64,000 nt of DNA from Granulicella paludicola (GTDB taxonomy: Bacteria; Acidobacteriota; Terriglobia; Terriglobales; Acidobacteriaceae). Under the pieces are notes generated by a model. That model did not search any database, was not told where the DNA came from, and worked only from the letters and a program-made list of their open reading frames with translations. The translations under genes and the position numbers were made by a program. Numbering within the stretch: the stretch's first letter is position 1; every line of letters starts with the position of its first letter. The stretch spans positions 248,001 through 312,000 of the forward strand of contig NZ_JAGSYC010000021.1 in the NCBI RefSeq assembly GCF_025685545.1, in the 5' to 3' direction. This document shows positions 1 through 64,000 of the stretch, piece after piece.

Positions 1-522
1 GTGCCAGGAACGAAGATGGCGACGAGTGAAGGTGCGAGCTTTACTGCGGCGGAACGGATTCGCAGGAGCTACTCCGAGACGGGTTTTCGCCAGGCAGCGT
101 TCCTGATGGACCAGATGCGGTCGGCGCGACTGGCGACGCTACCGGCGGCACAGCGGGCGGCGGAGTACACGCAGCAGGGCCGCGACTATCTCGCGGAAGG
201 TCTGCTGCCGGAGGCGGAAGGACAGTTCCAGTCCGCGCTTGATGCCGACCCCAACGCCTACGAAGCACATGCGGGACTGGCGCAGATCCGCGATGCCAGC
301 GGCGATGCGACGCAGGCACGCAAGCAGGCCCAGCTATCAAACCAACTCCACCCGAACGCGACCGCGTGGATGGTGCTGGCGCGACTGGATATGGCGGCGA
401 ACCAGATGCTGAACTGCGCAGAAGATGTAGCCCATGCGCTGCAGCTGGAGCCGGGGAACACCGCCGCGCAGGCAATGAAGGTCCTGCTGCAACAGCGCGG
501 CCAGTGGGTACCGACAGCGTGA
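1..522 (+). CDS. TPR-repeat protein, C-terminal part (5' end probably outside window)
   Basis: The reading frame is open from the first base, so the visible 173 residues are probably the end of a longer protein; the GTG at base 1 need not be the start. Residues about 55-170 form helix-turn-helix repeats with the TPR spacing of small and large residues (for example AAEYTQQGRDYLAEGLLPEA and AYEAHAGLAQI, followed by a related repeat). TPR domains mediate protein-protein contacts, so no enzymatic role can be read from this part. The stop overlaps the GTG start of the next gene by 3 nt, which indicates translational coupling with the NfeD-like membrane protein. Confidence 0.6.
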   Translation: MPGTKMATSEGASFTAAERIRRSYSETGFRQAAFLMDQMRSARLATLPAAQRAAEYTQQGRDYLAEGLLPEAEGQFQSALDADPNAYEAHAGLAQIRDASGDATQARKQAQLSNQLHPNATAWMVLARLDMAANQMLNCAEDVAHALQLEPGNTAAQAMKVLLQQRGQWVPTA

Positions 523-953
523 TCGGCGTGCAGACCTTAGTTGCAGGGCTGAGCCCGGACGCGGCGGTATTGCTGCTGACGGTGGGAGTCGCACTGATTT
601 ATTACGAGCTGAACCGGCCGGGTTCGATCCTGCCGGGCGCGGTGGGGTTACTGACGGTGCTGCTGAGCGTGGCGGCGGTGGGGCAACACGGCGTAAATAT
701 GGTGGCTGTGGCGCTGATTCTTTCCGGAGTCGCGCTCCTGACGCTGAGTCTGCTACGTCCAACCCCCATGCTTTTATCCCTGGCGGCCACGGTGGCACTG
801 ATTGCAGGCCTGCGCTGGCTGCCGAAGTATAGCTGCTGCACGGCCGTCCACACGGGGGTCGCGGTGGGTTGCGGAGTCGCGCTGGGGGCAGGAACCTCAG
901 TGCTTACGCGCATCGCCCGGCGCGCCCGCGTCAACAAAGGTTTAGACTATTGA
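519..953 (+). CDS. Small NfeD-like integral membrane protein
   Basis: This 144-residue protein is almost entirely hydrophobic, with about four predicted membrane segments. Residues about 15-45 contain ALIYYELNRPGSILPGAVG, which matches the conserved E-x-x-x-PG-x-x-x-PG-x-x-G signature of the NfeD membrane domain. NfeD proteins work with stomatin-like or ClpP-like partners in membrane quality control; the protease and OB-fold parts of long NfeD are absent here. I chose the GTG at 519 because it overlaps the stop of the preceding TPR gene (GTGA arrangement) and begins just before the first hydrophobic stretch. The exact function is unknown. Confidence 0.6.
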   Translation: MIGVQTLVAGLSPDAAVLLLTVGVALIYYELNRPGSILPGAVGLLTVLLSVAAVGQHGVNMVAVALILSGVALLTLSLLRPTPMLLSLAATVALIAGLRWLPKYSCCTAVHTGVAVGCGVALGAGTSVLTRIARRARVNKGLDY

Positions 954-1009
954 GAGACCACAGAGCGGTTTTTGACCCTACGAACCTCGAAGCCGGTCTC
1001 GACTTGAAT

Positions 1010-1720
1010 ATGGCGCCTACGGGCGCCCGGAGCCTCCCAGACTTGATCCGCAAAGCCTTGCCCCTCTTCTCCGCCGTTCTGTTTGCCTGCACCGTTGCCA
1101 GCACATCTGCTCTGGCTCAGACGGACGCGGGCCTTCCCGAGACATCCCTTCAGAAGCAGCTCCACAAGCTCGACCTTGGTATCAGCGGCGTGGGCATTTA
1201 CAACACGACGGTGAGCGGCCCGGTGAGTTCGCCGGTGGCGAACCAGGGTACGTCGACGGTGACACAGTATGGCTCGAACACCGCCGGTGCGATCGTGACG
1301 ATCCGCTATGTCGCCAAGCCCTACGTTGGATTTGAGTTCAACTACGGCTACGCACGTTATACCGAGAACTACAGCGTGTCTCCGAGCCAGATTCAGACGA
1401 AGGCGACCGAGTATACGTTCGGCTACCTGGCGACGCCTCCGCATCCGATCTTCGGGCTGCAGCCATACCTTGGCGCTGGAGCGGGAACACAGGCCTTCAA
1501 GCCGACGGCGCATGGCGGGCAGGGTGCCCCGGAGCAGGCGCGCGCGACCTACTATTACACGGCGGGCGTCCAGAAGGCGTTGGGAGAAGGACACTTCGGT
1601 CTGCGCGCCGGCTTTCGGGAGCTGTTTTTCATCGATCCTGATTTTGGCCAGAACTACCTGACGATCACGAAGCGAGCGAACACGTATGAGCCCCAGATCG
1701 GGTTTTTTCTTCGCTACTAA
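1010..1720 (+). CDS. Outer-membrane beta-barrel protein
   Basis: The 236-residue product starts at ATG 1010 with a basic N-terminus, a hydrophobic core and a likely signal peptidase I site after SALA (residue 36). The mature part alternates polar and hydrophobic residues with many Tyr, Gly and Thr (for example VGFEFNYGYARYTENYS and LQPYLGAGAGTQAF), and ends in IGFFLRY, an aromatic C-terminus typical of BamA-inserted barrels. It resembles the OmpA-like/Opacity-type small barrels common in Acidobacteria. Ligand or role cannot be inferred. No strong Shine-Dalgarno is visible; a TTG six bases upstream is an alternative start. Confidence 0.7.
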   Translation: MAPTGARSLPDLIRKALPLFSAVLFACTVASTSALAQTDAGLPETSLQKQLHKLDLGISGVGIYNTTVSGPVSSPVANQGTSTVTQYGSNTAGAIVTIRYVAKPYVGFEFNYGYARYTENYSVSPSQIQTKATEYTFGYLATPPHPIFGLQPYLGAGAGTQAFKPTAHGGQGAPEQARATYYYTAGVQKALGEGHFGLRAGFRELFFIDPDFGQNYLTITKRANTYEPQIGFFLRY

Positions 1721-1829
1721 ATTGATGCGGAGACCGGTGCGGGGCGGATGTCGCCTCGCACTGCTACACTCTGGGTACGATTCCTGCACCACCTGCTGTC
1801 GCTGTTCATTTCAATCTGCATGAAGGACC

Positions 1830-2495
1830 ATGAGCTACCTCCGCGAACAGGACGATCTCCGCAATCCTCGTGAAAACGAGATGGCCGCGCAAAAAGAGCA
1901 TGAGCTGACGCTCAGCACGACTGCGATCTTCGGCATCTTTTTCGGGCAGGTGGTGCTGTGCGCCATCTTCTTCGGGTTTGGGTACTCGCTCGGCGGACAC
2001 CGCTCGACGGGTGCGCTGCCGAGCGGGGATGCGACGGCGGCTTCGAATGCGAACTTCGGCAGCTTCAAGCCGGCGGCGGGAACGACTGCCGGGACGGTGA
2101 GCGCACGCCCGGCGGTGGTGGCTGCACCCGCGACGGCGGATGCTCCGGAAGAAACCCCTGCACCTCAACCGGTCGCCATCCCAGCCAGCGAGAGCAAGCC
2201 TGCGCCGGCGCCGATTGTGCGCAGCGCGCCGGTGGCGGTGGAGGCACCGAAGCCGGTGGCGGCAGCAGCGCCGACGACGGGCTATCTGGTGCAGGTAGCG
2301 GCGATCTCAATCAATCACCCAGACGACGCGACGATGTTGCAGAATGCGCTGCGGGCGAAGGGATATTCGGTGTCGGTACATCCCGGACCGGACCAGTTCA
2401 TCCATCTGCTGCTGGGGCCGTTCAATGAACGCTCTGCAGCGGAGGCGATGCGTCAGCGCCTGCTGACGGATGGGTACACCGCTTACATCAAGTAG
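1830..2495 (+). CDS. SPOR-domain membrane protein
   Basis: The 221-residue protein has a short cytoplasmic N-terminus, one membrane segment at about residues 30-52 (TAIFGIFFGQVVLCAIFFGF), a long Ala/Pro-rich periplasmic linker (about 60-145), and a C-terminal SPOR domain beginning GYLVQVAAIS and ending ADGYTAYIK-like (here LLTDGYTAYIK). SPOR domains bind denuded glycan strands of septal peptidoglycan, so a divisome-associated role is likely. The start is supported by AAGGA immediately upstream of ATG 1830. The topology matches FtsN/DedD-type proteins, but it is not assignable to one of them. Confidence 0.85.
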   Translation: MSYLREQDDLRNPRENEMAAQKEHELTLSTTAIFGIFFGQVVLCAIFFGFGYSLGGHRSTGALPSGDATAASNANFGSFKPAAGTTAGTVSARPAVVAAPATADAPEETPAPQPVAIPASESKPAPAPIVRSAPVAVEAPKPVAAAAPTTGYLVQVAAISINHPDDATMLQNALRAKGYSVSVHPGPDQFIHLLLGPFNERSAAEAMRQRLLTDGYTAYIK

Positions 2496-2507
2496 TCTGC
2501 TTGCGGC

Positions 2508-3212
2508 TTAGGAGCTGCGAGCGAGTTCCTGCTCCATGGCGCTGCGCACGGCGTCCATGAGATCTTCACGCGTCGCGTAGTCGGCGGGGCGGATGACGGG
2601 CAGGAACTTCACGACGGCCTCCCCTGGATAGATCTTCAGACTTCCCTTGCGCATCATCTTTGCAGTGCCTTGGATGATGATGGGCACCATCGGCGCGGCG
2701 GTTTCGGCTGCGAGGAAGAAGGCACCTTTCTTGAACGGGAGCAGATTGCCGTCGGGTGAGCGGGTGCCTTCCGGGAAGATGGTGATGTGCAGGCCGCTGC
2801 GAAGGGCATCGGCGGCGTATTCCACGCTGCGCTGCGCGTCTTCTTTGGAGTGCCCGCGGCTGACGGGCACGAATTTACCCATGCGCATGGCGGTGCCGAG
2901 CAGAGGAATCTTCATCAGCGACTTTTTCAGGAAGACGCTGGTCATGCCGGGTATCACCGGCAGCAGTACAGGTGGGTCGAGGTTCGAGACGTGGTTGCTG
3001 AGGAAGATGCACGACTCGCCCGCTGGGATGTTCTCTTTGCCTTCAACACGGACGCGGATGCCTGCGAACTTTACACCAAGGCGGATGATGCCCATGCCCC
3101 ACGAGTACATGCGACGGAAATTGCCGCGCAATGCAGACCAAGGAATACCCACCATCGCTGCTGGAACACCCAGCAGCACAAACACGGACAGCATACGAAG
3201 AGCGGCAAACAT
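2508..3212 (-). CDS. plsC: 1-acyl-sn-glycerol-3-phosphate acyltransferase (PlsC family)
   Basis: The 234-residue protein carries the acyltransferase signature blocks NHVSNLDPP (catalytic His74 and Asp79, H-x4-D), FVPVSRG, FPEGTRS and VPIIIQGT, in the usual order and spacing. The N-terminal 25 residues are hydrophobic and anchor it in the inner membrane. It transfers an acyl chain to the sn-2 position of lysophosphatidic acid to make phosphatidic acid for phospholipid synthesis. Length is normal for the family. The gene is divergent from the adjacent GNAT gene, with a 51-bp gap. Confidence 0.9.
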   Translation of the reverse strand: MFAALRMLSVFVLLGVPAAMVGIPWSALRGNFRRMYSWGMGIIRLGVKFAGIRVRVEGKENIPAGESCIFLSNHVSNLDPPVLLPVIPGMTSVFLKKSLMKIPLLGTAMRMGKFVPVSRGHSKEDAQRSVEYAADALRSGLHITIFPEGTRSPDGNLLPFKKGAFFLAAETAAPMVPIIIQGTAKMMRKGSLKIYPGEAVVKFLPVIRPADYATREDLMDAVRSAMEQELARSS

Positions 3213-3263
3213 ATCGATTCAGGATACCGCGTTCGCGAGGCGACACCTCGTTACAATTTAGTG

Positions 3264-3863
3264 ATGGACGCGAAGACAAAGCAGGACTTTACTATCCGCC
3301 CGGCCACGGCGGAGGATGTTCCAGGTCTGCTGGAGCTGATTGAGCTTTCAGTGCGAGGGTTGCAGACGAACGATTATTCGCCAACGCAGATCGATGCGTC
3401 GATCGGCAGTGCGTTCGGTGTGGACCGGCAGCTGATCGCCGATCAGACGTACTTTGTGGCGACCCCGGTGGATGAGCCAACGACGTTCGTCGCGTGTGGT
3501 GGATGGAGCTACCGCAGCACGCTGTGCGGCAGCGATGCGATGACGGTAACGCACGGCGGCGTGCAGCGCAGTGCTTCGACGCTCGATGCCGCCAGGGATT
3601 TTGCGAAGATCCGTGCCATCTTTGTGCATCCGGCGTGGGCGCGGCGCGGGTTGGGTACAAGAGTGCTGGAGCACGCGGAAGACGCAGCGAAGGCTGCTGG
3701 TTTTACGAGGCTCGAGATGGGCAGCACCCTGACCGGAAGGGCGCTGTACAAGCTAAAGGGATACATCGAACGCGAACGCGCGGACGTGCCGCTGCCTAAT
3801 GGTGAGGACCTGCAGATCATTCGCATGGAAAAGGTGCTTTCAGAGCAGGACAGTAGGGACTAA
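3264..3863 (+). CDS. GNAT-family N-acetyltransferase
   Basis: The 199-residue protein begins FTIRPATAEDVPGLLELI, a standard GNAT beta1-alpha1 start. It has the acetyl-CoA pyrophosphate-binding loop around ARRGLGTRVLEHAED (R-x-x-G-x-G/A) at about residue 130, preceded by IRAIFVHPAWA. The substrate cannot be told from the sequence; such stand-alone GNATs act on small molecules, peptides or proteins. ATG 3264 is chosen over an overlapping GTG at 3261. Its 3' end overlaps the convergent gene by 4 nt. Confidence 0.85.
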   Translation: MDAKTKQDFTIRPATAEDVPGLLELIELSVRGLQTNDYSPTQIDASIGSAFGVDRQLIADQTYFVATPVDEPTTFVACGGWSYRSTLCGSDAMTVTHGGVQRSASTLDAARDFAKIRAIFVHPAWARRGLGTRVLEHAEDAAKAAGFTRLEMGSTLTGRALYKLKGYIERERADVPLPNGEDLQIIRMEKVLSEQDSRD

Positions 3864-4468
3864 ACCGGATAGGGTGCGATGAGGCTCTTCGGCACAAAGG
3901 GGACATACACCTGCTGATAGCCTCCGATGAAGAAGACCTTCACCTCGTTACTTCGGCCTGCGGCAGTGAGCTGCTGGGCCTCGGCGTGGTTGACGGGCTG
4001 GTGCGTTCCCTGCCCTGTGAGCACCGGGATGCCGCCATTCGGTGCGCGCATCATCCAAAGCTCATCGACGTTGCTCCAGTCGTAGCAGACTGCGAGCATC
4101 GCGCGCATGGCCTTCAACACCTGTGCCCGACGTTGTGCGGGTGGCTCGCCGGCATAGTTGCGTTCCCAGCGCTTCACGATCTCTTCGTCGACCCACCATG
4201 GACCTGCGCCATTCTGTCTGGCTTTATCCACGCCACGAAACAGAACGGCCTTCCAGACCTTCGCTTCGACGGCCTGCTTCGATCCGAACTCATGCACACC
4301 TCCAGAGCTCCGCAGCCGCTGGACGACCTCTGCCGCCTTCTTCTGGCAGAGCATAGGGTTGGGCTTTCCGTTCTTCAACAACGCCTGGTAGTCAGGCTGG
4401 CCAATCAATGCCGGGTACGTCTGGCTGGTAAGAAGCCGCGCCAGTTCCTTCTCCGCCTGGGGATACAT
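3860..4468 (-). CDS. Uncharacterised protein downstream of mpl
   Basis: The 202-residue protein is not one I recognise. It is rich in aromatic and basic residues in the middle (KVWKAVLFRGVDKARQNG, PWWVDEEIVKRWERNYAG), has no signal peptide or clear membrane segment, and ends in a hydrophobic stretch VFFIGGYQQVYVPFVP. ATG 4468 is preferred because TGAGGTG lies at good spacing before it; an in-frame GTG six bases upstream is possible. It follows mpl by about 20 nt on the same strand and is probably the last gene of that run, so a link with cell-wall recycling is possible but not shown. Confidence 0.6.
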   Translation of the reverse strand: MYPQAEKELARLLTSQTYPALIGQPDYQALLKNGKPNPMLCQKKAAEVVQRLRSSGGVHEFGSKQAVEAKVWKAVLFRGVDKARQNGAGPWWVDEEIVKRWERNYAGEPPAQRRAQVLKAMRAMLAVCYDWSNVDELWMMRAPNGGIPVLTGQGTHQPVNHAEAQQLTAAGRSNEVKVFFIGGYQQVYVPFVPKSLIAPYPV

Positions 4469-4489
4469 CGTCACACCTCACCGCGATCT

Positions 4490-5917
4490 TCATGCAGGGC
4501 CCGAGGTACGCTTCAACTCCGAAGGAAGTTTCTCATAAATACCTCCGAAGCCGCCGTTGGAGAGAATTGCGACGACATCTCCAGACATAAGACGAGGCGA
4601 CAGTTCTGCAATTATCGCCTCGGCATCCGCGCACAGCACCGCAGGTAGTCCCCTGGCGGTGAGAGCGTCGATAACGTGCGATGGATCGAGACGCTCTGCA
4701 GCAGGGATGGCTTCGCTCTTGAAAACGGCGGCGAGGACGACCTGATCGGCGAGGGCGAGTGAGTCGACGAGTTCATGCTCAAAGACGCTACGGCGCAAGG
4801 TATTCGAGCGCGGCTCAAGGACGGCGAAGAGGCGGCGGCCAGGGTAGGCTCCCCTCAGAGCACGCAGCGTTTCGCGGATGGCCGTGGGATGGTGCGCGAA
4901 GTCGTCGATGACGGTGATGCCGGCGACCTCCGCGCGAACTTCAAGGCGACGCTTGACGCTCTTGAAGGTGGCCAGAGCTTCCACGATAGCCTCCACCGGG
5001 ATGCCCTGCCCCGCTGCGAGCGCAGCTGCAGCTGTGGCGTTCAGAGCGTTGTGCTCTCCCGCCATCGGCAACGAGAGCTTTGCAAACGGCTCGCCGTGAT
5101 GGAGCAACGTCCAGTGTGTCGTTGCGCCCGGCTTCATGTCGATTGCCCGCCAGGTCGAAGTCTCCGCAAAGCCGTAACGCTCAACCTTGCAGAAGGCCTT
5201 CGTGCAGCACTCGGTGACGTTCTCGCTGCCGTCGAAGGCGACAAGCCGGCCACGCCGTGGAATGAGGTTCACCATGCGCTTGAACGCAGTCTTTACGGCG
5301 TTCAGATCCGTGTAGATATCTGCGTGGTCAAACTCGACGTGCGTGAGGATGGCGGCATCGGGAAAGTAGTGCAGGAACTTAGGACCTTTATCGAAGAAGG
5401 CAGTATCGTACTCGTCGCCTTCGAGCAGGAAGGGCTTCGTCGCCTCCTGAACATGAAAGCTGGTTCCAAAATTTTCAGCCACCCCACCGATGAGGAAAGA
5501 CGGCTTCCACTTCGGATCGGTCAAGGCGGCGACTTCGTAGATCCATGCCAACATGCTGGTCGTGGTGGTCTTGCCGTGTGTGCCGCAGACAATCATGCGT
5601 TCGCGACCGAGGAGGAACTCGTCGTGGATGAGCGCGGCCATGCTGGTCATCGGAATGCGCTCATCGAGCACACGTTCCAGCTCAGGATTCCCACGAGAGA
5701 TCGCGTTGCCGACAACGACCAGGTCTGGCGTTTCGTCGAGATTGCGTTCGCTGTACGGCTCCATGATGGCGATGCCCATGGCTCGAAGCTGATCGCTCAT
5801 CGGCGGATAGGCCGCGGTGTCCGAGCCAGTGACGCGGTGGCCTTGCGCACGTAGCATCCCTGCGAGGGAAGCCATCGCGGTGCCGCAGATGCCGATCAGA
5901 TGGATGTGTTTGCTCAT
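4490..5917 (-). CDS. mpl: UDP-N-acetylmuramate:L-alanyl-gamma-D-glutamyl-meso-diaminopimelate ligase
   Basis: The 475-residue protein has the Mur-ligase three-domain layout. The N-terminal Rossmann part starts HIHLIGICGTAMASLAGML, the ATP P-loop is GTHGKTTTT (residues 112-120), and the C-terminal domain contains VIDDFAHHPTAI followed by VLEPRSNT. The GICGTAM start and DDFAHHP block are typical of Mpl/MurC. Mpl joins the recycled tripeptide L-Ala-gamma-D-Glu-meso-DAP to UDP-MurNAc, bypassing MurC, D and E. ATG 5917 overlaps the stop of ldcA by 4 nt (ATGA), so the two are translationally coupled. Context with ldcA and a dapF homologue supports Mpl over MurC. Confidence 0.9.
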   Translation of the reverse strand: MSKHIHLIGICGTAMASLAGMLRAQGHRVTGSDTAAYPPMSDQLRAMGIAIMEPYSERNLDETPDLVVVGNAISRGNPELERVLDERIPMTSMAALIHDEFLLGRERMIVCGTHGKTTTTSMLAWIYEVAALTDPKWKPSFLIGGVAENFGTSFHVQEATKPFLLEGDEYDTAFFDKGPKFLHYFPDAAILTHVEFDHADIYTDLNAVKTAFKRMVNLIPRRGRLVAFDGSENVTECCTKAFCKVERYGFAETSTWRAIDMKPGATTHWTLLHHGEPFAKLSLPMAGEHNALNATAAAALAAGQGIPVEAIVEALATFKSVKRRLEVRAEVAGITVIDDFAHHPTAIRETLRALRGAYPGRRLFAVLEPRSNTLRRSVFEHELVDSLALADQVVLAAVFKSEAIPAAERLDPSHVIDALTARGLPAVLCADAEAIIAELSPRLMSGDVVAILSNGGFGGIYEKLPSELKRTSGPA

Positions 5918-6810
5918 ACTGTCAGTTCCGTTCCGTTCATCGTGACCCACGCTCCGAGAGGCACACTGCAGTTGCGTCGCTGCACGTGTCCGCAATTGAG
6001 ACCGATGGTGATGGGCCCGTCAAAATTCCGCAGCGCGTGAAGACAGGCGGCCTCCATCAGCGCCATCTCGTTCGGCTCTATGTTTGCGCTCATGTCTCCG
6101 AGCACGATGCCACGCACGTTCTTCAAGGCTCCTGCAAAGATGAGGTGTTGCAAAAAACGATCCCACTTATAGGGCTTGGTGCCGATGTCCTCGAGAAACA
6201 GGATCGTAGGCTCCTCTATCTTGAGTGCCCACGGGGTTCCAAGCGCTTCACAAAGGATCGAAAGGCAACCGCCAAGCAGACGCCCCTCGGCCCAGCCTTC
6301 CCGCAGGATCGAAACGCCGTCAGTCTTCGAGACGCTCCAGCTATCATCGCCTTGCAGAGCTGACCGCCATGTCCGTTCATCGACTCCATCCGGTTTCGAC
6401 CAATCGGCTGCGACCATCGGGGCGTAAAACGTCGGCAAAGCGCATTCGTTCCAGAACCAGGCGTGAAGCGAAGTGTGATCGCTATAACCGACGAAGACTT
6501 TGGGATGTAGGCAAATGAGATCGCGATCGAGCAGAGGCAGCAATTCGGCGGAACCCCAGCCACCGCGAGTGCAGAGAATACCGTCGATGGTGTCATCGGC
6601 AAACGCTGCATGAAGATCGACCACGCGTTCAGCAGCGGTGCCCGCATAGTAGAGCGGCCCTCGCGACAAGGCGTGGGGCATCAGCACAGGCTCATAGCCG
6701 AAGACACGCAGGCGATCCACGCCAGCTTCCACGAGCTCCCGCTTGGCATGGCTGGCAGGCGAGACGACAGCCACGCGGCTGCCTCGACGCAGACGCGGTG
6801 TCACGATCAA
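5914..6810 (-). CDS. ldcA: LD-carboxypeptidase (peptidase family S66)
   Basis: The 298-residue protein starts with the family motif SRVAVVSPAS and has the ILCTRGGWGS block and the nucleophile motif GYSDHTSLH with Ser110; the later catalytic Glu and His lie in the FLEDIGTKPYKWDR and LNCGHVQRRNCSVPLG regions. It removes the terminal D-Ala from murein tetrapeptides in the cytoplasm, yielding the tripeptide that Mpl re-uses. The start is a TTG overlapping the dapF stop by 4 nt, with an AGAGG about 8 nt upstream; GTG 6804 is the alternative. The gene sits between the dapF homologue and mpl in one transcription unit. Confidence 0.9.
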   Translation of the reverse strand: MIVTPRLRRGSRVAVVSPASHAKRELVEAGVDRLRVFGYEPVLMPHALSRGPLYYAGTAAERVVDLHAAFADDTIDGILCTRGGWGSAELLPLLDRDLICLHPKVFVGYSDHTSLHAWFWNECALPTFYAPMVAADWSKPDGVDERTWRSALQGDDSWSVSKTDGVSILREGWAEGRLLGGCLSILCEALGTPWALKIEEPTILFLEDIGTKPYKWDRFLQHLIFAGALKNVRGIVLGDMSANIEPNEMALMEAACLHALRNFDGPITIGLNCGHVQRRNCSVPLGAWVTMNGTELTV

Positions 6811-7631
6811 AACTCAACCTCTCCGGTGCAGACGATCTCGGCGGGGCCGGTCAGCAACATCTCGCTCTGAGCGTCCGGCCACACCACCTGCTGTGTCCCA
6901 CCCTGCGCGATAGCCGACAGCGTGCGTGCTGTCTCTCGCAGAGACATCGACGCTGAAGTTGAGGCGCAGGTTCCGGTGCCGCTGGAGGTAGTGGGACCGC
7001 AGCCGCGCTCAAAGATGCGAAACTCGATCTCGTCCTTCGAGCGCACGCGAACGAACTCCACGTTGGTCCCGAATTTGAAGAGCGAATCGACGGCGATCTT
7101 AGCGCCGAGTGCCTGCCAGCTTTGGCCGTGGCTGCTGAAGTCGTCGTTGTCCACGAAGATGACGTAGTGGGGGTTGCCGACATTGACCATCGCGCCGTCG
7201 ATCACGCCGTCAACACCGGCGATTTCGATTTTGCGCGGCATCACGCGGGGTACGCCCATACCGCTCTCGATCCACCACTCAGCGCCTTTGCGCTCGACGA
7301 CACGGCAACTGCGAACGCCGCCATGGGTTCCAAGCGCAATCTGCTCAATGCCCTCACTCGCTGCCAACCATGCGGCGACACAGCGCGTGCCGTTGCCGCT
7401 GAGCTCGGCTTCGCTGCCGTCGGCGTTGAAGAGGCGCAGAAAGAAGGTGCCGTCCGCGCGGCGATCGAGGAACTCGATGCCATCGGCGCCGATGCCGGTG
7501 TTGCGTGCGCAAAGCTTTCGCGCCATGGCTGCATGTTTGCCCTGCGCCAGCGCCTCTTCAATCACCAGAAAATCATTGCCACAGGCGTGGGCCTTTACGA
7601 ACTTCACTACATTTCCATCTACTGCGCTCAC
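6807..7631 (-). CDS. dapF: Diaminopimelate epimerase homologue with Ser at both catalytic Cys positions
   Basis: The 274-residue protein has the full DapF fold signatures: HACGNDFLVIE, RNTGIGADGIEFL, FNADGSEAELSGNGTRC, NVGNPHYVIFVD and ERGCGPTTSSGTGTC. In characterised DapF the first motif reads CGNGxRC and the second (A/S)CGTG, the two Cys being the acid/base pair that interconverts LL- and meso-DAP. Here both positions are Ser (Ser78 and Ser217), although nearby Cys84, Cys211 and Cys222 exist. The protein is therefore a divergent epimerase, or a homologue with different chemistry. It starts with GTG overlapping the mgtC stop by 1 nt and overlaps ldcA by 4 nt. Confidence 0.75.
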   Translation of the reverse strand: MSAVDGNVVKFVKAHACGNDFLVIEEALAQGKHAAMARKLCARNTGIGADGIEFLDRRADGTFFLRLFNADGSEAELSGNGTRCVAAWLAASEGIEQIALGTHGGVRSCRVVERKGAEWWIESGMGVPRVMPRKIEIAGVDGVIDGAMVNVGNPHYVIFVDNDDFSSHGQSWQALGAKIAVDSLFKFGTNVEFVRVRSKDEIEFRIFERGCGPTTSSGTGTCASTSASMSLRETARTLSAIAQGGTQQVVWPDAQSEMLLTGPAEIVCTGEVEF

Positions 7632-8404
7632 TACTCTTCCTCCGAATCTTTGAACGCCACAACCTGATCCGTCGCATCACTTTCGCGCAGCTCCGCCAGC
7701 AGACGTTGATGGACCTTCAGGGTTGCGACCACGGTGAAGGCAACTCGCTCGATGCCTGCGACGTTATCGCGCTCCAGCACGCTCAACCGCTGCCCTGCTG
7801 AATCAAGCACCTTCAGGATTGTCCGCTGCATCCGATGCAGCGCAATGGTCGTCTGGTCCTCCATCGCCGCAGCTTTATCTTCGCCGACTACATCTGCGGA
7901 CGGCGTTGCGCCTATATCCGCGCGGACCTCGTAGATCATCGGGAAGCGCTTCCAGGCGAGCTTCATCTCAAAGACGCCGACAGTCTGTAACGCCATCAAC
8001 ACCAGACAGGTGGCTACGAATGCGACCACGTAGAGGCCTGCACCGCAGGTCATACCGATGGCGGCAACGACGAAGACGGTAGCCGCACTGGTGAGACCGA
8101 AGACGCGGCTCTTGGAGTGCATGATGAGGCCAGCGCCAAGGAACCCGATGCCCTGCACGATGTTTGCGGCGACCTGTCCTTTATTCGCGGTGGAGTCACC
8201 GGCGAGGACCTCGCTCATGATGGTGAACAGCGCGGCGCCCATGCAGATGAGCATGTTGGTGCGCAGACCGGAGTCCTTACGCCGCCACTCGCGCTCGATG
8301 CCGATGATGCCGCCCATCACGCACGACATCAGCAGACGCTTGACCGATGTGCCCGAAAGCACTGCGTCCTGAAGCCACGAGAAATGAATGTGCGAAGGGT
8401 CCAT
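7631..8404 (-). CDS. MgtC/SapB-family membrane protein
   Basis: The 257-residue protein has the N-terminal MgtC membrane domain with about five segments, and conserved motifs MGGIIGIEREW, SGLRTNMLICMGAALFT, ANIVQGIGFLGAGLI and GLTSAATVFVVAAIG. This is followed by a cytoplasmic C-terminal region of about 100 residues. MgtC-type proteins affect magnesium homeostasis or the F-type ATPase in pathogens; in soil bacteria the role is uncertain. ATG 8404 places the start just before the first membrane segment. It lies 26 nt after the glycosyltransferase gene and touches the dapF homologue, so it is probably co-transcribed. Confidence 0.8.
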   Translation of the reverse strand: MDPSHIHFSWLQDAVLSGTSVKRLLMSCVMGGIIGIEREWRRKDSGLRTNMLICMGAALFTIMSEVLAGDSTANKGQVAANIVQGIGFLGAGLIMHSKSRVFGLTSAATVFVVAAIGMTCGAGLYVVAFVATCLVLMALQTVGVFEMKLAWKRFPMIYEVRADIGATPSADVVGEDKAAAMEDQTTIALHRMQRTILKVLDSAGQRLSVLERDNVAGIERVAFTVVATLKVHQRLLAELRESDATDQVVAFKDSEEE

Positions 8405-8430
8405 GATCGTTGCCAGAATACTACCCGGCG

Positions 8431-10182
8431 TTACTTCGCGGGGATGTTCGCGCCCTTCGCAGGACTCAAGTTCCACACCTCGCTCTGATAGACGCGGGCG
8501 CAGGGCTGACCAGAGGTGCAAAGGACTTCGAGTTCCTTGAGGCCTTCGGGATGTTCCTTGACTGCCTGGTCGACGGGGTCGCCAGCGATGGCGATAACGA
8601 AGGACGCACTGTGGGCAGGGTCCTTCAGCGCGGGGTCCCAGGTCATCGAATCGTTCTCGCTCACCATGCTTACGAGGGTTCGACCAGACTCCTGCACCGC
8701 GCCCACATGCGCCGAGAGCGCCATCATCACAGGCTCATCCGGCGGCATCTGCTGCAACGCGAACGTGATCGCTTTCTCGAAAGCTACCCGCGTGGTCGCA
8801 TTGACCTGGCCTTCTTTCAGCACGAGCGGAATATGGATGGCCATACCGACAAAGTTTGCTACGCAGAGAAGCATCGCGAAGGGCTGCCATACACGCGCCG
8901 CGACCTTCCACCAGCCCTCCGAGTGAATACGAATCCAAATGTCCAGCCGCTCCGCAGCGAGCGAGCCGTAAATAGCAAACGCCGGAAGCATCTCCATTCC
9001 ATAGCGTGCGTTGTAGTACGCATGCGGCCACAGCTGCGGTATGAAGATCGGCACCGATCCGTAAGCTACCGAGTAGATGTAGAACGGCAACGGCACCCAG
9101 AGAAGCAGACCGTATTTGAGCGAGATGCGGGTCGACAGCTCCTGCTTGCTGCGGTCGAGGAGATCGGTCGTCGTGTTGCGCAGGCTCAACCAGAGGCCAT
9201 AGAGCGAGGCGAGCATCAGTCCGAAGCCCGTCTCCCAGAAGGCGGCATCGATCTGTGCCGTACGCGTGTAAAACAGCAGTGCCCAGCCCATGTTGTGCCA
9301 GCCGCGATAGTGCTGGCCGGGAGGCGCGGTCTTGCGCTCGATCTGTTTGGCAGAGTAGGGCCCACGCAGGAAGTCGAGCCAGTCGCCCTCGAAGTGCGCG
9401 TTATACCAGAACCACAGCAGCGGCCCCGCGACACACAGCACAGTAAAGATGCCGAACGCGACCTTGACGCTATCGCGGGTCTCCTTCGAACTCTTCCAGA
9501 GGGTCCACGCGAAGCAACACCACAAAACCGCGCCAACGATCCAACCGTCGTAGCGCGTGAAGACCATACCCGCAACCAGCAGGCCCGCGAGCACCATACG
9601 GCCTTTTGCTGCTGCGGTCCGATTCTCACGCAGCGCGGAGATGCCTTCCATCGTAACGACGATGCTCCACACGAAGAGCATGAGGAAGAGCGCTTCGGTC
9701 ATCGCTGTCGTGGCGAGGAAGAGCAGGTTCGCGTTGAGAGCGTAGAACGCGGTAGCCACTAGTGCCCAGCGGACGCGCATCATGCGGCGAGACAACCGCC
9801 ACATGCCCGCCACGCTGATCGCAAAGCTGAGGGTCGACATGGGCGCGGCGGCAAGGCCGGTCTGCCATAGCTGCATGCTGCGGATGAATGGAACGATAAG
9901 CAGATGCGGCAGGGGCAACCACACACCACCCATCTGCGCGAGGCCAGGATAGTGCGCGTCGACAATGCGGCGCGCAATCGCAAGATGCGCAACCGCGTCG
10001 CCGTAGAGTAAGAGATATCCGCGCGAGTAGCACACCAGCAGTGCTGCGAAAGCCAGCATCACGCCCGCCGCAAACGCCGGATACGTCTCTCCGCGCATCA
10101 CCGGTCGGATGGCTTCGGGATCGCCCAGAGCCACCACCGGCACCTGCTTCACCAGACTTCTGCGCGGGGCCAACCTCTTCAT
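8431..10182 (-). CDS. GT-C type membrane glycosyltransferase (ArnT/PMT-like)
   Basis: The 583-residue protein has about 11-12 hydrophobic segments. The first periplasmic loop carries LLYGDAVAHLAIARRIVD, with the acidic D-x-x-x-H motif typical of GT-C fold enzymes, followed by MGGVWLPLPHLLIVPF. Such enzymes move a sugar from a polyprenyl-phosphate donor to a lipid or protein on the outer face of the inner membrane. The C-terminal 150 residues are soluble and periplasmic. Acceptor and donor are unknown. It precedes mgtC by 26 nt and follows the PfkB gene by 20 nt on the same strand. Confidence 0.75.
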   Translation of the reverse strand: MKRLAPRRSLVKQVPVVALGDPEAIRPVMRGETYPAFAAGVMLAFAALLVCYSRGYLLLYGDAVAHLAIARRIVDAHYPGLAQMGGVWLPLPHLLIVPFIRSMQLWQTGLAAAPMSTLSFAISVAGMWRLSRRMMRVRWALVATAFYALNANLLFLATTAMTEALFLMLFVWSIVVTMEGISALRENRTAAAKGRMVLAGLLVAGMVFTRYDGWIVGAVLWCCFAWTLWKSSKETRDSVKVAFGIFTVLCVAGPLLWFWYNAHFEGDWLDFLRGPYSAKQIERKTAPPGQHYRGWHNMGWALLFYTRTAQIDAAFWETGFGLMLASLYGLWLSLRNTTTDLLDRSKQELSTRISLKYGLLLWVPLPFYIYSVAYGSVPIFIPQLWPHAYYNARYGMEMLPAFAIYGSLAAERLDIWIRIHSEGWWKVAARVWQPFAMLLCVANFVGMAIHIPLVLKEGQVNATTRVAFEKAITFALQQMPPDEPVMMALSAHVGAVQESGRTLVSMVSENDSMTWDPALKDPAHSASFVIAIAGDPVDQAVKEHPEGLKELEVLCTSGQPCARVYQSEVWNLSPAKGANIPAK

Positions 10183-10202
10183 CTTGTCTCGATTCTTTCG
10201 GG

Positions 10203-11129
10203 TTACAGGTGCGAAATCTGCTTCAACTGCTGGAAGCGAGCTTCGATCTCTTCACGCGTGGTGCGCTGTAGGCGCTCGGTGCCGAACTGCTCGACCGAAA
10301 GCGAACCCATCACGCAGCCATAGAACATAGCAGTGCGGAAGACCTCAGGCGTTAGCTTGCCCTGCGAAGCGATATAGCCGTAGAAGCCACCTGCAAAGGA
10401 ATCGCCTGCGCCCGTCGGATCGACGACCTCTTCCTGCGGAGTCGCCGGAGCACGGAAGATGCCTGCCGAGGAGTTATCGCCAAAGCTACGCTCGGAGAAG
10501 AACGAGGCCGAGCCATGCTCCGCGTATTTGACGACGAGCGACTTCGGACCAAGCTCCAGCACCTTCTTCGCGCCACGCACCCAGTTCGTCTCGCCGCTCA
10601 GCATCAGCACTTCCTTGTCGTTGATGATCAGGACGTCCAGCTCCTCCAACACCTTCAACAAGTTGTCGCGATGAGCCGCGATCCAGTAATTCATCGTGTC
10701 GCCGGCGACGAGCTTCACGTTCGGCATGGCAGCGCGCACTTTCGACTGCAGCACGGGGTCGATGTTCGCGAGGAACAGGTACTCGCTGTCAAGATAGCTT
10801 GCGGGGATCTTCGGCTCGAAATCGGCGAAGACATTCAGGTCGGTCGCCAGCGTCTGCGCCTCGGCGAGGTTTTGCACGTAGCTGCCGGTCCAGTGGAAGC
10901 TCTTGCCGACAACGTGCTCAATACCGGTCGTGTCGACACCCTTCGAAGTCAGCACGGCCTCATGCTCAGGCAGGAAGTCTTCGCCTACAACACCAACGAC
11001 GCGCACCTTCGTGAAGAAGCTTGCGGCCAGTGCAAAGTGCGTGGCAGCGCCGCCGAGCACACGTTCGCGCTTGCCGCTCGGGGTTTCAAGAGAATCAAAC
11101 GCGACTGAACCTACAACGAGAATGGACAA
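10203..11129 (-). CDS. PfkB-family carbohydrate/nucleoside kinase
   Basis: From the TTG at 11129 the protein has 308 residues and begins SILVVGSVAFDSLETP, followed by the GGAATHFALAASFF and VGVVGEDFL blocks and the ATP-site signature DPTGAGDSFAGGFYGY near the C-terminus, whose Asp is the catalytic base. I prefer TTG 11129 because related kinases start at this point and AGGAAAGG lies upstream; a GTG at 11183 would add 18 residues. The neighbour mtnP suggests a substrate from methylthioadenosine or nucleoside salvage such as adenosine, but ribokinase-like sugar kinases cannot be excluded. Confidence 0.8.
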   Translation of the reverse strand: MSILVVGSVAFDSLETPSGKRERVLGGAATHFALAASFFTKVRVVGVVGEDFLPEHEAVLTSKGVDTTGIEHVVGKSFHWTGSYVQNLAEAQTLATDLNVFADFEPKIPASYLDSEYLFLANIDPVLQSKVRAAMPNVKLVAGDTMNYWIAAHRDNLLKVLEELDVLIINDKEVLMLSGETNWVRGAKKVLELGPKSLVVKYAEHGSASFFSERSFGDNSSAGIFRAPATPQEEVVDPTGAGDSFAGGFYGYIASQGKLTPEVFRTAMFYGCVMGSLSVEQFGTERLQRTTREEIEARFQQLKQISHL

Positions 11130-11191
11130 GAATATGCTGCCTTTCCTTCGATCGATCTTATGTGGCGATGAGGTGCCAGACACCTCAGAAC

Positions 11192-12055
11192 TTACCAGTA
11201 CTTCCCGAACAGCAGATCGAGTTTCTTACGGGTATCAGCCGGGATCATGGTCTTGTCGGTCATAGTGGCGAACTTGGCTGCACTCTGTGCAGGCGAAGCG
11301 CTCAGGTCGGTCGGCATCAGGCGAACCGCAGCCTTCACCACCTTTTGCGCGTTACCACTGTTCTGATGCATGACGGCGATCACCTGCTCGATCGTCACGG
11401 CGTCGTGGCCTTCGAACCAGCAGTCGTAGTCGGTGACCATGGCGAGCGTGGCATAGCTCAACTCAGCCTCGCGAGCCAGCTTGGCCTCCTGCAAATTCGT
11501 CATGCCGATGATGTCCGCACCCCAACTGCGATAGAGATGCGATTCAGCTTTGGTCGAGAATTGTGGGCCTTCTATGCAAATGTAGGTGCCACCAAGTTTG
11601 CCGACGACGCCGACCTCTTCGCACGCCTTCGCGAACACATCGCTCACAATCGGGCAGACCGGATCGCCGAAGGCGACATGGCCGACGACGCCGTTGCCGA
11701 AGAAGGTGGCGCTGCGTGCAAAAGTACGATCAATAAATTGATCTGGAATTACGAAGTCGGTGGGCTTGTGCTCTTCCTTGAGCGAGCCGACAGCACTGAC
11801 CGAGAGTATGCTCGTCACGCCGAGCGACTTCATCGCGTAGATGTTCGCTTTGAAGTTCAGTTCGCTGGGCAGAATGCGATGGCCTTTGCCATGGCGCGCG
11901 AGGAATGCGACATCGCGCCCCTCCAGCTTGCCCAGCAGGAACACTTCACTCGGATCACCGAACGGCGTCTCGATCTTCTCCTCACGTACGTCCGTAAGGC
12001 CATCCATGTTGTACAGCCCGCTGCCGCCGATGATGCCAATCTCTGCCTTCGCCAA
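11192..12055 (-). CDS. mtnP: S-methyl-5'-thioadenosine phosphorylase
   Basis: The 287-residue protein starts AKAEIGIIGGSGLYNM and has the phosphate-binding FLARHGKGH, NFKANIYAMKSLGV, GPQFSTKAES and GMTNLQEAKLAREAELSYA motifs. TDYDCW provides the purine-base Asp pair characteristic of MTAP rather than guanosine-preferring PNP. It cleaves methylthioadenosine to adenine and methylthioribose-1-phosphate in methionine salvage. The start is taken at TTG 12055, with GGGAG 8 nt upstream; a TTG 15 nt further upstream is also open. The PfkB kinase follows on the same strand. Confidence 0.88.
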   Translation of the reverse strand: MAKAEIGIIGGSGLYNMDGLTDVREEKIETPFGDPSEVFLLGKLEGRDVAFLARHGKGHRILPSELNFKANIYAMKSLGVTSILSVSAVGSLKEEHKPTDFVIPDQFIDRTFARSATFFGNGVVGHVAFGDPVCPIVSDVFAKACEEVGVVGKLGGTYICIEGPQFSTKAESHLYRSWGADIIGMTNLQEAKLAREAELSYATLAMVTDYDCWFEGHDAVTIEQVIAVMHQNSGNAQKVVKAAVRLMPTDLSASPAQSAAKFATMTDKTMIPADTRKKLDLLFGKYW

Positions 12056-12155
12056 AACAATCTCCCACAAGCAATATCAGCGCTTCTGCGCCTCTACAAG
12101 TATAGCTGTGATGGCACCGCAGACGTGTGGGATTCCCCACGCGGGGCTGGCCAGC

Positions 12156-13742
12156 TTACTCGATACCTAGTTTCTTCCAAACGGCATCCATCTTCGCCTT
12201 GACGTCCTTTGACATCGTCAGCATCGAAGGCCATTGCCGCGTGAAGCCTTCGGCAGGCCACTTGCGCGTCGCGTCTATGCCCATCTTGCTGCCGAAGTTC
12301 GGCAGGCGGCTCGCATGGTCGAGCGTATCGACCGGGCCCAGCGTGAACTGGATGTCGCGTTCAGGGTCAATGTTGTTCCCTGCTCTCAGCATCACCTCAG
12401 ACACATCCTGCACATCGCAGTCTTCGTCGACCACCACGATGCACTTCGTAAACATCGCCTGCCCCAGGCCCCAGATGGCATGCATCACTTTGCGCGCGTG
12501 CCCTGCGTAGCTCTTGCGGATGCTGACGATCATCAGGTTGTGCGCGACGCCTTCGGCGGGCAGGTTGATGTCGATGATCTCGGGGATGGTCAGCTTCATC
12601 AGCGGCAGGAAGACGCGCTCCACTGCCTTGATCATCCAGGTGTCTTCCATGGGCGGCTTGCCAACGACGGTTGCCGCATAGATGGGGTCCTTGCGGTGGG
12701 TGATGCAGGTGATGTGAAAGACCGGGTACTCGTCCTGCATGGTGTAGAAGCCGGTGTGGTCGCCGAACGGTCCCTCTGTGCGAAGTTCGCCTAGCTCCAC
12801 ATAACCTTCCAGCACGATCTCTGCATGCGCGGGCACGTCGAGATCGACTGTCTCGCACTTCACCAGCTCCACAGCCTTCTGTCGCAGGAAGCCCGCGATG
12901 ATGTATTCCTCTACCTCCGGCGGAGCGGGCACAATCGCACTGAAGGTCGTCGCCGGATCGGTACCGATGACCACGGCGACTTCCATTCGTTCGCCGCGAA
13001 TCTTCGTCACCACGTGCTGCGGCATCGAGTGTGACCCTGCGGCGGCCGTACCGCCTGCGGTCATCGCCATCACCTCGACCTGCCCTGCTGCATCGTCCGC
13101 AGCGGCACGCATACGATCACGCGCGTGCTCTGCCGCCACCTTCTGCCGCTGCCAGTGCATGCCCGTGCTCTGGCCGTCGTACACCTGCATGCGATACATG
13201 CCGAGATTGCGCTTGCCACTCTTCGGATCCCGTGTGGTCACGCATGGCAGCGTGATGTACCGGCCGCCGTCCTCCGGCCAGGTCTGCAGCACCGGGAACT
13301 TCAGTACATCAACATCGTCGCCGCGCAGGATGACCTCTTTGCATGAGGCGTTCTTCGCTGCGATGGTCTTCGGGAAATAGCCGCCCACCTCAGCGAGCAT
13401 CGGCAGCATCTTCAGCTTGTCGAACATGCCCACCGGGGCGACAGGATGGATCAGCACATCAATACGCTTGGCGACATCATCGAGCGAGTCCACCTCCAGC
13501 GCCATCTGCATACGCCGCGTGGAGCCGAACTGGTTCATCAGCACCTTCGCACCGGGATAGCCAGTGATGTTCTCAAACAGCAGCGCCGGCCCACCCGCCT
13601 TCGCTGTTCCCTTCCCGCTCTTCGATGCCCGATCGGCGATCTCTGCCATCTCCAGGATCGGCGAAACTTCAGCCGTAACCCGCTTTAACTCGCCTGCCTT
13701 ATCCAGCGCCTTGATCCACTCGCGCAGACTTTCGTATGCCAC
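12156..13742 (-). CDS. ubiD: UbiD-family prenylated-FMN decarboxylase
   Basis: The 528-residue protein matches full-length UbiD: AYESLREWIKALDKAGELK at the N-terminus, GPALLFENITGYPGAKVLMN, RNLGMYRMQVYDGQSTGMHW (prFMN and metal-binding region) and LRTEGPFGDHTGFYTMQDEYP with the catalytic acidic residues, then LMIVSIRKSYAGHARKVMHA. Family members reversibly decarboxylate aromatic or alpha,beta-unsaturated acids and need the UbiX flavin prenyltransferase. A role in menaquinone or ubiquinone head-group decarboxylation is likely. GTG start at 13742 is preceded by GAGGT. No ubiX gene is in the window. Confidence 0.88.
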   Translation of the reverse strand: MAYESLREWIKALDKAGELKRVTAEVSPILEMAEIADRASKSGKGTAKAGGPALLFENITGYPGAKVLMNQFGSTRRMQMALEVDSLDDVAKRIDVLIHPVAPVGMFDKLKMLPMLAEVGGYFPKTIAAKNASCKEVILRGDDVDVLKFPVLQTWPEDGGRYITLPCVTTRDPKSGKRNLGMYRMQVYDGQSTGMHWQRQKVAAEHARDRMRAAADDAAGQVEVMAMTAGGTAAAGSHSMPQHVVTKIRGERMEVAVVIGTDPATTFSAIVPAPPEVEEYIIAGFLRQKAVELVKCETVDLDVPAHAEIVLEGYVELGELRTEGPFGDHTGFYTMQDEYPVFHITCITHRKDPIYAATVVGKPPMEDTWMIKAVERVFLPLMKLTIPEIIDINLPAEGVAHNLMIVSIRKSYAGHARKVMHAIWGLGQAMFTKCIVVVDEDCDVQDVSEVMLRAGNNIDPERDIQFTLGPVDTLDHASRLPNFGSKMGIDATRKWPAEGFTRQWPSMLTMSKDVKAKMDAVWKKLGIE

Positions 13743-13809
13743 GTCCGTACCTCGTTCTTAGCTCTCAATGAATCATTTCATAGGGGAGGCAACGTTTCAC
13801 GCAGCTCGG

Positions 13810-15057
13810 CTACATCTTCCAGAACCACTTTTTATGCCACAGCCACAGGTTGGGCAGAAAGCACACAGCGACAAAAGCAATCGCAAAGGCCAGCGACGTC
13901 CACACCGTGGAGTCGTGCCGAGCAAATATCCCGAAGTACGCCAGTGACCAGAGGCTCGTCTTCGCTGCTCCCAGCTTGAAATAGAGCGCAGCCTTTACCA
14001 GCACCGCCGAGGTCGTGTAGGCGGCCATCGCGTTGGATCCAAAGACGAACCAGGGGCAGGTTACGAGCGTCAACGCGGCGGGCCATGGCTGCGGGCGATC
14101 ATCCACGACCCAGCTCAACAAGGCCAGCACTGTGGTCGCAAGGCCTGCGGTCAGCAGCACAAAGCTGCTCGTCCAGAGATTCTTGTTGATGAAAAACCAG
14201 TGACCCCAGGTCCATCCAGCCAGGAACATCGCCGCGCCAAAGACAAGTAGACCTTGACGCATTCGCCCCATGCCTGCTGGATCTCGCAACCACTCGGGTC
14301 GCTTCATCCACATACCCACCAGCGCGCCGATCAGCACGGTACCAACAGCCGGCAGTGTGCTGAGTAGACCTTCGGGATCGCTGGTCTTGCGATAGAGAGC
14401 ACCCGTGTGCAGCCAATGCCGTGTCCAGGCGACAAAGCCTCGGTCTACCCAGGCAGTCAGGTTTGTGACCTCGTCCATGAAGGGAAAGTCGCGTCCAGGC
14501 ATACCCGCTCCGGGGACAGGTACCCAGCGCAGCAAGATCCAATAACCAAGCAGGAGCGCCACCACAATACCCACAACGACGGCCGCCTGCCTGCGCAGCT
14601 TCATGGTTGCGATCAATACCAGCCCTGCGAATAACGAGCAAATCGCAATGCGCGGAATCACTCCATAGAAGCGCATGGCCCAGTGCATCCGAGGGAAGAA
14701 ATTCAGCAAAAAGGCGAGCAACAAGAGCTTGCCCGTGCGAGCAAAGATATGTGCCGTCAATGAGCCGCGACAGCTCCCCTTCGCTGCACGAGATGCAAGG
14801 CTGTAGACCATCGAGGCGCCAACGAGGAACAGGAAGGTTGGAAAAACAAGGTCTGTGAGCGTCCAACCGTTCCACTCCGCATGGTCGAGTTGCCGAAACA
14901 AGTGATTCCAGTCACCGGGGTCGTTGACGAGGATCATCAGCGCAATCGTTAGCCCGCGCAGTACATCTATCGAGTGCACCCGCCGAGGCGCGGTGACAGT
15001 CTTTTCGAGCGATGGTTCCTTCAGAAGGGTCCCGGGGGCCGTAACAGTCGCAGACAT
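13810..15057 (-). CDS. HGSNAT/NagX-like membrane acyltransferase (DUF5009 type)
   Basis: The 415-residue protein has about ten or eleven membrane segments and opens with RVHSIDVLRGLTIALMILVN, followed by DLVFPTFLFLVGASMVYSL. This is the signature of the heparan-alpha-glucosaminide N-acetyltransferase catalytic domain family, which carries acetyl groups across the membrane to amino sugars. Bacterial members (NagX and YeiB relatives) often relate to GlcNAc or glycan use. The His in the first periplasmic loop (NDPGDWNHLFRQL) corresponds to the conserved loop histidine. The substrate is unknown. It is divergent from the TonB-like gene. Confidence 0.75.
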   Translation of the reverse strand: MSATVTAPGTLLKEPSLEKTVTAPRRVHSIDVLRGLTIALMILVNDPGDWNHLFRQLDHAEWNGWTLTDLVFPTFLFLVGASMVYSLASRAAKGSCRGSLTAHIFARTGKLLLLAFLLNFFPRMHWAMRFYGVIPRIAICSLFAGLVLIATMKLRRQAAVVVGIVVALLLGYWILLRWVPVPGAGMPGRDFPFMDEVTNLTAWVDRGFVAWTRHWLHTGALYRKTSDPEGLLSTLPAVGTVLIGALVGMWMKRPEWLRDPAGMGRMRQGLLVFGAAMFLAGWTWGHWFFINKNLWTSSFVLLTAGLATTVLALLSWVVDDRPQPWPAALTLVTCPWFVFGSNAMAAYTTSAVLVKAALYFKLGAAKTSLWSLAYFGIFARHDSTVWTSLAFAIAFVAVCFLPNLWLWHKKWFWKM

Positions 15058-15238
15058 TACCTTTTATCTTCTCCTGAAGTCATTGCGAACGCCATAGCTG
15101 TGCCATTTGTTCGATGCGAAGAATCCGTTTCGAGAGGGCTGGCGGAACATCCCAGGAAACCTCGGTGTCTAAGCCGACATACGCATTCCTCGCTGGGTGC
15201 GCACATCGAAGTTCATCCTGTTCGTTCGAGGTGCCGCC

Positions 15239-15964
15239 ATGTTTGTTGAATCTCTCGTTGAATCCACTCCGTTACTCCGCAGCCGCAACCGCGCTCCTGC
15301 GATGATCGCCATCGCCTCGCAATGTGCACTTGTGGCAACTCTTGTCGCCATTCCCATCCTGCATCCCGAGGTACTCGGCGCGGGGCCGATGAAGCTTTCC
15401 GTGCTGGCACCCCCGCCACTACCAGCGCCCAAACCGCCGCCGATTCCACGTCCGCATGTCGAGACGGCGGTTGCCACGTCGGCACCCTCCGCGCCCGCGG
15501 CAACCTCGTCCGTCCTCCGTGTAATCCAGGGCATAATTCACTCAACCGGAACCCCTGTAGACACACCGCTACTCGCATCAGGCATAGCGATGGGGCCGAA
15601 CAGCCCTGCATTGCCTTCGGGCCCTGAAGACATTGCACCGAACGTGGTCGTCAGGCCCACCGCAAACACCATGCCGGCGAGGATCTCCGGCGGAGTCATC
15701 GCCGGTCTGCTGCTCGCGCCGATTCAGCCCATCTATCCACCGATTGCGAAAGCCAGCGGCACCCAGGGAACGGTCGTCGTCGCGGCGATCATCTCAAAGC
15801 AAGGCCACATAGAGAGCGCACACATCCTGAGTGGTCCGATCATGCTGCAAAGCGCTGCCCTCAACGCCGTCCGGGCCGCCCGCTACCACCCCTACCTACT
15901 GAATGGAGAGCCTACCGAGGTTGAGACAACCATCAACATCAACTTCCGCCTGGGAGGTGGCTAA
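15239..15964 (+). CDS. TonB-like energy transducer protein
   Basis: The 241-residue protein has one N-terminal membrane segment (about residues 28-48), a Pro-rich periplasmic stretch (PPPLPAPKPPPIPRPH), and a C-terminal TonB domain of about 90 residues: IQPIYPPIAKASGTQGTVVV, then VRAARYHPYLLNG and the final beta-strand. These proteins transmit proton-motive force to outer-membrane receptors, or act as generic C-terminal TonB domains in Acidobacteria. No exbB or exbD gene is adjacent. ATG 15239 is preferred because GAGGTG precedes it and the preceding in-frame extension lacks a clear ribosome site. Confidence 0.8.
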   Translation: MFVESLVESTPLLRSRNRAPAMIAIASQCALVATLVAIPILHPEVLGAGPMKLSVLAPPPLPAPKPPPIPRPHVETAVATSAPSAPAATSSVLRVIQGIIHSTGTPVDTPLLASGIAMGPNSPALPSGPEDIAPNVVVRPTANTMPARISGGVIAGLLLAPIQPIYPPIAKASGTQGTVVVAAIISKQGHIESAHILSGPIMLQSAALNAVRAARYHPYLLNGEPTEVETTININFRLGGG

Positions 15965-15971
15965 GTACAAG

Positions 15972-16002
15972 AGGGAGGAGAGTGACTGACACTCTCCTCC
16001 CT
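15972..16002. terminator. Hairpin between convergent tonB-like and dedA-rhodanese genes
   Basis: A 13-bp perfect stem (arms 15972-15984 and 15990-16002, core GGGAGGAGAGTG) encloses a 5-nt loop. It lies between the stops of two convergent genes and could end transcription from both sides. A clear U tract is absent on either strand, so an intrinsic terminator is likely but not certain. Confidence 0.5.
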
Positions 16003-16021
16003 GGACTTCCTCAACCCAAAA

Positions 16022-16978
16022 CTAGACGGTCTCCACAACATCCAGCGGATAGCCCGCGTCCTTCCACCCCTGCAGACCGCCACGCAAAGGACGCACCCTC
16101 CGTATCCCCAGGCGGCGCAGCTCCAGGGCTACCTTCGCGCTGGTCTCTTCGCTCGGGCAGGTGCAGTACAGTACGACATCCCTGTCGCTGGGAATCATCT
16201 CGCGCTGCCGCTTCAACTCTTCAGGCCCGATGCGAATCGCCCCGGGCAGCATCAGCGGATCGCTCAATACATCCAACGGATGCCGCAGGTCCACGATAAA
16301 CGGACGGTCCTCACCGTCGCTCACCGCCGTATCGATCATCGCCATAAGTTCGCCCGGCTCCAGCCGCAATCCACGTAGCTCGTTGCGGAACTGGCGTTTC
16401 TTCCATAAGCGATTCCCAAGAATAGCTAGGATACCCACCACGACCAGCAAAGGTGCCCCATGTTTCAACAAGCTGAAGAAATCTTCACTGCGCTTGGCCA
16501 GGTCTCCGAAGAACCGGCCCGCAAACAACCACGCACCCGCCCAGATCAACGAGCCCGCCATATCGTAGGCTACGAATACGGGGTAGCTAATGCCCGCCTG
16601 GCCAGCGATTGGGGCGGCTACCGTGCTCAAACCAGGCACAAACTTCGCGAACAGGAGCGTCACTGCACCGCGCTTTGTCATCGTGCCCTGTGTTTTTGCC
16701 ACGCAAGTCGTCGACTCCAGCGAGAAGCGGCATAGCAGATCGAGTATCTTGCGGCCAAAGCGCTTGCCCAGCCAGTACCACATCGAATCCGACAGCAGGC
16801 AAGCCAACAAGATGACCGGCAGTACATACGCAATGTGCAGGCGATGAGCAGCACTCATCGTACCCGCGGCGAGCATTACCGGCACGCTGGGAATCGGTAC
16901 TCCGCCCTGCTCGACGAGGACCCAGCCGAACAGAATGGAATACGCGTGATGTTCAAACAGCCGTAACAGCGAAACCAT
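16022..16978 (-). CDS. DedA-family membrane protein fused to a rhodanese domain
   Basis: The 318-residue protein joins two domains. Residues 1 to about 195 are a DedA/SNARE-associated domain, with GGVPIPSVPVMLAAG, the conserved FAKFVPGLSTVAAPIAG re-entrant motif and WAGAWLFAGRFFGD; this family flips undecaprenyl phosphate and other lipids. Residues about 210-318 form a rhodanese-like domain with FIVDLRHPLDV and the active-site loop VVLYCTCPSEETS, followed by RPLRGGLQGW. The Cys-containing loop suggests sulfur-transfer or redox capability is retained. A fused DedA-rhodanese is less common than either alone. ATG 16978 is a clear start. Confidence 0.88.
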   Translation of the reverse strand: MVSLLRLFEHHAYSILFGWVLVEQGGVPIPSVPVMLAAGTMSAAHRLHIAYVLPVILLACLLSDSMWYWLGKRFGRKILDLLCRFSLESTTCVAKTQGTMTKRGAVTLLFAKFVPGLSTVAAPIAGQAGISYPVFVAYDMAGSLIWAGAWLFAGRFFGDLAKRSEDFFSLLKHGAPLLVVVGILAILGNRLWKKRQFRNELRGLRLEPGELMAMIDTAVSDGEDRPFIVDLRHPLDVLSDPLMLPGAIRIGPEELKRQREMIPSDRDVVLYCTCPSEETSAKVALELRRLGIRRVRPLRGGLQGWKDAGYPLDVVETV

Positions 16979-17066
16979 GGCCGCGCCTCTCTAAAACCAA
17001 CCCACCGGAATACCTATACGATGTTCGCACTAATCATTCGTTGCGGAAACCTTTCCCGCAAAACAA

Positions 17067-17090
17067 CAGGTCCGACCGAAGCCGGACCTG
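17067..17090 (-). terminator. Rho-independent terminator downstream of dps
   Basis: An 8-bp perfect stem CAGGTCCG/CGGACCTG encloses an 8-nt loop. On the minus strand the hairpin is followed by TTGTTTT. It lies 22 bp past the dps stop codon, as expected for the end of that monocistronic unit. Confidence 0.75.
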
Positions 17091-17111
17091 TGTTTCACAG
17101 CAACAAAAAAA

Positions 17112-17708
17112 TCACTCCGCCGTTGTCAGCGGCATCTCCACGAGATGATTGCCGATGAACCAGCTTTGCAGTTCATTCGCGCGTAACACATCGCTTACAG
17201 CCAGGTCGTTTGTACCCTGATCGCCCGCCTTGTCCGCCGCGTCAGAAAGATCAAGGCATGCCTGCATCACGATCTTGTGCGCTCCGAGGAGGCGCGCGAT
17301 CTGCACCGTAACCTCTTCGCGACCGATCGGAGGCGCAGGAATCTTCGTCTGCTTCGCAACGTCACCACCCATGGCGATCGTCACTCCGCCCAGCAACTGA
17401 ATGCGTTCGGCGATCGTGTCGACGATCTCCACCTGCTCGTCAAAATGCTTATCAAACAGCAGGTGCAACTGATAGAAAGTGGGACCGGCTACCTGCCAGT
17501 GGTGCTTCTTGTACATATCGCGCAACGTGATCGAATCGGCAAGCAGCTGGTTCAACTGCTTACACATATCGCCGCGCACCTTAGCACTCAGGGGGTGCGG
17601 AAGCTCATGCACGACGTCGCCGTACTTCTGAATCTCACGGGCAAACTGGTTGAGATGCTCCGTGACAAAGTCCTTGCCCTTCAATTGTTTACTGTTCTTT
17701 GGTGCCAT
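17112..17708 (-). CDS. dps: Dps-like ferritin family protein
   Basis: The 198-residue protein has a Lys-rich N-terminal tail (suited to DNA binding) and a four-helix ferritin-like fold. The Dps ferroxidase motifs are KKHHWQVAGPTFYQLHLLFDKHFDEQ (given here in parts: HHWQV, then HLLFDKHFDE) and ERIQLLGG. Dps dodecamers oxidise and store iron and shield DNA during starvation and peroxide stress. The gene stands alone between the DedA-rhodanese gene and the efflux pair, with its own terminator. Confidence 0.88.
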   Translation of the reverse strand: MAPKNSKQLKGKDFVTEHLNQFAREIQKYGDVVHELPHPLSAKVRGDMCKQLNQLLADSITLRDMYKKHHWQVAGPTFYQLHLLFDKHFDEQVEIVDTIAERIQLLGGVTIAMGGDVAKQTKIPAPPIGREEVTVQIARLLGAHKIVMQACLDLSDAADKAGDQGTNDLAVSDVLRANELQSWFIGNHLVEMPLTTAE

Positions 17709-17781
17709 ACTTCACCTCTTGTGGGGTGAGATGCAGAAAACACCAGGCGCGTTACGCGGCCTTTTCCACGGCAAGAAGAAA

Positions 17782-17806
17782 GGGCGGAGCCTGTTAGCCT
17801 CCGCCC
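17782..17806 (-). terminator. Rho-independent terminator of the tolC-hlyD pair
   Basis: The stem GGGCGGAG/CTCCGCCC (8 bp) encloses a 9-nt loop and is followed on the minus strand by TTTCTTCTT. It lies 22 bp beyond the hlyD-type stop and separates this unit from dps. Confidence 0.75.
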
Positions 17807-17827
17807 TCAATTTGTATCTTTAGTGCT

Positions 17828-19054
17828 TTAGTTCTTGACCGTCACTGTCGGCTCGACGCTCATACCGATGCGAAGGGCCTCGTCCTTGTTCTCGTCCTTC
17901 AGGTTCTTGAAGTCGATGCGAACAGGGATACGCTGTACAACCTTCACGTAGTTGCCGGTCGCATTCTCCGGCGGGAACAGGCTCAGAGACGAACCAGTGG
18001 CGCCACCCACACGGGTTACGGTGCCGGTGAACTTGCGTCCGCCCAGAGCGTCGACCTTGATGTCGACCTCCTGGCCGGGCTTCATTTCGGCCAGCTGCGT
18101 CTCCTTGAAGTTTGCGGTAACCCACAGGTCCTGCAGGGGAACGATGGTGACTAGCGACTGACCGACACTCAGGTTCTCGCCCACCACAACGCTCTTCTTG
18201 CTGACGATGCCGTCCTGCGGAGCCACGATCTTCGTGTAGCCGAGATTGAGCTTGGCCTGATCGACGCGCGCCTGGGCCTGCTTCACTTCAGCTTCGGCAG
18301 CGGCGGCCGTAGCCTGCTGCACCTTCACCTGCTCAGGGCCGTTCTTGCGGCTCTGCTGCTCCTGCGACTTCGACTGTGCAAGGCGAGACTGCGCAATACC
18401 AACGGCCTGCTGAGAGGCGGCGGCGCTGCGCTGAGCCTCTTCATAGGCGGCCTCGTCGGCGGTCGCGGTCGCGACAGCAGCGTCGTACTGCTGCTTCGAA
18501 ATCACATCCTTGGCAACGAGCGGCGTGTAGCGGTCGACGTCCAGCTTCGACTTCAGCGCAGCGGCCTTCATCTGCGCAATGCGTGAGTTCGCAGCCAACG
18601 CCTGCGCCTGGGCCTGCTGCACCGAAGCCTCCGTACCCAGCACATCCGAACCCGAGGTCGAAATCTGCGTCCGCACGTTTACGCCCGTAATCGGCACGTT
18701 CACGCTGGCTTGTTCGAACTGGGCCTGCGCGGTAGCGAGATTTGCCTGGGCCTGCTCAAGTGCAACCTGGTAGTCGGTGGGGTCCATTTCGGCAATCGTG
18801 TCACCCTTGTGGACAAGCTGCTGCTCTTCCACATCCACCTTGATCACCTGCCCGGAGACGCGCGAGCTCACCTGATACAGATTGCCATCTACCTGCGCAT
18901 CGTCGGTATCTTCGGTGAACGTCGAACGCCAGTAAAAGAACACAGCGATCAACGCCAGCACCACGACAATGCCGATGATCAACGGCTTGCGGTTCTTCTT
19001 CGGTGCCTGCTCCGCGGTTTCATTCTGCGGCACTTGCTCATTCGTATCGGCCAC
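17828..19054 (-). CDS. HlyD/EmrA-type periplasmic adaptor protein
   Basis: The 408-residue protein has a single membrane anchor at about residues 23-42 (PLIIGIVVVLALIAVFFYW). A barrel-sandwich half follows (YQVSSRVSGQVIKVDVEEQQLVHKGD), then a long Ala/Gln-rich coiled-coil hairpin (about 90-260), the second lipoyl half (LGYTKIVAPQDGIVSKKSV), and a beta-barrel. It bridges an inner-membrane pump to TolC. The GTG start lies only 2 nt after the tolC-like stop, so they are co-transcribed. No MFS (EmrB) or ABC pump gene is adjacent. Confidence 0.88.
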   Translation of the reverse strand: MADTNEQVPQNETAEQAPKKNRKPLIIGIVVVLALIAVFFYWRSTFTEDTDDAQVDGNLYQVSSRVSGQVIKVDVEEQQLVHKGDTIAEMDPTDYQVALEQAQANLATAQAQFEQASVNVPITGVNVRTQISTSGSDVLGTEASVQQAQAQALAANSRIAQMKAAALKSKLDVDRYTPLVAKDVISKQQYDAAVATATADEAAYEEAQRSAAASQQAVGIAQSRLAQSKSQEQQSRKNGPEQVKVQQATAAAAEAEVKQAQARVDQAKLNLGYTKIVAPQDGIVSKKSVVVGENLSVGQSLVTIVPLQDLWVTANFKETQLAEMKPGQEVDIKVDALGGRKFTGTVTRVGGATGSSLSLFPPENATGNYVKVVQRIPVRIDFKNLKDENKDEALRIGMSVEPTVTVKN

Positions 19055-19056
19055 GC

Positions 19057-20613
19057 TTACTTCCCTCCCAGATAATCTTTGTAGTTCGTCGACGCCACAC
19101 CCAGCGCACGTGCGAGCGAAAGCTTCGCCACGTTGTGCTGATACAGCGCTGCAATAAATTGATCTTCAGCCTGACGATCAGTCGCCAGTGCCTGCGAGAC
19201 AGGCAGCGAATCCGCCACGCCTACCTTGAATCGCTCCTGCGCCTCACTCAACGCCTCACGCGCCAGATCGACGTTGCTCCTGGCAGCATCGACCAGCTTT
19301 GCCGCGGTCTGGATATCCAGAATCGCGTCGCGCACATCAGCGTTCACCTGCTGCACCTGATCGGCCTGCTTCGCGCGGGCCTGTTCCAGCTGCGCCTGCG
19401 CAACCTCGTTATCTCCGCGCGTCTTCAGAAGCTGCAGAATCGGCGCATCGATCTCGCCCTCGGCCGTGTAGGTCCCGTGCGAGTGATTCACCGTGGCACC
19501 CAGGTCCCCAAAATTACCAGTGACCTTGGCCGTCGGCAGCTGTTCTGCAAACGCCTGCTTCTTGCTTGCCTCGGCGGCCTTGGTCGTTTCCACTGACGCA
19601 GCCAGATCCTTGCGCTGCTTCAGAGCCATCGCGAAAGCAGCCTCAGCATCGGGCGTGTCGAGCGCTTGATACGGAGTCGAGTCCGACACCTCAAACTTCT
19701 GCTCCAGCGGCAGGCCAATCGTGCGGGCCAGCGCCAGCTTGTCCTTCTCCAACGAATTCTTCGCCGAGATCAGCGTCTGCTCTTCGCTCTGGTAATCCAC
19801 CTGCGCGCGCAGCACATCGATCCGGGGACTGGTCCCGACTTCGTGATTTGCGTTTGCCTGATCGAGCGACAGCTTCGAGCTCGCCAATTCAGCCTCTACC
19901 GCCTTGATCCGCGCTGCATCCGCCACGCAAAGCAGGTAGGCATTGCCCACCGTCAGCACCACCAGGTCGCGTGCATCCTGCGCGGTCAACTTGGCTGATT
20001 CGAAGTTGTGCTTCGCAGCCATGTATTTGTCGAACTGCTCGAGGTTGAACAGGTTTTGCGTTAGGTATGCGCGGAAGTCGAATACCTGGAACGGTCCGAT
20101 GACCGGGCTGATTCCGGGGAACGACAGACCGTAAGCCGCAAGGTCCACCTGCTGCACGGTGTACGACGCCGAGCCGGTAACCTTTGGCAGAAGCTCCTGC
20201 AGCTGTACCAGCCGCTGTCCACCCTGACCACGAGCGTTCGTATTCTGCAGCACCAGGCCAAGGTTGGTGCGTAGACCGCGCTGCATCGCCTCATCGAGGC
20301 TCAAAGGCAGAACTTCATTCGTCGCCTTGCCCTCCACGATGCTGCCCTTGAAGCTCTGGTCGACGCCCGAAGGCGTCGCCGTGCTCGCAGGGTTCACAGC
20401 AGGTCCGGGCTGTGCCAGCTTCTGCTGTGCGCTTACCTCTACGGGCAACTCGTCCGTACCCGTGCTCGGCGCCGACGACGGACCCAGTTGAGCCCATAGG
20501 CCAGCCGGTAGCGCCGCAACTATGGCCAGCGTCGCGAGCATCGAAATTGTGGCCATCGAGCCTGCCCGACGCGGCAACGCCCGGGCGAGAGCGTCTCTTT
20601 TGTTTGGTTCCAT
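19057..20613 (-). CDS. TolC-family outer-membrane efflux protein
   Basis: The protein of about 518 residues has a signal peptide ending LPAGLWAQ and two repeated OEP domains of long amphipathic helices (for example AKHNFESAKLTAQDARDLVV and LEQARAKQADQVQQVNADV). It ends with FKVGVADSLPVSQALATDRQ, typical of TolC. It forms the trimeric outer-membrane tunnel of a tripartite efflux or type I secretion system. ATG 20613 is used; ATG 20622 and TTG 20637 are in frame and none has a convincing ribosome site. The HlyD-type adaptor gene follows at 2 nt. Confidence 0.88.
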   Translation of the reverse strand: MEPNKRDALARALPRRAGSMATISMLATLAIVAALPAGLWAQLGPSSAPSTGTDELPVEVSAQQKLAQPGPAVNPASTATPSGVDQSFKGSIVEGKATNEVLPLSLDEAMQRGLRTNLGLVLQNTNARGQGGQRLVQLQELLPKVTGSASYTVQQVDLAAYGLSFPGISPVIGPFQVFDFRAYLTQNLFNLEQFDKYMAAKHNFESAKLTAQDARDLVVLTVGNAYLLCVADAARIKAVEAELASSKLSLDQANANHEVGTSPRIDVLRAQVDYQSEEQTLISAKNSLEKDKLALARTIGLPLEQKFEVSDSTPYQALDTPDAEAAFAMALKQRKDLAASVETTKAAEASKKQAFAEQLPTAKVTGNFGDLGATVNHSHGTYTAEGEIDAPILQLLKTRGDNEVAQAQLEQARAKQADQVQQVNADVRDAILDIQTAAKLVDAARSNVDLAREALSEAQERFKVGVADSLPVSQALATDRQAEDQFIAALYQHNVAKLSLARALGVASTNYKDYLGGK

Positions 20614-20844
20614 GTAATCCATGCTAATTGGTGACAAAACCCCTCGTTAGGAACAAAGCGCAATCTTATCTGTGTAATAAAGATGCAGACCTCCCCCCGA
20701 TGTATGCAAAACTTGCTGCGGAAATTCCTCAATTCATCGGATATCCACCATTTCCGTATCCGAATCAGCCTCCTCCGGCCCCTTCCCGCCTCTCGACAGG
20801 TACCCCTTGCATTCCCCGGATCAAATCGTCGTAGGATGGTCTGC

Positions 20845-21972
20845 ATGAGCCGCCCCCCCATCCGCACCGCCGTGCTTGGCTATGGCCTCGCCGGTCGCGT
20901 CTTTCACTGCCCCTTCGTCGCGGCCGTCCCCGGCCTTGAACTCTCCGCCATCGCCCTGCGCTCCCCGGAATCCGCCGCCAAAACGGCTGAGGCCGTTCGC
21001 TCGCTCTACCCCACCACCCGCATCCTCAGCTCCATCGACGAGGCCATTCAGTCCCCCGAAATAGATCTCATCGTCGTCGGCACCCCCAACGACTCGCACG
21101 TCCAGTACGCCGAAGCCGCCCTCAAGGCCGGAAAGCACGTCGTCGTCGACAAGCCGCTCGCCCCCACTTCAGGGGAGGCCAACCACCTGATCGATCTCGC
21201 CGCCCGCCTCGGCCTCGTTCTCGCACCCTTCCACAACCGGCGCTTCGATGGCGACTTCCAGACCGTCCGTAAGCTAATCCACGCCGAAACTCTCGGCCGC
21301 GTCGTCACCGTCAGCTCCCACATGGACCGCTTCCGTCCCATCCAGCGCCCCAACACCTGGAAGGAAGCAGGCGGCCCCGCCAGCGGCCTCCTGTTTGACC
21401 TCGGTCCCCATCTGCTCGACCAGGCGCTCGCGCTCTTCGGTACACCCACCCACGTCACCGCCAGCATCCGCAGCGATCGCGATCAGACCGAAATCGACGA
21501 CGTCTTCGATATTGCCCTCGATTTCACCGTTGCAGGCCGCGCCCTCCGCTACGAATGTCACGCCACGATGCTCGCCGCTGAGCCCTCCCCGCGTTTCCTC
21601 GTCCACGGCACGAAGGGCAGCTACACCAAGTTCGGCATCGATCCCCAGGAACCTGCGCTGATCGCCGGTAGCCGTCTGCCTCTGCTTACGGAGTCGGACG
21701 TTGAGGGGGAAACCTCATGGATCAAGGAACCTGAATCTCAATGGGGCGTCCTCACCACAGCCACACAGGTGAACGAACCGGTGAAGCTGGAACGCAGCGA
21801 CTACCCCACAGTCCCCGGTGACTACCGCCACTTTTACGTCAGCGTCCGCAACGCCATCCGTGGCGACTCAGCGCTCGCCATCCCGGCGTCGGCAGGCTAC
21901 CGCTCCATCCGCCTCATCGAGTTGGCGATCCAGGCAAGCAGCGAACGGCGCACGTTACCGGTTGAGTTCTAG
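20845..21972 (+). CDS. Gfo/Idh/MocA-family oxidoreductase
   Basis: The 375-residue protein begins IRTAVLGYGLAGRVFHCPF, with the NAD(P)-binding GxGxxG-like loop, and has the family motif DKPLAPTSGEA (EKP-type, with the Lys of the catalytic site) and HNRRFDGDFQTVR. It then has GGPASGLLFDLGPHLLDQAL in the C-terminal domain, with the His of the D-x-G-x-H motif. Such enzymes oxidise or reduce sugars, inositols or other polyols with NAD(P). The layout resembles E. coli YdgJ/YceM-type dehydrogenases. ATG 20845 has GGATGG upstream. No pathway genes adjoin it. Confidence 0.85.
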   Translation: MSRPPIRTAVLGYGLAGRVFHCPFVAAVPGLELSAIALRSPESAAKTAEAVRSLYPTTRILSSIDEAIQSPEIDLIVVGTPNDSHVQYAEAALKAGKHVVVDKPLAPTSGEANHLIDLAARLGLVLAPFHNRRFDGDFQTVRKLIHAETLGRVVTVSSHMDRFRPIQRPNTWKEAGGPASGLLFDLGPHLLDQALALFGTPTHVTASIRSDRDQTEIDDVFDIALDFTVAGRALRYECHATMLAAEPSPRFLVHGTKGSYTKFGIDPQEPALIAGSRLPLLTESDVEGETSWIKEPESQWGVLTTATQVNEPVKLERSDYPTVPGDYRHFYVSVRNAIRGDSALAIPASAGYRSIRLIELAIQASSERRTLPVEF

Positions 21973-21987
21973 CGTTCAGCCTCAACT

Positions 21988-22018
21988 CCGGGTCTCTGGC
22001 GAGAAACCAGAGACCCGG
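21988..22018 (+). terminator. Strong hairpin after the Gfo/Idh/MocA gene
   Basis: A perfect 12-bp stem (CCGGGTCTCTGG and its complement) has a 7-nt loop and starts 16 bp after the stop codon. There is no U tract, so it may instead protect the mRNA 3' end. Confidence 0.5.
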
Positions 22019-22020
22019 CG

Positions 22021-22062
22021 ACGCCTCTCCGCTGATCGCACATCCTCACCACGGAGAGGCGT
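22021..22062 (+). promoter_or_regulatory. Second hairpin immediately upstream of ccmE
   Basis: The arms ACGCCTCTCCG (22021-22031) and CGGAGAGGCGT (22052-22062) are perfect 11-bp complements with a 20-nt loop. It begins 2 nt after the preceding hairpin and ends 15 nt before the ccmE ATG, a gene without an obvious Shine-Dalgarno. It may affect ccmE expression or be a remnant of a palindromic element. Confidence 0.4.
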
Positions 22063-22077
22063 AAACTATCTTTAGAC

Positions 22078-22536
22078 ATGAACGCCACACAGAAAAAGTC
22101 GCCGCTTAAGTTCATCCTCGCCGGAGCCCTCGTCATCGGCACCGTCAGCTGGCTTGCCATCTCAGGCGCCGCCGACACCAAGAGCTACTACGTCACCATC
22201 GCCGAGTTGAACGCCATGGGCGGCAAGGCGTATTCGAAGAACCTGCGCGTCGCTGGCAATGTAAAGCCGGGCAGCATCAATCGCTCCGGCCCGAACGCCG
22301 ACTTCGTGCTTGTGGAACAGGGACGTACCTTGCGCGTTGACTACACGGGCTCAGAGCCACCGCCCGACACCTTCAAGGACGACGCCCAGGCGCTCGCCAT
22401 CGGCACCTTCGGTCGCGACGGCACCTTCCATGCCACCCAGCTTCAGGCCAAGTGCGCCAGCAAGTACGCTCCTGCCAAGCCCGGCCAGACGCCTACCGGC
22501 AACACCGCTCCGATGACCAATAAGGCATCTCTCTAA
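22078..22536 (+). CDS. ccmE: Cytochrome c maturation heme chaperone CcmE, CxxxY variant
   Basis: The 152-residue protein has an N-terminal anchor (FILAGALVIGTVSWLAISG) and the OB-fold core of CcmE: YYVTIAELNAMG, LRVAGNVKPGSI and LRVDYTGSEPPPDTF. It then has the C-terminal heme-attachment motif C126-A-S-K-Y130 where proteobacterial CcmE has H-x-x-x-Y. CcmE carries heme covalently in the periplasm to CcmFH for cytochrome c maturation. The Cys-type variant is known from archaea and some sulfate reducers. No other ccm gene is in the window. The stop overlaps the convergent gene by 4 nt. Confidence 0.85.
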   Translation: MNATQKKSPLKFILAGALVIGTVSWLAISGAADTKSYYVTIAELNAMGGKAYSKNLRVAGNVKPGSINRSGPNADFVLVEQGRTLRVDYTGSEPPPDTFKDDAQALAIGTFGRDGTFHATQLQAKCASKYAPAKPGQTPTGNTAPMTNKASL

Positions 22537-23006
22537 CCCGCGAGTCCCAGCGAGCCTTCCGGTACAGTCTTCGTCTCTACGTCGTAATCGTAGAGGTGGT
22601 ACTGAAAGTAGATGACGCCCAGGAAAAACGTAGCAACCCCGCCCAACGGAATCGAGATAGGTGACGATTCGAGTTCGCTGCGCAGGATGAACAGCGATCC
22701 CAGTGCTGTCACCAGAATCCCCAGCCGGAAGATCAGGAGTGCCGCCGCCATCACAGGGCTGTTCGCGGGCACACCCACCAGCGTTTCAATCACAGCAAAG
22801 AGAAATAGAGCAGGCAACATGCAGATGTTGATGAGCGACCACCAGAACGCTCTGCTCATCCCATTTACGCGCCGCGACCAATTTGAAAGAACCAGTAGCC
22901 AGACCATCTGGAAAAGCCCCAGAGTCATAATCTGGAGGGCAAGAATAAATCCCCAATGCACACGGGGAGGCTTCGGCATCGGTCTCTGCAAACGCTCAGG
23001 AATCAT
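22533..23006 (-). CDS. Uncharacterised four-helix membrane protein
   Basis: The 157-residue protein has about four hydrophobic segments (WGFILALQIMTLGLFQMVWLL, shown in parts, then WWSLINICMLPALFLFAVI, a middle one, and FFLGVIYFQYHLYDYD). Basic residues lie between the first two. It ends in a short soluble tail. The arrangement of one segment, a conserved WxxxxSRRVNGMSRAFWW-type linker and further segments resembles DUF4234-like small membrane proteins, but I do not recognise it with confidence. It is convergent with ccmE. Confidence 0.6.
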   Translation of the reverse strand: MIPERLQRPMPKPPRVHWGFILALQIMTLGLFQMVWLLVLSNWSRRVNGMSRAFWWSLINICMLPALFLFAVIETLVGVPANSPVMAAALLIFRLGILVTALGSLFILRSELESSPISIPLGGVATFFLGVIYFQYHLYDYDVETKTVPEGSLGLAG

Positions 23007-23050
23007 GGTGCGGCAATTCTAACCAGAAACAGCCCGAACGCAAATAAAAA

Positions 23051-24541
23051 TCATTCCCCGCCGAGTTGCTTCACCATCTCGCGCATGAACGTCACACCGG
23101 TATAGAAGGCGGTCACCCGCAGGCGCTCATCACGCCCGTGCGCGCGCGCGTCGCTGGTATCAATGCCCATCCCTGAAAACCCATACGTGGGTATGCCCGC
23201 GGCCGAGGTATACACCGAGTCCGTAGACCCAGACTCCATCTCCGGCACAATCCGCACGCCCGGCCACATCGCCTGCGTTACCGCTCGCAAGGGCTTCATC
23301 ACCTCGGGAATCAGCGCGGCAGCCGTCATCGACGGCTTGTCCGGAGCTGTGTCCGTCAACGAGCCATCCTCTGCGCGATACTGCACCTTCACCCGAATAT
23401 CCTGCACCATCGCTACGATCTGCTTCCGCACCTCTTCCACCGAATGCCCTGGCAGAATCCTGCAGTTCACATTCGCCGTCGCCTTGCCCGGCAGCGCATT
23501 CTCCGCCTCGCCCGCCTGCATCATCGTCGCCACACACGTCGTACGCATGATGGCGTTGTAGCCCGAGTCGAGGGTCAGCTGGTTCGCATCATCCATGTCC
23601 ATCTTCGGCTTCAACACCCGCGAGATTAGCTGTCGCTTCTCATTGCTCTCACGTCGCGCCTCCGCTTCGAGGTATGCGCGCGTAATCGGGTTCAACTCGA
23701 TCGGAAACGGGCTGCGCTCGATCCGTCCCAGAGCATCGGACACCAGGTACAGCGCATTCTCAGGAACCGGCCGCGAACTATGCCCTCCGGCACTCGTCGC
23801 CGACAGCACAAAGTCTGCGTAGACCTTCTCGGTCGCCGCAAGGTCGAACTCCACCGGCCTGCCATCGACCAGCACCAGCCCACCCGCATCGGGATTCACC
23901 GCAAAGGCAGCGTCTATCAGATCGCGACGGTTCTTTACGAGCCACTCCACGCCATTATCGCCACCACCTTCTTCGTCGGCGGTGAGTGCCAGAATCACAT
24001 CGCGCTTCGGCACCCACCCGGCGCGCTTCAGCAACAGAAAGCTTGTGACCATCGCCGCATCGGAGTTCTTCATGTCCTGCGTGCCGCGTCCGTAGAAGTA
24101 ACCGTCAGCTTCCTTTAGCTGGAACGGCTCCACGGTCCACTCTTCGCGGGGTGCCTCCACTACATCAAGGTGCCCGAGCAGCAGCACGGGCTTTTCTGTG
24201 GAACTGGCTGCGCGATAGCGAACGACAAGGTTCTTTCGATCGGCAGCATCCCCCACCAGCGACACATCTTTCTCGGCAAACCCTGCGTCGAGAAAGCGTC
24301 TCCGCATCAACTCTGCAGCTTTTGTCGTGCTTCCCTCTCGGTGAGTCGTGTTCGTCTCGATCAGCTGCTGCAAAACTTCGCGTGCCAGTATCTGGTCCGA
24401 GGCTTCCATCGGCTGCACCTGCGGACCGACCTGCGCGTGCATCTGGGCCGGATGTTGCAGCAGGTCCTGTCCGTGCGCCATCGTGCCCCAGCCTGCCGCC
24501 GCGATCCCCGTCGCTGCAAGCGCTCCTGAAGCTGCCCACAT
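23051..24541 (-). CDS. Secreted M20-family metallopeptidase, copy 1
   Basis: The 496-residue protein has a hydrophobic Ala-rich N-terminus consistent with export. It carries the M20 metal-site motifs LLLGHLDVVEAPREEW, GRGTQDMKNSDAAMV, TADEEGGGDNGVEW (general base plus ligand Glu) and NPDAGG, and ends with AHGRDERLRV. Family members are di-zinc carboxypeptidases, aminoacylases or dipeptidases; this long, exported group likely acts on peptides in the periplasm. The upstream frame encodes further basic residues without an ATG, so the true start might be a CTG about 50 nt upstream. A paralogue lies directly upstream. Confidence 0.85.
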   Translation of the reverse strand: MWAASGALAATGIAAAGWGTMAHGQDLLQHPAQMHAQVGPQVQPMEASDQILAREVLQQLIETNTTHREGSTTKAAELMRRRFLDAGFAEKDVSLVGDAADRKNLVVRYRAASSTEKPVLLLGHLDVVEAPREEWTVEPFQLKEADGYFYGRGTQDMKNSDAAMVTSFLLLKRAGWVPKRDVILALTADEEGGGDNGVEWLVKNRRDLIDAAFAVNPDAGGLVLVDGRPVEFDLAATEKVYADFVLSATSAGGHSSRPVPENALYLVSDALGRIERSPFPIELNPITRAYLEAEARRESNEKRQLISRVLKPKMDMDDANQLTLDSGYNAIMRTTCVATMMQAGEAENALPGKATANVNCRILPGHSVEEVRKQIVAMVQDIRVKVQYRAEDGSLTDTAPDKPSMTAAALIPEVMKPLRAVTQAMWPGVRIVPEMESGSTDSVYTSAAGIPTYGFSGMGIDTSDARAHGRDERLRVTAFYTGVTFMREMVKQLGGE

Positions 24542-24653
24542 CCATCGCTTGCTGCACGTTACTGGCGGTTTAGGAATCAGCGGTGTTTACCTCTCGGGTC
24601 TTTACGGTAGGAGACCCTACATGCAGTTCGGAGTTGCTTTACTAGCTTTTCAG

Positions 24654-26108
24654 CTAGGGCTTGGTCAGTTCCATTAAGAACAGGTAATAAAATTCAGAGC
24701 CGCGATAGAACGATTCCACCTTCAGCCGCTCGTCGCGTCCATGCATCCGTTCGTCACCTTCATCGATAGCGACCCCGTTCACGCCATAGCTCGGCAGACC
24801 CGCCTGCATCGTGTAGATCGAATCGCTCGCTCCCACCTCCATCGTGGGCTGCACCGGCATCCCCGGCCACATCTTTCCCGCAACGGCACGCAGCGGCACA
24901 AACACCGCAGGCAGCGGCGGAGGTGGCGCGAGGCTCTCGCGATTCGGAGCCGTCTCGCTCACCGTGCCATCATCGGCCACATACTCCACCTTCAACTTCG
25001 GATCGTTAAACAGCTTCATCAACTCCTGCCGCACCTGCTCCTGCGAGTGCCCAGGCAGAATCCGGCAGTTCACATTCGCCGTCGCCATCGCGGGCAGCGC
25101 ATTCGGAGCGTGCCCGCCACTCAGCATCGTCGCCACACACGTCGTCCGCAGCAGAGCATTATCCGTCGGCTTCGTCACAAACTCCGCAACCGCCTTTTCG
25201 TCCATCGGCTGCGCCAGCACGCCGTGAATCAGCTTTGCCCGCGCCGGCTCGGCAATCTTCGCATCCTCTTCCAGCTGCGCTCGCGTCACAGGATTCAGCT
25301 CGATCGGAAACGGATGGCTCTCCAGCGCATCGAGCGCATGCATCAGCTCATAGATTGCATTGTCCGGACGAGGCAGGCTGCTGTGCCCGCCGGCATTCGT
25401 CGCCGTCAGCTTGAAGTCGGCGTACGTCTTCTCCGTCGCCTCCACGCCCATCGACGTCACCTTGCCGTTGCGCATGCCCACCCCACCAGCATCCGGGTTC
25501 AGCACAAACTCCGCCTTCATCAGCTCCGGCCGATGCTCCAGAAGCCAGCTCACGCCATTTGATTTGCCACCCTCTTCATCGGCCGTCAGCGCCAACACGA
25601 TGTCGCGCTTCGGCACCCAGCCCTCGCGCTTCATGCGGATGAACGCCTCCACCACAATCGCATCCGAATCCTTCATGTCCTGTGTGCCACGCCCGTAGAA
25701 GTAGCCGTCTTTCTCCACGAACTGGTACGGATCGGTCGTCCAGTCCTCACGTCGAGCCTCCACCACATCGATGTGTCCGATGATCAGGATCGGCTTCAGC
25801 TTGCTCCCCGCCGCCCCGCGATACCGCACCACCAGATTCTGCTTCAACGGTGTCGGCCCGGCCAGCACCAGATCCTCCGGCGCGAAACCAGCCTTCAGCA
25901 GCTCCTTCCGAGCCGCCTCCGCCACCGCCGTCACACTGCCATTCGAGTCCTGCGAGTTGATCTCGATGAACTCCTTGAACAGCTGCCGCGCCAGCACCTT
26001 GTCCTGCTCCGGCAACTGCGGCCCCTGCGCCTGAGGCATCTGCGCCATCGCAGCGCCCTGCGCTGCCAGCAACGTACCCAGCATCCCACTCAGAACTGCT
26101 AACCGCAT
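24654..26108 (-). CDS. Secreted M20-family metallopeptidase, copy 2
   Basis: The 484-residue protein has a clear signal peptide (RLAVLSGMLGTLLAAQGAA, cleavage near AMAQ) and the same catalytic blocks as its neighbour: IIGHIDVVEARREDW, GRGTQDMKDSDAIVV, TADEEGGKSNGVSW, NPDAGG and MHGRDERLKV. The two proteins are obviously paralogous along their whole length and probably arose by tandem duplication. Metal ligands His, Asp, Glu, Asp and His all appear present. It is followed by copy 1 after 112 bp and lies downstream of nuoI on the same strand. Confidence 0.87.
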   Translation of the reverse strand: MRLAVLSGMLGTLLAAQGAAMAQMPQAQGPQLPEQDKVLARQLFKEFIEINSQDSNGSVTAVAEAARKELLKAGFAPEDLVLAGPTPLKQNLVVRYRGAAGSKLKPILIIGHIDVVEARREDWTTDPYQFVEKDGYFYGRGTQDMKDSDAIVVEAFIRMKREGWVPKRDIVLALTADEEGGKSNGVSWLLEHRPELMKAEFVLNPDAGGVGMRNGKVTSMGVEATEKTYADFKLTATNAGGHSSLPRPDNAIYELMHALDALESHPFPIELNPVTRAQLEEDAKIAEPARAKLIHGVLAQPMDEKAVAEFVTKPTDNALLRTTCVATMLSGGHAPNALPAMATANVNCRILPGHSQEQVRQELMKLFNDPKLKVEYVADDGTVSETAPNRESLAPPPPLPAVFVPLRAVAGKMWPGMPVQPTMEVGASDSIYTMQAGLPSYGVNGVAIDEGDERMHGRDERLKVESFYRGSEFYYLFLMELTKP

Positions 26109-26131
26109 CCGAACCTCGCCTCTTTACAGCA

Positions 26132-26155
26132 GCGGCGAGCCCTGGGGCTCGCCGC
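26132..26155 (-). terminator. Possible hairpin terminator between nuoI and M20 copy 2
   Basis: A 10-bp stem GCGGCGAGCC/GGCTCGCCGC with a 4-nt loop lies 24 bp past the nuoI stop. A U tract is lacking on the minus strand, so termination efficiency is uncertain. Confidence 0.4.
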
Positions 26156-26179
26156 ATTATTCTCAACTCTTCAACTCTT

Positions 26180-26677
26180 CTACGAAACCGCTTCTGCGTG
26201 GACCTTGTTCGCGTCCGGCAGGCCTGTCTTGATCGATACCAGCAGGTCTTCCTTGCGCATCACCATGCTCGTGGCATTGAGGCTCGCCAGCTCAAAACCA
26301 TGTCCATGCGTGATCGCATCTGTCGGGCATGCCTCGACGCAATAGCCGCAGAAGATGCAGCGGTTGTAGTCGATGTTGTAGACCTTCGCATACCGCTCAG
26401 CCGACGAGATCCTCACCGTCTCGGTGTTCTCTGCCGCTTCTATATAAATGCAGTTGCTGGGGCATGCCGCTGCGCACAGAAAGCACGCTACGCACTTCTC
26501 CAGGCCGTTCTCATCGCGCTGCAGCTCATGCTTGCCACGAAACCGCTGCTCCAGCCGCGCTCCGCGGAGAGGCCCTTTTCCATCCGGATAGTTCTCGACC
26601 TCGGTAGGCTGAAAGCCCTCCCGCAGCGTGATCCCCATCCCCTTCGCGATAGCCGTGACATTTTTGATGATCGACAT
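26180..26677 (-). CDS. nuoI: NADH-quinone oxidoreductase subunit I
   Basis: The 165-residue protein begins SIIKNVTAIAKGMGITLREG and has VENYPDGKGPLRGA. Two complete 4Fe-4S motifs follow, CVACFLCAAACP and CIFCGYCVEACP, with the spacing of NuoI. It passes electrons through the N6a and N6b clusters in the peripheral arm of complex I. It stands alone here: no other nuo gene is present in the window. ATG 26677 is chosen by similarity of N-termini; an in-frame ATG at 26743 would add 22 residues. Confidence 0.9.
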   Translation of the reverse strand: MSIIKNVTAIAKGMGITLREGFQPTEVENYPDGKGPLRGARLEQRFRGKHELQRDENGLEKCVACFLCAAACPSNCIYIEAAENTETVRISSAERYAKVYNIDYNRCIFCGYCVEACPTDAITHGHGFELASLNATSMVMRKEDLLVSIKTGLPDANKVHAEAVS

Positions 26678-26846
26678 ATGATCACCAGTATACGACGCCC
26701 TCTGAGAAATCTTCACAGCCGACCGAAGCCCAAAGTAACCCATGGTGTGCCCTCTCGACCGGAATGGCACGGTTTGATCGTGACGTGAAGTGGAGAGGCC
26801 TGCGTTTCACTTCCCGGTTACTCCTTTCCGGATGTACCCTTACCCC

Positions 26847-27407
26847 ATGAAACTTACCCTCCTCACCGTCGCCCTGCTTCTCTCCCCGCTGGCACTCCGC
26901 GCGCAGACGGACGCCATGCCGCCCGAGAACAAAGCCCCCATGCAGGACTCGATGCCGATGAAGGCCCCCGTTCCCCCGTCCCACCAGGTCATCATCAACT
27001 TCCAGGGACACACCACCACCCTCACCGTGGAAGACCTGCTGAAGATGCCGCAGGTCACTGTCCACGTCCATAACGAGCACCGCAACGCCGACGAATCCTA
27101 CTCCGGCCCTCTGCTCTCCGACGTGCTCGCCAAGGCTGGCCTGGCCCCCAGCAAGGAAAATCAGCCCCTTATTCTGCACAGCGCCGTGGTCGCCACCGGC
27201 ACCGACAAGTACTACGTCCTCTACTCCGTCGCCGAGGTCGAACCCGGCTTCAGCAAGGGCCAGGTCATCGTCGCACTCATGAAGGGCAACGACCTCCCCG
27301 ACACCGAAGGCGGCGCCATTCAGATCGTCAACACCACCGATGCCAAACCCGCCCGCTGGCTGCATGGCCTCACGCAGCTAAACGTCGTTTCGATGAACCA
27401 GAACTAG
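26847..27407 (+). CDS. Secreted protein with SUOX/molybdopterin-binding-like fold
   Basis: The 186-residue protein has a signal peptide (KLTLLTVALLLSPLALRAQ). A Met/Pro-rich linker follows, then a domain of about 130 residues beginning HQVIINFQGHTTTLTVEDL and continuing YSGPLLSDVLAKAGL, YYVLYSVAEVEPGF and GAIQIVNTTDAKPARWLHGL. This pattern (G-hydrophobic-L-D-V-L-x-x-A-G) matches the small oxidoreductase molybdopterin-binding-like domain, usually without bound cofactor. It is probably a periplasmic protein of unknown role. ATG 26847 gives the best signal peptide. Confidence 0.7.
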   Translation: MKLTLLTVALLLSPLALRAQTDAMPPENKAPMQDSMPMKAPVPPSHQVIINFQGHTTTLTVEDLLKMPQVTVHVHNEHRNADESYSGPLLSDVLAKAGLAPSKENQPLILHSAVVATGTDKYYVLYSVAEVEPGFSKGQVIVALMKGNDLPDTEGGAIQIVNTTDAKPARWLHGLTQLNVVSMNQN

Positions 27408-27531
27408 AGGCGAGTGGTTAGTGGTAAGAGTTTGCTGGACCAGTGCATCGTCGTCAGTACGCTCAAGATTTGGCGCACACCGATGACTTTCTCCTTGCCA
27501 CATATCACTCATCACTTACTACCTCTCTTGC

Positions 27532-27550
27532 TATACCCTACCGGGGTATG
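27532..27550. promoter_or_regulatory. CsoR/RcnR-type operator-like palindrome in the Nramp leader
   Basis: The sequence TATACCCTACCGGGGTATG contains arms ATACCC and GGGTAT separated by five bases, the pattern of CsoR-family (Cu, Ni/Co or persulfide sensor) operators. It lies 330 bp upstream of the metal-transporter operon. No CsoR-family gene is in the window and no clear -35/-10 pair surrounds the site, so the assignment is tentative. Confidence 0.4.
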
Positions 27551-27877
27551 CTAAAAACAAAGAGTCGAGGATTTCCATCCTCGCAGAAAGCGAAACCCAT
27601 GAGCCACCAGCCTGAATTAGAGCCTCCGAGTACCCTTCTGGCTCTCCTGTGCTGCGTCGAGCGCTCTGGATACCGTCTCTGACGATCTCCTCACCGCTCC
27701 TCACAGTACATACCTGTGATTGCGAGCGCGTGAGACTGGCTGCCCTGCAGCCTTCTTCCTCACACCCTCCCCAAACTGATCGCTAAGCGAAGCCAAGCAG
27801 CCGTGCGCTTTACCGCGCCTGCCTGTTGGGCTCGCTCGCGTCCTCTTGCGCCTGTCTTGCGCAAGGAAGGAGGCCCC
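27551..27877 (+). promoter_or_regulatory. Long structured leader upstream of the Nramp operon
   Basis: This gene-free stretch holds three hairpins: CGAGGAT/ATCCTCG (27566-27583, 4-nt loop); GGCTGC/GCAGCC (27738-27752), enclosed by GTGAG/CTCAC (27730-27763) and followed by TTCTTCC; and CTTGCGC/GCGCAAG (27845-27865), which directly abuts the strong GGAAGGAGG ribosome site. It could be a metal-responsive RNA element, but it does not match a riboswitch class I know. Short ORFs inside it look non-coding. Confidence 0.4.
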
Positions 27878-28060
27878 ATGTTCATCTCCGTCTTCGAGAA
27901 CCGTTTCAGCAGCAGCAACACAGCGCAGCTCGTCCGCGTCTGGCGCAAAACCGGCAACCCGCGTGCCCCCCTGACGGCCATATGGCTCACGCCCGCACAG
28001 GCCACCAGCCTAACGGCGACCGACACTGCCACGGAGGGAGGTCTACGTCTATGCGCCTGA
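27878..28060 (+). CDS. 60-residue protein encoded directly before the Nramp-type transporter
   Basis: ATG 27878 is preceded at 5-nt spacing by GGAAGGAGG, one of the best ribosome sites in the window, and the frame overlaps the start of the transporter gene by 10 nt. The protein begins FISVFENRF, contains LVRVWRKTGNPRAPLTAIWL and ends GGLRLCA; it is soluble and basic in the middle. I do not recognise a family. Its tight coupling suggests it is translated and either regulates or enables translation of the transporter. Confidence 0.55.
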   Translation: MFISVFENRFSSSNTAQLVRVWRKTGNPRAPLTAIWLTPAQATSLTATDTATEGGLRLCA

Positions 28061-29376
28061 TCCAGATTGAACTCGAACTCGCTCCCGATACCGAAGTTGT
28101 CGCCACCACGTCAGGAACGACCGTGCGTCGCCCGTGGCTGCGCAGCCTGCTCTCCTTCCTCGTCGTCGTCGGCCCCGGCCTCATTGTCATGGAGGCCGAC
28201 AACGACGCGGGAGCCGTCTCCACCTACATGCAGGCTGGCGGCCAGTACGGCCTGCACCTGCTCTGGCTGCTTGTACTGCTGCTGCCTATCTGCTACTTCA
28301 TTCAGGAGATGGTCGCGCGCCTCGGCATCGCCACCGGCAAAGGCCATGCCGCCATGATCTATGAGCGCTTCGGTCCCTGGTGGGGACGCTTCTCGCTCTT
28401 CGACCTGCTCGCCGTCAACTTCCTCACGCTCATTACAGAGTTTGCGGCGATCTCACTCGCTCTCAGCGCGTTCGGCATCCGCCCTGGCGTCTCAGTGTCC
28501 ATGGCGGCGGTGGCGCTCACGCTGCTCGTCGTTACCGGGAGTTACCGCCGCTGGGAACGCATCGTCATCGCGCTCTGCCTGCTCGATACCCTGTGGTTCG
28601 TCCTCGCCTTTGTCGCGCACCCCGCGTGGTCCAAGGTCGCGCTCAATGCCGTCGTTCCAACCCGCGTCGACGGCGGTATCACCGGAAGCCTTGTCTTCCT
28701 TGTCATCGCCATCGTCGGCACCACCATCGCGCCGTGGCAGCTCTTCTTTCAGCAGAGTTGCGTGGCCGAAAAGCGCCTTCGCTTCGCCGACCTCAAGTGG
28801 GCGCGACTCGATACCCTCCTCGGAGCCATCTTCACCGTCCTCGTCGCAGGAGCCATGATGCTTGTCGGCGATCTCGGGTATCGGCATCACATCGCCTTCT
28901 CCGACCCCGCGCAGCTAGCCCAGGCGCTGGCGCCCGTCGTCGGGCCGTTCGTGCGCAATAGCCTTCTGCTGCTGATGGTCAACGCCGCTGTACTTGGAGC
29001 CACGGCGATCTCGCTCGCCAGCGCCTGGGCCTACGGCGAGGTCCGCGGCTGGGAACACTCCCTCCACAAAAAGCCATGGGAAGCTCCTGGCTTCTATGCC
29101 ACCTACGTACTCTGCGTCGGAGCAGCCGCTGGCATCGTGCTCATCCCGCACGTTCCACTGCAACTCATCATCCTCAGCGTGCAGGCCTTCGCGGGGCTCA
29201 TCCTGCCCTCGGCCATCATCTTCCTGCAGCTACTGCTCAACGACCACGAACTCCTTGGCGACCGCTGGATCAACCGCCCTTGGAACAACGTCATCAACTG
29301 GACGATCATCGGCGTGCTCTTCGCACTCTCGTTCACGCTGGCCGCGCAGGTCGTCCTGCCCAACCTCTTTAACTAG
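28051..29376 (+). CDS. Nramp-superfamily divalent metal transporter, atypical metal site
   Basis: The 441-residue protein has about 11 membrane segments and the LeuT-type Nramp layout. Segment 1 reads GPGLIVMEADNDAGAVSTY, where canonical Nramp has D-P-G-N: Asp52 is kept, but Pro and Asn are Ala. Segment 6 reads IVGTTIAPWQLFFQQS where canonical proteins have M-P-H; here A227-P-W229. The loss of the Asn and the soft Met ligand resembles Nramp-related magnesium transporters, so Mg2+ or another hard cation is a likelier substrate than Mn or Fe. GGAGGGAGG lies before ATG 28051. A terminator follows the next small gene. Confidence 0.8.
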   Translation: MRLIQIELELAPDTEVVATTSGTTVRRPWLRSLLSFLVVVGPGLIVMEADNDAGAVSTYMQAGGQYGLHLLWLLVLLLPICYFIQEMVARLGIATGKGHAAMIYERFGPWWGRFSLFDLLAVNFLTLITEFAAISLALSAFGIRPGVSVSMAAVALTLLVVTGSYRRWERIVIALCLLDTLWFVLAFVAHPAWSKVALNAVVPTRVDGGITGSLVFLVIAIVGTTIAPWQLFFQQSCVAEKRLRFADLKWARLDTLLGAIFTVLVAGAMMLVGDLGYRHHIAFSDPAQLAQALAPVVGPFVRNSLLLLMVNAAVLGATAISLASAWAYGEVRGWEHSLHKKPWEAPGFYATYVLCVGAAAGIVLIPHVPLQLIILSVQAFAGLILPSAIIFLQLLLNDHELLGDRWINRPWNNVINWTIIGVLFALSFTLAAQVVLPNLFN

Positions 29377-29420
29377 AGCATCACTCCGGCATAGAGCCGG
29401 ACATATAGAAAGGAGCCATC

Positions 29421-29645
29421 ATGGCCGCCATCCACATCACTCCGCCACTCGAGAGCTATCGCATCATCCACCCGCTCGACGACGTCGCCGAGACCAAATG
29501 CTCCACCACCGGACTCGGTCCCATCAAGATGACGCCTGCGGTGCGGCTCTCGCTGACCGCTCTGCGCGGCTACCTGGTGCTCATCACCCTCATGCTCGTC
29601 TACCACGTCATAGACCTGGCCGGCTGGCTCCCCCACACCCGCTAA
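29421..29645 (+). CDS. 74-residue single-span membrane protein downstream of the transporter
   Basis: ATG 29421 is preceded by AGAAAGGAG at ideal spacing. The first 45 residues are soluble (ITPPLESYRIIHPLDDVAE), followed by one membrane helix (LRGYLVLITLMLVYHVIDLAG, given as LVLITLMLVYHVIDLAG) and a short tail. It lies 44 bp after the transporter and before the shared terminator, so it is the third member of that operon, possibly an accessory subunit. No family is recognised. Confidence 0.6.
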   Translation: MAAIHITPPLESYRIIHPLDDVAETKCSTTGLGPIKMTPAVRLSLTALRGYLVLITLMLVYHVIDLAGWLPHTR

Positions 29646-29666
29646 GTACAACCAGCTCCATCGGGT

Positions 29667-29703
29667 GCCCCGTTCATGACAGCTTCATCGTCATGAACGG
29701 GGC
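29667..29703 (+). terminator. Terminator of the Nramp operon
   Basis: A perfect 14-bp stem GCCCCGTTCATGAC and its complement with a 9-nt loop is followed by TGCTCTCTT. It lies 21 bp past the small membrane protein gene and faces the convergent protease-like gene, so it may work in both directions. Confidence 0.7.
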
Positions 29704-29725
29704 TGCTCTCTTCGCACCATCAGCC

Positions 29726-31291
29726 CTACCGCAGAACCACCCGCATCATCCCGAACTGCCCCATAAAGTGCGAGAGCCCTTCCACCGGCCCAGCTTTCCT
29801 AATCCCTGATCCCTGTTCCCTAACCCCTGCGGTCAAGACCGGCCCATGCCCCAGCGGCACGTTGACCTCGTCCACCGCATCGCGCAGCTTGCGCGCCAGC
29901 GGAAGCTCGAAGCCTTCGCTCACCCAAACGCTCTTGCCCTTCAGCGTCAGCAGTACGTCGCCCTCTTTGGTCGAGTACACGCGCTCGCTGTCGTCCTTCT
30001 CATCTGCCTTGCGGCGCTTAAGGCCGTCATACTGGCGCGGAAGCTCCTGCTCGAACACATCGAAGAAGCTGTGTGCCGAGTCGTCATTCTTCCACTGCGA
30101 GCTGTACAGCAGCGCAATCGAAGCCGTCGTGCTCTTCTCCGCTGCGGTCGCGCTCTTCCGCTGCGCCGCATAGTACACGCCACCATCCCACGCCGGAGCC
30201 AGCGCCTCAGCCAACGGACGCCCACCAAACAGCTCCGCCGTCATCCGCACATCGAGCTCACCCATCACGCCGACGTCGTACGGATCGTAGCCAGCATCCT
30301 TCAGCATCGGATGCACGTCCGGCAGCCGCATAAGCGCCACCGGCAAATGATGGCGAAACGCCTCCGGCGTCATAATCTCGTAGCTCGAACTCGGCGGATT
30401 CTGCAGTACGCCCGCAAACGCCTTCTCCATGCTGTCCTTCGTCAGGATCACCTGCTCGAACGTCAGCCCGTTCGTATACGGAAACAGCAGCGACTGCTGC
30501 AGCACCAGCGGCGCCCGCGACAGCACCGGCGAATCCGACGAATCGCCAGCACCCTGCGCCAGCTGGTCCGCCATCTGCGGAAAGTCCTTCAACGTCTTGC
30601 CCGGATGCCCGTTCGTCTCCAGAGCATAGTCGGCAAAGCTCACCATCGCCTGCCCTTCAAGCACCGCTTCACGCGCCGTGTCCGTCTCATCCACCGCAAT
30701 GTGTTTCGTGTCCTCGGCAGAGTTCTTCGCCGTGCCTTCAATCTCGTTGTCGTCCCACTTCGTCAGCCCGACCTTCTGGTCCTGCAGCGCGTGCGTCAGC
30801 TCATGCGCCATCACCGGAGCCTGCTCATCGATCGGCACCCAGTTCAGCAGGTTCATCATCTTGGTCTTATTGTCGTAGAAGCCCGCGATCTGCTCCGTCA
30901 GCAGGCTCAGCAGAAACGGCTTCAGCTGAAAGCTCTGGTCCAGCAGCCCGAACTTCTTCAGCACCAGCTCGCTGCGCTCCATGCGCTTGGCGCCCTTGTC
31001 CTCATCGAACTTCTTGCGCAGATCCTTCGCCACGCTGTCGCGCGAGACAAACCGCACCTTCACCGGCGCCAGGATCGGCAGCTGCGTGTCCTTGCTCACA
31101 AAGTGCAGGATCTTATCCTCGCTCGCGAGCAGCTGCTTCTCCTGCTCGGGCGTCAGCAGCTTGTCGCCACTGTCTTGCGTAATCGAGGTCTGCCCACTCT
31201 CCAGCACCGGCGGCGTAGTGTCCGCCGATTGAGCCCGCACCCCAACAGCCCCCACCATCAGACATCCCACCACAACCGCACGAACGCTCAC
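29726..31291 (-). CDS. Secreted HExxH-type putative zinc metallopeptidase
   Basis: From GTG 31291 the protein has 521 residues with a short ideal signal peptide (SVRAVVVGCLMVGAVGVRA, then Q); TGGAGGG sits just upstream of this GTG, which is why it is preferred over upstream ATGs at 31306, 31312 and 31330. The mature part contains PVMAHELTHALQDQ, an HExxH metal-binding motif, and a downstream acidic stretch (REAVLEGQAMV, with E-G-x-A-x-x typical of the third ligand). The C-terminal tail (REQGSGIRKAG) is encoded by a short dispersed repeat. Substrate unknown. Confidence 0.7.
   Translation of the reverse strand: MSVRAVVVGCLMVGAVGVRAQSADTTPPVLESGQTSITQDSGDKLLTPEQEKQLLASEDKILHFVSKDTQLPILAPVKVRFVSRDSVAKDLRKKFDEDKGAKRMERSELVLKKFGLLDQSFQLKPFLLSLLTEQIAGFYDNKTKMMNLLNWVPIDEQAPVMAHELTHALQDQKVGLTKWDDNEIEGTAKNSAEDTKHIAVDETDTAREAVLEGQAMVSFADYALETNGHPGKTLKDFPQMADQLAQGAGDSSDSPVLSRAPLVLQQSLLFPYTNGLTFEQVILTKDSMEKAFAGVLQNPPSSSYEIMTPEAFRHHLPVALMRLPDVHPMLKDAGYDPYDVGVMGELDVRMTAELFGGRPLAEALAPAWDGGVYYAAQRKSATAAEKSTTASIALLYSSQWKNDDSAHSFFDVFEQELPRQYDGLKRRKADEKDDSERVYSTKEGDVLLTLKGKSVWVSEGFELPLARKLRDAVDEVNVPLGHGPVLTAGVREQGSGIRKAGPVEGLSHFMGQFGMMRVVLR
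29795..29828. repeat. CCCTGATCCCTGTTCCC-type dispersed repeat, copy 1
   Basis: The C-rich tract starting CTTTCCTAATCCCTGATCC lies within the 3' end of the metallopeptidase gene and codes, on the minus strand, for its terminal residues. A related tract with the same CTTTCCTAA start occurs at 33167-33200. Confidence 0.6.
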
Positions 31292-31473
31292 GCACCCTCC
31301 AGACATAACCATCAGACTCAGTGTACCCATCCGCCGTTACACTCTCTACGCAAATCAGCCCCCTGTGGATGGAGTCACCACTCGGCTACGCCCGCAATCT
31401 CAACCCGCTACAATCGACAGAGGGCTCAGAAGCATCGAACCCTCCGAGGCCGCATCACTGCCTCCACCCACCT

Positions 31474-32433
31474 ATGACCGACCTCACCACCCAGATCGAC
31501 GCCATCCTCCACGGAGCCGCCTTCGCCCCAATAACGGACCGCGCCTTCCTGCGCATCACCGGCCCCGACGCCACCCGCTGGCTCAACGGCATGGTCACCA
31601 ACAACATCAAGGACCTCAAGCCCGGCGAAGGCAACTACAACTTCCTCCTCAACGCCCAGGGCCGCATTCAGGGCGACTGCACCATTTATCGTGAACCCGG
31701 CGACGGCGATCCCACCTACCTGCTAGAAACCTCAACCTATCAGCTCGAAACAATCCACCAACTTCTCGACAAGTTCATCATTATGGACGACGTGGAGCTG
31801 AACCCAGCAATGACCGACAAGTTAGGATTACTGGTGCTCGGAACGGGTGCGCTCGGGACGCTTGATGTAGGACTAATTTGGCCGACGCCCCCGATCAGTA
31901 TTTCGTATGGCTCTGTTGCTGATCCAGCCGTATCAGGCAAAGAAGTGATCCTAAGCGTTGCCCCAAATCTTTACGAGGTATGGGGAGACGCATCGCTCAT
32001 CGCGTGGATGAGCAGTTTGGGAGAACGCCAAGTCTCCCCCGAAGCCCTCGAAGCCTACCGCATCCTCTCTGGCACTCCCAAGTACGGCGTCGACATTCGG
32101 AACACCGACACCAACAAAGATCTCCCGCAGGAGACCGCCCAGACCCACGCGCTCAACTTCAACAAGGGCTGCTACCTCGGGCAGGAAATCGTCGAGCGCA
32201 TCCACTCCCGCGGCAATGTCCACCGCATATTCACCCCGTTCACCCTCTCCGGCGAGCTGCCCACCCTGCCTACGCCGCTCGAAGCCAACGGAAAGTCCGT
32301 AGGCGAGCTTACCTCAGCCGTCCAAATCGGCGACACTATCTACGCACTCGGTTACGCCCGCCGCGAAGCCCTAGACACAAAAGCCACCCTGACCTACGTC
32401 GGTGGCACCGCGACACCCCGAAATCTGAACTGA
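31474..32433 (+). CDS. ygfZ: Folate-binding Fe-S cluster assembly protein YgfZ (GcvT-related)
   Basis: The 319-residue protein has the GcvT-like fold with FLRITGPDATRWLNGMVTNN and the diagnostic YgfZ motif K231-G-C-Y-L-G-Q-E, followed by IVERIHSRGNVHR. YgfZ uses tetrahydrofolate and the motif Cys in maintenance of Fe-S enzymes. ATG 31474 follows the GcvT-fold start; the open frame upstream has no convincing ribosome site. The middle of the gene (about 31790-32030) has distinctly different codon use from its ends. The stop codon TGA belongs to a short repeat that precedes the next gene. Confidence 0.87.
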   Translation: MTDLTTQIDAILHGAAFAPITDRAFLRITGPDATRWLNGMVTNNIKDLKPGEGNYNFLLNAQGRIQGDCTIYREPGDGDPTYLLETSTYQLETIHQLLDKFIIMDDVELNPAMTDKLGLLVLGTGALGTLDVGLIWPTPPISISYGSVADPAVSGKEVILSVAPNLYEVWGDASLIAWMSSLGERQVSPEALEAYRILSGTPKYGVDIRNTDTNKDLPQETAQTHALNFNKGCYLGQEIVERIHSRGNVHRIFTPFTLSGELPTLPTPLEANGKSVGELTSAVQIGDTIYALGYARREALDTKATLTYVGGTATPRNLN

Positions 32434-32446
32434 GAACTGAGAACCC
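32425..32446 (+). repeat. GAACTGAGAAC dispersed repeat, copy before DUF1844 gene
   Basis: Tandem GAACTGAGAACTGAGAACC spans the ygfZ stop and ends 1 nt before the next ATG. The 14-mer GAGAACTGAGAACC recurs exactly at 58322-58335 before argF, again next to CTATGG. Confidence 0.65.
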
Positions 32447-32447
32447 T

Positions 32448-33113
32448 ATGGCCGAAATCAAAGAATTCGTAGTCAACGACCGCCGCAAGTTCACCGCCGA
32501 AGGCGAAGCCCGTCCCGACGCTCCACCCTCCGAGCCCAAGCCCGCACGCCCCGAGGCCAGCCTCGAACCCACCTCCGACGAAAAGTACGGCTCGTCCGCT
32601 CACCTCGTCGACAACAAATCGACGCCCATAAGCCAGCCCGACGCCACTTCGGATGCCGATGAGCCGCCACCTCCGCCGCCGCTCACCGAGGAGCAAATCA
32701 CCGAGGTCAAGCGTGCCTTCGACGCCACCATCGACCGCATCGACACCGCTATCCGCGCCACCAACCCCGGCATGGACCGCCTGCCCGAGATGACCTTCGA
32801 CCGCGTCATCCAGTCACTCTACATGCAGGCCATCATCCAGCTCGGCGGCGCAGCCGAACCCGGGCAGAAGCCGCAGGTCGACGTCCTCGGCGCTCGCCAG
32901 ACCATCGAGATGCTGACCGTCCTCGCCGACAAGTCCCAGGGAAACCTCACCGAAGGCGAGTCCTCCCTGATGGAGAACGCGCTCTTCGAGCTCCGCATGG
33001 GCTTCCTCGAGATCACCCAGGCACTCGCCCGCCAGGCGCAGGCCAAGCAGGGTGGCCCCGGAGCCCCCGGCATGCCTCCCATCCCCGGCGCCGGCCCTAG
33101 CATCGTCCGCTAA
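32448..33113 (+). CDS. DUF1844-domain protein
   Basis: The 221-residue protein has a charged, Pro-rich disordered N-terminal half (about 1-115, with DEPPPPPPLTEEQ). It then has a helical domain of about 90 residues (MTFDRVIQSLYMQAIIQLGG, VDVLGARQTIEMLTVLADKS, NLTEGESSLMENALFELRM), which is the DUF1844 signature found in Acidobacteria and Planctomycetes. The tail is rich in Gly and Pro. Function is unknown. It follows ygfZ by 14 nt and is followed by a terminator-like hairpin. Confidence 0.82.
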   Translation: MAEIKEFVVNDRRKFTAEGEARPDAPPSEPKPARPEASLEPTSDEKYGSSAHLVDNKSTPISQPDATSDADEPPPPPPLTEEQITEVKRAFDATIDRIDTAIRATNPGMDRLPEMTFDRVIQSLYMQAIIQLGGAAEPGQKPQVDVLGARQTIEMLTVLADKSQGNLTEGESSLMENALFELRMGFLEITQALARQAQAKQGGPGAPGMPPIPGAGPSIVR

Positions 33114-33121
33114 ATCAAACA

Positions 33122-33160
33122 AGCCGCAGAGCCCCCGCATCCATCGCGACCTCTGCGGCT
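33122..33160 (+). terminator. Hairpin after DUF1844 gene
   Basis: The arms AGCCGCAGAG and CTCTGCGGCT (10 bp) enclose a 19-nt loop, followed by TCTGTCTTTC. It lies 8 nt after the stop and fits an intrinsic terminator. Confidence 0.6.
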
Positions 33161-33166
33161 TCTGTC

Positions 33167-33200
33167 TTTCCTAAACCCTATTCCCTACTCCCTATTCCCT
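33167..33200. repeat. CCCTATTCCC-type dispersed repeat, copy 2
   Basis: The tract beginning CTTTCCTAAACCCTATTCCC has four CCCTA/T-like units and abuts the TTG start of the MBL hydrolase gene. It is related to the tract at 29795-29828. Confidence 0.6.
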
Positions 33201-33994
33201 TGCTCTCCACCCTCACCTTCCTCGGCACCGGCACCAGCATGGGCGTCCCCACGCTCGGTTGCACCTGTGCGGTCTGCGCGGACGCCTACCGGTCCGGCTC
33301 GCCCAATCGCCGCACCCGCCCGTCGATCCTGCTCAGCTACAACGGTCATAACGTCCTCATCGACACCGGCCAGGACTTCCACTCCCAAGCCGTCCGCGAG
33401 CACATCATGTCCGTCGACGCCGTGCTCTACACCCACGGCCACGCCGACCACATCCTCGGCATGGACGACCTCCGCCCCCTCAGCTTCAGGAATCCCGCAG
33501 GCCTGCCCCTCTACGCCGACGACGCCACCGCCACCGTCATCGAGCGCGTCTTCGAGTACACCTTCCGCAAGGTCGATCGCTACGCCACCGCCGCCCGCGT
33601 CACCATGAACCGCCTCTCTACTGCCCCCGGCACCTCGGTCTCACTCTTCGGTGCCAACTTCCTCCGCGTCCCCGTCACGCACGGTCGCACGACCATCGCA
33701 GGTTACCGCTTCGGCTCCGTCGCCTACCTCACCGACACCAGCGACATCCCCGACTCCAGCCTGCCGCTGCTCGAAGGCCTCGACATCCTCATCCTCGACG
33801 CCCTCCGCAAAGAGCCTCACCCAAGCCATCTGCACCTCGAAAAATCTGTAGAGCTGGTGAAAAAGATCGCCCCCAAACGCGCCTACTTCACCCACATATC
33901 CCACGACCTCGACCACAACCTCACCAACGCCGAGCTCCCCGCCAACATGCGCCTCGCCCACGACGGCCTTAAACTGGACTTCGACATCGCATGA
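33200..33994 (+). CDS. MBL-fold metal-dependent hydrolase (PhnP-like)
   Basis: The 264-residue protein begins LTFLGTGTSMGVPTLGCTC, followed by AVCADAYRSGSPNRRTRPS; this Cys-containing start is typical of PhnP/YycJ-like phosphodiesterases. The metal motif LYTHGHADHILGMDDLRP is complete, and later ligands lie in VPVTHGRT, VAYLTDTSD and FTHISHDLDH. It probably hydrolyses a cyclic or phosphodiester substrate. The start is TTG 33200 inside a C-rich repeat; no ATG is available before the core. It overlaps ribF by 4 nt. Confidence 0.82.
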   Translation: MLSTLTFLGTGTSMGVPTLGCTCAVCADAYRSGSPNRRTRPSILLSYNGHNVLIDTGQDFHSQAVREHIMSVDAVLYTHGHADHILGMDDLRPLSFRNPAGLPLYADDATATVIERVFEYTFRKVDRYATAARVTMNRLSTAPGTSVSLFGANFLRVPVTHGRTTIAGYRFGSVAYLTDTSDIPDSSLPLLEGLDILILDALRKEPHPSHLHLEKSVELVKKIAPKRAYFTHISHDLDHNLTNAELPANMRLAHDGLKLDFDIA

Positions 33995-34959
33995 AGATCG
34001 CAACCTCACTCGCGGAACTCTCCAGCCTCTCCCAGCCCACAGTCGTCACCATCGGCAACTTCGACGGCGTGCATTGCGGCCACCGCATGGTTATCACCGC
34101 CCTGCGCGAGCGTGCCAAAGAGTTGAACGCACTCTCCGTTGCCGTCACCTTCGATCCCCACCCCGCGCACATCCTGCGCCCCGCATCCCGCCCGCTCCTC
34201 ATCACTCCCCTCGCGCAAAAGCTTGACCTGCTCGCCGCCACAGGCCTCGATCTCACCCTCGTCTTGCCGTTCACCGATGAGCTTCGCCACTGGTCAGCGC
34301 ACCACTTCGCCGCAACGGTCCTGCGCGATACCCTCCATGCCGCCGAGGTCCACGAAGGCGAGACCTTCCGCTTCGGCTTCGACGCCCAGGCCGACATCAA
34401 CAGTCTCACCAACCTCGGTGGCGAGCTGGGCTTCGCCGTCCGCGCCTGGCAGCCTCGCCTCCTGCGCGGAGGCCCCGTCTCCTCCTCGCGCATCCGCGCC
34501 GTCATCGCGGCCGGTCGTATGACTGAGGCCCGCGGCCTCCTCGGTCGCCCCTTCAGCGTCCACAGCACCCCGCACTCCGGCCGAGGCTACGGCACCAAAT
34601 ACGCCGTCCCCACCATCAACCTCGCGCCCTACACTGAGCTCCTGCCCGCACACGGCGTCTACATCACGACCTTGCGCGTGGGCACCGGCCCAAACTCACG
34701 CCTCTTCCACGGCGTCACCAACATCGGCAACCGCCCCACCTTTGGCGCCGACTCCTTCGCCGTCGAAACTCATCTGCTCGACTTCGAACCCATCGACCTC
34801 ACCGCAGAGACCCCCCTGGAGATGACCTTCCTGCACCACCTTCGCGCCGAGCAGAAGTTCGACTCTCCCGAACTCCTCCGCGCCCAAATCATGAAGGACG
34901 TAGGCAAGGCCAAACGCTACTTCGCTCTAGGCAAAGCTCTCCAATGCGTCACGCTCTAG
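33991..34959 (+). CDS. ribF: Bifunctional riboflavin kinase/FAD synthetase
   Basis: The 322-residue protein has the N-terminal FMN adenylyltransferase domain with VVTIGNFDGVHCGHRMVI, VTFDPHP and GGPVSSSRIRAVIAAG. The C-terminal riboflavin kinase domain has GRGYGTKYAVPTINL and HGVTNIGNRPTFGAD, with the T-x-N kinase motif intact (PTINL). It makes FMN and FAD from riboflavin. ATG overlaps the MBL hydrolase stop by 4 nt. Its end is 9 bp from the convergent PBP1A stop with no room for a classical terminator. Confidence 0.92.
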   Translation: MKIATSLAELSSLSQPTVVTIGNFDGVHCGHRMVITALRERAKELNALSVAVTFDPHPAHILRPASRPLLITPLAQKLDLLAATGLDLTLVLPFTDELRHWSAHHFAATVLRDTLHAAEVHEGETFRFGFDAQADINSLTNLGGELGFAVRAWQPRLLRGGPVSSSRIRAVIAAGRMTEARGLLGRPFSVHSTPHSGRGYGTKYAVPTINLAPYTELLPAHGVYITTLRVGTGPNSRLFHGVTNIGNRPTFGADSFAVETHLLDFEPIDLTAETPLEMTFLHHLRAEQKFDSPELLRAQIMKDVGKAKRYFALGKALQCVTL

Positions 34960-34968
34960 TTCGAGCCT

Positions 34969-37440
34969 TTACCTCTGAACAGACTTAGTCTTCGCGCTCC
35001 CGCGCGCCGGGTAGTTCGTTACCGAATCCAGCCTCACAGCCGAATCCTCATGCGGCGCATCATACGGCAGCGATAGAGGCTCTTTCTGAATCGAAGGCGG
35101 CGTCACAGGCTGCGCAGGCGTGCGCTTCTCATCGTCCGTATCTGGAGGCACCGGAGGATTGTCTTCCACAGCCGCCGGTGTTGGCTCAGCAGCAGGAGCC
35201 GCCACCGGCACCGACAGCTCCTTCTTCGGAGCATCCGGCCGCTCAAACTCCTCATTCGGGTGGTCCGCAATCGCCACCTTCATAAAGTCTATCCACATCG
35301 GCAGCGCGGCTTTGGCTCCGGTCTCTTTGTCTCCCAGCGACTGCCGGTTATCGAAGCCGATCCACGTTCCGCACGTCACCGAAGGCGAAAACCCGAGGAA
35401 CCAAGCGTCGGTGTAATTGTTCGTCGTGCCTGTCTTGCCACCAAACGGATGTTTCAATACCGCCGACGCCGCAGCCGTTCCATGCTGCGTCACCGCCTCC
35501 AGCAGCATCATCATCTCGCGCGCAATAAACACCGAGATCACCTCACGCACCTCGGGTGTTGTCTGGTGCATCGGCATCCCGTCGGCCTGTTCCACACGGC
35601 GAATGTAGTGCGGCGCAATGCGTATGCCATCGTTCGGAAACACGCTGTAAGCACCCACCTGCTCCGCCAGTGTGATGTCCGCCGAGCCGATCGCTACCGG
35701 CAGAAAGCTCGGGATATTGCTCGTCACACCAAACCGGTGCGCCACCTCGATCACCTTCGCGATGCCCACTTTGTCCGCTAGTCGCAGCGCCGGAATATTG
35801 CGCGACTCCGCAAACGCATCGATCAGCGTCATCGACCCCTTGTAATCCGCCTCATAGTTATGCGGCGAATACGGTCCACCCGGCGTAAAGAACGTCGTCG
35901 GCGCATCCATCACATGGTCATACGGCTTCATTCCCGCTTCCATCGCCGCCGTGTAGTCGTACGGCTTGAACGAGGAACCCACCTGTCGTTGCGCCTGCGT
36001 CGCGCGGTTGAACTGGCTCAGCGCGAAGTCCCGACCGCCCACCATCGCGACCACCTCGCCATTCGAGTTATCCAGCGCCATCATCGAAGCCTGCGCCCCC
36101 GAGTCCTGCTCCAGCACCACCTTCAGCGGAGCCCCCGAGATCACCTTCACATAGACCACATCCCCGACCGAAGCCAGCTCCGTCGCCTTCGGATGCTGCG
36201 TCCAGGCCCAGTCCGCTGGCGTCAACACCGTCGTCTGCGGACCCATGCGCAGCGTCAGCTTGCCCGGCGCCACATCCATCACCAGCGCGTGCAGATAGCC
36301 GCCTGGCCCAGTTTGCTGGTTCCAGTCCGGGTGGACGTAGCCTTCCAGCGTCTGCCCTTCAGCCAGAACGTTCTCCGCAGGCTTCTTCCACCCATGCCGA
36401 CGCTCGTAGGCCGCGGTGCCGTCCAGCACTGCCTTCTCCGCCGCATGTTGCAGCGTGAGGTCGAGCGTGGTGTACACCTTCAGCCCTGCGCCATGCACCG
36501 CTTCTGTGCCATACTCGCGCTCCAGCTGCCGACGCACCTCTTCAACGAAGTACGGTGCCTCCACATTCGCCGGTGCCTCCAGGTTCAATCCCAGTGGAGA
36601 AGCCTTCGCCTCCGCCCACTGGTCGGGAGTGATCTTGTGGTCACCCAGCATCTCGCTCAGAACCAGGTTCCGACGCCGCAGTGCCCGATCAGGAAAGCGC
36701 ACCGGCGAGTAATACTCTGGCCCCTTTGGCAGTCCCGCCAGCAGCGCCGCCTCCGGCAGCGTCAGGTCCTTCGCATGTTTGCTGAAGTAGTACTCGCTGC
36801 CTGCCTCAAACCCATACGACCCGCGCCCCAGGTAGATCTGGTTCGCATACAGCGTAAAGATCTGCTCCTTGGTAAAGTGCCGCTCGATCTCCAGCGTCAG
36901 CGCAATCTCCTGCAGCTTGCGTCCGTACGTCTTCTCGGCAGACAGAAACAGGTTTCTAGCCAGCTGCATCGTCAGCGTCGACGCACCCTGCACCTTGCCA
37001 TGCGTATGAATGTCCTCGTACGCGGCAGCGGCCATACGCACTACGTTCACACCACCGTTTGACTCGAAGTTCTTGTCCTCAATCGAAAGGATCGCCTCGC
37101 GCAACACCTGCGGAATGCCGTCGTACCCGACGACCACGCGCCGCTCCAGCGCGAACGATCCGAACGCCTTGCCGTGGATGTCGTAGAGCTCGGTCGTCGT
37201 GCTCGGACGATACCGTTCCAGCTCTTCCATCTGCGGCATGTTGATCGTAAAGACGAGAGCCAGCCCGATTGTCACGCCCAGCATGGCCGAAGCCGACAGC
37301 AGCAGCACCAGTGCAGCACGCTTCACCATCGGTCGGGCGCGCCGGTCCTCCCCTGGAAACAGGAACTGGCGCATGGCGGCCGCCATCGCCCGCCGCGAAG
37401 CCCGCGCGTCACGGCCACCCGTTCCCCTGTTTGGACTCAT
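34969..37440 (-). CDS. mrcA: Class A penicillin-binding protein (PBP1A-type)
   Basis: The 823-residue protein has a membrane anchor at about residues 42-66. The GT51 transglycosylase domain has AILSIEDKNFESNGGV (catalytic Glu), QGASTLTMQLARNLFLS and RKLQEIALTLEIERH. The transpeptidase domain has the motifs RQVGSSFKPY (S-x-x-K), SRN (AESRNIPALRL) and KTGTTNNYTDAWF. The tail is Pro/Ala-rich. It polymerises and cross-links peptidoglycan in the periplasm. ATG 37440 is used; an in-frame GTG nine bases upstream is possible. Confidence 0.92.
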   Translation of the reverse strand: MSPNRGTGGRDARASRRAMAAAMRQFLFPGEDRRARPMVKRAALVLLLSASAMLGVTIGLALVFTINMPQMEELERYRPSTTTELYDIHGKAFGSFALERRVVVGYDGIPQVLREAILSIEDKNFESNGGVNVVRMAAAAYEDIHTHGKVQGASTLTMQLARNLFLSAEKTYGRKLQEIALTLEIERHFTKEQIFTLYANQIYLGRGSYGFEAGSEYYFSKHAKDLTLPEAALLAGLPKGPEYYSPVRFPDRALRRRNLVLSEMLGDHKITPDQWAEAKASPLGLNLEAPANVEAPYFVEEVRRQLEREYGTEAVHGAGLKVYTTLDLTLQHAAEKAVLDGTAAYERRHGWKKPAENVLAEGQTLEGYVHPDWNQQTGPGGYLHALVMDVAPGKLTLRMGPQTTVLTPADWAWTQHPKATELASVGDVVYVKVISGAPLKVVLEQDSGAQASMMALDNSNGEVVAMVGGRDFALSQFNRATQAQRQVGSSFKPYDYTAAMEAGMKPYDHVMDAPTTFFTPGGPYSPHNYEADYKGSMTLIDAFAESRNIPALRLADKVGIAKVIEVAHRFGVTSNIPSFLPVAIGSADITLAEQVGAYSVFPNDGIRIAPHYIRRVEQADGMPMHQTTPEVREVISVFIAREMMMLLEAVTQHGTAAASAVLKHPFGGKTGTTNNYTDAWFLGFSPSVTCGTWIGFDNRQSLGDKETGAKAALPMWIDFMKVAIADHPNEEFERPDAPKKELSVPVAAPAAEPTPAAVEDNPPVPPDTDDEKRTPAQPVTPPSIQKEPLSLPYDAPHEDSAVRLDSVTNYPARGSAKTKSVQR

Positions 37441-37514
37441 ACTCGCCACAGTAGTCCAACCTTACTACGCAACACTGTGAAATCGCGCCTAGTGGTGCCG
37501 CCCCACAAAATCAA

Positions 37515-37540
37515 AGGCGGAGAGGAAATCCTCTCCGCCT
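37515..37540 (-). terminator. Rho-independent terminator after ctpA
   Basis: An 11-bp perfect stem AGGCGGAGAGG/CCTCTCCGCCT with a 4-nt loop is followed on the minus strand by TTTGATTTTG. It lies 19 bp past the ctpA stop. Confidence 0.8.
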
Positions 37541-37559
37541 CAACCTGCCCTTACGGAAA

Positions 37560-38786
37560 CTACGCGTTCTTCGCCTTCAGCATGTCGATCGCCTTCGTCA
37601 GCTGATCGTCCGGTACCGCCGACTTCTTCGGCGAGTTCTTCGTGGCTCCCGGTGTCTCGTCATCCGGAGTGCTCAGATCGTCCATCGCCGAAGCCACAAG
37701 CGTACCCGGCGTCACCGCATCGTCCTCATAGTGCTTGCCAGCCGGCGATCCGTACTTTGCGATCGACAGGATCACCGCGCTGCCATCAGCCAGATCAAAG
37801 GTCTTTTGCATCGAGCCTTCGCCGAAGGTCTTCTCACCAACCAGCTCGCCGCGCTTGTTGTCCTGGATCGCTCCAGCCACCAGCTCAGCCGGTCCAGAGG
37901 TTCCACGATTCACAAGAACGACCACCGGTGCCGTCCCATCCAGCACCTTCGAAGCATCTGCAGCAAATGTCTGCTTGGGGAACTTCTGCCCTTCCAGTGT
38001 CGCAATCGTTCCCGTCGGCACAAAGAAGTTTGCCAGTCGCACGGCCTCGGTCATATCGCCTGCAGCCACATCGCGCAGATCGAGCAGCACCTTCTTGTTG
38101 CCGGTCTTCTGGGCTGTCTTGATCTTCTCTTCCACCGCATCGACATGCTGCTTGTCCAGCACCACGGGCTTCAGGTACAGGATCGAAGAACCTTCATAAA
38201 ACGTCTCGCTCACCGCCGGCTCATCGACGATGACGCGGTTCAGCTTGATCTTTTCCGGCTCAGCCTTGCGCGGGCGGATTACTGCGATCTGCAGCTCACT
38301 TCCTGGAGCACCTTGTAGCAGGAGCTGGATCATCGCCAGCGAGATATCGCGCGTGTCTTTCGTGCCGATCGCCTCAATAATGTCGCCATCGCTAAGGTTG
38401 GCCTTGTCCGCCGGGCTGCCGGGTACGACCGAGATGATCGTGGCATATCCGAATCGCTTGGAGACGTTGATGCCTACCTGCGCCTTGCCACCCTTATCGT
38501 CCTTGTAAGCCTTGTAATCCGCAGGCGTCAGATAGCTCGAGTCTGCATCAAGCGATTCCAACAAACCGCGCAACGCGCCATTCGTTACGTCCGGGATATT
38601 GGGCACCGAAACGTAATCCGATTGAATGTGCTGCAGAACTTCGCCGTAGACATTGATCTGGCGGTAGGCGCCTTCCTGCTGGTCGCTGCCGGCTGCGCGC
38701 ACACCATATACATTCACGCCCAGAAACACGCCAACGATCAATGCAACCGAAACTGCTAAAAGGGACACCTTGAGGCTCTTTGGCAT
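37560..38786 (-). CDS. ctpA: C-terminal processing peptidase (S41)
   Basis: The 408-residue protein has an N-terminal signal anchor (VSLLAVSVALIVGVFLGV), a PDZ domain at about 100-190 (SVVPGSPADKANLSDGDII) and an S41 protease domain. In the last, VVVLVNRGTSGPAELVAGAI supplies the catalytic Ser and VGEKTFGEGSMQ the Lys. Ctp proteases trim or degrade periplasmic proteins such as peptidoglycan hydrolases, which fits its place beside PBP1A. The residue before the catalytic Ser region is T-S-G rather than the commoner S-A-S. It has its own terminator. Confidence 0.88.
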   Translation of the reverse strand: MPKSLKVSLLAVSVALIVGVFLGVNVYGVRAAGSDQQEGAYRQINVYGEVLQHIQSDYVSVPNIPDVTNGALRGLLESLDADSSYLTPADYKAYKDDKGGKAQVGINVSKRFGYATIISVVPGSPADKANLSDGDIIEAIGTKDTRDISLAMIQLLLQGAPGSELQIAVIRPRKAEPEKIKLNRVIVDEPAVSETFYEGSSILYLKPVVLDKQHVDAVEEKIKTAQKTGNKKVLLDLRDVAAGDMTEAVRLANFFVPTGTIATLEGQKFPKQTFAADASKVLDGTAPVVVLVNRGTSGPAELVAGAIQDNKRGELVGEKTFGEGSMQKTFDLADGSAVILSIAKYGSPAGKHYEDDAVTPGTLVASAMDDLSTPDDETPGATKNSPKKSAVPDDQLTKAIDMLKAKNA

Positions 38787-38944
38787 ACGTTGTGCTTCAC
38801 TCCACGGAACGTTCGAGATTAGTTGCGGCCATGAGCCGATTGCAGGTTAGACGCACCCAGCCGTCGGCCCGTTAGGCGCTTCGGCGGATTGTTACAAGAA
38901 TGATACTCTCATTCCAAACGCACTTGCGCGCACGCACTTTGAGC

Positions 38945-38980
38945 TTGCCATTCCGCAGCGCAGCGAAGGAATCTGCATTT
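38945..38980. repeat. Dispersed intergenic repeat, divergent copy upstream of tRNA region
   Basis: The sequence TTGCCATTCCG...CGCAGCGAAGGAATCTGC matches the family repeat (GTCATCCTGAGCG...AGCGAAGGATCTGC) with several changes. It lies in the gap between ctpA and the tRNA gene. The rest of 38787-39007 shows no other feature I can support. Confidence 0.55.
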
Positions 38981-39007
38981 GGAATTCGTACAAACAGTAG
39001 AGAGAAT

Positions 39008-39084
39008 TGGTGGCGGTGGACAGAATCGAACTGTCGACCTACGGGTTATGAGTCCGTCGCTCTAACCATCTGAGCTACACCGCC
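39008..39084 (-). tRNA. tRNA-Met (anticodon CAT)
   Basis: The minus strand folds as a complete cloverleaf: acceptor arms GGCGGTG (39084-39078) and CACCGCC (39018-39012), D-arm GCTCAGATGGTTAGAGC, anticodon loop CTCATAA and T-arm with GTTCGATTC. The discriminator A is followed by an encoded CCA (39010-39008). A paired G1:C72 excludes the initiator tRNA; an elongator Met is most likely, although a tRNA-Ile with lysidine-modified CAT cannot be excluded by eye. Confidence 0.92.
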
Positions 39085-39180
39085 GTGGGTGGGAAGCAAA
39101 CGACATCCAGCGGCCGGATGTTGCGACCGCGACATCAGCCGCTCTAACCATCATAAGTTTCATCCCACCGAAGGTCAACC

Positions 39181-39429
39181 GTGGTCATCGACGATCTCAT
39201 CTCGCAAACGCAAATCCACGCTCTGGCAGCGGCATTTCTGCCCGATTGCAGCACCGACGGCGACAGCGTCCTCTGCAAGCTTCCCAGCATTCTGCATCTG
39301 CTTTATGTCCTTGGAGCCGTTCTCGCTGTCATCCTCGTCATCGTCATCGCGTTCGCCATCCGTGCCTGGCAGGCAGGTCGCGACAACGAGGACATCCCGC
39401 CGGCCAAGTCAGAGCGTCGCCATGATTGA
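39181..39429 (+). CDS. 82-residue single-span membrane protein before kdsB
   Basis: The frame starts with GTG 39181 and overlaps kdsB by 8 nt. Residues 1-34 are soluble with two Cys (FLPDCSTDGDSVLCKL), followed by one membrane helix (LYVLGAVLAVILVIVIAFAI) and a charged tail ending SERRHD. Overlap with kdsB and C-ending codon use support it being real. No family is recognised. Confidence 0.6.
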   Translation: MVIDDLISQTQIHALAAAFLPDCSTDGDSVLCKLPSILHLLYVLGAVLAVILVIVIAFAIRAWQAGRDNEDIPPAKSERRHD

Positions 39430-40213
39430 TCCTCACCACCAGAGCACTGCCAACCCTGCGCTCGGCAGAGTCCTCGGCGTCATCCCCGCTCGTCTCGCCT
39501 CCACACGCCTTCCGCGCAAGGTCTTACGCCCACTCAACGGAGAGCCGCTGCTTGGCTGGGTCTACAAAGCTGCCCTCGCCTGCCCCGCGCTCGACGAACT
39601 CATCATCGCCACCGATTCCGACGAAGTGCAACAGCTTTGCCTCGAACGCAGCTGGCCGTCCATCCTCACCTCTCCCGAACTCCCCAGCGGCACCGACCGT
39701 CTCTACGAGGTCTCACGCTCCGTCCGCGCTGATATCTACGTCAACATCCAGGGAGACGAGCCGCTGCTGCATCCCGGACACATCACGGCGATCCTTGAAC
39801 CCTTCTCCAAGCCCCACGTAGACGTCAGCACCCTCAAGGTTCGCTGTACCCCGGCAAACATCTCCAATCCGAACGCGGTCAAAGTTGTCACCGCCGTCGA
39901 CGGTCGAGCGCTCTATTTCTCACGCGCCACCATCCCTTACGACCGCGACGCCAGCTTCTCCACCAAGCCAGGCGCAGCGAATTATTGGAAGCATCTGGGC
40001 CTCTACGCCTATCGCCATACCGCGCTGCAACGCTTCGCGGCCTTCCCGCCCAGCGAACTCGAACAGACCGAACGACTGGAACAGCTCCGCCTGCTCGAAA
40101 ACGGCCTGAGCCTCTACGTCGCCGAAACGCCCTACGACACCATCGGCGTCGACACAGAAGAAGATCTACTCCGTGTCGAACAGATTCTCAAAGAAGAAAC
40201 GCGCTACAAGTAA
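39422..40213 (+). CDS. kdsB: 3-deoxy-manno-octulosonate cytidylyltransferase
   Basis: The 263-residue protein carries the CMP-Kdo synthetase motifs VLGVIPARLASTRLPRKVL, LIIATDSDEV, LTSPELPSGTDRLYE, VNIQGDEPLL and KHLGLYAYRH. It activates Kdo with CTP for lipopolysaccharide inner core synthesis, so the organism makes Kdo-containing LPS. ATG 39422 overlaps the small membrane protein gene. Length matches the family (about 250). Confidence 0.93.
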   Translation: MIDPHHQSTANPALGRVLGVIPARLASTRLPRKVLRPLNGEPLLGWVYKAALACPALDELIIATDSDEVQQLCLERSWPSILTSPELPSGTDRLYEVSRSVRADIYVNIQGDEPLLHPGHITAILEPFSKPHVDVSTLKVRCTPANISNPNAVKVVTAVDGRALYFSRATIPYDRDASFSTKPGAANYWKHLGLYAYRHTALQRFAAFPPSELEQTERLEQLRLLENGLSLYVAETPYDTIGVDTEEDLLRVEQILKEETRYK

Positions 40214-40235
40214 GCGCGCTGCGTTCTCTTTAAAT

Positions 40236-40266
40236 TGTCATCCTGAGCGTAGCGAAGGACCTGCTT
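40236..40266 (+). repeat. Dispersed GTCATCCTGAGCG repeat after kdsB
   Basis: TGTCATCCTGAGCG then TAGCGAAGGACCTGCTT is a good copy of the intergenic family found also at 63403-63436 and in diverged form elsewhere in this window. It lies between the kdsB stop and the convergent HAD gene. Confidence 0.7.
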
Positions 40267-40287
40267 CCCGCTGGATTCACCCTCACC

Positions 40288-40938
40288 CTAAATCGCGTCG
40301 ATCGAAACCTTCAGCCCATCCTCGACCGCAACCGCAGTCACAGCCGCAAGCGAAGGCACAATCCAGCCCGCGCCCAGCGCGCGAAGCTCTTCTTCGGGCG
40401 TGGTCCCCAGCACGCCCACAACACGAGCTCCAGCCGCTACTCCAGCCTTCACACCACTCGGAGCATCCTCGAACACCAGACAGTCTTTTGGCGAAATCCC
40501 CAGCCGCGCAGCGCCCATCAGGTATGGCAACGGATCAGGCTTCCCGCGCTCCACCTTGTCGGCACTGATCAGGCGTTCTGGCTTCGGAAGCCCCGCAGCC
40601 CGCAGCCTCGCCTCCAGCAGCACATGCGTCGCCGAAGTCACGATCGCCCACCGCTCCAGCGGCAGCGACTCCAGCAGCGCCTTCGCGCCGGGCAGCGTCA
40701 CAATGTCATGGACATCGTTGATCTCCATCTCTTCGATCAACCGAAGTCCCTCGACCGGGTCCACCTGCGGCGCAAGCGAGCGCATCACATCGACAGCTCG
40801 GACGCCATGCGGAATCTCGTAATCATCCGGGACATCCACACCATAGTGCTTCGCCCACAGACGCCAGCAGCGGTTCACGCTGGCAATCGAGCTCACCAAC
40901 ACCCCGTCCATGTCGAACAACATTCCCGAAGCGATCAT
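40288..40938 (-). CDS. HAD-superfamily sugar phosphatase / beta-phosphoglucomutase-like
   Basis: The 216-residue protein has the HAD motifs: GMLFDMDGVLVSS (nucleophile Asp and general acid Asp), WAIVTSATH (Ser/Thr motif II), VERGKPDPLPYL (Lys motif III) and CLVFEDAPSGVKAG (acidic motif IV). The cap region and motif IV resemble sugar-phosphatases of the YfbT/GPP type. The ATG at 40938 is used; a GTG at 40953 that overlaps the phosphomannomutase stop would also couple the genes. It probably acts on a sugar phosphate from the neighbouring pathway. Confidence 0.85.
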   Translation of the reverse strand: MIASGMLFDMDGVLVSSIASVNRCWRLWAKHYGVDVPDDYEIPHGVRAVDVMRSLAPQVDPVEGLRLIEEMEINDVHDIVTLPGAKALLESLPLERWAIVTSATHVLLEARLRAAGLPKPERLISADKVERGKPDPLPYLMGAARLGISPKDCLVFEDAPSGVKAGVAAGARVVGVLGTTPEEELRALGAGWIVPSLAAVTAVAVEDGLKVSIDAI

Positions 40939-40952
40939 AGTCGTGACAGCCA

Positions 40953-42389
40953 CTACTTCGCACCCGCCATCACAAAGGCCTGCGCGGCCTTCAACACCAT
41001 CTCTACGCTCTCCTGCGAACAGCTCTCGCAGTACACGCGCAACAGAGGTTCGGTACCGCTCGCACGCAGCAACAGCCACGTCTCCGCCGCATTCGGCTTG
41101 CCCGCACACGCAGGGTTTTCAAGATAGAACTTGATCCCGTCAAGCGTCTCGATGCGCAGCACCTTCAGCCCGGCAATATCGCTTACACCCGCCCGCGCCC
41201 GCTCAATCGCCGAGTTTTTCAACTCGTCATTGATATGCATATCCACGCGACCATACTGGTGCTCGCCATACTCCGCCTGCAACGCCGCGACCAGCTCGCC
41301 GAGCGTCTTCTTCTCGTCGGCCATCACATTCGCCAGCAGCAGACTGTTAAGCAGACCATCGCGCTCCGGCAGATGCTTGCTGATACCCACACCACCCGAT
41401 TCCTCGCCGCCGATCAGGATCTCATGCTCCAGCATCAGGTCGCAGACGTACTTGAAGCCGATGCCATGCTCATGCAGCTTGCGGCCGTACTTCGCCGCAA
41501 TGCGGTCCAGCATCTTTGTCGTGTTGAACGCGCGCGTCACATCGCCGGGCCAGTCCTTGCGCGTCAGCAGCCACTGCAGCAGCACCGCAAAGATCTTGTG
41601 CGCGTCCACCACATTGCCATGCTCATCGACCGAGCCGATGCGGTCAGCATCGCCATCGGTAATCAAACCAGCAGCGCACTTCTCCTTCACCACCGCCTCG
41701 CGCGTTGCCGCGATGTGCGGCATGATCGGCTCAGGATTGATCCCCGGAAACGCCGGGTTCAGCTCGCTGCGAAACTCGACATATGGAATCCCCGCACGCT
41801 CGAAGATACCAGCCACATAGCCTTTGCCCGCGCCATACATCGTATCGATCAGAAAGCGGTAGCCCGAGGCCTTGATCGCCTTCAGATCAACAAACGCCTC
41901 GAGAGCTGCAATATACGGCGCCGAGAAATCGACCTCTTCAATCTCCGCAGGCGTAGCCGCTTTCGGCAGTTCCTTGCCGAGATACGTTTCTATCGACGCG
42001 ATGATCGAAGGCTTGCCCGACCCACCATAGCTCGCCTTGTACTTCACGCCATTCCACTCGGCAGGGTTATGACTCGATGTGATCATCACGCCGCCCGCAG
42101 CCTTGCGCCCGCGCACCGCGAAGCTTAACTCTGGAGTCGGAGTAATCTTGCTCGCCAGCGCAACCGGAATCCCCGCCTCCGCCATTACTTCTGCCACCAC
42201 GCGCGCAAACGACTTCGAGCCGAATCGCGTGTCGTACCCGATGCACACGCCCGCTTTCGCGTCCTCATGCGCCAGCACATAATGCGCAATCGCCCGCGCT
42301 GCTACCCGCACATTCGCATACGTAAAGTCGTCAGCGATAATACCGCGCCAACCGTCCGTTCCAAACTTTACCGCCGTCACTTCGTTCAT
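40953..42389 (-). CDS. Phosphoglucomutase/phosphomannomutase family protein
   Basis: The 478-residue protein has all four alpha-D-phosphohexomutase signatures: VKFGTDGWRGIIADDF, ITSSHNPAEWNGVKY (phosphoserine), LITDGDADRIG (metal loop), IGGEESGGVGI (sugar loop) and LLLRASGTEPLLRVY (phosphate loop). It interconverts hexose 1- and 6-phosphates. Its position 20 bp after manC suggests it supplies mannose-1-phosphate for GDP-mannose, although glucose specificity is possible. Confidence 0.88.
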   Translation of the reverse strand: MNEVTAVKFGTDGWRGIIADDFTYANVRVAARAIAHYVLAHEDAKAGVCIGYDTRFGSKSFARVVAEVMAEAGIPVALASKITPTPELSFAVRGRKAAGGVMITSSHNPAEWNGVKYKASYGGSGKPSIIASIETYLGKELPKAATPAEIEEVDFSAPYIAALEAFVDLKAIKASGYRFLIDTMYGAGKGYVAGIFERAGIPYVEFRSELNPAFPGINPEPIMPHIAATREAVVKEKCAAGLITDGDADRIGSVDEHGNVVDAHKIFAVLLQWLLTRKDWPGDVTRAFNTTKMLDRIAAKYGRKLHEHGIGFKYVCDLMLEHEILIGGEESGGVGISKHLPERDGLLNSLLLANVMADEKKTLGELVAALQAEYGEHQYGRVDMHINDELKNSAIERARAGVSDIAGLKVLRIETLDGIKFYLENPACAGKPNAAETWLLLRASGTEPLLRVYCESCSQESVEMVLKAAQAFVMAGAK

Positions 42390-42409
42390 AAATCTATCCC
42401 GTACCCAAC

Positions 42410-43543
42410 CTAAATAAGATCTTCGCGTCCACTCTCATGGATCGCACGCACCAGTTTGGAGACATCCTGCGAACGTGCGCTCGTCGTAATTAGCAGCGCA
42501 TCCGGCGTCTCTACTACAACCAACCCATCGACGCCGAGCAGCGCCACTGTCTTGCCAGGCGCGTAGACGTAGTTGCCCTTCGACTGAATCGCAAACAGCC
42601 CTGTCGTCTCGCCATCCATCACATTGTCCTGCGGCGTCTGCCCCAGGTGCTCATGCAGCGACGACCAAGAACCTAGATCGTTCCAGCCAAAATCAGCTGG
42701 CAGACAGAAGATGTTCGAACGTTTCTCGCCCTTCGCCGAGCGCCGCTCCAGAATCGCGTAGTCCACCGATATGTTCTCGCATTCCGCATACTCCTTCGCA
42801 AAGACCGCCTCGAACTCTGATGTTCCGTACGCGGCAGCAATCGCTTCGAGCGGCCCTGCCATCTCGGGGATGTGCTCGCGCACCGCATTCGCTAACGTGC
42901 GAGCGCTCCATACAAAGATGCCGCCATTCCAGACGAAGTTCCCCGCTGCCAGAAAGCGCTCCGCCGTATGCGCATCCGGCTTCTCGCGGAACCGCTTCAC
43001 ACGGTGAGCAACGATCGGCTCGTCAGCAGCAAGCATGCTGCCCTGCTCGATGTAGCCATAGCCCGTCTCAGGCCGAGTCGGCTGCACACCCAGCACCACG
43101 ATGTTCTCGCCGGCAGCAGCCAACTTGATCGCCGCCTGCATCACCTCGGCAAAACGCGCGGGATTCGCCACCACATGGTCCGACGGGAAAACTCCAAGCA
43201 CAGTGTCCGGTTCTGTACGTTCCAGCAGAAACGCAGCCAAAGCACAGGCCGGTGCCGTATTGCGCGCACAAGGCTCAGCCAGAACCTTCTCTACCGAAAT
43301 CTCCGGCAGTTGCGCCTGGATGACATCGCGAAGCAAGGCATTCGTGATCACCCAGACATCGCTCATCTCGGCCACCGGCTGCAGACGCTCCAGCGTCTGC
43401 TGAATCATCGTTCGCTCACCCTGCAAAGCGAGCACCTGTTTGGCGCGCGCTCTGCGACTACGTGGCCAGAACCGCGTGCCGCTTCCTCCGGCCAAAATGA
43501 CCGGAGAAAAGCGCACACGTGCACCCAGCGTCTCGTTTGACAT
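42410..43543 (-). CDS. manC: Mannose-1-phosphate guanylyltransferase
   Basis: The 377-residue protein starts with the nucleotidyltransferase motif FSPVILAGGSGTRFWPRSR. It contains VLGVFPSDHVV, PETGYGYIEQG, FREKPDAHTAERFL, NFVWNGGIFVW and FGWNDLGSWSSL, the standard GDP-mannose pyrophosphorylase set. It has no C-terminal isomerase (cupin) domain, so it is monofunctional. ATG 43543 has TGGGG upstream. Together with the phosphomannomutase and HAD genes it forms a GDP-mannose unit for surface glycans. Confidence 0.9.
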   Translation of the reverse strand: MSNETLGARVRFSPVILAGGSGTRFWPRSRRARAKQVLALQGERTMIQQTLERLQPVAEMSDVWVITNALLRDVIQAQLPEISVEKVLAEPCARNTAPACALAAFLLERTEPDTVLGVFPSDHVVANPARFAEVMQAAIKLAAAGENIVVLGVQPTRPETGYGYIEQGSMLAADEPIVAHRVKRFREKPDAHTAERFLAAGNFVWNGGIFVWSARTLANAVREHIPEMAGPLEAIAAAYGTSEFEAVFAKEYAECENISVDYAILERRSAKGEKRSNIFCLPADFGWNDLGSWSSLHEHLGQTPQDNVMDGETTGLFAIQSKGNYVYAPGKTVALLGVDGLVVVETPDALLITTSARSQDVSKLVRAIHESGREDLI

Positions 43544-43588
43544 AAAACCCCATGGATAAGGCAACGCGACCTCTGCCGCGCGCCTGAA

Positions 43589-44785
43589 TTAGCTCAGCTT
43601 TGCCAGATACTCACGAATCCGCGCAACGCCCTTATCGATAACGTCAGCCGACACAGCATAGCTCAGACGAATGTGCTCCGTCGTTCCAAATGGCTCCGCC
43701 GGAACCACCACCACATGCGCCTCCGTCAAAAGCTTCGATGCCAGATCGCTTGCCGAGGTGATGCCACCCTTGCCGATGAAGGCGCTGATGTTCGGGTACA
43801 CGTAGAAAGCTCCCTCGGGCACTGTGCAGGTCAGGCCGGGGATCGATTTAAATCCTTCCAGGATGCGGTCACGCAATTTCACGTAATCCTTGCGCATCTC
43901 GACCACGCAATCCTGGCTCTCAACCAACGCTGCAATCGACGCGCGCTGCACCATGCTTGCGGTGTTTGACGTGCTCTGCGACTGCAGCTTGCTCATCGCC
44001 GCAATGATCGGCTTCGGTCCCAACGCAAAACCAGCACGCCAGCCAGTCATCGCATAGGTCTTCGACAGCGAACCAAGCACGATAATGTGCTCCTTGCATT
44101 CGGTGCAGCTTGCACCGGAGACGATCTCGCCGCTGAAGCTCAGATACACGTAGCACTCGTCCAGCAGCACATAGACGCCATGCTTGTGCGCCATGCGGAC
44201 GATCTCATACAGATCAGCCGTCGGCAATACGGCGCCTGAAGGATTCGACGGCGTGTTCAGAATGATCGCCTTCGTCTTCGGCGTGATCGCGGCTTCAATC
44301 ATCGCGGCAGTCACGCGGAAATTCTCCGCTTCGCTCGTCTGCACAAATACCGGGGTACCTCCGGCAAACTCGATGATGTCCTTGTACGAAACCCAGTAGG
44401 GCACCGGCACGATGACTTCATCGCCGTGGTTGATCAGCACCTCAACCGCATTGAAAATCGCCAGCTTGCCGCCGGCCGAAAACACGCACTCATCCACTGC
44501 GTAGTTCGTGCCAAAGTCAGCAGCATGGCGGTCGACGATCGCCTTCCGCACCTCGGGAATACCAGCCACAGCCGTATAGCGCGTAAAGTTCTTCTCAATG
44601 GCCTCAATCGCTGCGGCCTTGATGTGCTGCGGGGTGGAGAAGTGCGGCTCGCCTGCGCCGAAGTCGGCCAGATCGATGCCAGCGGCCTTCATCTTCAGCG
44701 CCTCGGCGGTAATGGCCATCGTGGCCGAAACTTCGATACGATTAATGCGGTCCGTCAGGACCTGGGTAGCTGTCGCGGAACTCAT
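43589..44785 (-). CDS. aspC: Class I aminotransferase, aspartate aminotransferase type
   Basis: The 398-residue protein has the type Ib aspartate aminotransferase pattern: LADFGAGEPHFSTPQHIK, TRYTAVAGIPEVRKA, VPVPYWVSYKDI, ILNTPSNPSGAVL and VLLDECYVYLSF. The PLP-Lys motif is LGSLSKTYAMTGWRAGFA, and the C-terminal Arg occurs in HIRLSYAVS. It swaps amino groups between aspartate and 2-oxoglutarate. ATG 44785 is preferred over upstream in-frame starts by homology of the N-terminus. Confidence 0.9.
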   Translation of the reverse strand: MSSATATQVLTDRINRIEVSATMAITAEALKMKAAGIDLADFGAGEPHFSTPQHIKAAAIEAIEKNFTRYTAVAGIPEVRKAIVDRHAADFGTNYAVDECVFSAGGKLAIFNAVEVLINHGDEVIVPVPYWVSYKDIIEFAGGTPVFVQTSEAENFRVTAAMIEAAITPKTKAIILNTPSNPSGAVLPTADLYEIVRMAHKHGVYVLLDECYVYLSFSGEIVSGASCTECKEHIIVLGSLSKTYAMTGWRAGFALGPKPIIAAMSKLQSQSTSNTASMVQRASIAALVESQDCVVEMRKDYVKLRDRILEGFKSIPGLTCTVPEGAFYVYPNISAFIGKGGITSASDLASKLLTEAHVVVVPAEPFGTTEHIRLSYAVSADVIDKGVARIREYLAKLS

Positions 44786-44922
44786 AGCTTCTAGTTTACA
44801 GATTTGCCCCGTGCCAGGCATCGTCTTTCGCCCGAAGCTTTCCACCGGCCGCGTAGGCCTTCCCCTTGCCCTCAGTCACCCCCCCAGCCGCCGGCAACTC
44901 CGGGCAAAACCTCCCCGCCAGG

Positions 44923-45528
44923 TCAGTCCTTGCGCTTCCGCAGCACCCACGTCGTCATACACCGATGATTTTGCACAATTGTCGTTTTCAGTGGATCCAC
45001 TAGCAGGGCATCCATCTGCGCCGTCATATCCATCAGCGCATCTTCGTCCACCAGGAACCACTCACTGCCGTCACCGATCCGATACACATTCGGTCGCACC
45101 TGCTCAAAATCCATCCCGATCCGCGACCCGAGTCGACAAAGCAGCAATCCGCCCGGCCGGAGCACACGCCAGAGCTCTTCGACCATCGCCAAAAAGTGCT
45201 TCTCGTCCCGAGCAAAATGCAGCACCGAGTTGCAAATCACCACATCGGCAAGCTCATCGGCCCACGGCATCGCCTCGACAGCCGCCACACGAAAATTCTC
45301 CATAGGCAGCTTCGGCGCAAGCTCGGCCGCCAGCGCTCGCACATGAGCAACGCCTTCAGCATTCCCATCGACGGCAAAGATCTCGCAGCCCATCCGCATC
45401 AGGTACACAAGGTTGCGCCCATAGCCGCAACCTGCATCGACCACTTTTGCGCCCGGCTCGATGTTCCCCCGCAGAATCTGATCGAACACATAAATGTCGA
45501 TCTGTCCGAACTCCTCCTGCACGCTCAT
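44923..45528 (-). CDS. Class I SAM-dependent methyltransferase
   Basis: The 201-residue protein has the Rossmann SAM-binding loop VVDAGCGYGRNLVYLM with FAVDGNAEGV (acidic residue at strand 2 end), then MPWADELADVVICNSVLHF and LRPGGLLLCRLG. The set is typical of Methyltransf_11 family members; the substrate is not evident. ATG 45528 is used, while a TTG at 45540 would overlap the coaD stop by 4 nt and is a real alternative. It follows coaD on the same strand. Confidence 0.83.
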   Translation of the reverse strand: MSVQEEFGQIDIYVFDQILRGNIEPGAKVVDAGCGYGRNLVYLMRMGCEIFAVDGNAEGVAHVRALAAELAPKLPMENFRVAAVEAMPWADELADVVICNSVLHFARDEKHFLAMVEELWRVLRPGGLLLCRLGSRIGMDFEQVRPNVYRIGDGSEWFLVDEDALMDMTAQMDALLVDPLKTTIVQNHRCMTTWVLRKRKD

Positions 45529-45536
45529 CGCATAAC

Positions 45537-46046
45537 TCAAGCGTTCTTACCCGGAACCTTCGCCTTCAACCTCGCCTCTACGTTCGATGGCACCAGGCTC
45601 GACACATCTCCACCCAGTTCGAACACACCTTTGATTAGCCGAGAGCTCACATAGGTGTACTTCTCCGCCGGCATCATGAACAGCGTCTCCAGTTCAGGAG
45701 CCAGCTTGCGGTTCATCATCGCCATCTGAAACTCATACTCATAGTCCGAGATCGCGCGAATCCCGCGCAATACTGCCCTCGCGCCCTGCGTCCGCGCAAA
45801 ATCGACCAGCAGGCCGTCAAAGGTTGCGATCGACACATGAGCCATGCCCTGGGTCGCTTCCTGGAGCATCTCCACACGCTCCGGCACGGTGAACAGCGGC
45901 GTGCCCTTCTGTGTGTTCCGCAACACCGCTACCACCAACTCATCCACGATCTTCGCGCCACGCGCAATCAGATCGAGATGCCCGTTCGTCAGCGGATCGA
46001 ACGTGCCCGGATAAATCGCCTTCGTACCTCTGTTCTCAGTCGTCAT
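45537..46046 (-). CDS. coaD: Phosphopantetheine adenylyltransferase
   Basis: The 169-residue protein has KAIYPGTFDPLTNGHLDLI with the T/HxGH-type nucleotidyl-transfer motif, VAVLRNTQKGTPLF, VLRGIRAISDYEYEFQMA and the C-terminal YVSSRLIKGV. It catalyses the penultimate step of coenzyme A synthesis. Length and motif spacing are normal. ATG 46046 is the first start consistent with the conserved beta1 strand. Confidence 0.93.
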   Translation of the reverse strand: MTTENRGTKAIYPGTFDPLTNGHLDLIARGAKIVDELVVAVLRNTQKGTPLFTVPERVEMLQEATQGMAHVSIATFDGLLVDFARTQGARAVLRGIRAISDYEYEFQMAMMNRKLAPELETLFMMPAEKYTYVSSRLIKGVFELGGDVSSLVPSNVEARLKAKVPGKNA

Positions 46047-46072
46047 CGCAACCAGCATACCCGTCTTTCTAC

Positions 46073-47044
46073 TTAGTCGTTGCTCTTCAGAAACTGCACA
46101 TACGCAGCAACGCCGTCTTCAAGACTCGTAAACGGCTTGCGATACCCCGCCGCGCGCAGTCGCTCCACCGCAGCCTGCGTGCGGTACTGATACTTCCCTT
46201 TCAGCACCTCCGGCATCTCGATGAACCCTATCCTCTTCTCCACGCCCATCGCGCTAAAAACTGCGGAGACCAGGTCGATCCACGTCCTCGCCTCACCCGT
46301 ACCACAGTTCAGCAGACCGCCAGGAGCGCCATACTCCTGCTCTGCAAAATGCAGCACCACATCAACAGCATCACCCACCCACACAAAGTCTCGAAGCTGC
46401 TCGCCATCGTTGTACTCAGGCTTGTCGCTCTTGAACAGCTTCACTTCATCTGTCGCCTTGATTTGCTCATAGCTCTTCGCCACCATGGATCGCATGTCGC
46501 CCTTATGCGCTTCATGCGGCCCATACACATTGAAGAACTTCAGTCCCACAATCGACGACAACAACCCCTGCTTCATTGCCCACAGATCAAAGATCTGCTT
46601 CGAGTAGCCATACATATTCAGCGGCTTCAGTGCCCCCAAAAGCTCTTCATCATCGTCATACCCCTCAGCGCCGTCACCATAGGTTGCTGCGCTAGACGCA
46701 TACACAAGCCGCACCTCATGCGACTCGCACCAGTTCGCCAGCACCCGCGTGTACTGGTAGTTGTTGCGCAACAGAAAGTCCGCGTCCTTCTCCGTCGTCG
46801 AGCTGCAAGCGCCCATGTGGATCACCGAGCGGGCATCGGCGAATGCACCCTCTTCCAGCAGTCCCAGGAACTCCTCTGGCGAGACGATGTCCTCAAACCG
46901 CAGCCCGACAAGGTTTTTCCATTTGTCGTCTTTGCCCAGCTCATCGACAAGGATGAGCTCTTCCTCACCTCGCCGGTTCAACTCCGCCACCACATTGCGA
47001 CCGATGAACCCCGCCGCCCCCGTCACCACAATCGGTCTCGCCAT
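46073..47044 (-). CDS. hldD: ADP-L-glycero-D-manno-heptose-6-epimerase
   Basis: The 323-residue protein starts RPIVVTGAAGFIGRNVVAEL (NADP-binding GxxGxxG). It has VIHMGACSSTTEKDADFL, a signature of HldD that separates it from other sugar epimerases, and NMYGYSKQIFD with the Tyr-x-x-x-Lys pair, then FFNVYGPHEAHKGDMRSM. It makes the L,D-heptose donor for LPS inner core and matches the Kdo gene kdsB nearby. ATG 47044 precedes the first beta strand; coaD follows 26 bp downstream. Confidence 0.92.
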   Translation of the reverse strand: MARPIVVTGAAGFIGRNVVAELNRRGEEELILVDELGKDDKWKNLVGLRFEDIVSPEEFLGLLEEGAFADARSVIHMGACSSTTEKDADFLLRNNYQYTRVLANWCESHEVRLVYASSAATYGDGAEGYDDDEELLGALKPLNMYGYSKQIFDLWAMKQGLLSSIVGLKFFNVYGPHEAHKGDMRSMVAKSYEQIKATDEVKLFKSDKPEYNDGEQLRDFVWVGDAVDVVLHFAEQEYGAPGGLLNCGTGEARTWIDLVSAVFSAMGVEKRIGFIEMPEVLKGKYQYRTQAAVERLRAAGYRKPFTSLEDGVAAYVQFLKSND

Positions 47045-47179
47045 CGAAGAGCCTCCAGACACTCTCACCATCTTAGCCGCCCCCTCCGCAAAGAAAAATC
47101 CGGCCCCGCCTGAACTATTTTTCAACCTGCGGTGTCTAACGCCTCAGCCGTACCCCGAAGCCGCACCCGAGGACCCATC

Positions 47180-49369
47180 ATGCGCCGCACGCCTCTCGCA
47201 GCCCTCCTGCTCTCTGCCTCTCTCGCTTCCGCTCAGCAAGCAAAACACACGCCCACGCCAGCCGAAACCCCACACAACACCTCGCTCCCCGTCACCCACG
47301 TCTCTCTCTACAAGAACGGCGTCGGCTTCTTCGAGCACACGGGCCACATCACCGGCAACACCGCCGTCACCATCGACTTCACCAGCGGCCAGCTCAACGA
47401 TGTGTTGCAGTCCCTCACCGCCATCGACCTCAACGGCGGCCGCATCTCCGGCGCAGGCTACAACTCCACCACACCCCTCGACCAGCAGCTAAAAAATCTT
47501 CCACTCCCGCTCGGCGAAACCCCCACCAGCCTCGACTTCTACAACGCCATCCGTGGCTCCCGGGTTGAAGTCACCGGCAACGGCCCCGCCATCACTGGCC
47601 GCCTGCTCTCCATCGAAGAGCGCACCGTCCCCACGCGCGCCAATGATGAAAACCAGCCGACCAAGATGTTCCTCACCGTCGTCTCCGAACTCGGCGAAAC
47701 ACGCACCGTTGAACTCACCGGCTCCACCAGCGTCCACCTGCTCGACACCGCCCTGCACACCGACGTCACCCGCTACCTCCAACTCCTCGACGCCAATCGA
47801 AGCCAGGGCCTCCGCCACCTCACTCTGCAGGACAACGGCACGGGAACGCGCGAACTCCGCCTTAGCTACATTTCCGAGGTCCCCGTCTGGAAGTCCACCT
47901 ACCGCATCCTCTTCACTGATCCCAAGTCCTCCGCCGACTCACAGTCCGCCACCCTGCAAGGCTGGTCCGTCGTCGACAACACCACCGGCGCCGACTGGAT
48001 CAACGTGCAGCTCTCGCTCATCGCCGGAGCACCGCAAAGCTTCATCCAACCGCTCTCGCAACCCATCTACTCCCGCCGCCCCGAAGTCCCCATCGCCCAG
48101 GAAGCTCAGCTCACCCCGCAAACCTTCGACAGCAGCATTGAGGCCGATAAGATCGACAGACTCGGCGGAGGAGGACTATCCCCCTCCCCAAAGATGATGG
48201 CTAACGGAGGGCCTATGGCAGCCGCAGGCATAGGTTTCGGATCAGGTTCCGGCATCGGCCCCGGCTCCGGCGGAAATATGGGCGGCGGAGTCTATCGAGT
48301 TGGCGCTAAGCCCGCCGGTCCAGCCGTGTCCTATGAAGAAGCCGTGTCTGATTCGACACTCGCTAAAGCTTCAGCCGCAGGCTTCGATGATTTCTTCGCC
48401 TACAACCTCACCGAACCCGTCACCATCCGCAAAAACGAATCCGCCCTCGTCCCCATCCTCCAGACCAAGGTCACTGCCGATCGCGTCACCCTCGTCAACT
48501 ACAACGGCTCATTCCTCTCTCAACCTCTCCGTGCTCTCTGGGTCACCAACACCTCGAACCTCACGCTCGACCGCGGCAGCTTCTCCATCGTCGAGAACGG
48601 CAACTTCGGCGGCGAGGGCCTGCTCGACCCCATCCACCCCAACGAGAAGCGCCTGCTCAGCTACGCCGCCGACCAAGCCGTCCACGTCACCACCGAGAGC
48701 AACAAGACCACCCAGCGCACCGGCAGCATCACCGCCGCGAAAGGCGTCCTCAAGGTCCATCACGACGAGATCCACGAGATCACTTTTGTCATCCACAACG
48801 CCGCCACCGAGACCCGCACCGTCGTCCTCGAAGAGCCCGTCGTCAACGGCTTCGTGCTCGACAGCGAGAAGAACCTCAACGACGATCCGAAACCCACCGA
48901 GACCACACCCACCGTCTACCGCTTCCGCGTTACCGTCGCCCCCGGCGCAACCGAACGCCTCCACTCCGGCGCCACCCGCAAAGGCACCACCACCTACGCC
49001 CTCGCCAACACGAACGACAGCCAGATCGCCTTTATCCTGCACGAATCGAACGACAATCCTACCCTCACCGCTGCGCTGCAACCCATTCTCGATGCCCGCC
49101 GCAAAGTCGCCGACGCTCAGACCGCCGTCGACCAGACCAACAAGCACCTCACCGACCTCCGCGCCGACGAAGACCGCCAGCGCGCCAACATCACCGCCCT
49201 CGCCAATGCCGACAAAGGCTCCCGCGACCGCTTTGTCCGCGACCTCAACACCACCGAAGACAACATCACCGCCGCACAGAAGGAGCTCACCACCCGCACC
49301 GCAGCGCTCGACACCGCCAAAGCCGACTTGTCCGCCCGCATCGAAGCGTTCCAGATCGACACCCACTAG
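47180..49369 (+). CDS. Secreted DUF4139-domain protein
   Basis: The 729-residue protein has a signal peptide (RRTPLAALLLSASLASA, then QQ) and a large beta-rich body: LYKNGVGFFEHTGHITGN, LRLSYISEVPVWKSTYRI and WSVVDNTTGADWINVQLSL. This WxxTYR and DW-x-x-V-x-L pattern is the DUF4139 signature. A Gly-rich insert (about residues 350-385) and a C-terminal coiled coil (about 640-729) complete it. Such proteins are export-linked and of unknown function; Acidobacteria carry long forms. GAGGA lies before ATG 47180. Confidence 0.8.
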   Translation: MRRTPLAALLLSASLASAQQAKHTPTPAETPHNTSLPVTHVSLYKNGVGFFEHTGHITGNTAVTIDFTSGQLNDVLQSLTAIDLNGGRISGAGYNSTTPLDQQLKNLPLPLGETPTSLDFYNAIRGSRVEVTGNGPAITGRLLSIEERTVPTRANDENQPTKMFLTVVSELGETRTVELTGSTSVHLLDTALHTDVTRYLQLLDANRSQGLRHLTLQDNGTGTRELRLSYISEVPVWKSTYRILFTDPKSSADSQSATLQGWSVVDNTTGADWINVQLSLIAGAPQSFIQPLSQPIYSRRPEVPIAQEAQLTPQTFDSSIEADKIDRLGGGGLSPSPKMMANGGPMAAAGIGFGSGSGIGPGSGGNMGGGVYRVGAKPAGPAVSYEEAVSDSTLAKASAAGFDDFFAYNLTEPVTIRKNESALVPILQTKVTADRVTLVNYNGSFLSQPLRALWVTNTSNLTLDRGSFSIVENGNFGGEGLLDPIHPNEKRLLSYAADQAVHVTTESNKTTQRTGSITAAKGVLKVHHDEIHEITFVIHNAATETRTVVLEEPVVNGFVLDSEKNLNDDPKPTETTPTVYRFRVTVAPGATERLHSGATRKGTTTYALANTNDSQIAFILHESNDNPTLTAALQPILDARRKVADAQTAVDQTNKHLTDLRADEDRQRANITALANADKGSRDRFVRDLNTTEDNITAAQKELTTRTAALDTAKADLSARIEAFQIDTH

Positions 49370-49502
49370 TCCCAACCTGAAATGTGGTCTATCGACGACA
49401 CGCTTTTCTCACGCTGCCAGCTGCAAGCGGCGTTACTCTTAAGCCACTACAGCGATACAAGAAACCCTCCCCAAGCTGTACCCCGCTCCTCCCAGGGAGT
49501 AG

Positions 49503-49539
49503 ACAAAAGCGGCAGCCCTCTTCAGGCTGCCGCTTTTGT
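49503..49539. terminator. Bidirectional terminator between DUF4139 gene and gltB
   Basis: A 15-bp perfect stem (ACAAAAGCGGCAGCC and complement, 7-nt loop) carries A and T runs at its base on both sides, so it can act as an intrinsic terminator for the two convergent genes. Confidence 0.85.
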
Positions 49540-49570
49540 ATTCCGTATTCATGCTTCTTCCTCGCTGCCC

Positions 49571-52500
49571 TTACGCCTGCGGCTTCGGAGTAAACAGCAC
49601 AAACTTCGCCGACTCCGACTCCCAGTTCGCCAGCAACTGCTTGCCCAGCGAGCTGTGCGCCAGCTCGACATGCTCCGCGATCAGCGCCTTCAACGACGCC
49701 TGCTTCTCCGCCGCAACCTCGGCAAACGGCTGAGCCTCAAGGAACTCCGTGTGATACAGCGTCTCTGAGATCATCGTCTGCTTCGTGTCATAGATCCACG
49801 CCAGACCACCGGTCATACCCGCGCCGAAGTTGATGCCCACTTCGCCGAGGATCGTCACCACGCCGCCGGTCATGTACTCGCAGGCATGGTCCCCCACACC
49901 TTCAATTACTGCCGTCACGCCCGAGTTCCGCACCGCGAACCGCTCGCCCGCGCGTCCCGCCGCGAACAACCGCCCCGCCGTCGCACCATACAGCGCCACG
50001 TTGCCCAGCAGCACATGCTCCCAGCTGTTATGAGCCGCACGGCCTTCCGCACGCAGGATCAAATCAGCGCCCGACAGTCCCTTACCGACGAAGTCGTTCG
50101 CCTGCCCGGTCAGGATCAGCTTCATCCCCGTGCCGGCGAATGCGCCGAAGCTCTGTCCGGCGATGCCATGCAGATCGAACGTCACATCCGCATCGCCGAT
50201 CTCGCCCTTCATCCTCAGCACCGAAAGCTCACCGCTCAGCCGCGCACCAACCGCACGATGCTCGTTCGTGATCTCGCTCTTCACCACGTAGGGCTCTTGC
50301 TTCTTTGCAGCCTCAATTGCAGGTGCCGTCCACGGCTCATCCAGCGGGCTATCGACACCCGGTCGAACGTTCTTCACGCCCGTCCAGTGCAGCGGGCCTT
50401 CGCCAATCTGCGACAGCACCGGAGTCAGGTCGAGGTTCCCATCGAAGCGTACCTGCTCCAGCAGATCGACGCGGCCAATCGCCGCCTCGAGGCTCGGCAG
50501 ACCGAACTTCGCCAGCAGCTTCTGCAGATCAGCAGCCAGCTCATGGAAGAACGTCACCACGTGCTCCGGCTTGCCGCGGAACTTCGCGCGCAGATCTTCG
50601 CGCTGCGTCGCAATCCCCGTCGGGCAGGTATTCAGATGGCACTGACGCGCCATATCGCAGCCCAGCGCCACCAGCACAGCCGTTCCGAACGCATACTCGT
50701 CGGCACCCAGCAACGCAGCCACCAGCACATCCCGCGCCGTCGAGATGCCGCCATCCGTCCGCAGACGCACACGGTCGCGCATCCCATTCGCACGCAGACA
50801 TTGCTGCGCCTCGCTCAATCCAAGCTCCCACGGGTTGCCCGCGTACTTGATGCTCGAAAGCGCCGCCGCACCCGTGCCGCCATTATTGCCCGCGACCACG
50901 ATAAAATCCGCATACGCCTTCGCGACACCTGCAGCGACCGTGCCCACACCGCACCCCGAAACCAGCTTCACACCGACAGACGCCTTCGGATTCACGCGCT
51001 TCAGGTCATAGATCAGCTGCGCGAGATCTTCAATCGAGTAGATGTCATGATGCGGCGGCGGCGAGATCAAACTCACTCCCGGCTGCGCATGACGCAACCG
51101 CGCAATCAGCCCCGAAACCTTGTGCCCCGGCAGCTGTCCACCTTCACCAGGCTTGGCTCCCTGCGCCACCTTGATCTCGATCTCCTCCGCGTGCGCCAGA
51201 TACTCCGCCGTCACACCGAAGCGACCTGAAGCAATCTGCTTGATCTTGTTATTCAGGTTGTAGTGGATCGCAGGCGCACTCACGAGTTCCGCGACGGCAG
51301 CACCGCCGCCAGTCTCCAGGTGCCCCATCTTCGCGACGGCCTTATCGTCGCTAAGGTGGGAAGGCATACCGCCCGGCCCAGAACCTTGCGGCTTGTAAAC
51401 GTCACGATCCTCGCCACCCTCACCCGTATTCGACCGAGCGCCGAGCTGATTCATCGCAGCCGTAATCGTCTGGTGCGCCTCCGGGCTTAGCGAACCAAGG
51501 CTCATCGCACTCGCAATGAACTTCGTGCACAGGCTCTCCGGCTTCTCCACCTCATCCAGCGACAACTCCTCACCCGCCGGTCGAATCTCCAGCAGATCAC
51601 GCAGCGTCACCGTCTCGCGTGCATCCATGTTGCGACTGAAGATCTGGAACGCGCTTGCCGGATCTGTCGAGGCAGCCACGCCACGCGCGCTGCCTACCAC
51701 CGTCTGCAACGCCTTCACCGTCGGCGGCTGCCACGAATGCGGCTCAGCGCCTTCGGTCTTTCGGAAGCGGACCCAGCCAAAGTCCGGCAGCGCGGCGACC
51801 TCTTCCGCAGACAACCAGCTCAAGCGCAGGCGCCGATCCAGCTCTGAAAATCCAATGCCCGAAAGCGGCGCAGGCGTATTCGGGAAGCACCGCTCCACCA
51901 CACTCTTATGCAGACCCAGAATGTCGAACTGGTGCGCGCCACGGTAGCTGTCCAGCACCGAGATACCCATCTTCGACATCACCTTCGCCAGCCCGGCATC
52001 AAGTGCCTTCAGCATCAGCGTTTCGCCGTCGACACCCTCAGGCTGCAGCGACTTCGCCGTCTCCAGCGCCAGCCACGGACAAACCGCTCCGACGCCATAG
52101 CCAACGAGTACCGCGGCATGATGAATATCGCGACAGTCTCCAGCCTCCACGGCAATGCCCGTCAGCGTGCGCAGACCGGCATCCACCAGCGCCTGATGCA
52201 CCGCACCGGCCGCCATCGCCATCGGTATCGGCAGCAGCGTCGCACTCGCAGAACGGTCCGTCATCAGCAGCAGTCGAGCACCATTGCGCACCAACTCGAC
52301 CGACTGACGGCAGAGATTATCGAGCGCCTGCACCAGCGTAAAGTTCGGAGCGAACACACACGGCAGCTCTTCCAGTCGCAGCGAATCCGCATGCGGATAC
52401 GTCTTCGCACGCAGCGCAGCCATCTGCCCCAATGAAAGAAACACAGACTTCAGCGCGATACCCGGCAGCGGAGCGTTCTTATCCAGCAGATGCGCCCACG

Positions 52501-54193
52501 GACCAAAGCGCGTGCTCATCTTCACCACCACAGCTTCGCGCAGCGGATCGATCGCAGGGTTCGTCACCTGCGCAAATCGCTGCCGGAAGTACGCATACAG
52601 CGGTCGCGGGCTCTTCGCCAGGAACGCCAGCGGTGTGTCATCCCCCATGGACCACACCGCGTCCTTACCCGTTGCAGCCATCGGCTGCAGAATCATCTTC
52701 AGATCTTCCTGCGAGTAGCCAAAACCCTTATGCAGGTGGCTCAGATCGCCTGCAGGCTCGACTTCGAGCGGCAGCAGCGGAGTGTCCTCCACCAGCTTCG
52801 CGTACGTTGCCTTCGCGTCGAACGCATGCAGCATCTCTTCATTGTGATAGATCGCGTGCTCGTCCATATCGAGCGCAATCATCTGTCCCGGACCAAGCCG
52901 TCCGCTCTCCAGCACGGTGCCCGGATCGAGATCGACCAGGCCAGCCTCGCTGCCTGCCACCACAATGCCATCGGTCGTGATTGCATATCGACAAGGCCGC
53001 AGACCATTGCGATCCAACGCAGCTCCCACAGCCACACCATCCGAGTACGCAATCGCCGCAGGTCCATCCCACGGCTCCGTGCAACCGGAGTGATATTGCA
53101 GGAACGGGCTCTCGTAATGCACCGTCGCACGAGCAGGCGGCAGCAGCATACGTACACTCTCGGAGATCGTGCGGCCATTCTGACTGATCATCTCGATCGT
53201 CTCGTCAAGGCTCGTCGAATCCGTTCCGTCCTTCGTCAACACCGGCTTGCACTCCACCGGAAGCGTGAAGTCGCGCGCCGCCATGCGGCTGCGGTTTCCC
53301 CACACGGTGTTGATCTCGCCGTTATGCCCCAGCTTGCGGCCCGGCTGCGCTCGATGCCACGCGGGCGTCGTGTTCGTCGCATAGCGCTGATGGAACAGCG
53401 CGAACCGCGTCACATAGCTCGGATCAGCCAGATCCGGATAGAACTGCGGCAGCAGCGTGCCCATGCACATCGACTTATAGACCAGCGTCGTCGTCGACAT
53501 CGAACAGACGTAGCCCGTCACCTCGCCCAGCTCTACCGCACGCTCGAACTGCTTGCGTGCCATGTACAGCCGACGTTCCATGCACTCTTCGTACTCCGGC
53601 GACTGCGGATCAGGCATCGTCACCTTCGGATACTGATTGCCAGCCTTCGGCTCCCGCGCATCCGCCACCAGCACCTGCCGAATCTTCGGCATGGTGCTCA
53701 ACGCAATCTCACCCAGCACCTCGGGCCGCACCGGCACATCGCGCCAGGCTAGCACCGTCAACCCCTGCGATCGCAGCGAGCTCTCGATCACCGCCTCGGC
53801 CCGCATCTCTTCCTTGGGCAGAAAGATCATGCCCACGCCCAGCGGCGCATCGTCGGCGAGCGTTACACCGGTAGACTTCAACAGCAGTGCCCTCGGCACG
53901 CTCGTCATCACACCGATGCCGTCCGAGCTGGCTCCGTCCGCAGCCACAGCTCCGCGATGCGCCAGGCGCACCAGCGCCGTCAGCGCGTCTTCCAGAATTT
54001 TATGGCTGTATTTGCCAAGCACCGACGCCACAAACCCTACGCCGCACGAGTCATGGTCAAACCGGGCGTCCACCAGCGTCGGTTCGTCCGAATGAAGCAG
54101 GTCAACGGGAAGCCCCGTCGAGTCGGTCCTGTACTGCTTCTCCACAACACGCTTGGTCGCAGCGTGTCCGTTCTTGGCAAAATTATGGGACAT
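49571..54193 (-). CDS. gltB: Glutamate synthase large subunit
   Basis: The 1540-residue protein has a 49-residue propeptide before HDSCGVGFVA (Cys50 becomes the N-terminal nucleophile of the glutamine amidotransferase domain). A central domain, an FMN-binding synthase domain (GRFGVTAEYLAHAEEIEIKV in part: AEEIEIKVAQGAKPGEGG, then VAGNNGGTGAA), the 3Fe-4S cluster segment CDMARQCHLNTCPTGIA and a C-terminal GXGXG beta-helix domain follow. It makes two glutamates from glutamine and 2-oxoglutarate. The small subunit gene gltD is not adjacent. It is divergent from the arginine operon. Confidence 0.93.
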   Translation of the reverse strand: MSHNFAKNGHAATKRVVEKQYRTDSTGLPVDLLHSDEPTLVDARFDHDSCGVGFVASVLGKYSHKILEDALTALVRLAHRGAVAADGASSDGIGVMTSVPRALLLKSTGVTLADDAPLGVGMIFLPKEEMRAEAVIESSLRSQGLTVLAWRDVPVRPEVLGEIALSTMPKIRQVLVADAREPKAGNQYPKVTMPDPQSPEYEECMERRLYMARKQFERAVELGEVTGYVCSMSTTTLVYKSMCMGTLLPQFYPDLADPSYVTRFALFHQRYATNTTPAWHRAQPGRKLGHNGEINTVWGNRSRMAARDFTLPVECKPVLTKDGTDSTSLDETIEMISQNGRTISESVRMLLPPARATVHYESPFLQYHSGCTEPWDGPAAIAYSDGVAVGAALDRNGLRPCRYAITTDGIVVAGSEAGLVDLDPGTVLESGRLGPGQMIALDMDEHAIYHNEEMLHAFDAKATYAKLVEDTPLLPLEVEPAGDLSHLHKGFGYSQEDLKMILQPMAATGKDAVWSMGDDTPLAFLAKSPRPLYAYFRQRFAQVTNPAIDPLREAVVVKMSTRFGPWAHLLDKNAPLPGIALKSVFLSLGQMAALRAKTYPHADSLRLEELPCVFAPNFTLVQALDNLCRQSVELVRNGARLLLMTDRSASATLLPIPMAMAAGAVHQALVDAGLRTLTGIAVEAGDCRDIHHAAVLVGYGVGAVCPWLALETAKSLQPEGVDGETLMLKALDAGLAKVMSKMGISVLDSYRGAHQFDILGLHKSVVERCFPNTPAPLSGIGFSELDRRLRLSWLSAEEVAALPDFGWVRFRKTEGAEPHSWQPPTVKALQTVVGSARGVAASTDPASAFQIFSRNMDARETVTLRDLLEIRPAGEELSLDEVEKPESLCTKFIASAMSLGSLSPEAHQTITAAMNQLGARSNTGEGGEDRDVYKPQGSGPGGMPSHLSDDKAVAKMGHLETGGGAAVAELVSAPAIHYNLNNKIKQIASGRFGVTAEYLAHAEEIEIKVAQGAKPGEGGQLPGHKVSGLIARLRHAQPGVSLISPPPHHDIYSIEDLAQLIYDLKRVNPKASVGVKLVSGCGVGTVAAGVAKAYADFIVVAGNNGGTGAAALSSIKYAGNPWELGLSEAQQCLRANGMRDRVRLRTDGGISTARDVLVAALLGADEYAFGTAVLVALGCDMARQCHLNTCPTGIATQREDLRAKFRGKPEHVVTFFHELAADLQKLLAKFGLPSLEAAIGRVDLLEQVRFDGNLDLTPVLSQIGEGPLHWTGVKNVRPGVDSPLDEPWTAPAIEAAKKQEPYVVKSEITNEHRAVGARLSGELSVLRMKGEIGDADVTFDLHGIAGQSFGAFAGTGMKLILTGQANDFVGKGLSGADLILRAEGRAAHNSWEHVLLGNVALYGATAGRLFAAGRAGERFAVRNSGVTAVIEGVGDHACEYMTGGVVTILGEVGINFGAGMTGGLAWIYDTKQTMISETLYHTEFLEAQPFAEVAAEKQASLKALIAEHVELAHSSLGKQLLANWESESAKFVLFTPKPQA

Positions 54194-54291
54194 AGCTAAC
54201 TATACTTCCGTTTCTCGGGAGATTCAGGGCGTCGCGGCCCCTCTCCCCGTGAAATATTGCTAATCCGCGGACCCATAAGACCGGTCCGCCC

Positions 54292-54320
54292 AACATAGGC
54301 TGCTGATCCAGCCTTGACAA
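54292..54320 (-). promoter_or_regulatory. Predicted gltB promoter sharing its -35 with the arg promoter
   Basis: Read on the minus strand, TTGTCA (54320-54315) and TATGTT (54297-54292) are separated by 17 bp. The -35 overlaps the arg -35 within the palindrome CCTTGACAAGG (54312-54322). The predicted start of transcription is about 54285, leaving a leader of about 90 nt to the gltB ATG. Confidence 0.5.
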
Positions 54321-54342
54321 GGTGCTTTTGCATATTTATACA
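54314..54342 (+). promoter_or_regulatory. Predicted promoter of the arginine operon
   Basis: A consensus TTGACA (54314-54319) lies 17 bp before TATACA (54337-54342). The predicted transcription start is near 54349. The -10 is embedded in an ARG-box-like palindrome. Confidence 0.65.
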
Positions 54343-54365
54343 TGAGAAGTGGATTTTTATGCAGC
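54327..54365 (+). promoter_or_regulatory. Tandem ARG boxes (ArgR operator)
   Basis: Box 1 (54327-54344) contains the palindrome TGCATATTTATACA and box 2 (54348-54365) contains TGGATTTTTATGCA. Both match the ARG-box pattern of AT-rich half sites around TGNAT/ATNCA. Their centres (54335.5 and 54356.5) are 21 bp apart, that is two 18-bp boxes with a 3-bp gap, the geometry bound by one ArgR hexamer. They cover the -10 and the start site of the operon whose first gene is argR. Confidence 0.7.
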
Positions 54366-54396
54366 CTAGCCAACTCGGCAGGTTGAGGAAATCCAC
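54349..54396 (+). promoter_or_regulatory. 5' stem-loop of the arg leader
   Basis: GTGGATTT (54349-54356) and AAATCCAC (54389-54396) are perfect 8-bp complements. Inside them CCT-A-GCC and GGCAGG can pair with one bulged A. The stem begins at the predicted RNA 5' end and stops 2 nt before the terminator hairpin, so it is suited to compete with or guard that structure. Confidence 0.5.
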
Positions 54397-54457
54397 CCGT
54401 GGCGCTCTTTCGAGGCGTCACGTTTTTGTTTTCTTAATGCTTCCCGTGTCTCACTAA
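54359..54457 (+). CDS. Possible arginine-rich leader peptide of the arg operon
   Basis: An ATG in the leader opens 32 codons ending in TAA 10 nt before argR. Five residues are Arg (positions 8, 10, 14, 19, 20; codons AGG, AGG, CGT, AGG, CGT). The terminator hairpin lies inside codons 14-21. There is no good ribosome site, and the predicted 5' UTR is only about 10 nt, so translation would be near-leaderless. Read as an attenuation peptide it is attractive but unproven. Confidence 0.35.
   Translation: MQPSQLGRLRKSTRGALSRRHVFVFLMLPVSH
54399..54433 (+). terminator. Attenuator-like terminator in the arg leader
   Basis: GTGGCGC (54399-54405) and GCGTCAC (54415-54421) form a 7-bp stem with one G-U pair and a 9-nt loop, followed by GTTTTTGTTTTC. 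No gene on this strand ends upstream, so the element lies between the arg promoter and argR and is best explained as a transcription attenuator. Confidence 0.6.
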
Positions 54458-54466
54458 GAGTAATGC

Positions 54467-54904
54467 ATGAAAAGCCAACGACACAACGCGATCAAAGACC
54501 TGCTGGTGAAGACGACCATCACCAACCAGGACGAGCTGCGTAAGCACCTCGTGACCCGCGGCATTCAGGCCACGCAGGCCACGCTCTCGCGCGACATCCG
54601 CGAGCTCAAACTCGTCAAAGGCCCCAGCGGCTACGCTCTCCCCTCCAACGCCGACGGCGAAGACGACATGCCCGAAACCGCCTCCGTCCTGCGCGACTTC
54701 GGCATTGAAATCCGCCAGGCCCAGAATCTACTTGTCCTGCATACCACCATGGGCGGAGCTCAGCCCGTCGCTGCCTCGCTCGACTCCGAAGAGTGGGAGG
54801 AGATCGTCGGCACCATCGCCGGCGATAACGATGTCCTCATTATCTGCCCGGATAACCCGACCGCCGCCATCCTCAAGGCCAGAATCGAGTCCTACCTTGT
54901 CTAG
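54467..54904 (+). CDS. argR: Arginine repressor
   Basis: The 145-residue protein has the N-terminal winged helix (AIKDLLVKTTITNQDELRKH, then ATQATLSRDIRELKL). Its C-terminal hexamerisation and arginine-binding domain contains VLHTTMGGAQPVAASLD and GTIAGDNDVLIICPD, where the GT-x-AGDDT-type motif has N-D in place of D-T. It represses arginine synthesis when loaded with arginine and likely controls its own operon through the boxes upstream. AGAG lies before ATG 54467; argC follows after 1 nt. Confidence 0.93.
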   Translation: MKSQRHNAIKDLLVKTTITNQDELRKHLVTRGIQATQATLSRDIRELKLVKGPSGYALPSNADGEDDMPETASVLRDFGIEIRQAQNLLVLHTTMGGAQPVAASLDSEEWEEIVGTIAGDNDVLIICPDNPTAAILKARIESYLV

Positions 54905-54905
54905 T

Positions 54906-55964
54906 GTGAACAAAAATTCGATAAAAGTTGCCGTCCTCGGAGTCAGTGGCTACTCCGGTGGCGAACTCGTACGCCTGCTCCTCGATCATCCCAAATTCGC
55001 AGACAATCCCCCGCTGCTGCTGGGCCGTTCCGGATCTGAAGCCGTCGCCCTCACCAGCCTGCAGCCGCAGCTCTCCGGCCTGCCCCACGCCGATGAACTC
55101 TCCGTCGTTCCCTTCGACTGGAAGCTCCTGAAAGAAGAAGGCGTCGATATACTCTTCCTCGCGACACCGCACGAGCAGTCGCGTGAAGACGTCCCCGCTG
55201 CCATCGCCGCAGGCATCCGCGTCATCGACCTCAGCGGAGCCTGGCGCCTGCAGCATGAGTCCAACCGCGCCGTCTATAAGCTCACCGACGCCGATCCAGC
55301 AGCCGCCGCCCAGCTCCAAACGGAAGCGGTCTACGGCTCACCCGAGCTGCACGCAGAGCAGATCAAGACCGCTCGCCTCGTCGCCAACCCCGGCTGCTAT
55401 GCGACCTCCATCATCCTCGCGCTCGCGCCGCTCCTTCGCGCCAATCTCGTCGACCTCGACCACGGCATCATCTGCGACGCCAAGTCCGGCGTCTCCGGCG
55501 CTGGCAAGGCACCCACACCCGGCACGCACTTCATGTACGCGGCCGATAATCTCTCCGCCTATGCGGTCTTCGGCCATCGCCACACCGGCGAGCTGCTCGA
55601 ACAACTCCATCTCAATGGCTCGCAGATCCAGTTCACGCCCCACCTGCTCCCCATTCCGCGCGGTATTTTATCGACGATTTACGTGCGTCTCGCCTCCCCC
55701 GGGAGCATCATAAGTATGCAGTCGTGTTTCGAAGACTTCTACGCCGATGCCCCCATGGTTCGCGTTCGTCGCTCCCCCGCCCTCCCGCAGATCCAGCACG
55801 TCGTCCGCACCAGCTTCTGTGATCTCGGCTTCCAGCTCGCGCCGAACGGCCACAGGCTCGTCATCATCTCCTGCCTCGACAACCTCCTGAAAGGCGCAGC
55901 CTCCCAGGCCATCCAGAACATGAACCTCATGGCAGGCTTCCCCCAATCCGAAGGCCTCCGATGA
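54906..55964 (+). CDS. argC: N-acetyl-gamma-glutamyl-phosphate reductase
   Basis: The 352-residue protein has the NADP-binding start VAVLGVSGYSGGELVRLL and the catalytic VANPGCYATSIILA with Cys164. It also has CDAKSGVSGAGKAPT and HRHTGELLEQL, all normal for ArgC. It reduces N-acetylglutamyl phosphate to the semialdehyde. The GTG at 54906 starts 1 nt after the argR stop; a TTG nine bases upstream inside argR is possible. A repeat-containing gap of 121 bp separates it from argB. Confidence 0.92.
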   Translation: MNKNSIKVAVLGVSGYSGGELVRLLLDHPKFADNPPLLLGRSGSEAVALTSLQPQLSGLPHADELSVVPFDWKLLKEEGVDILFLATPHEQSREDVPAAIAAGIRVIDLSGAWRLQHESNRAVYKLTDADPAAAAQLQTEAVYGSPELHAEQIKTARLVANPGCYATSIILALAPLLRANLVDLDHGIICDAKSGVSGAGKAPTPGTHFMYAADNLSAYAVFGHRHTGELLEQLHLNGSQIQFTPHLLPIPRGILSTIYVRLASPGSIISMQSCFEDFYADAPMVRVRRSPALPQIQHVVRTSFCDLGFQLAPNGHRLVIISCLDNLLKGAASQAIQNMNLMAGFPQSEGLR

Positions 55965-55978
55965 CCTCCACAAATCTC

Positions 55979-56021
55979 CGTCATTCTGAGCGAAGGGCAT
56001 AGCCCGCAGTCGAAGAACCCC
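55979..56021 (+). repeat. Dispersed GTCATTCTGAGCG repeat between argC and argB
   Basis: CGTCATTCTGAGCGAAGGG, then ATAGCCCGCAGTCGAAGAACCCC. It includes the small hairpin GGGC-ATA-GCCC. It belongs to the same family as the copy between argB and argD. Confidence 0.6.
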
Positions 56022-56085
56022 GATCGCGCTCGCCTCAACCAAACCGCTCGAACCTTTTCACCCCGCTTTTGCTTTTGGAGTACCC

Positions 56086-56868
56086 ATGAAATACGTAGTC
56101 AAACTCGGCGGCGCCACCCTCCAGGATGCAGAGCTCCTGCACACCTGCGCCAAGGCCATCACCCAGCTCGCCCAGGACGGCCACAAGGTCGCCATCGTTC
56201 ACGGCGGCGGCGTCCAGCTCACCAAGCTCCTCGACCAGATGGGCAAGAAGTCCGAGTTCGTCGCCGGTCTCCGCATCACCGACGCCGAAACCCGCGACGC
56301 CGCCCTCATGGTGCTCGGCGGTCGAGTCAACAAGACGCTCGTAGCTGCTCTCACGCAATGCGGTCAGGAAGCCATGGGCCTTACCGGCGGCGATGGCCAC
56401 GTCTTCCGCGCACGCAAGAAGAAGACCAACCCGGACCTCGGCTTCGTCGGCGAGATCGCCGCGACCGACCCCAAGTGGCTCGACGCCATCTGGACCATGG
56501 GCGCAGTTCCCGTCATCAGCTCCATCGCCCTCGGTTTCGACGGCGAGTACTACAACATCAACGCCGATGAGATGGCCTCCGCCACTGCCGTCGCCACCAA
56601 CGCCGACGCCCTCGTCTTCCTCACCGACGTACCCGGTGTCAAAGGCGCGGACGGCAACGTCATGCGCTGGCTCTCCCTCAAAGAAATCCCCGCACTCGAA
56701 GCTTCAGCCGTCGTCACCGGCGGCATGCTGCCCAAGCTCAAGGCCTGCAAAGACGCTCTCACTGCAGGCGTCCGCAGAGTCCGCATTCTGCCCGCACAGT
56801 CCGCGGCACTTTTACCCGACCTGATCAGCTCCCGCGTTAATGATGGAACGGAGGTAATCGCAGCATGA
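56086..56868 (+). CDS. argB: Acetylglutamate kinase
   Basis: The 260-residue protein begins KYVVKLGGATLQD (Lys of the amino acid kinase fold) and has VAIVHGGGVQLTKLL, GLRITDAETRDAALMVLGG, YNINADEMASATAVA and VVTGGMLPKLKACKDAL. It lacks the N-terminal helix extension found in arginine-inhibited hexameric enzymes, which suggests feedback control lies elsewhere. It phosphorylates N-acetylglutamate, the second step of the pathway. TTTTGGAG precedes ATG 56086. Confidence 0.92.
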   Translation: MKYVVKLGGATLQDAELLHTCAKAITQLAQDGHKVAIVHGGGVQLTKLLDQMGKKSEFVAGLRITDAETRDAALMVLGGRVNKTLVAALTQCGQEAMGLTGGDGHVFRARKKKTNPDLGFVGEIAATDPKWLDAIWTMGAVPVISSIALGFDGEYYNINADEMASATAVATNADALVFLTDVPGVKGADGNVMRWLSLKEIPALEASAVVTGGMLPKLKACKDALTAGVRRVRILPAQSAALLPDLISSRVNDGTEVIAA

Positions 56869-56892
56869 CCCGACGATATCTTTCACAACTCT

Positions 56893-56942
56893 GTCATTCT
56901 GAGCGGACCCTGAGAGCATCGAAGGGGTAGCCGAAGAACCCC
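56893..56942 (+). repeat. Dispersed GTCATTCTGAGCG repeat between argB and argD
   Basis: GTCATTCTGAGCGGACCC followed by GAGAGCATCGAAGGGG and CCGAAGAACCCC resembles the repeat in the previous gap with a different insert. It lies within the 138-bp argB-argD spacer. Confidence 0.55.
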
Positions 56943-57006
56943 GACGCTCCCCATCCCATCTCAGCTGTTCGAACCATTTTCACCGCGACTCACGAGGACC
57001 ACGAAC

Positions 57007-58272
57007 ATGTCCGTCACGAACGAAACCACCCTCGCCGAACTCCAGGCGGCCGAATCCCGTCTTCTCCTCCAGACCTACGAGCGCTATCCGCTGCTCTTCG
57101 TCTCCGGCAACGGCGTCCATCTGCGCGACGAGCACGGCACCGACTACCTCGACCTGCTCTCCGGCATCGGCGTCTGCGCCCTCGGCTACAACCATCCGGC
57201 GATCAACTCCGCGATCACCACGCAGGCGCACCAGCTTATCCACACCAGCAACCTCTTCTACCATCGCGGGACTACAGAGCTTGCTTTGCGTTTGACTGAG
57301 CTGACAGGCCTCGACCGCGTCTTCTTCTGCAACTCCGGCACCGAAGCCTGGGAGGCCGCACTGAAGCTCGCCCGCGCCAACGCAGAGATGCTTCGCTCCG
57401 AAGGCAAACACATCGGCACCCGCTTCATCGCGCTCGAAAACAGCTTCCACGGCCGCACCATCGGCTCCGTCGCCACCACACACAAGGCCAAGTACCGCGA
57501 GCCCTTTATGCCCGTGATGCCCGACGTCGTCTTCGTCCCCGCCAACGACGTCGCCGCCCTGCGCGCTGCCTTCTCCAACGAAGTCTGCGGCATCGCCCTT
57601 GAAGTCCTTCAGGGCGAAGGCGGCATCAACCCCGTCACCGACGAGTTCCTCACCGTCGCCCGCGAACTCTGTGACTCCACCGGCGCGCTCCTCCTCTGCG
57701 ACGAGATCCAGTCCGGCATGGGCCGCACCGGCAAGTGGTGCGCCTACCAGCACTACAGCGTCCTGCCCGACGTCACCACCCTCGCTAAGCCCATGGCTGG
57801 CGGCGTTCCCATCGGCGCGATGCTCTGCACCGACGCCGCTGCTCGCTCGATCACCCCCGGCATGCACGGGACCACTTTCGGTGGAAACCCCTTGGCAGTG
57901 GGAGTCGCCATCGCCGTCATCGACGAGATCAAGCGCGCGCATCTGCTCGACCACGTCAACTCCGTCGGCAACTACTTCCTCGCGCAGCTTCGCTCTCTAC
58001 AGTCGAAGCACGACGCCATCAAGGAAGTGCGCGGCAAGGGCCTCATGATCGGCCTCGAACTGCACTCCGCCGACCTCGCAAAGTCCGTCCTCGGCGAGAT
58101 GCTCAAGCGCCACATCATCCTCAACCGCACGCACGAAACCGTTCTGCGCTTCCTGCCGCCCTACCTCATCACCACACATCACGTCGACCAGACGATCGCC
58201 GCACTCGACGAACTTCTCACGCAACACATCGGTTCTCAGTTCTCCGTCGTAAGTTCACAAGAACGAAAATAG
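57007..58272 (+). CDS. argD: Acetylornithine aminotransferase
   Basis: The 421-residue protein is a class III aminotransferase with YLDLLSGIGVCALGYNHP, FFCNSGTEAWEAALKLAR, FIALENSFHGRTIGSVA, LLCDEIQSGMGRTGK and the PLP-Lys motif TTLAKPMAGGVPIGAML. It converts N-acetylglutamate semialdehyde to N-acetylornithine and may also act on DAP precursors. The C-terminal residues GSQFSVVSSQERK are encoded by a short repeat, not by family-conserved sequence. GAGGA lies before ATG 57007. Confidence 0.92.
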   Translation: MSVTNETTLAELQAAESRLLLQTYERYPLLFVSGNGVHLRDEHGTDYLDLLSGIGVCALGYNHPAINSAITTQAHQLIHTSNLFYHRGTTELALRLTELTGLDRVFFCNSGTEAWEAALKLARANAEMLRSEGKHIGTRFIALENSFHGRTIGSVATTHKAKYREPFMPVMPDVVFVPANDVAALRAAFSNEVCGIALEVLQGEGGINPVTDEFLTVARELCDSTGALLLCDEIQSGMGRTGKWCAYQHYSVLPDVTTLAKPMAGGVPIGAMLCTDAAARSITPGMHGTTFGGNPLAVGVAIAVIDEIKRAHLLDHVNSVGNYFLAQLRSLQSKHDAIKEVRGKGLMIGLELHSADLAKSVLGEMLKRHIILNRTHETVLRFLPPYLITTHHVDQTIAALDELLTQHIGSQFSVVSSQERK

Positions 58273-58335
58273 AGACCGGCCCCAAGAAGTGTCATCGACA
58301 TACAACTGAGAACAAACAACTGAGAACTGAGAACC
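58231..58335. repeat. Inverted repeat pair at the argD/argF junction
   Basis: GGTTCTCAGTTCTC (58231-58244) and its exact complement GAGAACTGAGAACC (58322-58335) flank 77 bp. The left copy encodes the argD tail; the right copy ends 4 nt before the argF ATG. The right copy also occurs before the DUF1844 gene. Confidence 0.65.
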
Positions 58336-58339
58336 CCCT

Positions 58340-59395
58340 ATGGATAACAAGACCATCGTCATGAACGCACCCAAATCCGAAAAGTCCAAAGCCACCCTCG
58401 GCATCCAGTCCGACACCGCCTTCACCGAGACCGCCAAAGGCATCTCAGGCCGTGACCTCGTCTCCATCGCCGATCTCTCCGTGCAGGAGATGGCCGCCAT
58501 CATGGAACTCGCTCACGCCGTCAAGGCCGCGCCCGAAGACTTCCGCCACGCCCTCGATGCCAAGCAGATGGTGCTCATCTTCGAGAAGGCATCGCTCCGC
58601 ACCCGCCTCACCTTCGAAACGGCTATGAACACCTCCGGCGGCAACGCCATGTTCTACGACCAGACCAAGGAGCCCCTCGGCGAACGCGAGTCCATCCCCG
58701 ACGTCGCCCGCAACCTTGAGCGCTGGATGCACGTCATCGTCCTCCGCACCTACTCGCACGAGACCATCCTCGAACTCGCCGCGAACTCCCGCGTGCCCGT
58801 CATCAATGCACTCTCCGACCTCGAGCACCCCTGCCAGGCCATCGCCGACTTCCTCACCCTCGAAGAGCGCTTCGGCTCCGTCGAAGGCCTCAAGTTCACC
58901 TACGTCGGCGACGGCAATAACGTCTGCCACTCCCTCATGCTCGCTGGCGCGCTCCTCGGCGTCCACGTGACGGTTGCTACCCCTAAGAATTTCGCTCCGA
59001 AGCTGGAGATCGTCCACAAGGCCATCGAGATCGCCGAACAGACCGGCGCGACCCTCACCCTCACCAACGACCCCGTCAAGGCCGCCACCGGCGCCGACGC
59101 CATCTACACCGACGTCTGCACAAGCATGGGTCAGGAGCACGAAGCCGCCCGCCGCGCCCCCATCTTCAAGCCCTTCCAGGTCAACGAACAGTTAATGGCG
59201 CTCGCACAGGAGTCAGCAGTCTTTATGCACTGCCTCCCCGCCCACCGCGGAGCCGAGGTCACCGACGCAGTCCTCGACGGCCCCCAGTCCGTAGTCTTCG
59301 ACCAGGCCGAAAACCGTATGCACGCCCAGAAGGCCATCACCCTCATGCTCCTCGGCGGCGCAAAGCGTCTCCCAAAACCCACTCGCCGCAAGTAG
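58340..59395 (+). CDS. argF: Ornithine carbamoyltransferase
   Basis: The 351-residue protein has the carbamoyl-phosphate site EKASLRTRLTFE (SxRTR), LRTYSHETI and LEHPCQAIADFLT. The ornithine-side loop is VCTSMGQEHE (SMG), and FMHCLPAHRGAEV follows. The SMG loop supports true ornithine rather than N-acetyl- or N-succinyl-ornithine as substrate. It makes citrulline. The N-terminal 35 residues precede the usual family start; ATG 58340 directly follows the repeat, and later in-frame Met (residue 8) is possible. Confidence 0.9.
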   Translation: MDNKTIVMNAPKSEKSKATLGIQSDTAFTETAKGISGRDLVSIADLSVQEMAAIMELAHAVKAAPEDFRHALDAKQMVLIFEKASLRTRLTFETAMNTSGGNAMFYDQTKEPLGERESIPDVARNLERWMHVIVLRTYSHETILELAANSRVPVINALSDLEHPCQAIADFLTLEERFGSVEGLKFTYVGDGNNVCHSLMLAGALLGVHVTVATPKNFAPKLEIVHKAIEIAEQTGATLTLTNDPVKAATGADAIYTDVCTSMGQEHEAARRAPIFKPFQVNEQLMALAQESAVFMHCLPAHRGAEVTDAVLDGPQSVVFDQAENRMHAQKAITLMLLGGAKRLPKPTRRK

Positions 59396-59402
59396 CATTT
59401 TG

Positions 59403-59431
59403 TTTGTCATTTCCGAAGGGAATCTGCGTTT
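59403..59431 (+). repeat. Diverged dispersed repeat after argF
   Basis: TTTGTCATTTCCGAAGGG and AATCTGCGTTT resemble a shortened copy of the GTCATCCTGAGCG family. It lies between argF and the orphan gene. Confidence 0.45.
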
Positions 59432-59469
59432 CGCTCGGATTAGCAACGATGCATAAAGGTCTCTCAACT

Positions 59470-59961
59470 ATGGCGAAAGAACAAATTAGGAAGCAGATCT
59501 ACGATCTTTCCGCCCAAGACTTCTTGGAGCATCTGATCTGGGAGTTCTGCTCTGACGAAGAGGACGTCGAAGACCAAGACGAAGCAACTGTAAAGCCGTC
59601 TGAAGATCTCGAAGTTCCGGGTTACTCTCCGGGAGTTTACGTTGTCGCTGCAGACGTCACCTTTGGCAATGGAGCTCGCGGCGAAGGCTATCTCTACTCT
59701 GGCCCACCTGATGACATCAGTTGTGTGCAGCCGAACATCTTGCTGCCAACCGGCCAGGTGAACTTATGGCTTGGTCGCATGCAATACACAATCGAGTGGG
59801 ATGCTCGGGTGAGCAGCAGCATGAATCTTTTAGGACGCGATGAGGAATTGTTCCCCATGACGTTCGATACCAAAACTAACGTGAACGGCGCTCCACTCAA
59901 GGTGAAGGCTGAAGGCTTCCTAGCGTTGACCCCCGAGGGTCTCATAATCCGGATCTATTGA
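59470..59961 (+). CDS. Orphan soluble protein inside the arg operon, first cargo gene
   Basis: The 163-residue acidic protein begins AKEQIRKQIYDLSAQDFLEH and continues LIWEFCSDEEDVEDQDEATV. Later parts read PGVYVVAADVTFGNGARGEGY and FPMTFDTKTNVNG. It has no signal or membrane segment. The opening, with a W-E-F-x-x-D-E-E acidic block, resembles small immunity-like proteins found beside toxin genes, but I cannot assign a family. Codons are less C-ending than in argF and argG, which suggests a later arrival. AAAGG lies 12 nt before ATG 59470. Confidence 0.6.
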   Translation: MAKEQIRKQIYDLSAQDFLEHLIWEFCSDEEDVEDQDEATVKPSEDLEVPGYSPGVYVVAADVTFGNGARGEGYLYSGPPDDISCVQPNILLPTGQVNLWLGRMQYTIEWDARVSSSMNLLGRDEELFPMTFDTKTNVNGAPLKVKAEGFLALTPEGLIIRIY

Positions 59962-59994
59962 TTCGGCCCAAAGCATAATTCAAAAGGTCTATAG

Positions 59995-61341
<1,347 letters not shown>

Positions 61342-61398
61342 CATTCGCCTTAAAGTGCCAACGGCGCAATATAGATTCGACATTAGCGAAAGGAGCCC

Positions 61399-61863
61399 AT
61401 GGAGATCACGACCGAACAGCAAATGGAAACGGACTTTGATTGGTTCTGCGTTGATGATGAGGCCCAAATCGCACATTTCACAACTGCTGGATTCAAGCGC
61501 CTGCCCAATTCAGTTGTCGAAAGCATAGGAAATCAAGCAACGCTCCTCAACTACTTTGAACAAGAGCTTGTTCTTAGCTCTGAATACAAGGTTGACCCCG
61601 AACTCACAAGAGAGGTCAGCGATCCGACTGAGTGCTACTTAAAATCATTCGCCAGGATGGCGTGTCGCGGCTTGTACTCATTCGATATCGAGACCTATGC
61701 CAGCGAAAGGACAAATTACTTTCGCGTTGCGATACCGATAGCTCCCCTAAGTGCGGATGAATTGCCAAAGCCGATTCGTCAGATTCTCGAAAAAACGCGC
61801 TGGCGCGGAATACCATTCAATTTGCTCTCTCGTATTCCATACAAGAGCACTTTGGCTTTATAA
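61399..61863 (+). CDS. Orphan soluble protein inside the arg operon, second cargo gene
   Basis: The 154-residue protein starts EITTEQQMETDFDWFCVDDE and continues AQIAHFTTAGFKRLPNSVV. The D-W-F-x-V-D-x-x-x-x-I-A-x-F-T-T-A-G pattern is seen in small immunity-like proteins of bacterial polymorphic toxin loci; no toxin gene is visible here. It is much more AT-rich than its neighbours, with codons such as ACA, AAA and TTA. AAAGGAG sits just before ATG 61399, an excellent ribosome site. Function unknown. Confidence 0.6.
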   Translation: MEITTEQQMETDFDWFCVDDEAQIAHFTTAGFKRLPNSVVESIGNQATLLNYFEQELVLSSEYKVDPELTREVSDPTECYLKSFARMACRGLYSFDIETYASERTNYFRVAIPIAPLSADELPKPIRQILEKTRWRGIPFNLLSRIPYKSTLAL

Positions 61864-61902
61864 ACTGCCGCATCACAATCGATTAGAGATCGAGAACCAA
61901 AT

Positions 61903-63375
61903 ATGTCATCGCAACCAACCAAAATGTGGTCCGGCCGCTTCCGCGAGCCCCTCGACCGAACCTTCGAGCAGTGGCAGCGCAGTTTCCCCTTTGACTGGCG
62001 CCTGATCCCGCAGGAGGTCGCCGCCAGCAAGGCACACGCGCAGACCATCGCCGCCGCCGGCATCCTCACCCCCGACGAACTCGAGAAGATGCTCACCGGC
62101 CTAGACGCCGTAGCGCAGCGCCCCCTCAACTGGGCGCACCGCATCAGCGCCACCAGCGGCCAGGTAGACTACGAGACCTCCAACTCACAGGTCGCCTCCG
62201 CCATCGTCGCCTCCGCGCCGCAGGCCGAAGACATCCACCACTACGTCGAGCTCGAACTCACACGCGAGGTCGGCACCCTCGCCCTCAAGCTCCACACCGG
62301 CCGCAGCCGCAACGAGCAGATCGCCACCGACATGCGCCTCTTCGTGCGCGATGCCATCGACGCCACCCTCTCCGGCCTCCGCGAATGGATGCTCGCCCTC
62401 ATCGCGTTGGCAGAAGCAAACAGCGACGCCGTTATGCCAGGCTACACGCACCTCCAGCGCGCCGAGCCGGTGCTCATCCCGCACTGGCTCCTCGCCTACG
62501 TCTCCATGCTCGAACGCGATTTCTCCCGCTTCGTCGACGCGCGCAACCGCATGAACTTCTGCCCCCTTGGCAGCGGAGCCATCGCAGGCGCCACGCTCGC
62601 ACTCGATCGCTCGATCGCCGCGAAGGCCCTAGGCTTCACCGCGCCTACACCCAACTCCATGGACGCTACCTCCGACCGCGACTTTATGCTCGACTTCGCG
62701 CAGGCAGCCTCCACCCTCGGCATCCACATCTCGCGCTTCAGCGAAGAACTCACCCTCTACGCCACCGCCGAGTTCGGCTTCGTCGATCTTCCTGAGGCCT
62801 TCTCCACTGGCTCCTCCGCGATGCCGCAGAAGAAGAACCCCGATCTCACCGAGCTCACCCGAGGCAAGTCCGCTCGCCTGCTCGGGTCCGCCACCGCCCT
62901 CGCAACCCTCGTCAAAGGCCTGCCTCTCGCCTACAACAAGGACCTGCAGGAAGGCCAGGAGCAGATCTTCGACATCGCCGACACCCTCGCGGGCCTCTTC
63001 AGCGTGCTGCCCAACTTCACGCACAAGCTCACCTTCCGCACCGCCCGCATGCAGCAGGCAGCCGAGTCCGGCTACCTCAACGCGATGGCCGCCGCCACCT
63101 ACCTCAGCAACAAGGGCCTACCCTTCCGCAAGGCGCATGAGGTCATCGGCAACGCCGTCCGCCTCGGCCTAGACAAGGGGTTGGAACTCAATGCTCTCCC
63201 CATCGCCGACCTTCGCGAACTCAGCGATTACTTCGCCGCAGACTTCTTCGACGCCATCACGCTCAAGGCCACACTCGATTGCCACGACGTCACCGGCGGC
63301 ACCGCAACCCACCGCGTCGCCGAAGCCCTCACCACAGCAAAGACCCGCGTTCAATCTTTACAACCGTCATCCTGA
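61903..63375 (+). CDS. argH: Argininosuccinate lyase
   Basis: The 490-residue protein starts KMWSGRFREPLDRTFEQW and has AEDIHHYVELELTREVG, LHTGRSRNEQIATDMRL (usual N-D-Q replaced by N-E-Q), MPGYTHLQRAEPV and the flexible catalytic loop GSSAMPQKKNPDLTELTRG with the active Ser. It splits argininosuccinate to arginine and fumarate. It is about 25-30 residues longer than typical, mostly in the 90-115 region. The last residues and stop (QPSS-stop) are encoded by a partial dispersed repeat. Confidence 0.92.
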   Translation: MSSQPTKMWSGRFREPLDRTFEQWQRSFPFDWRLIPQEVAASKAHAQTIAAAGILTPDELEKMLTGLDAVAQRPLNWAHRISATSGQVDYETSNSQVASAIVASAPQAEDIHHYVELELTREVGTLALKLHTGRSRNEQIATDMRLFVRDAIDATLSGLREWMLALIALAEANSDAVMPGYTHLQRAEPVLIPHWLLAYVSMLERDFSRFVDARNRMNFCPLGSGAIAGATLALDRSIAAKALGFTAPTPNSMDATSDRDFMLDFAQAASTLGIHISRFSEELTLYATAEFGFVDLPEAFSTGSSAMPQKKNPDLTELTRGKSARLLGSATALATLVKGLPLAYNKDLQEGQEQIFDIADTLAGLFSVLPNFTHKLTFRTARMQQAAESGYLNAMAAATYLSNKGLPFRKAHEVIGNAVRLGLDKGLELNALPIADLRELSDYFAADFFDAITLKATLDCHDVTGGTATHRVAEALTTAKTRVQSLQPSS

Positions 63376-63377
63376 GC
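63364..63377 (+). repeat. Partial GTCATCCTGAGC repeat supplying the argH stop
   Basis: CCGTCATCCTGAGC overlaps the last codons of argH, and its TGA is the stop codon. A full copy follows 26 bp downstream. Confidence 0.55.
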
Positions 63378-63402
63378 TAAATCGCTGCCCTCACATTTAA
63401 CA

Positions 63403-63436
63403 TTGTCATCCTGAGCGCAGCGAAGGATCTGCTTTT
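63403..63436 (+). repeat. Full dispersed GTCATCCTGAGCG repeat after argH
   Basis: TTGTCATCCTGAGCG, then CAGCGAAGGATCTGCTTTT. It is the best-preserved copy in the window and closely matches the copy after kdsB (40236-40266). It lies upstream of the final acetyltransferase gene. Confidence 0.7.
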
Positions 63437-63466
63437 GAACCACCACCAACCCCGAGGAACCCGTAG

Positions 63467-64000
63467 TTGCCTGACACCACCACCCAGTCCGACGCCACCA
63501 ACGATCTGCAGAACGCAGACCTGGGCACGCCCACGCGAAGCCTCTCGCCCTCCACGCCAGAGTTCCGCATGATCACGGTCCACAAAGCCCACCTGCAGGA
63601 CGCGCGCAACGTCTTCGACCTCGTGAACTCCCTCTCGCACGACGGCACACTCCTGCGCCGCTCGTATGCCGAGATCTGCGAGAACATCCGCGACTTCACC
63701 GTAGCCTGCATCGCGAAAGAAGATGGTGAGCATGAATTCATCGGCTGTGGCGCGCTCCACCTCTACGGCCCACATCTCGCCGAGGTCCGCTCCATCGTCG
63801 TCAAGCCCGAAGCCCGCGGGCTCGGCGCAGGCGACGCCATCCTCGAAGCTCTCATGGCAGAAGCCGAAGAGCATCAGATCATGTCCGTCTGCCTCTTCAC
63901 CCGTATCCCCGCCTACTTCGAGCATCTTGGTTTTCGCGTCGCTGAACGCGATGCCATGCCCGACAAGATCTACAAGGACTGCCAGACCTGCCCGCGCCTC
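63467..64000 (+). CDS. argA: N-acetylglutamate synthase-type GNAT (3' end outside window)
   Basis: The frame opens with TTG 63467, immediately preceded by an in-frame TAG and with GAGGA 9 nt upstream; it stays open to the last base (178 codons). After a variable Thr/Ser-rich stretch of about 35 residues, it has FRMITVHKAHLQDARNVFDL, FIGCGALHLYGPHLAEV, RSIVVKPEARGLGAGDAIL (acetyl-CoA loop) and VCLFTRIPAYFEHLGF. The last motifs, followed by DKIYKDCQTCPRL, are typical of short stand-alone ArgA-type enzymes. It would supply the first step of the pathway. An internal ATG at 63569 is the alternative start. Confidence 0.8.
   Translation, partial: MPDTTTQSDATNDLQNADLGTPTRSLSPSTPEFRMITVHKAHLQDARNVFDLVNSLSHDGTLLRRSYAEICENIRDFTVACIAKEDGEHEFIGCGALHLYGPHLAEVRSIVVKPEARGLGAGDAILEALMAEAEEHQIMSVCLFTRIPAYFEHLGFRVAERDAMPDKIYKDCQTCPRL

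Follow-up and report, generated by a model that had tools for sequence, protein, structure and literature searches.

In Granulicella paludicola the operon for arginine biosynthesis opens with the gene for its apparent repressor, argR, and between the predicted promoter and argR lies the anatomy of an intrinsic terminator, a GC-rich hairpin followed by a U-tract, conserved among relatives while its sequence changes. Judged from sequence, the terminator is very likely an attenuator element of the arg operon, given its presence in 16 of the 61 family genera sampled; it is conserved but clade-limited. We lean towards a promoter-proximal brake of roughly fixed strength that would act in series with ArgR repression and without a leader peptide. 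An earlier note on this DNA proposed double control, in which ArgR repression is joined by attenuation through a ribosome waiting at arginine codons of a leader ORF. The first half of that proposal stands, in that a terminator is present in addition to apparent ArgR repression; the second half does not, as neither a conserved leader ORF nor a competing fold was found.

The argR leader of Granulicella paludicola

The window, a stretch of 64,000 nucleotides, holds the gene order argR-argC-argB-argD-argF-argG-argH. The first gene of the operon, argR (arginine repressor; 54467-54904, + strand), matches PF01316 and PF02863 above their gathering cut-offs, and the genes downstream of it were assigned by Pfam. 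Two ORFs inside the operon (59404-59961, 185 aa, and 61399-61863, 154 aa) have no Pfam match at E values up to 1. On the other side, gltB, assigned by Pfam as the glutamate synthase large subunit (49571-54193, - strand), runs divergently from its start at 54193 and leaves 54194-54466 as the stretch between the two genes. No gene ends upstream of the hairpin, as the earlier note had seen, and with gltB divergent the terminator of an upstream gene is ruled out as its identity. The same holds in relatives: of 35 terminator-bearing loci whose flanks were examined, 31 have a divergent gltB, so that no upstream gene there needs a terminator, and the other four show no gltB within the available flank.

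The predicted promoter consists of the -35 hexamer TTGACA (54314-54319, + strand) and the -10 hexamer TATACA (54337-54342), separated by 17 nt; an automatic promoter scan omits it, its -10 rule requiring a final T. The same scan, which thus also misses the main promoter, gives no second promoter downstream of the terminator, and in leaders whose argR start codon adjoins the hairpin and touches the U-tract there is no room for one. ARG box 1, TGCATATTTATACA (54329-54342, + strand), has the -10 hexamer as its last six bases and fits TGNATWWWWATNCA, which we take to be the ARG-box consensus. ARG box 2, TGGATTTTTATGCA (54350-54363, + strand), lies 21 bp from box 1, centre to centre, and covers the predicted start site, from which the RNA would begin near 54349-54350. 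Judged by this consensus, a pair of ARG boxes with centres about 21 bp apart across the argR promoter is the arrangement of an ArgR operator, and ArgR probably represses the operon through it. The earlier note had recognised promoter and hairpin and missed both boxes, which overlap the promoter and the first stem of the leader.

No other ARG-box pair was found in the 4.96-Mb assembly at two spacings and up to three mismatches, the pair in the window being the sole one. Single boxes with at most one mismatch number five genome-wide, of which the pair in the window accounts for two; a reversed control pattern gives four. By this measure ArgR seems to serve mainly the argRCBDFGH operon, with weaker or single boxes possible elsewhere. 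A search for the promoter-box pattern with zero mismatches in 396 genomes of the phylum, to which this family contributes 44, listed ten genomes, all ten within the family.

The terminator hairpin itself comprises nine pairs (54398-54422, + strand), with TTTTTGTTTT directly 3' of the stem and a U-tract, TTTTTGTTTTC, at 54423-54433 (+ strand). It is the hairpin that the earlier note placed at 54399-54421, between the arg promoter and argR, with its extent slightly enlarged. A simple terminator scan finds one site in the 2-kb region, where shuffles yield 1.3 on average (sd 1.4). The single site alone thus proves nothing, and the relatives lend it weight, through rule-positive leaders well above chance and covariation within the genus. 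The RNA 54349-54434 folds far better than its own shuffles (z -4.95; 0 of 200 equally good). Searches against Rfam found only a tRNA at gathering score across the window, and nothing with E up to 5 at 54300-54480; a riboswitch, T-box or other Rfam leader was accordingly rejected as its identity.

Upstream of the terminator, the 5'-terminal hairpin P1 (54349-54396, + strand; -23.1 kcal/mol, z -5.55) is built on the 8-bp stem that had been claimed at 54349-54356/54389-54396, which pairs perfectly (GTGGATTT/AAATCCAC) and extends inwards. Five of 48 terminator leaders carry a long spacer before the hairpin, and three of the five form P1: that of the window and those of L057 and L087. Both relatives retain the outer arms GTGGAT/ATCCAC around unrelated inner sequences, and the folding z ranges from -4.55 to -5.55 across the three (L057 and L087 being folded together with the terminator). 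Because the 5' arm of P1 is ARG box 2, the 3' arm could be an extra ARG half-site instead of an RNA stem. P1 and the terminator coexist and are not mutually exclusive; no antiterminator or competing fold was found.

Conservation of the terminator across the family

ArgR was found in 171 of 200 family genomes and in 25 of 28 genus genomes, 189 genomes in all with seven in both, and the leaders of 127 of the 189 genomes were examined; the copy L001 and the second argR copies L104 and L105 were left out, and a set from genus g35 was kept separate and analysed later. Fifty-five named loci were unused except L001, which has the same leader as L087. A terminator was scored when a single hairpin of -8 kcal/mol or better was followed by at least five T in the next eight bases, with three T in the first four. 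An ARG-box pair precedes argR in 125 of the 127 leaders, and in 57 of these 125 a TTGACA with at least five of six matches stands in the same register. Box 2 is followed by a hairpin and U-tract in 47 of the 57 leaders with this in-register promoter and in 3 of the 68 without it, the three over all leaders lacking it being L116, L120 and L143. The coupling in this first set has a Fisher p of 9e-21, uncorrected for relatedness; the species are related and the leader counts are not independent. The background of the rule is about 3.5%: 87 of 2500 dinucleotide shuffles pass it, as do 13 of 373 segments of real sequence that served as controls, taken from the same region antisense and from upstream on both strands.

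The comparison of the hairpin in close relatives that the earlier note had called for thus favours it: 14 of the 16 terminator-bearing genera hold promoter and terminator in one locus, and covariation within the genus exceeds that of shuffles. The genus tally counts L087 by eye, since it fails the automatic tail rule with its T-run within the loop and a tail of ATTATTTATTT; it is not among the 47 of 57, and its genus, g1, counts as terminator-bearing with or without it. Three leader architectures can be told apart, namely box 2 followed by the hairpin, box 2 abutting the argR start, and leaders without an in-register -35, in which the terminator is mostly absent. In 37 of 49 leaders of the series L136-L185, a fitting start codon for argR adjoins ARG box 2 or overlaps with it, beginning anywhere from 3 bases before to 11 bases after the end of the box, which leaves no room for a leader there and suggests, by sequence, a leaderless argR mRNA. 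In loci both with and without the terminator, argR is followed by argC-argB and more arg genes up to the limit of the sequence; the exceptions are L206, one of 20 longer loci, where argR stands alone, and L065, with argB and no argC match. Two genomes of the genus (G158 and G201) carry a second argR copy (L104, L105), about 1.2 kb from an argD-like gene, and neither a good ARG-box pair nor a terminator was found before these copies.

Where present, the hairpin keeps its place and its fold. In 43 of 48 leaders at most 25 bases separate its start from the 5' end of box 2, its mean pair probability is at least 0.8 in 47 of 48 (L131, 0.73), and at least five T stand in the eight bases after the stem in all 48, the tail being a selection criterion for all except L087. 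All 48 segments are distinct, each forming a hairpin (median -14.8 kcal/mol; chosen for pairing), and several pair types occur at each stem level, which, in hairpins selected by pairing, is variety and not proof. Eight leaders from genera g18, g34, g48 and g70 offer no apparent argR start codon except a TTG located 5-11 bases beyond the hairpin, so that argR mRNA must read through the terminator there.

This variety bears on the proposal that the terminated transcript is an end in itself, a small RNA of about 50-85 bases under ArgR control. Promoter, operator and terminator do form a complete short transcription unit, and a small transcript of the carA 5' UTR has been proposed in Pseudomonas syringae, according to the accessible part of that report (PMC4997734). 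However, the hairpin sequence differs between genera and the unpaired leader is mostly operator, so that no conserved targeting sequence is evident, and we consider a small-RNA function improbable.

An alignment of 23 hairpins from the genus has 96.7% of its cells paired, L095 with its longer hairpin being excluded from it and from the test of stem conservation; slid alignment controls are far lower in pairing. The covariation score is 0.183 against a shuffle mean of 0.113, with 0 of 500 shuffles as high, and two stem pairs have two-sided changes, a number reached by 57 of 500 shuffles. The hairpins differ by A-U/G-U swaps and in loop length, a pattern that fits an RNA rather than a DNA operator. 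It has to be set against the idea that the hairpin is a 5'-UTR element of stability or translation, or the DNA operator of a second regulator, with termination incidental. Such an element would accord with three leaders in genera g59 and g9 (L107, L116 and L135), in which a GC-rich hairpin stands at the same place after box 2 with a weak or absent U-tract, L116 barely passing the rule. The operator version was rejected, variable loop length and tolerated G-U pairs being unsuited to a DNA palindrome, and the preference of hairpin plus U-tract for the argR side, well above controls that include the antisense strand, speaks against both versions, which together we regard as unlikely to be correct.

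The genus stem, GTGRC/GTCAC, is conserved to roughly the same degree as box 2 (0.87-0.90 for the arms, 0.84-0.85 for box 2 and 0.28-0.35 for the flanks; figures anchored on the motif itself and thereby inflated), and a core akin to CGYGRC/GYCRCG is visible by eye across several genera. A cross-genus alignment of 27 of the 48 leaders put the 5' arm in the wrong place, and no counts were taken from it. Conservation of the stem beyond the need of a fixed terminator is the best hint, from sequence, of a binding factor. It favours a conditional attenuator, in which a trans-acting protein, or a ribosome docking at the 5' end, would bind the nascent leader or hairpin and allow read-through on a metabolic signal, as does the short distance from the 5' end in most leaders. 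Against it stand the lack of any competing fold, Rfam family or candidate factor in the searches made, the two unmatched ORFs of the operon (185 and 154 aa) included. A conditional attenuator of this kind seems to us a possible though minority account. The narrower version, in which a sequence-specific and possibly arginine-responsive factor acts on a hairpin that in most relatives lies only some 20 bases from the start of the transcript, again with no leader peptide, is more doubtful still.

Promoters without a terminator

The prediction drawn from the first set, that the promoter implies the terminator, failed in genus g35. Of 62 loci, three duplicates were dropped and two (L291 and L292) had no argR match, leaving 57 distinct leaders; by pattern the promoter occurs in 11 of 62 genomes, 14 leaders pass the -35 rule with 0 of 14 having a terminator, and 43 have neither, seven of which were already in the first set. 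Nine further leaders of the family have the promoter without the terminator (three in g32, two in g59, two in g55, one in g63 and one in g20). Strict coupling of promoter and terminator is therefore ruled out, and the promoter can do without the brake. Several g35 leaders (L066, L067, L258, L261, L263, L265, L266, L267 and L274) have a TTGACGACTTA stretch in the interval from the ARG boxes to argR, possibly as part of the promoter used in that genus.

The proposed arginine leader peptide

The 32-codon ORF with five Arg codons claimed for the leader is present (54359-54457, + strand; translation MQPSQLGRLRKSTRGALSRRHVFVFLMLPVSH; Arg at codons 8, 10, 14, 19 and 20), and is judged to be no working gene. 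Its start ATG lies inside ARG box 2 (TTTATGCA), no ribosome site precedes it in the predicted RNA, as had been conceded, and its AUG falls in a loop of the -23 kcal/mol 5' hairpin; P1 would be expected to hinder ribosome loading, not to help it. The window alone places three Arg codons ahead of the hairpin loop, and two are AGG, a codon that is rare here (4 of 211 Arg codons in eight window genes). The two AGG codons could suit a stalling site but equally a non-coding stretch.

Comparison with relatives, proposed at the outset as a check on Arg codons and ORF length, shows neither to be conserved, even in the two other leaders with two hairpins: read from the same ATG, the L057 frame reaches the loop without an Arg codon and the L087 frame meets one, within the 5' arm of the hairpin. 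Among 49 leaders checked (47 by rule, L087 and L120), an ATG-started frame through the hairpin is present in 35 and absent in 14, four of the 49 (L061, L098, L126 and L120) having no ATG at all before the hairpin and others, such as L058, L083, L094 and L108, having frames that end before the hairpin does. Arg codons show no preference for any of the three frames (75/452, 75/436 and 69/425, in the 41 of 48 leaders having an ATG). The box 2 ATG, found in 40 of 47 terminator leaders, is also present in 13 of 21 leaders without promoter and terminator (up to L135) and in 6 of 8 with the promoter only. In one g18 genome (L074) it is in frame with argR through the hairpin and could yield a longer ArgR product.

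Of the features of a ribosome-mediated attenuator of the trp/his type, the leader thus has the terminator and lacks a conserved leader ORF, Arg enrichment and an antiterminator. The model in which a ribosome waiting at codons 8-14 blocks termination is not supported, the ORF and Arg codons being unconserved and no antiterminator having been found; the arginine leader peptide was rejected after tests of conservation, frame and fold, the arginine-sensing mini-gene is probably not real, and we give attenuation by such a peptide very little credence.

A probable brake in series with ArgR

When ArgR is off, RNA polymerase would start within ARG box 2, make a leader of about 80 bases and then meet a strong terminator, and only the fraction reading through would yield operon mRNA. 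Such a brake, most likely not specific to arginine and presumably unregulated, would lower and smooth the output of a near-consensus promoter that would also drive its own repressor gene, argR. A fixed brake is favoured by the first-set coupling of promoter and terminator, the covariation within the genus, the read-through needed in eight leaders, and the close placement and high pair probability of the hairpin in nearly all. Against it, a weaker -35 would lower output more simply, the 14 g35 leaders and nine others have the promoter without the terminator, and the genus stem is, on its inflated figures, more conserved than a fixed terminator requires. On balance a brake of roughly fixed strength is still the reading to which we incline.

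Relation to known systems

ArgR/AhrC represses its own gene through two tandem ARG boxes over the argR promoter. The leaders described here share the tandem boxes and differ in the terminator close behind them and in the genome, which has no other box pair under the search above. In Escherichia coli the trp operon combines TrpR repression with leader attenuation. As in the accessible account of trp (PMC13178558), an amino-acid operon here has repressor-controlled initiation and a leader terminator in series, but the argR leader has no conserved leader peptide, regulatory codons or antiterminator fold, and here the operon opens with the gene for the repressor. For carAB of Pseudomonas, the accessible text of PMC4997734 describes a leader peptide in P. 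aeruginosa and, in P. syringae, a small leader transcript with no evident peptide. The likeness lies in an arginine-controlled gene (carAB serves arginine and pyrimidine synthesis) with proposed 5' UTR attenuation and one species without a leader ORF (PMC4997734), whereas gene and phylum differ and carAB attenuation is tied to pyrimidines in that account.

The available part of Naville and Gautheret 2010 (PMC2965389) reports almost no predicted Acidobacteria attenuators with an associated function; the argR terminator is a probable attenuator in the same phylum. Among the titles and abstract openings of the open-access papers searched none concerns a terminator before argR in Acidobacteria, and the accessible portions of PMC6001011, PMC8632094 and PMC3223726 contain nothing on the arrangement of promoter, ARG box and terminator before argR.

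Implications

If a factor does work the hairpin, the arginine operon has two independent controls, ArgR at initiation and early termination behind it. A 2026 study reports, in its accessible part, that attenuation together with regulated initiation alters the bursting of the trp operon (PMC13178558), and the argR leader would be a natural further test case. The terminator, common to many genera and absent from related ones, sits on what appears to be a single-operon arginine regulon, so that a comparison of similar promoters with and without it would show what an early terminator adds to a repressor.
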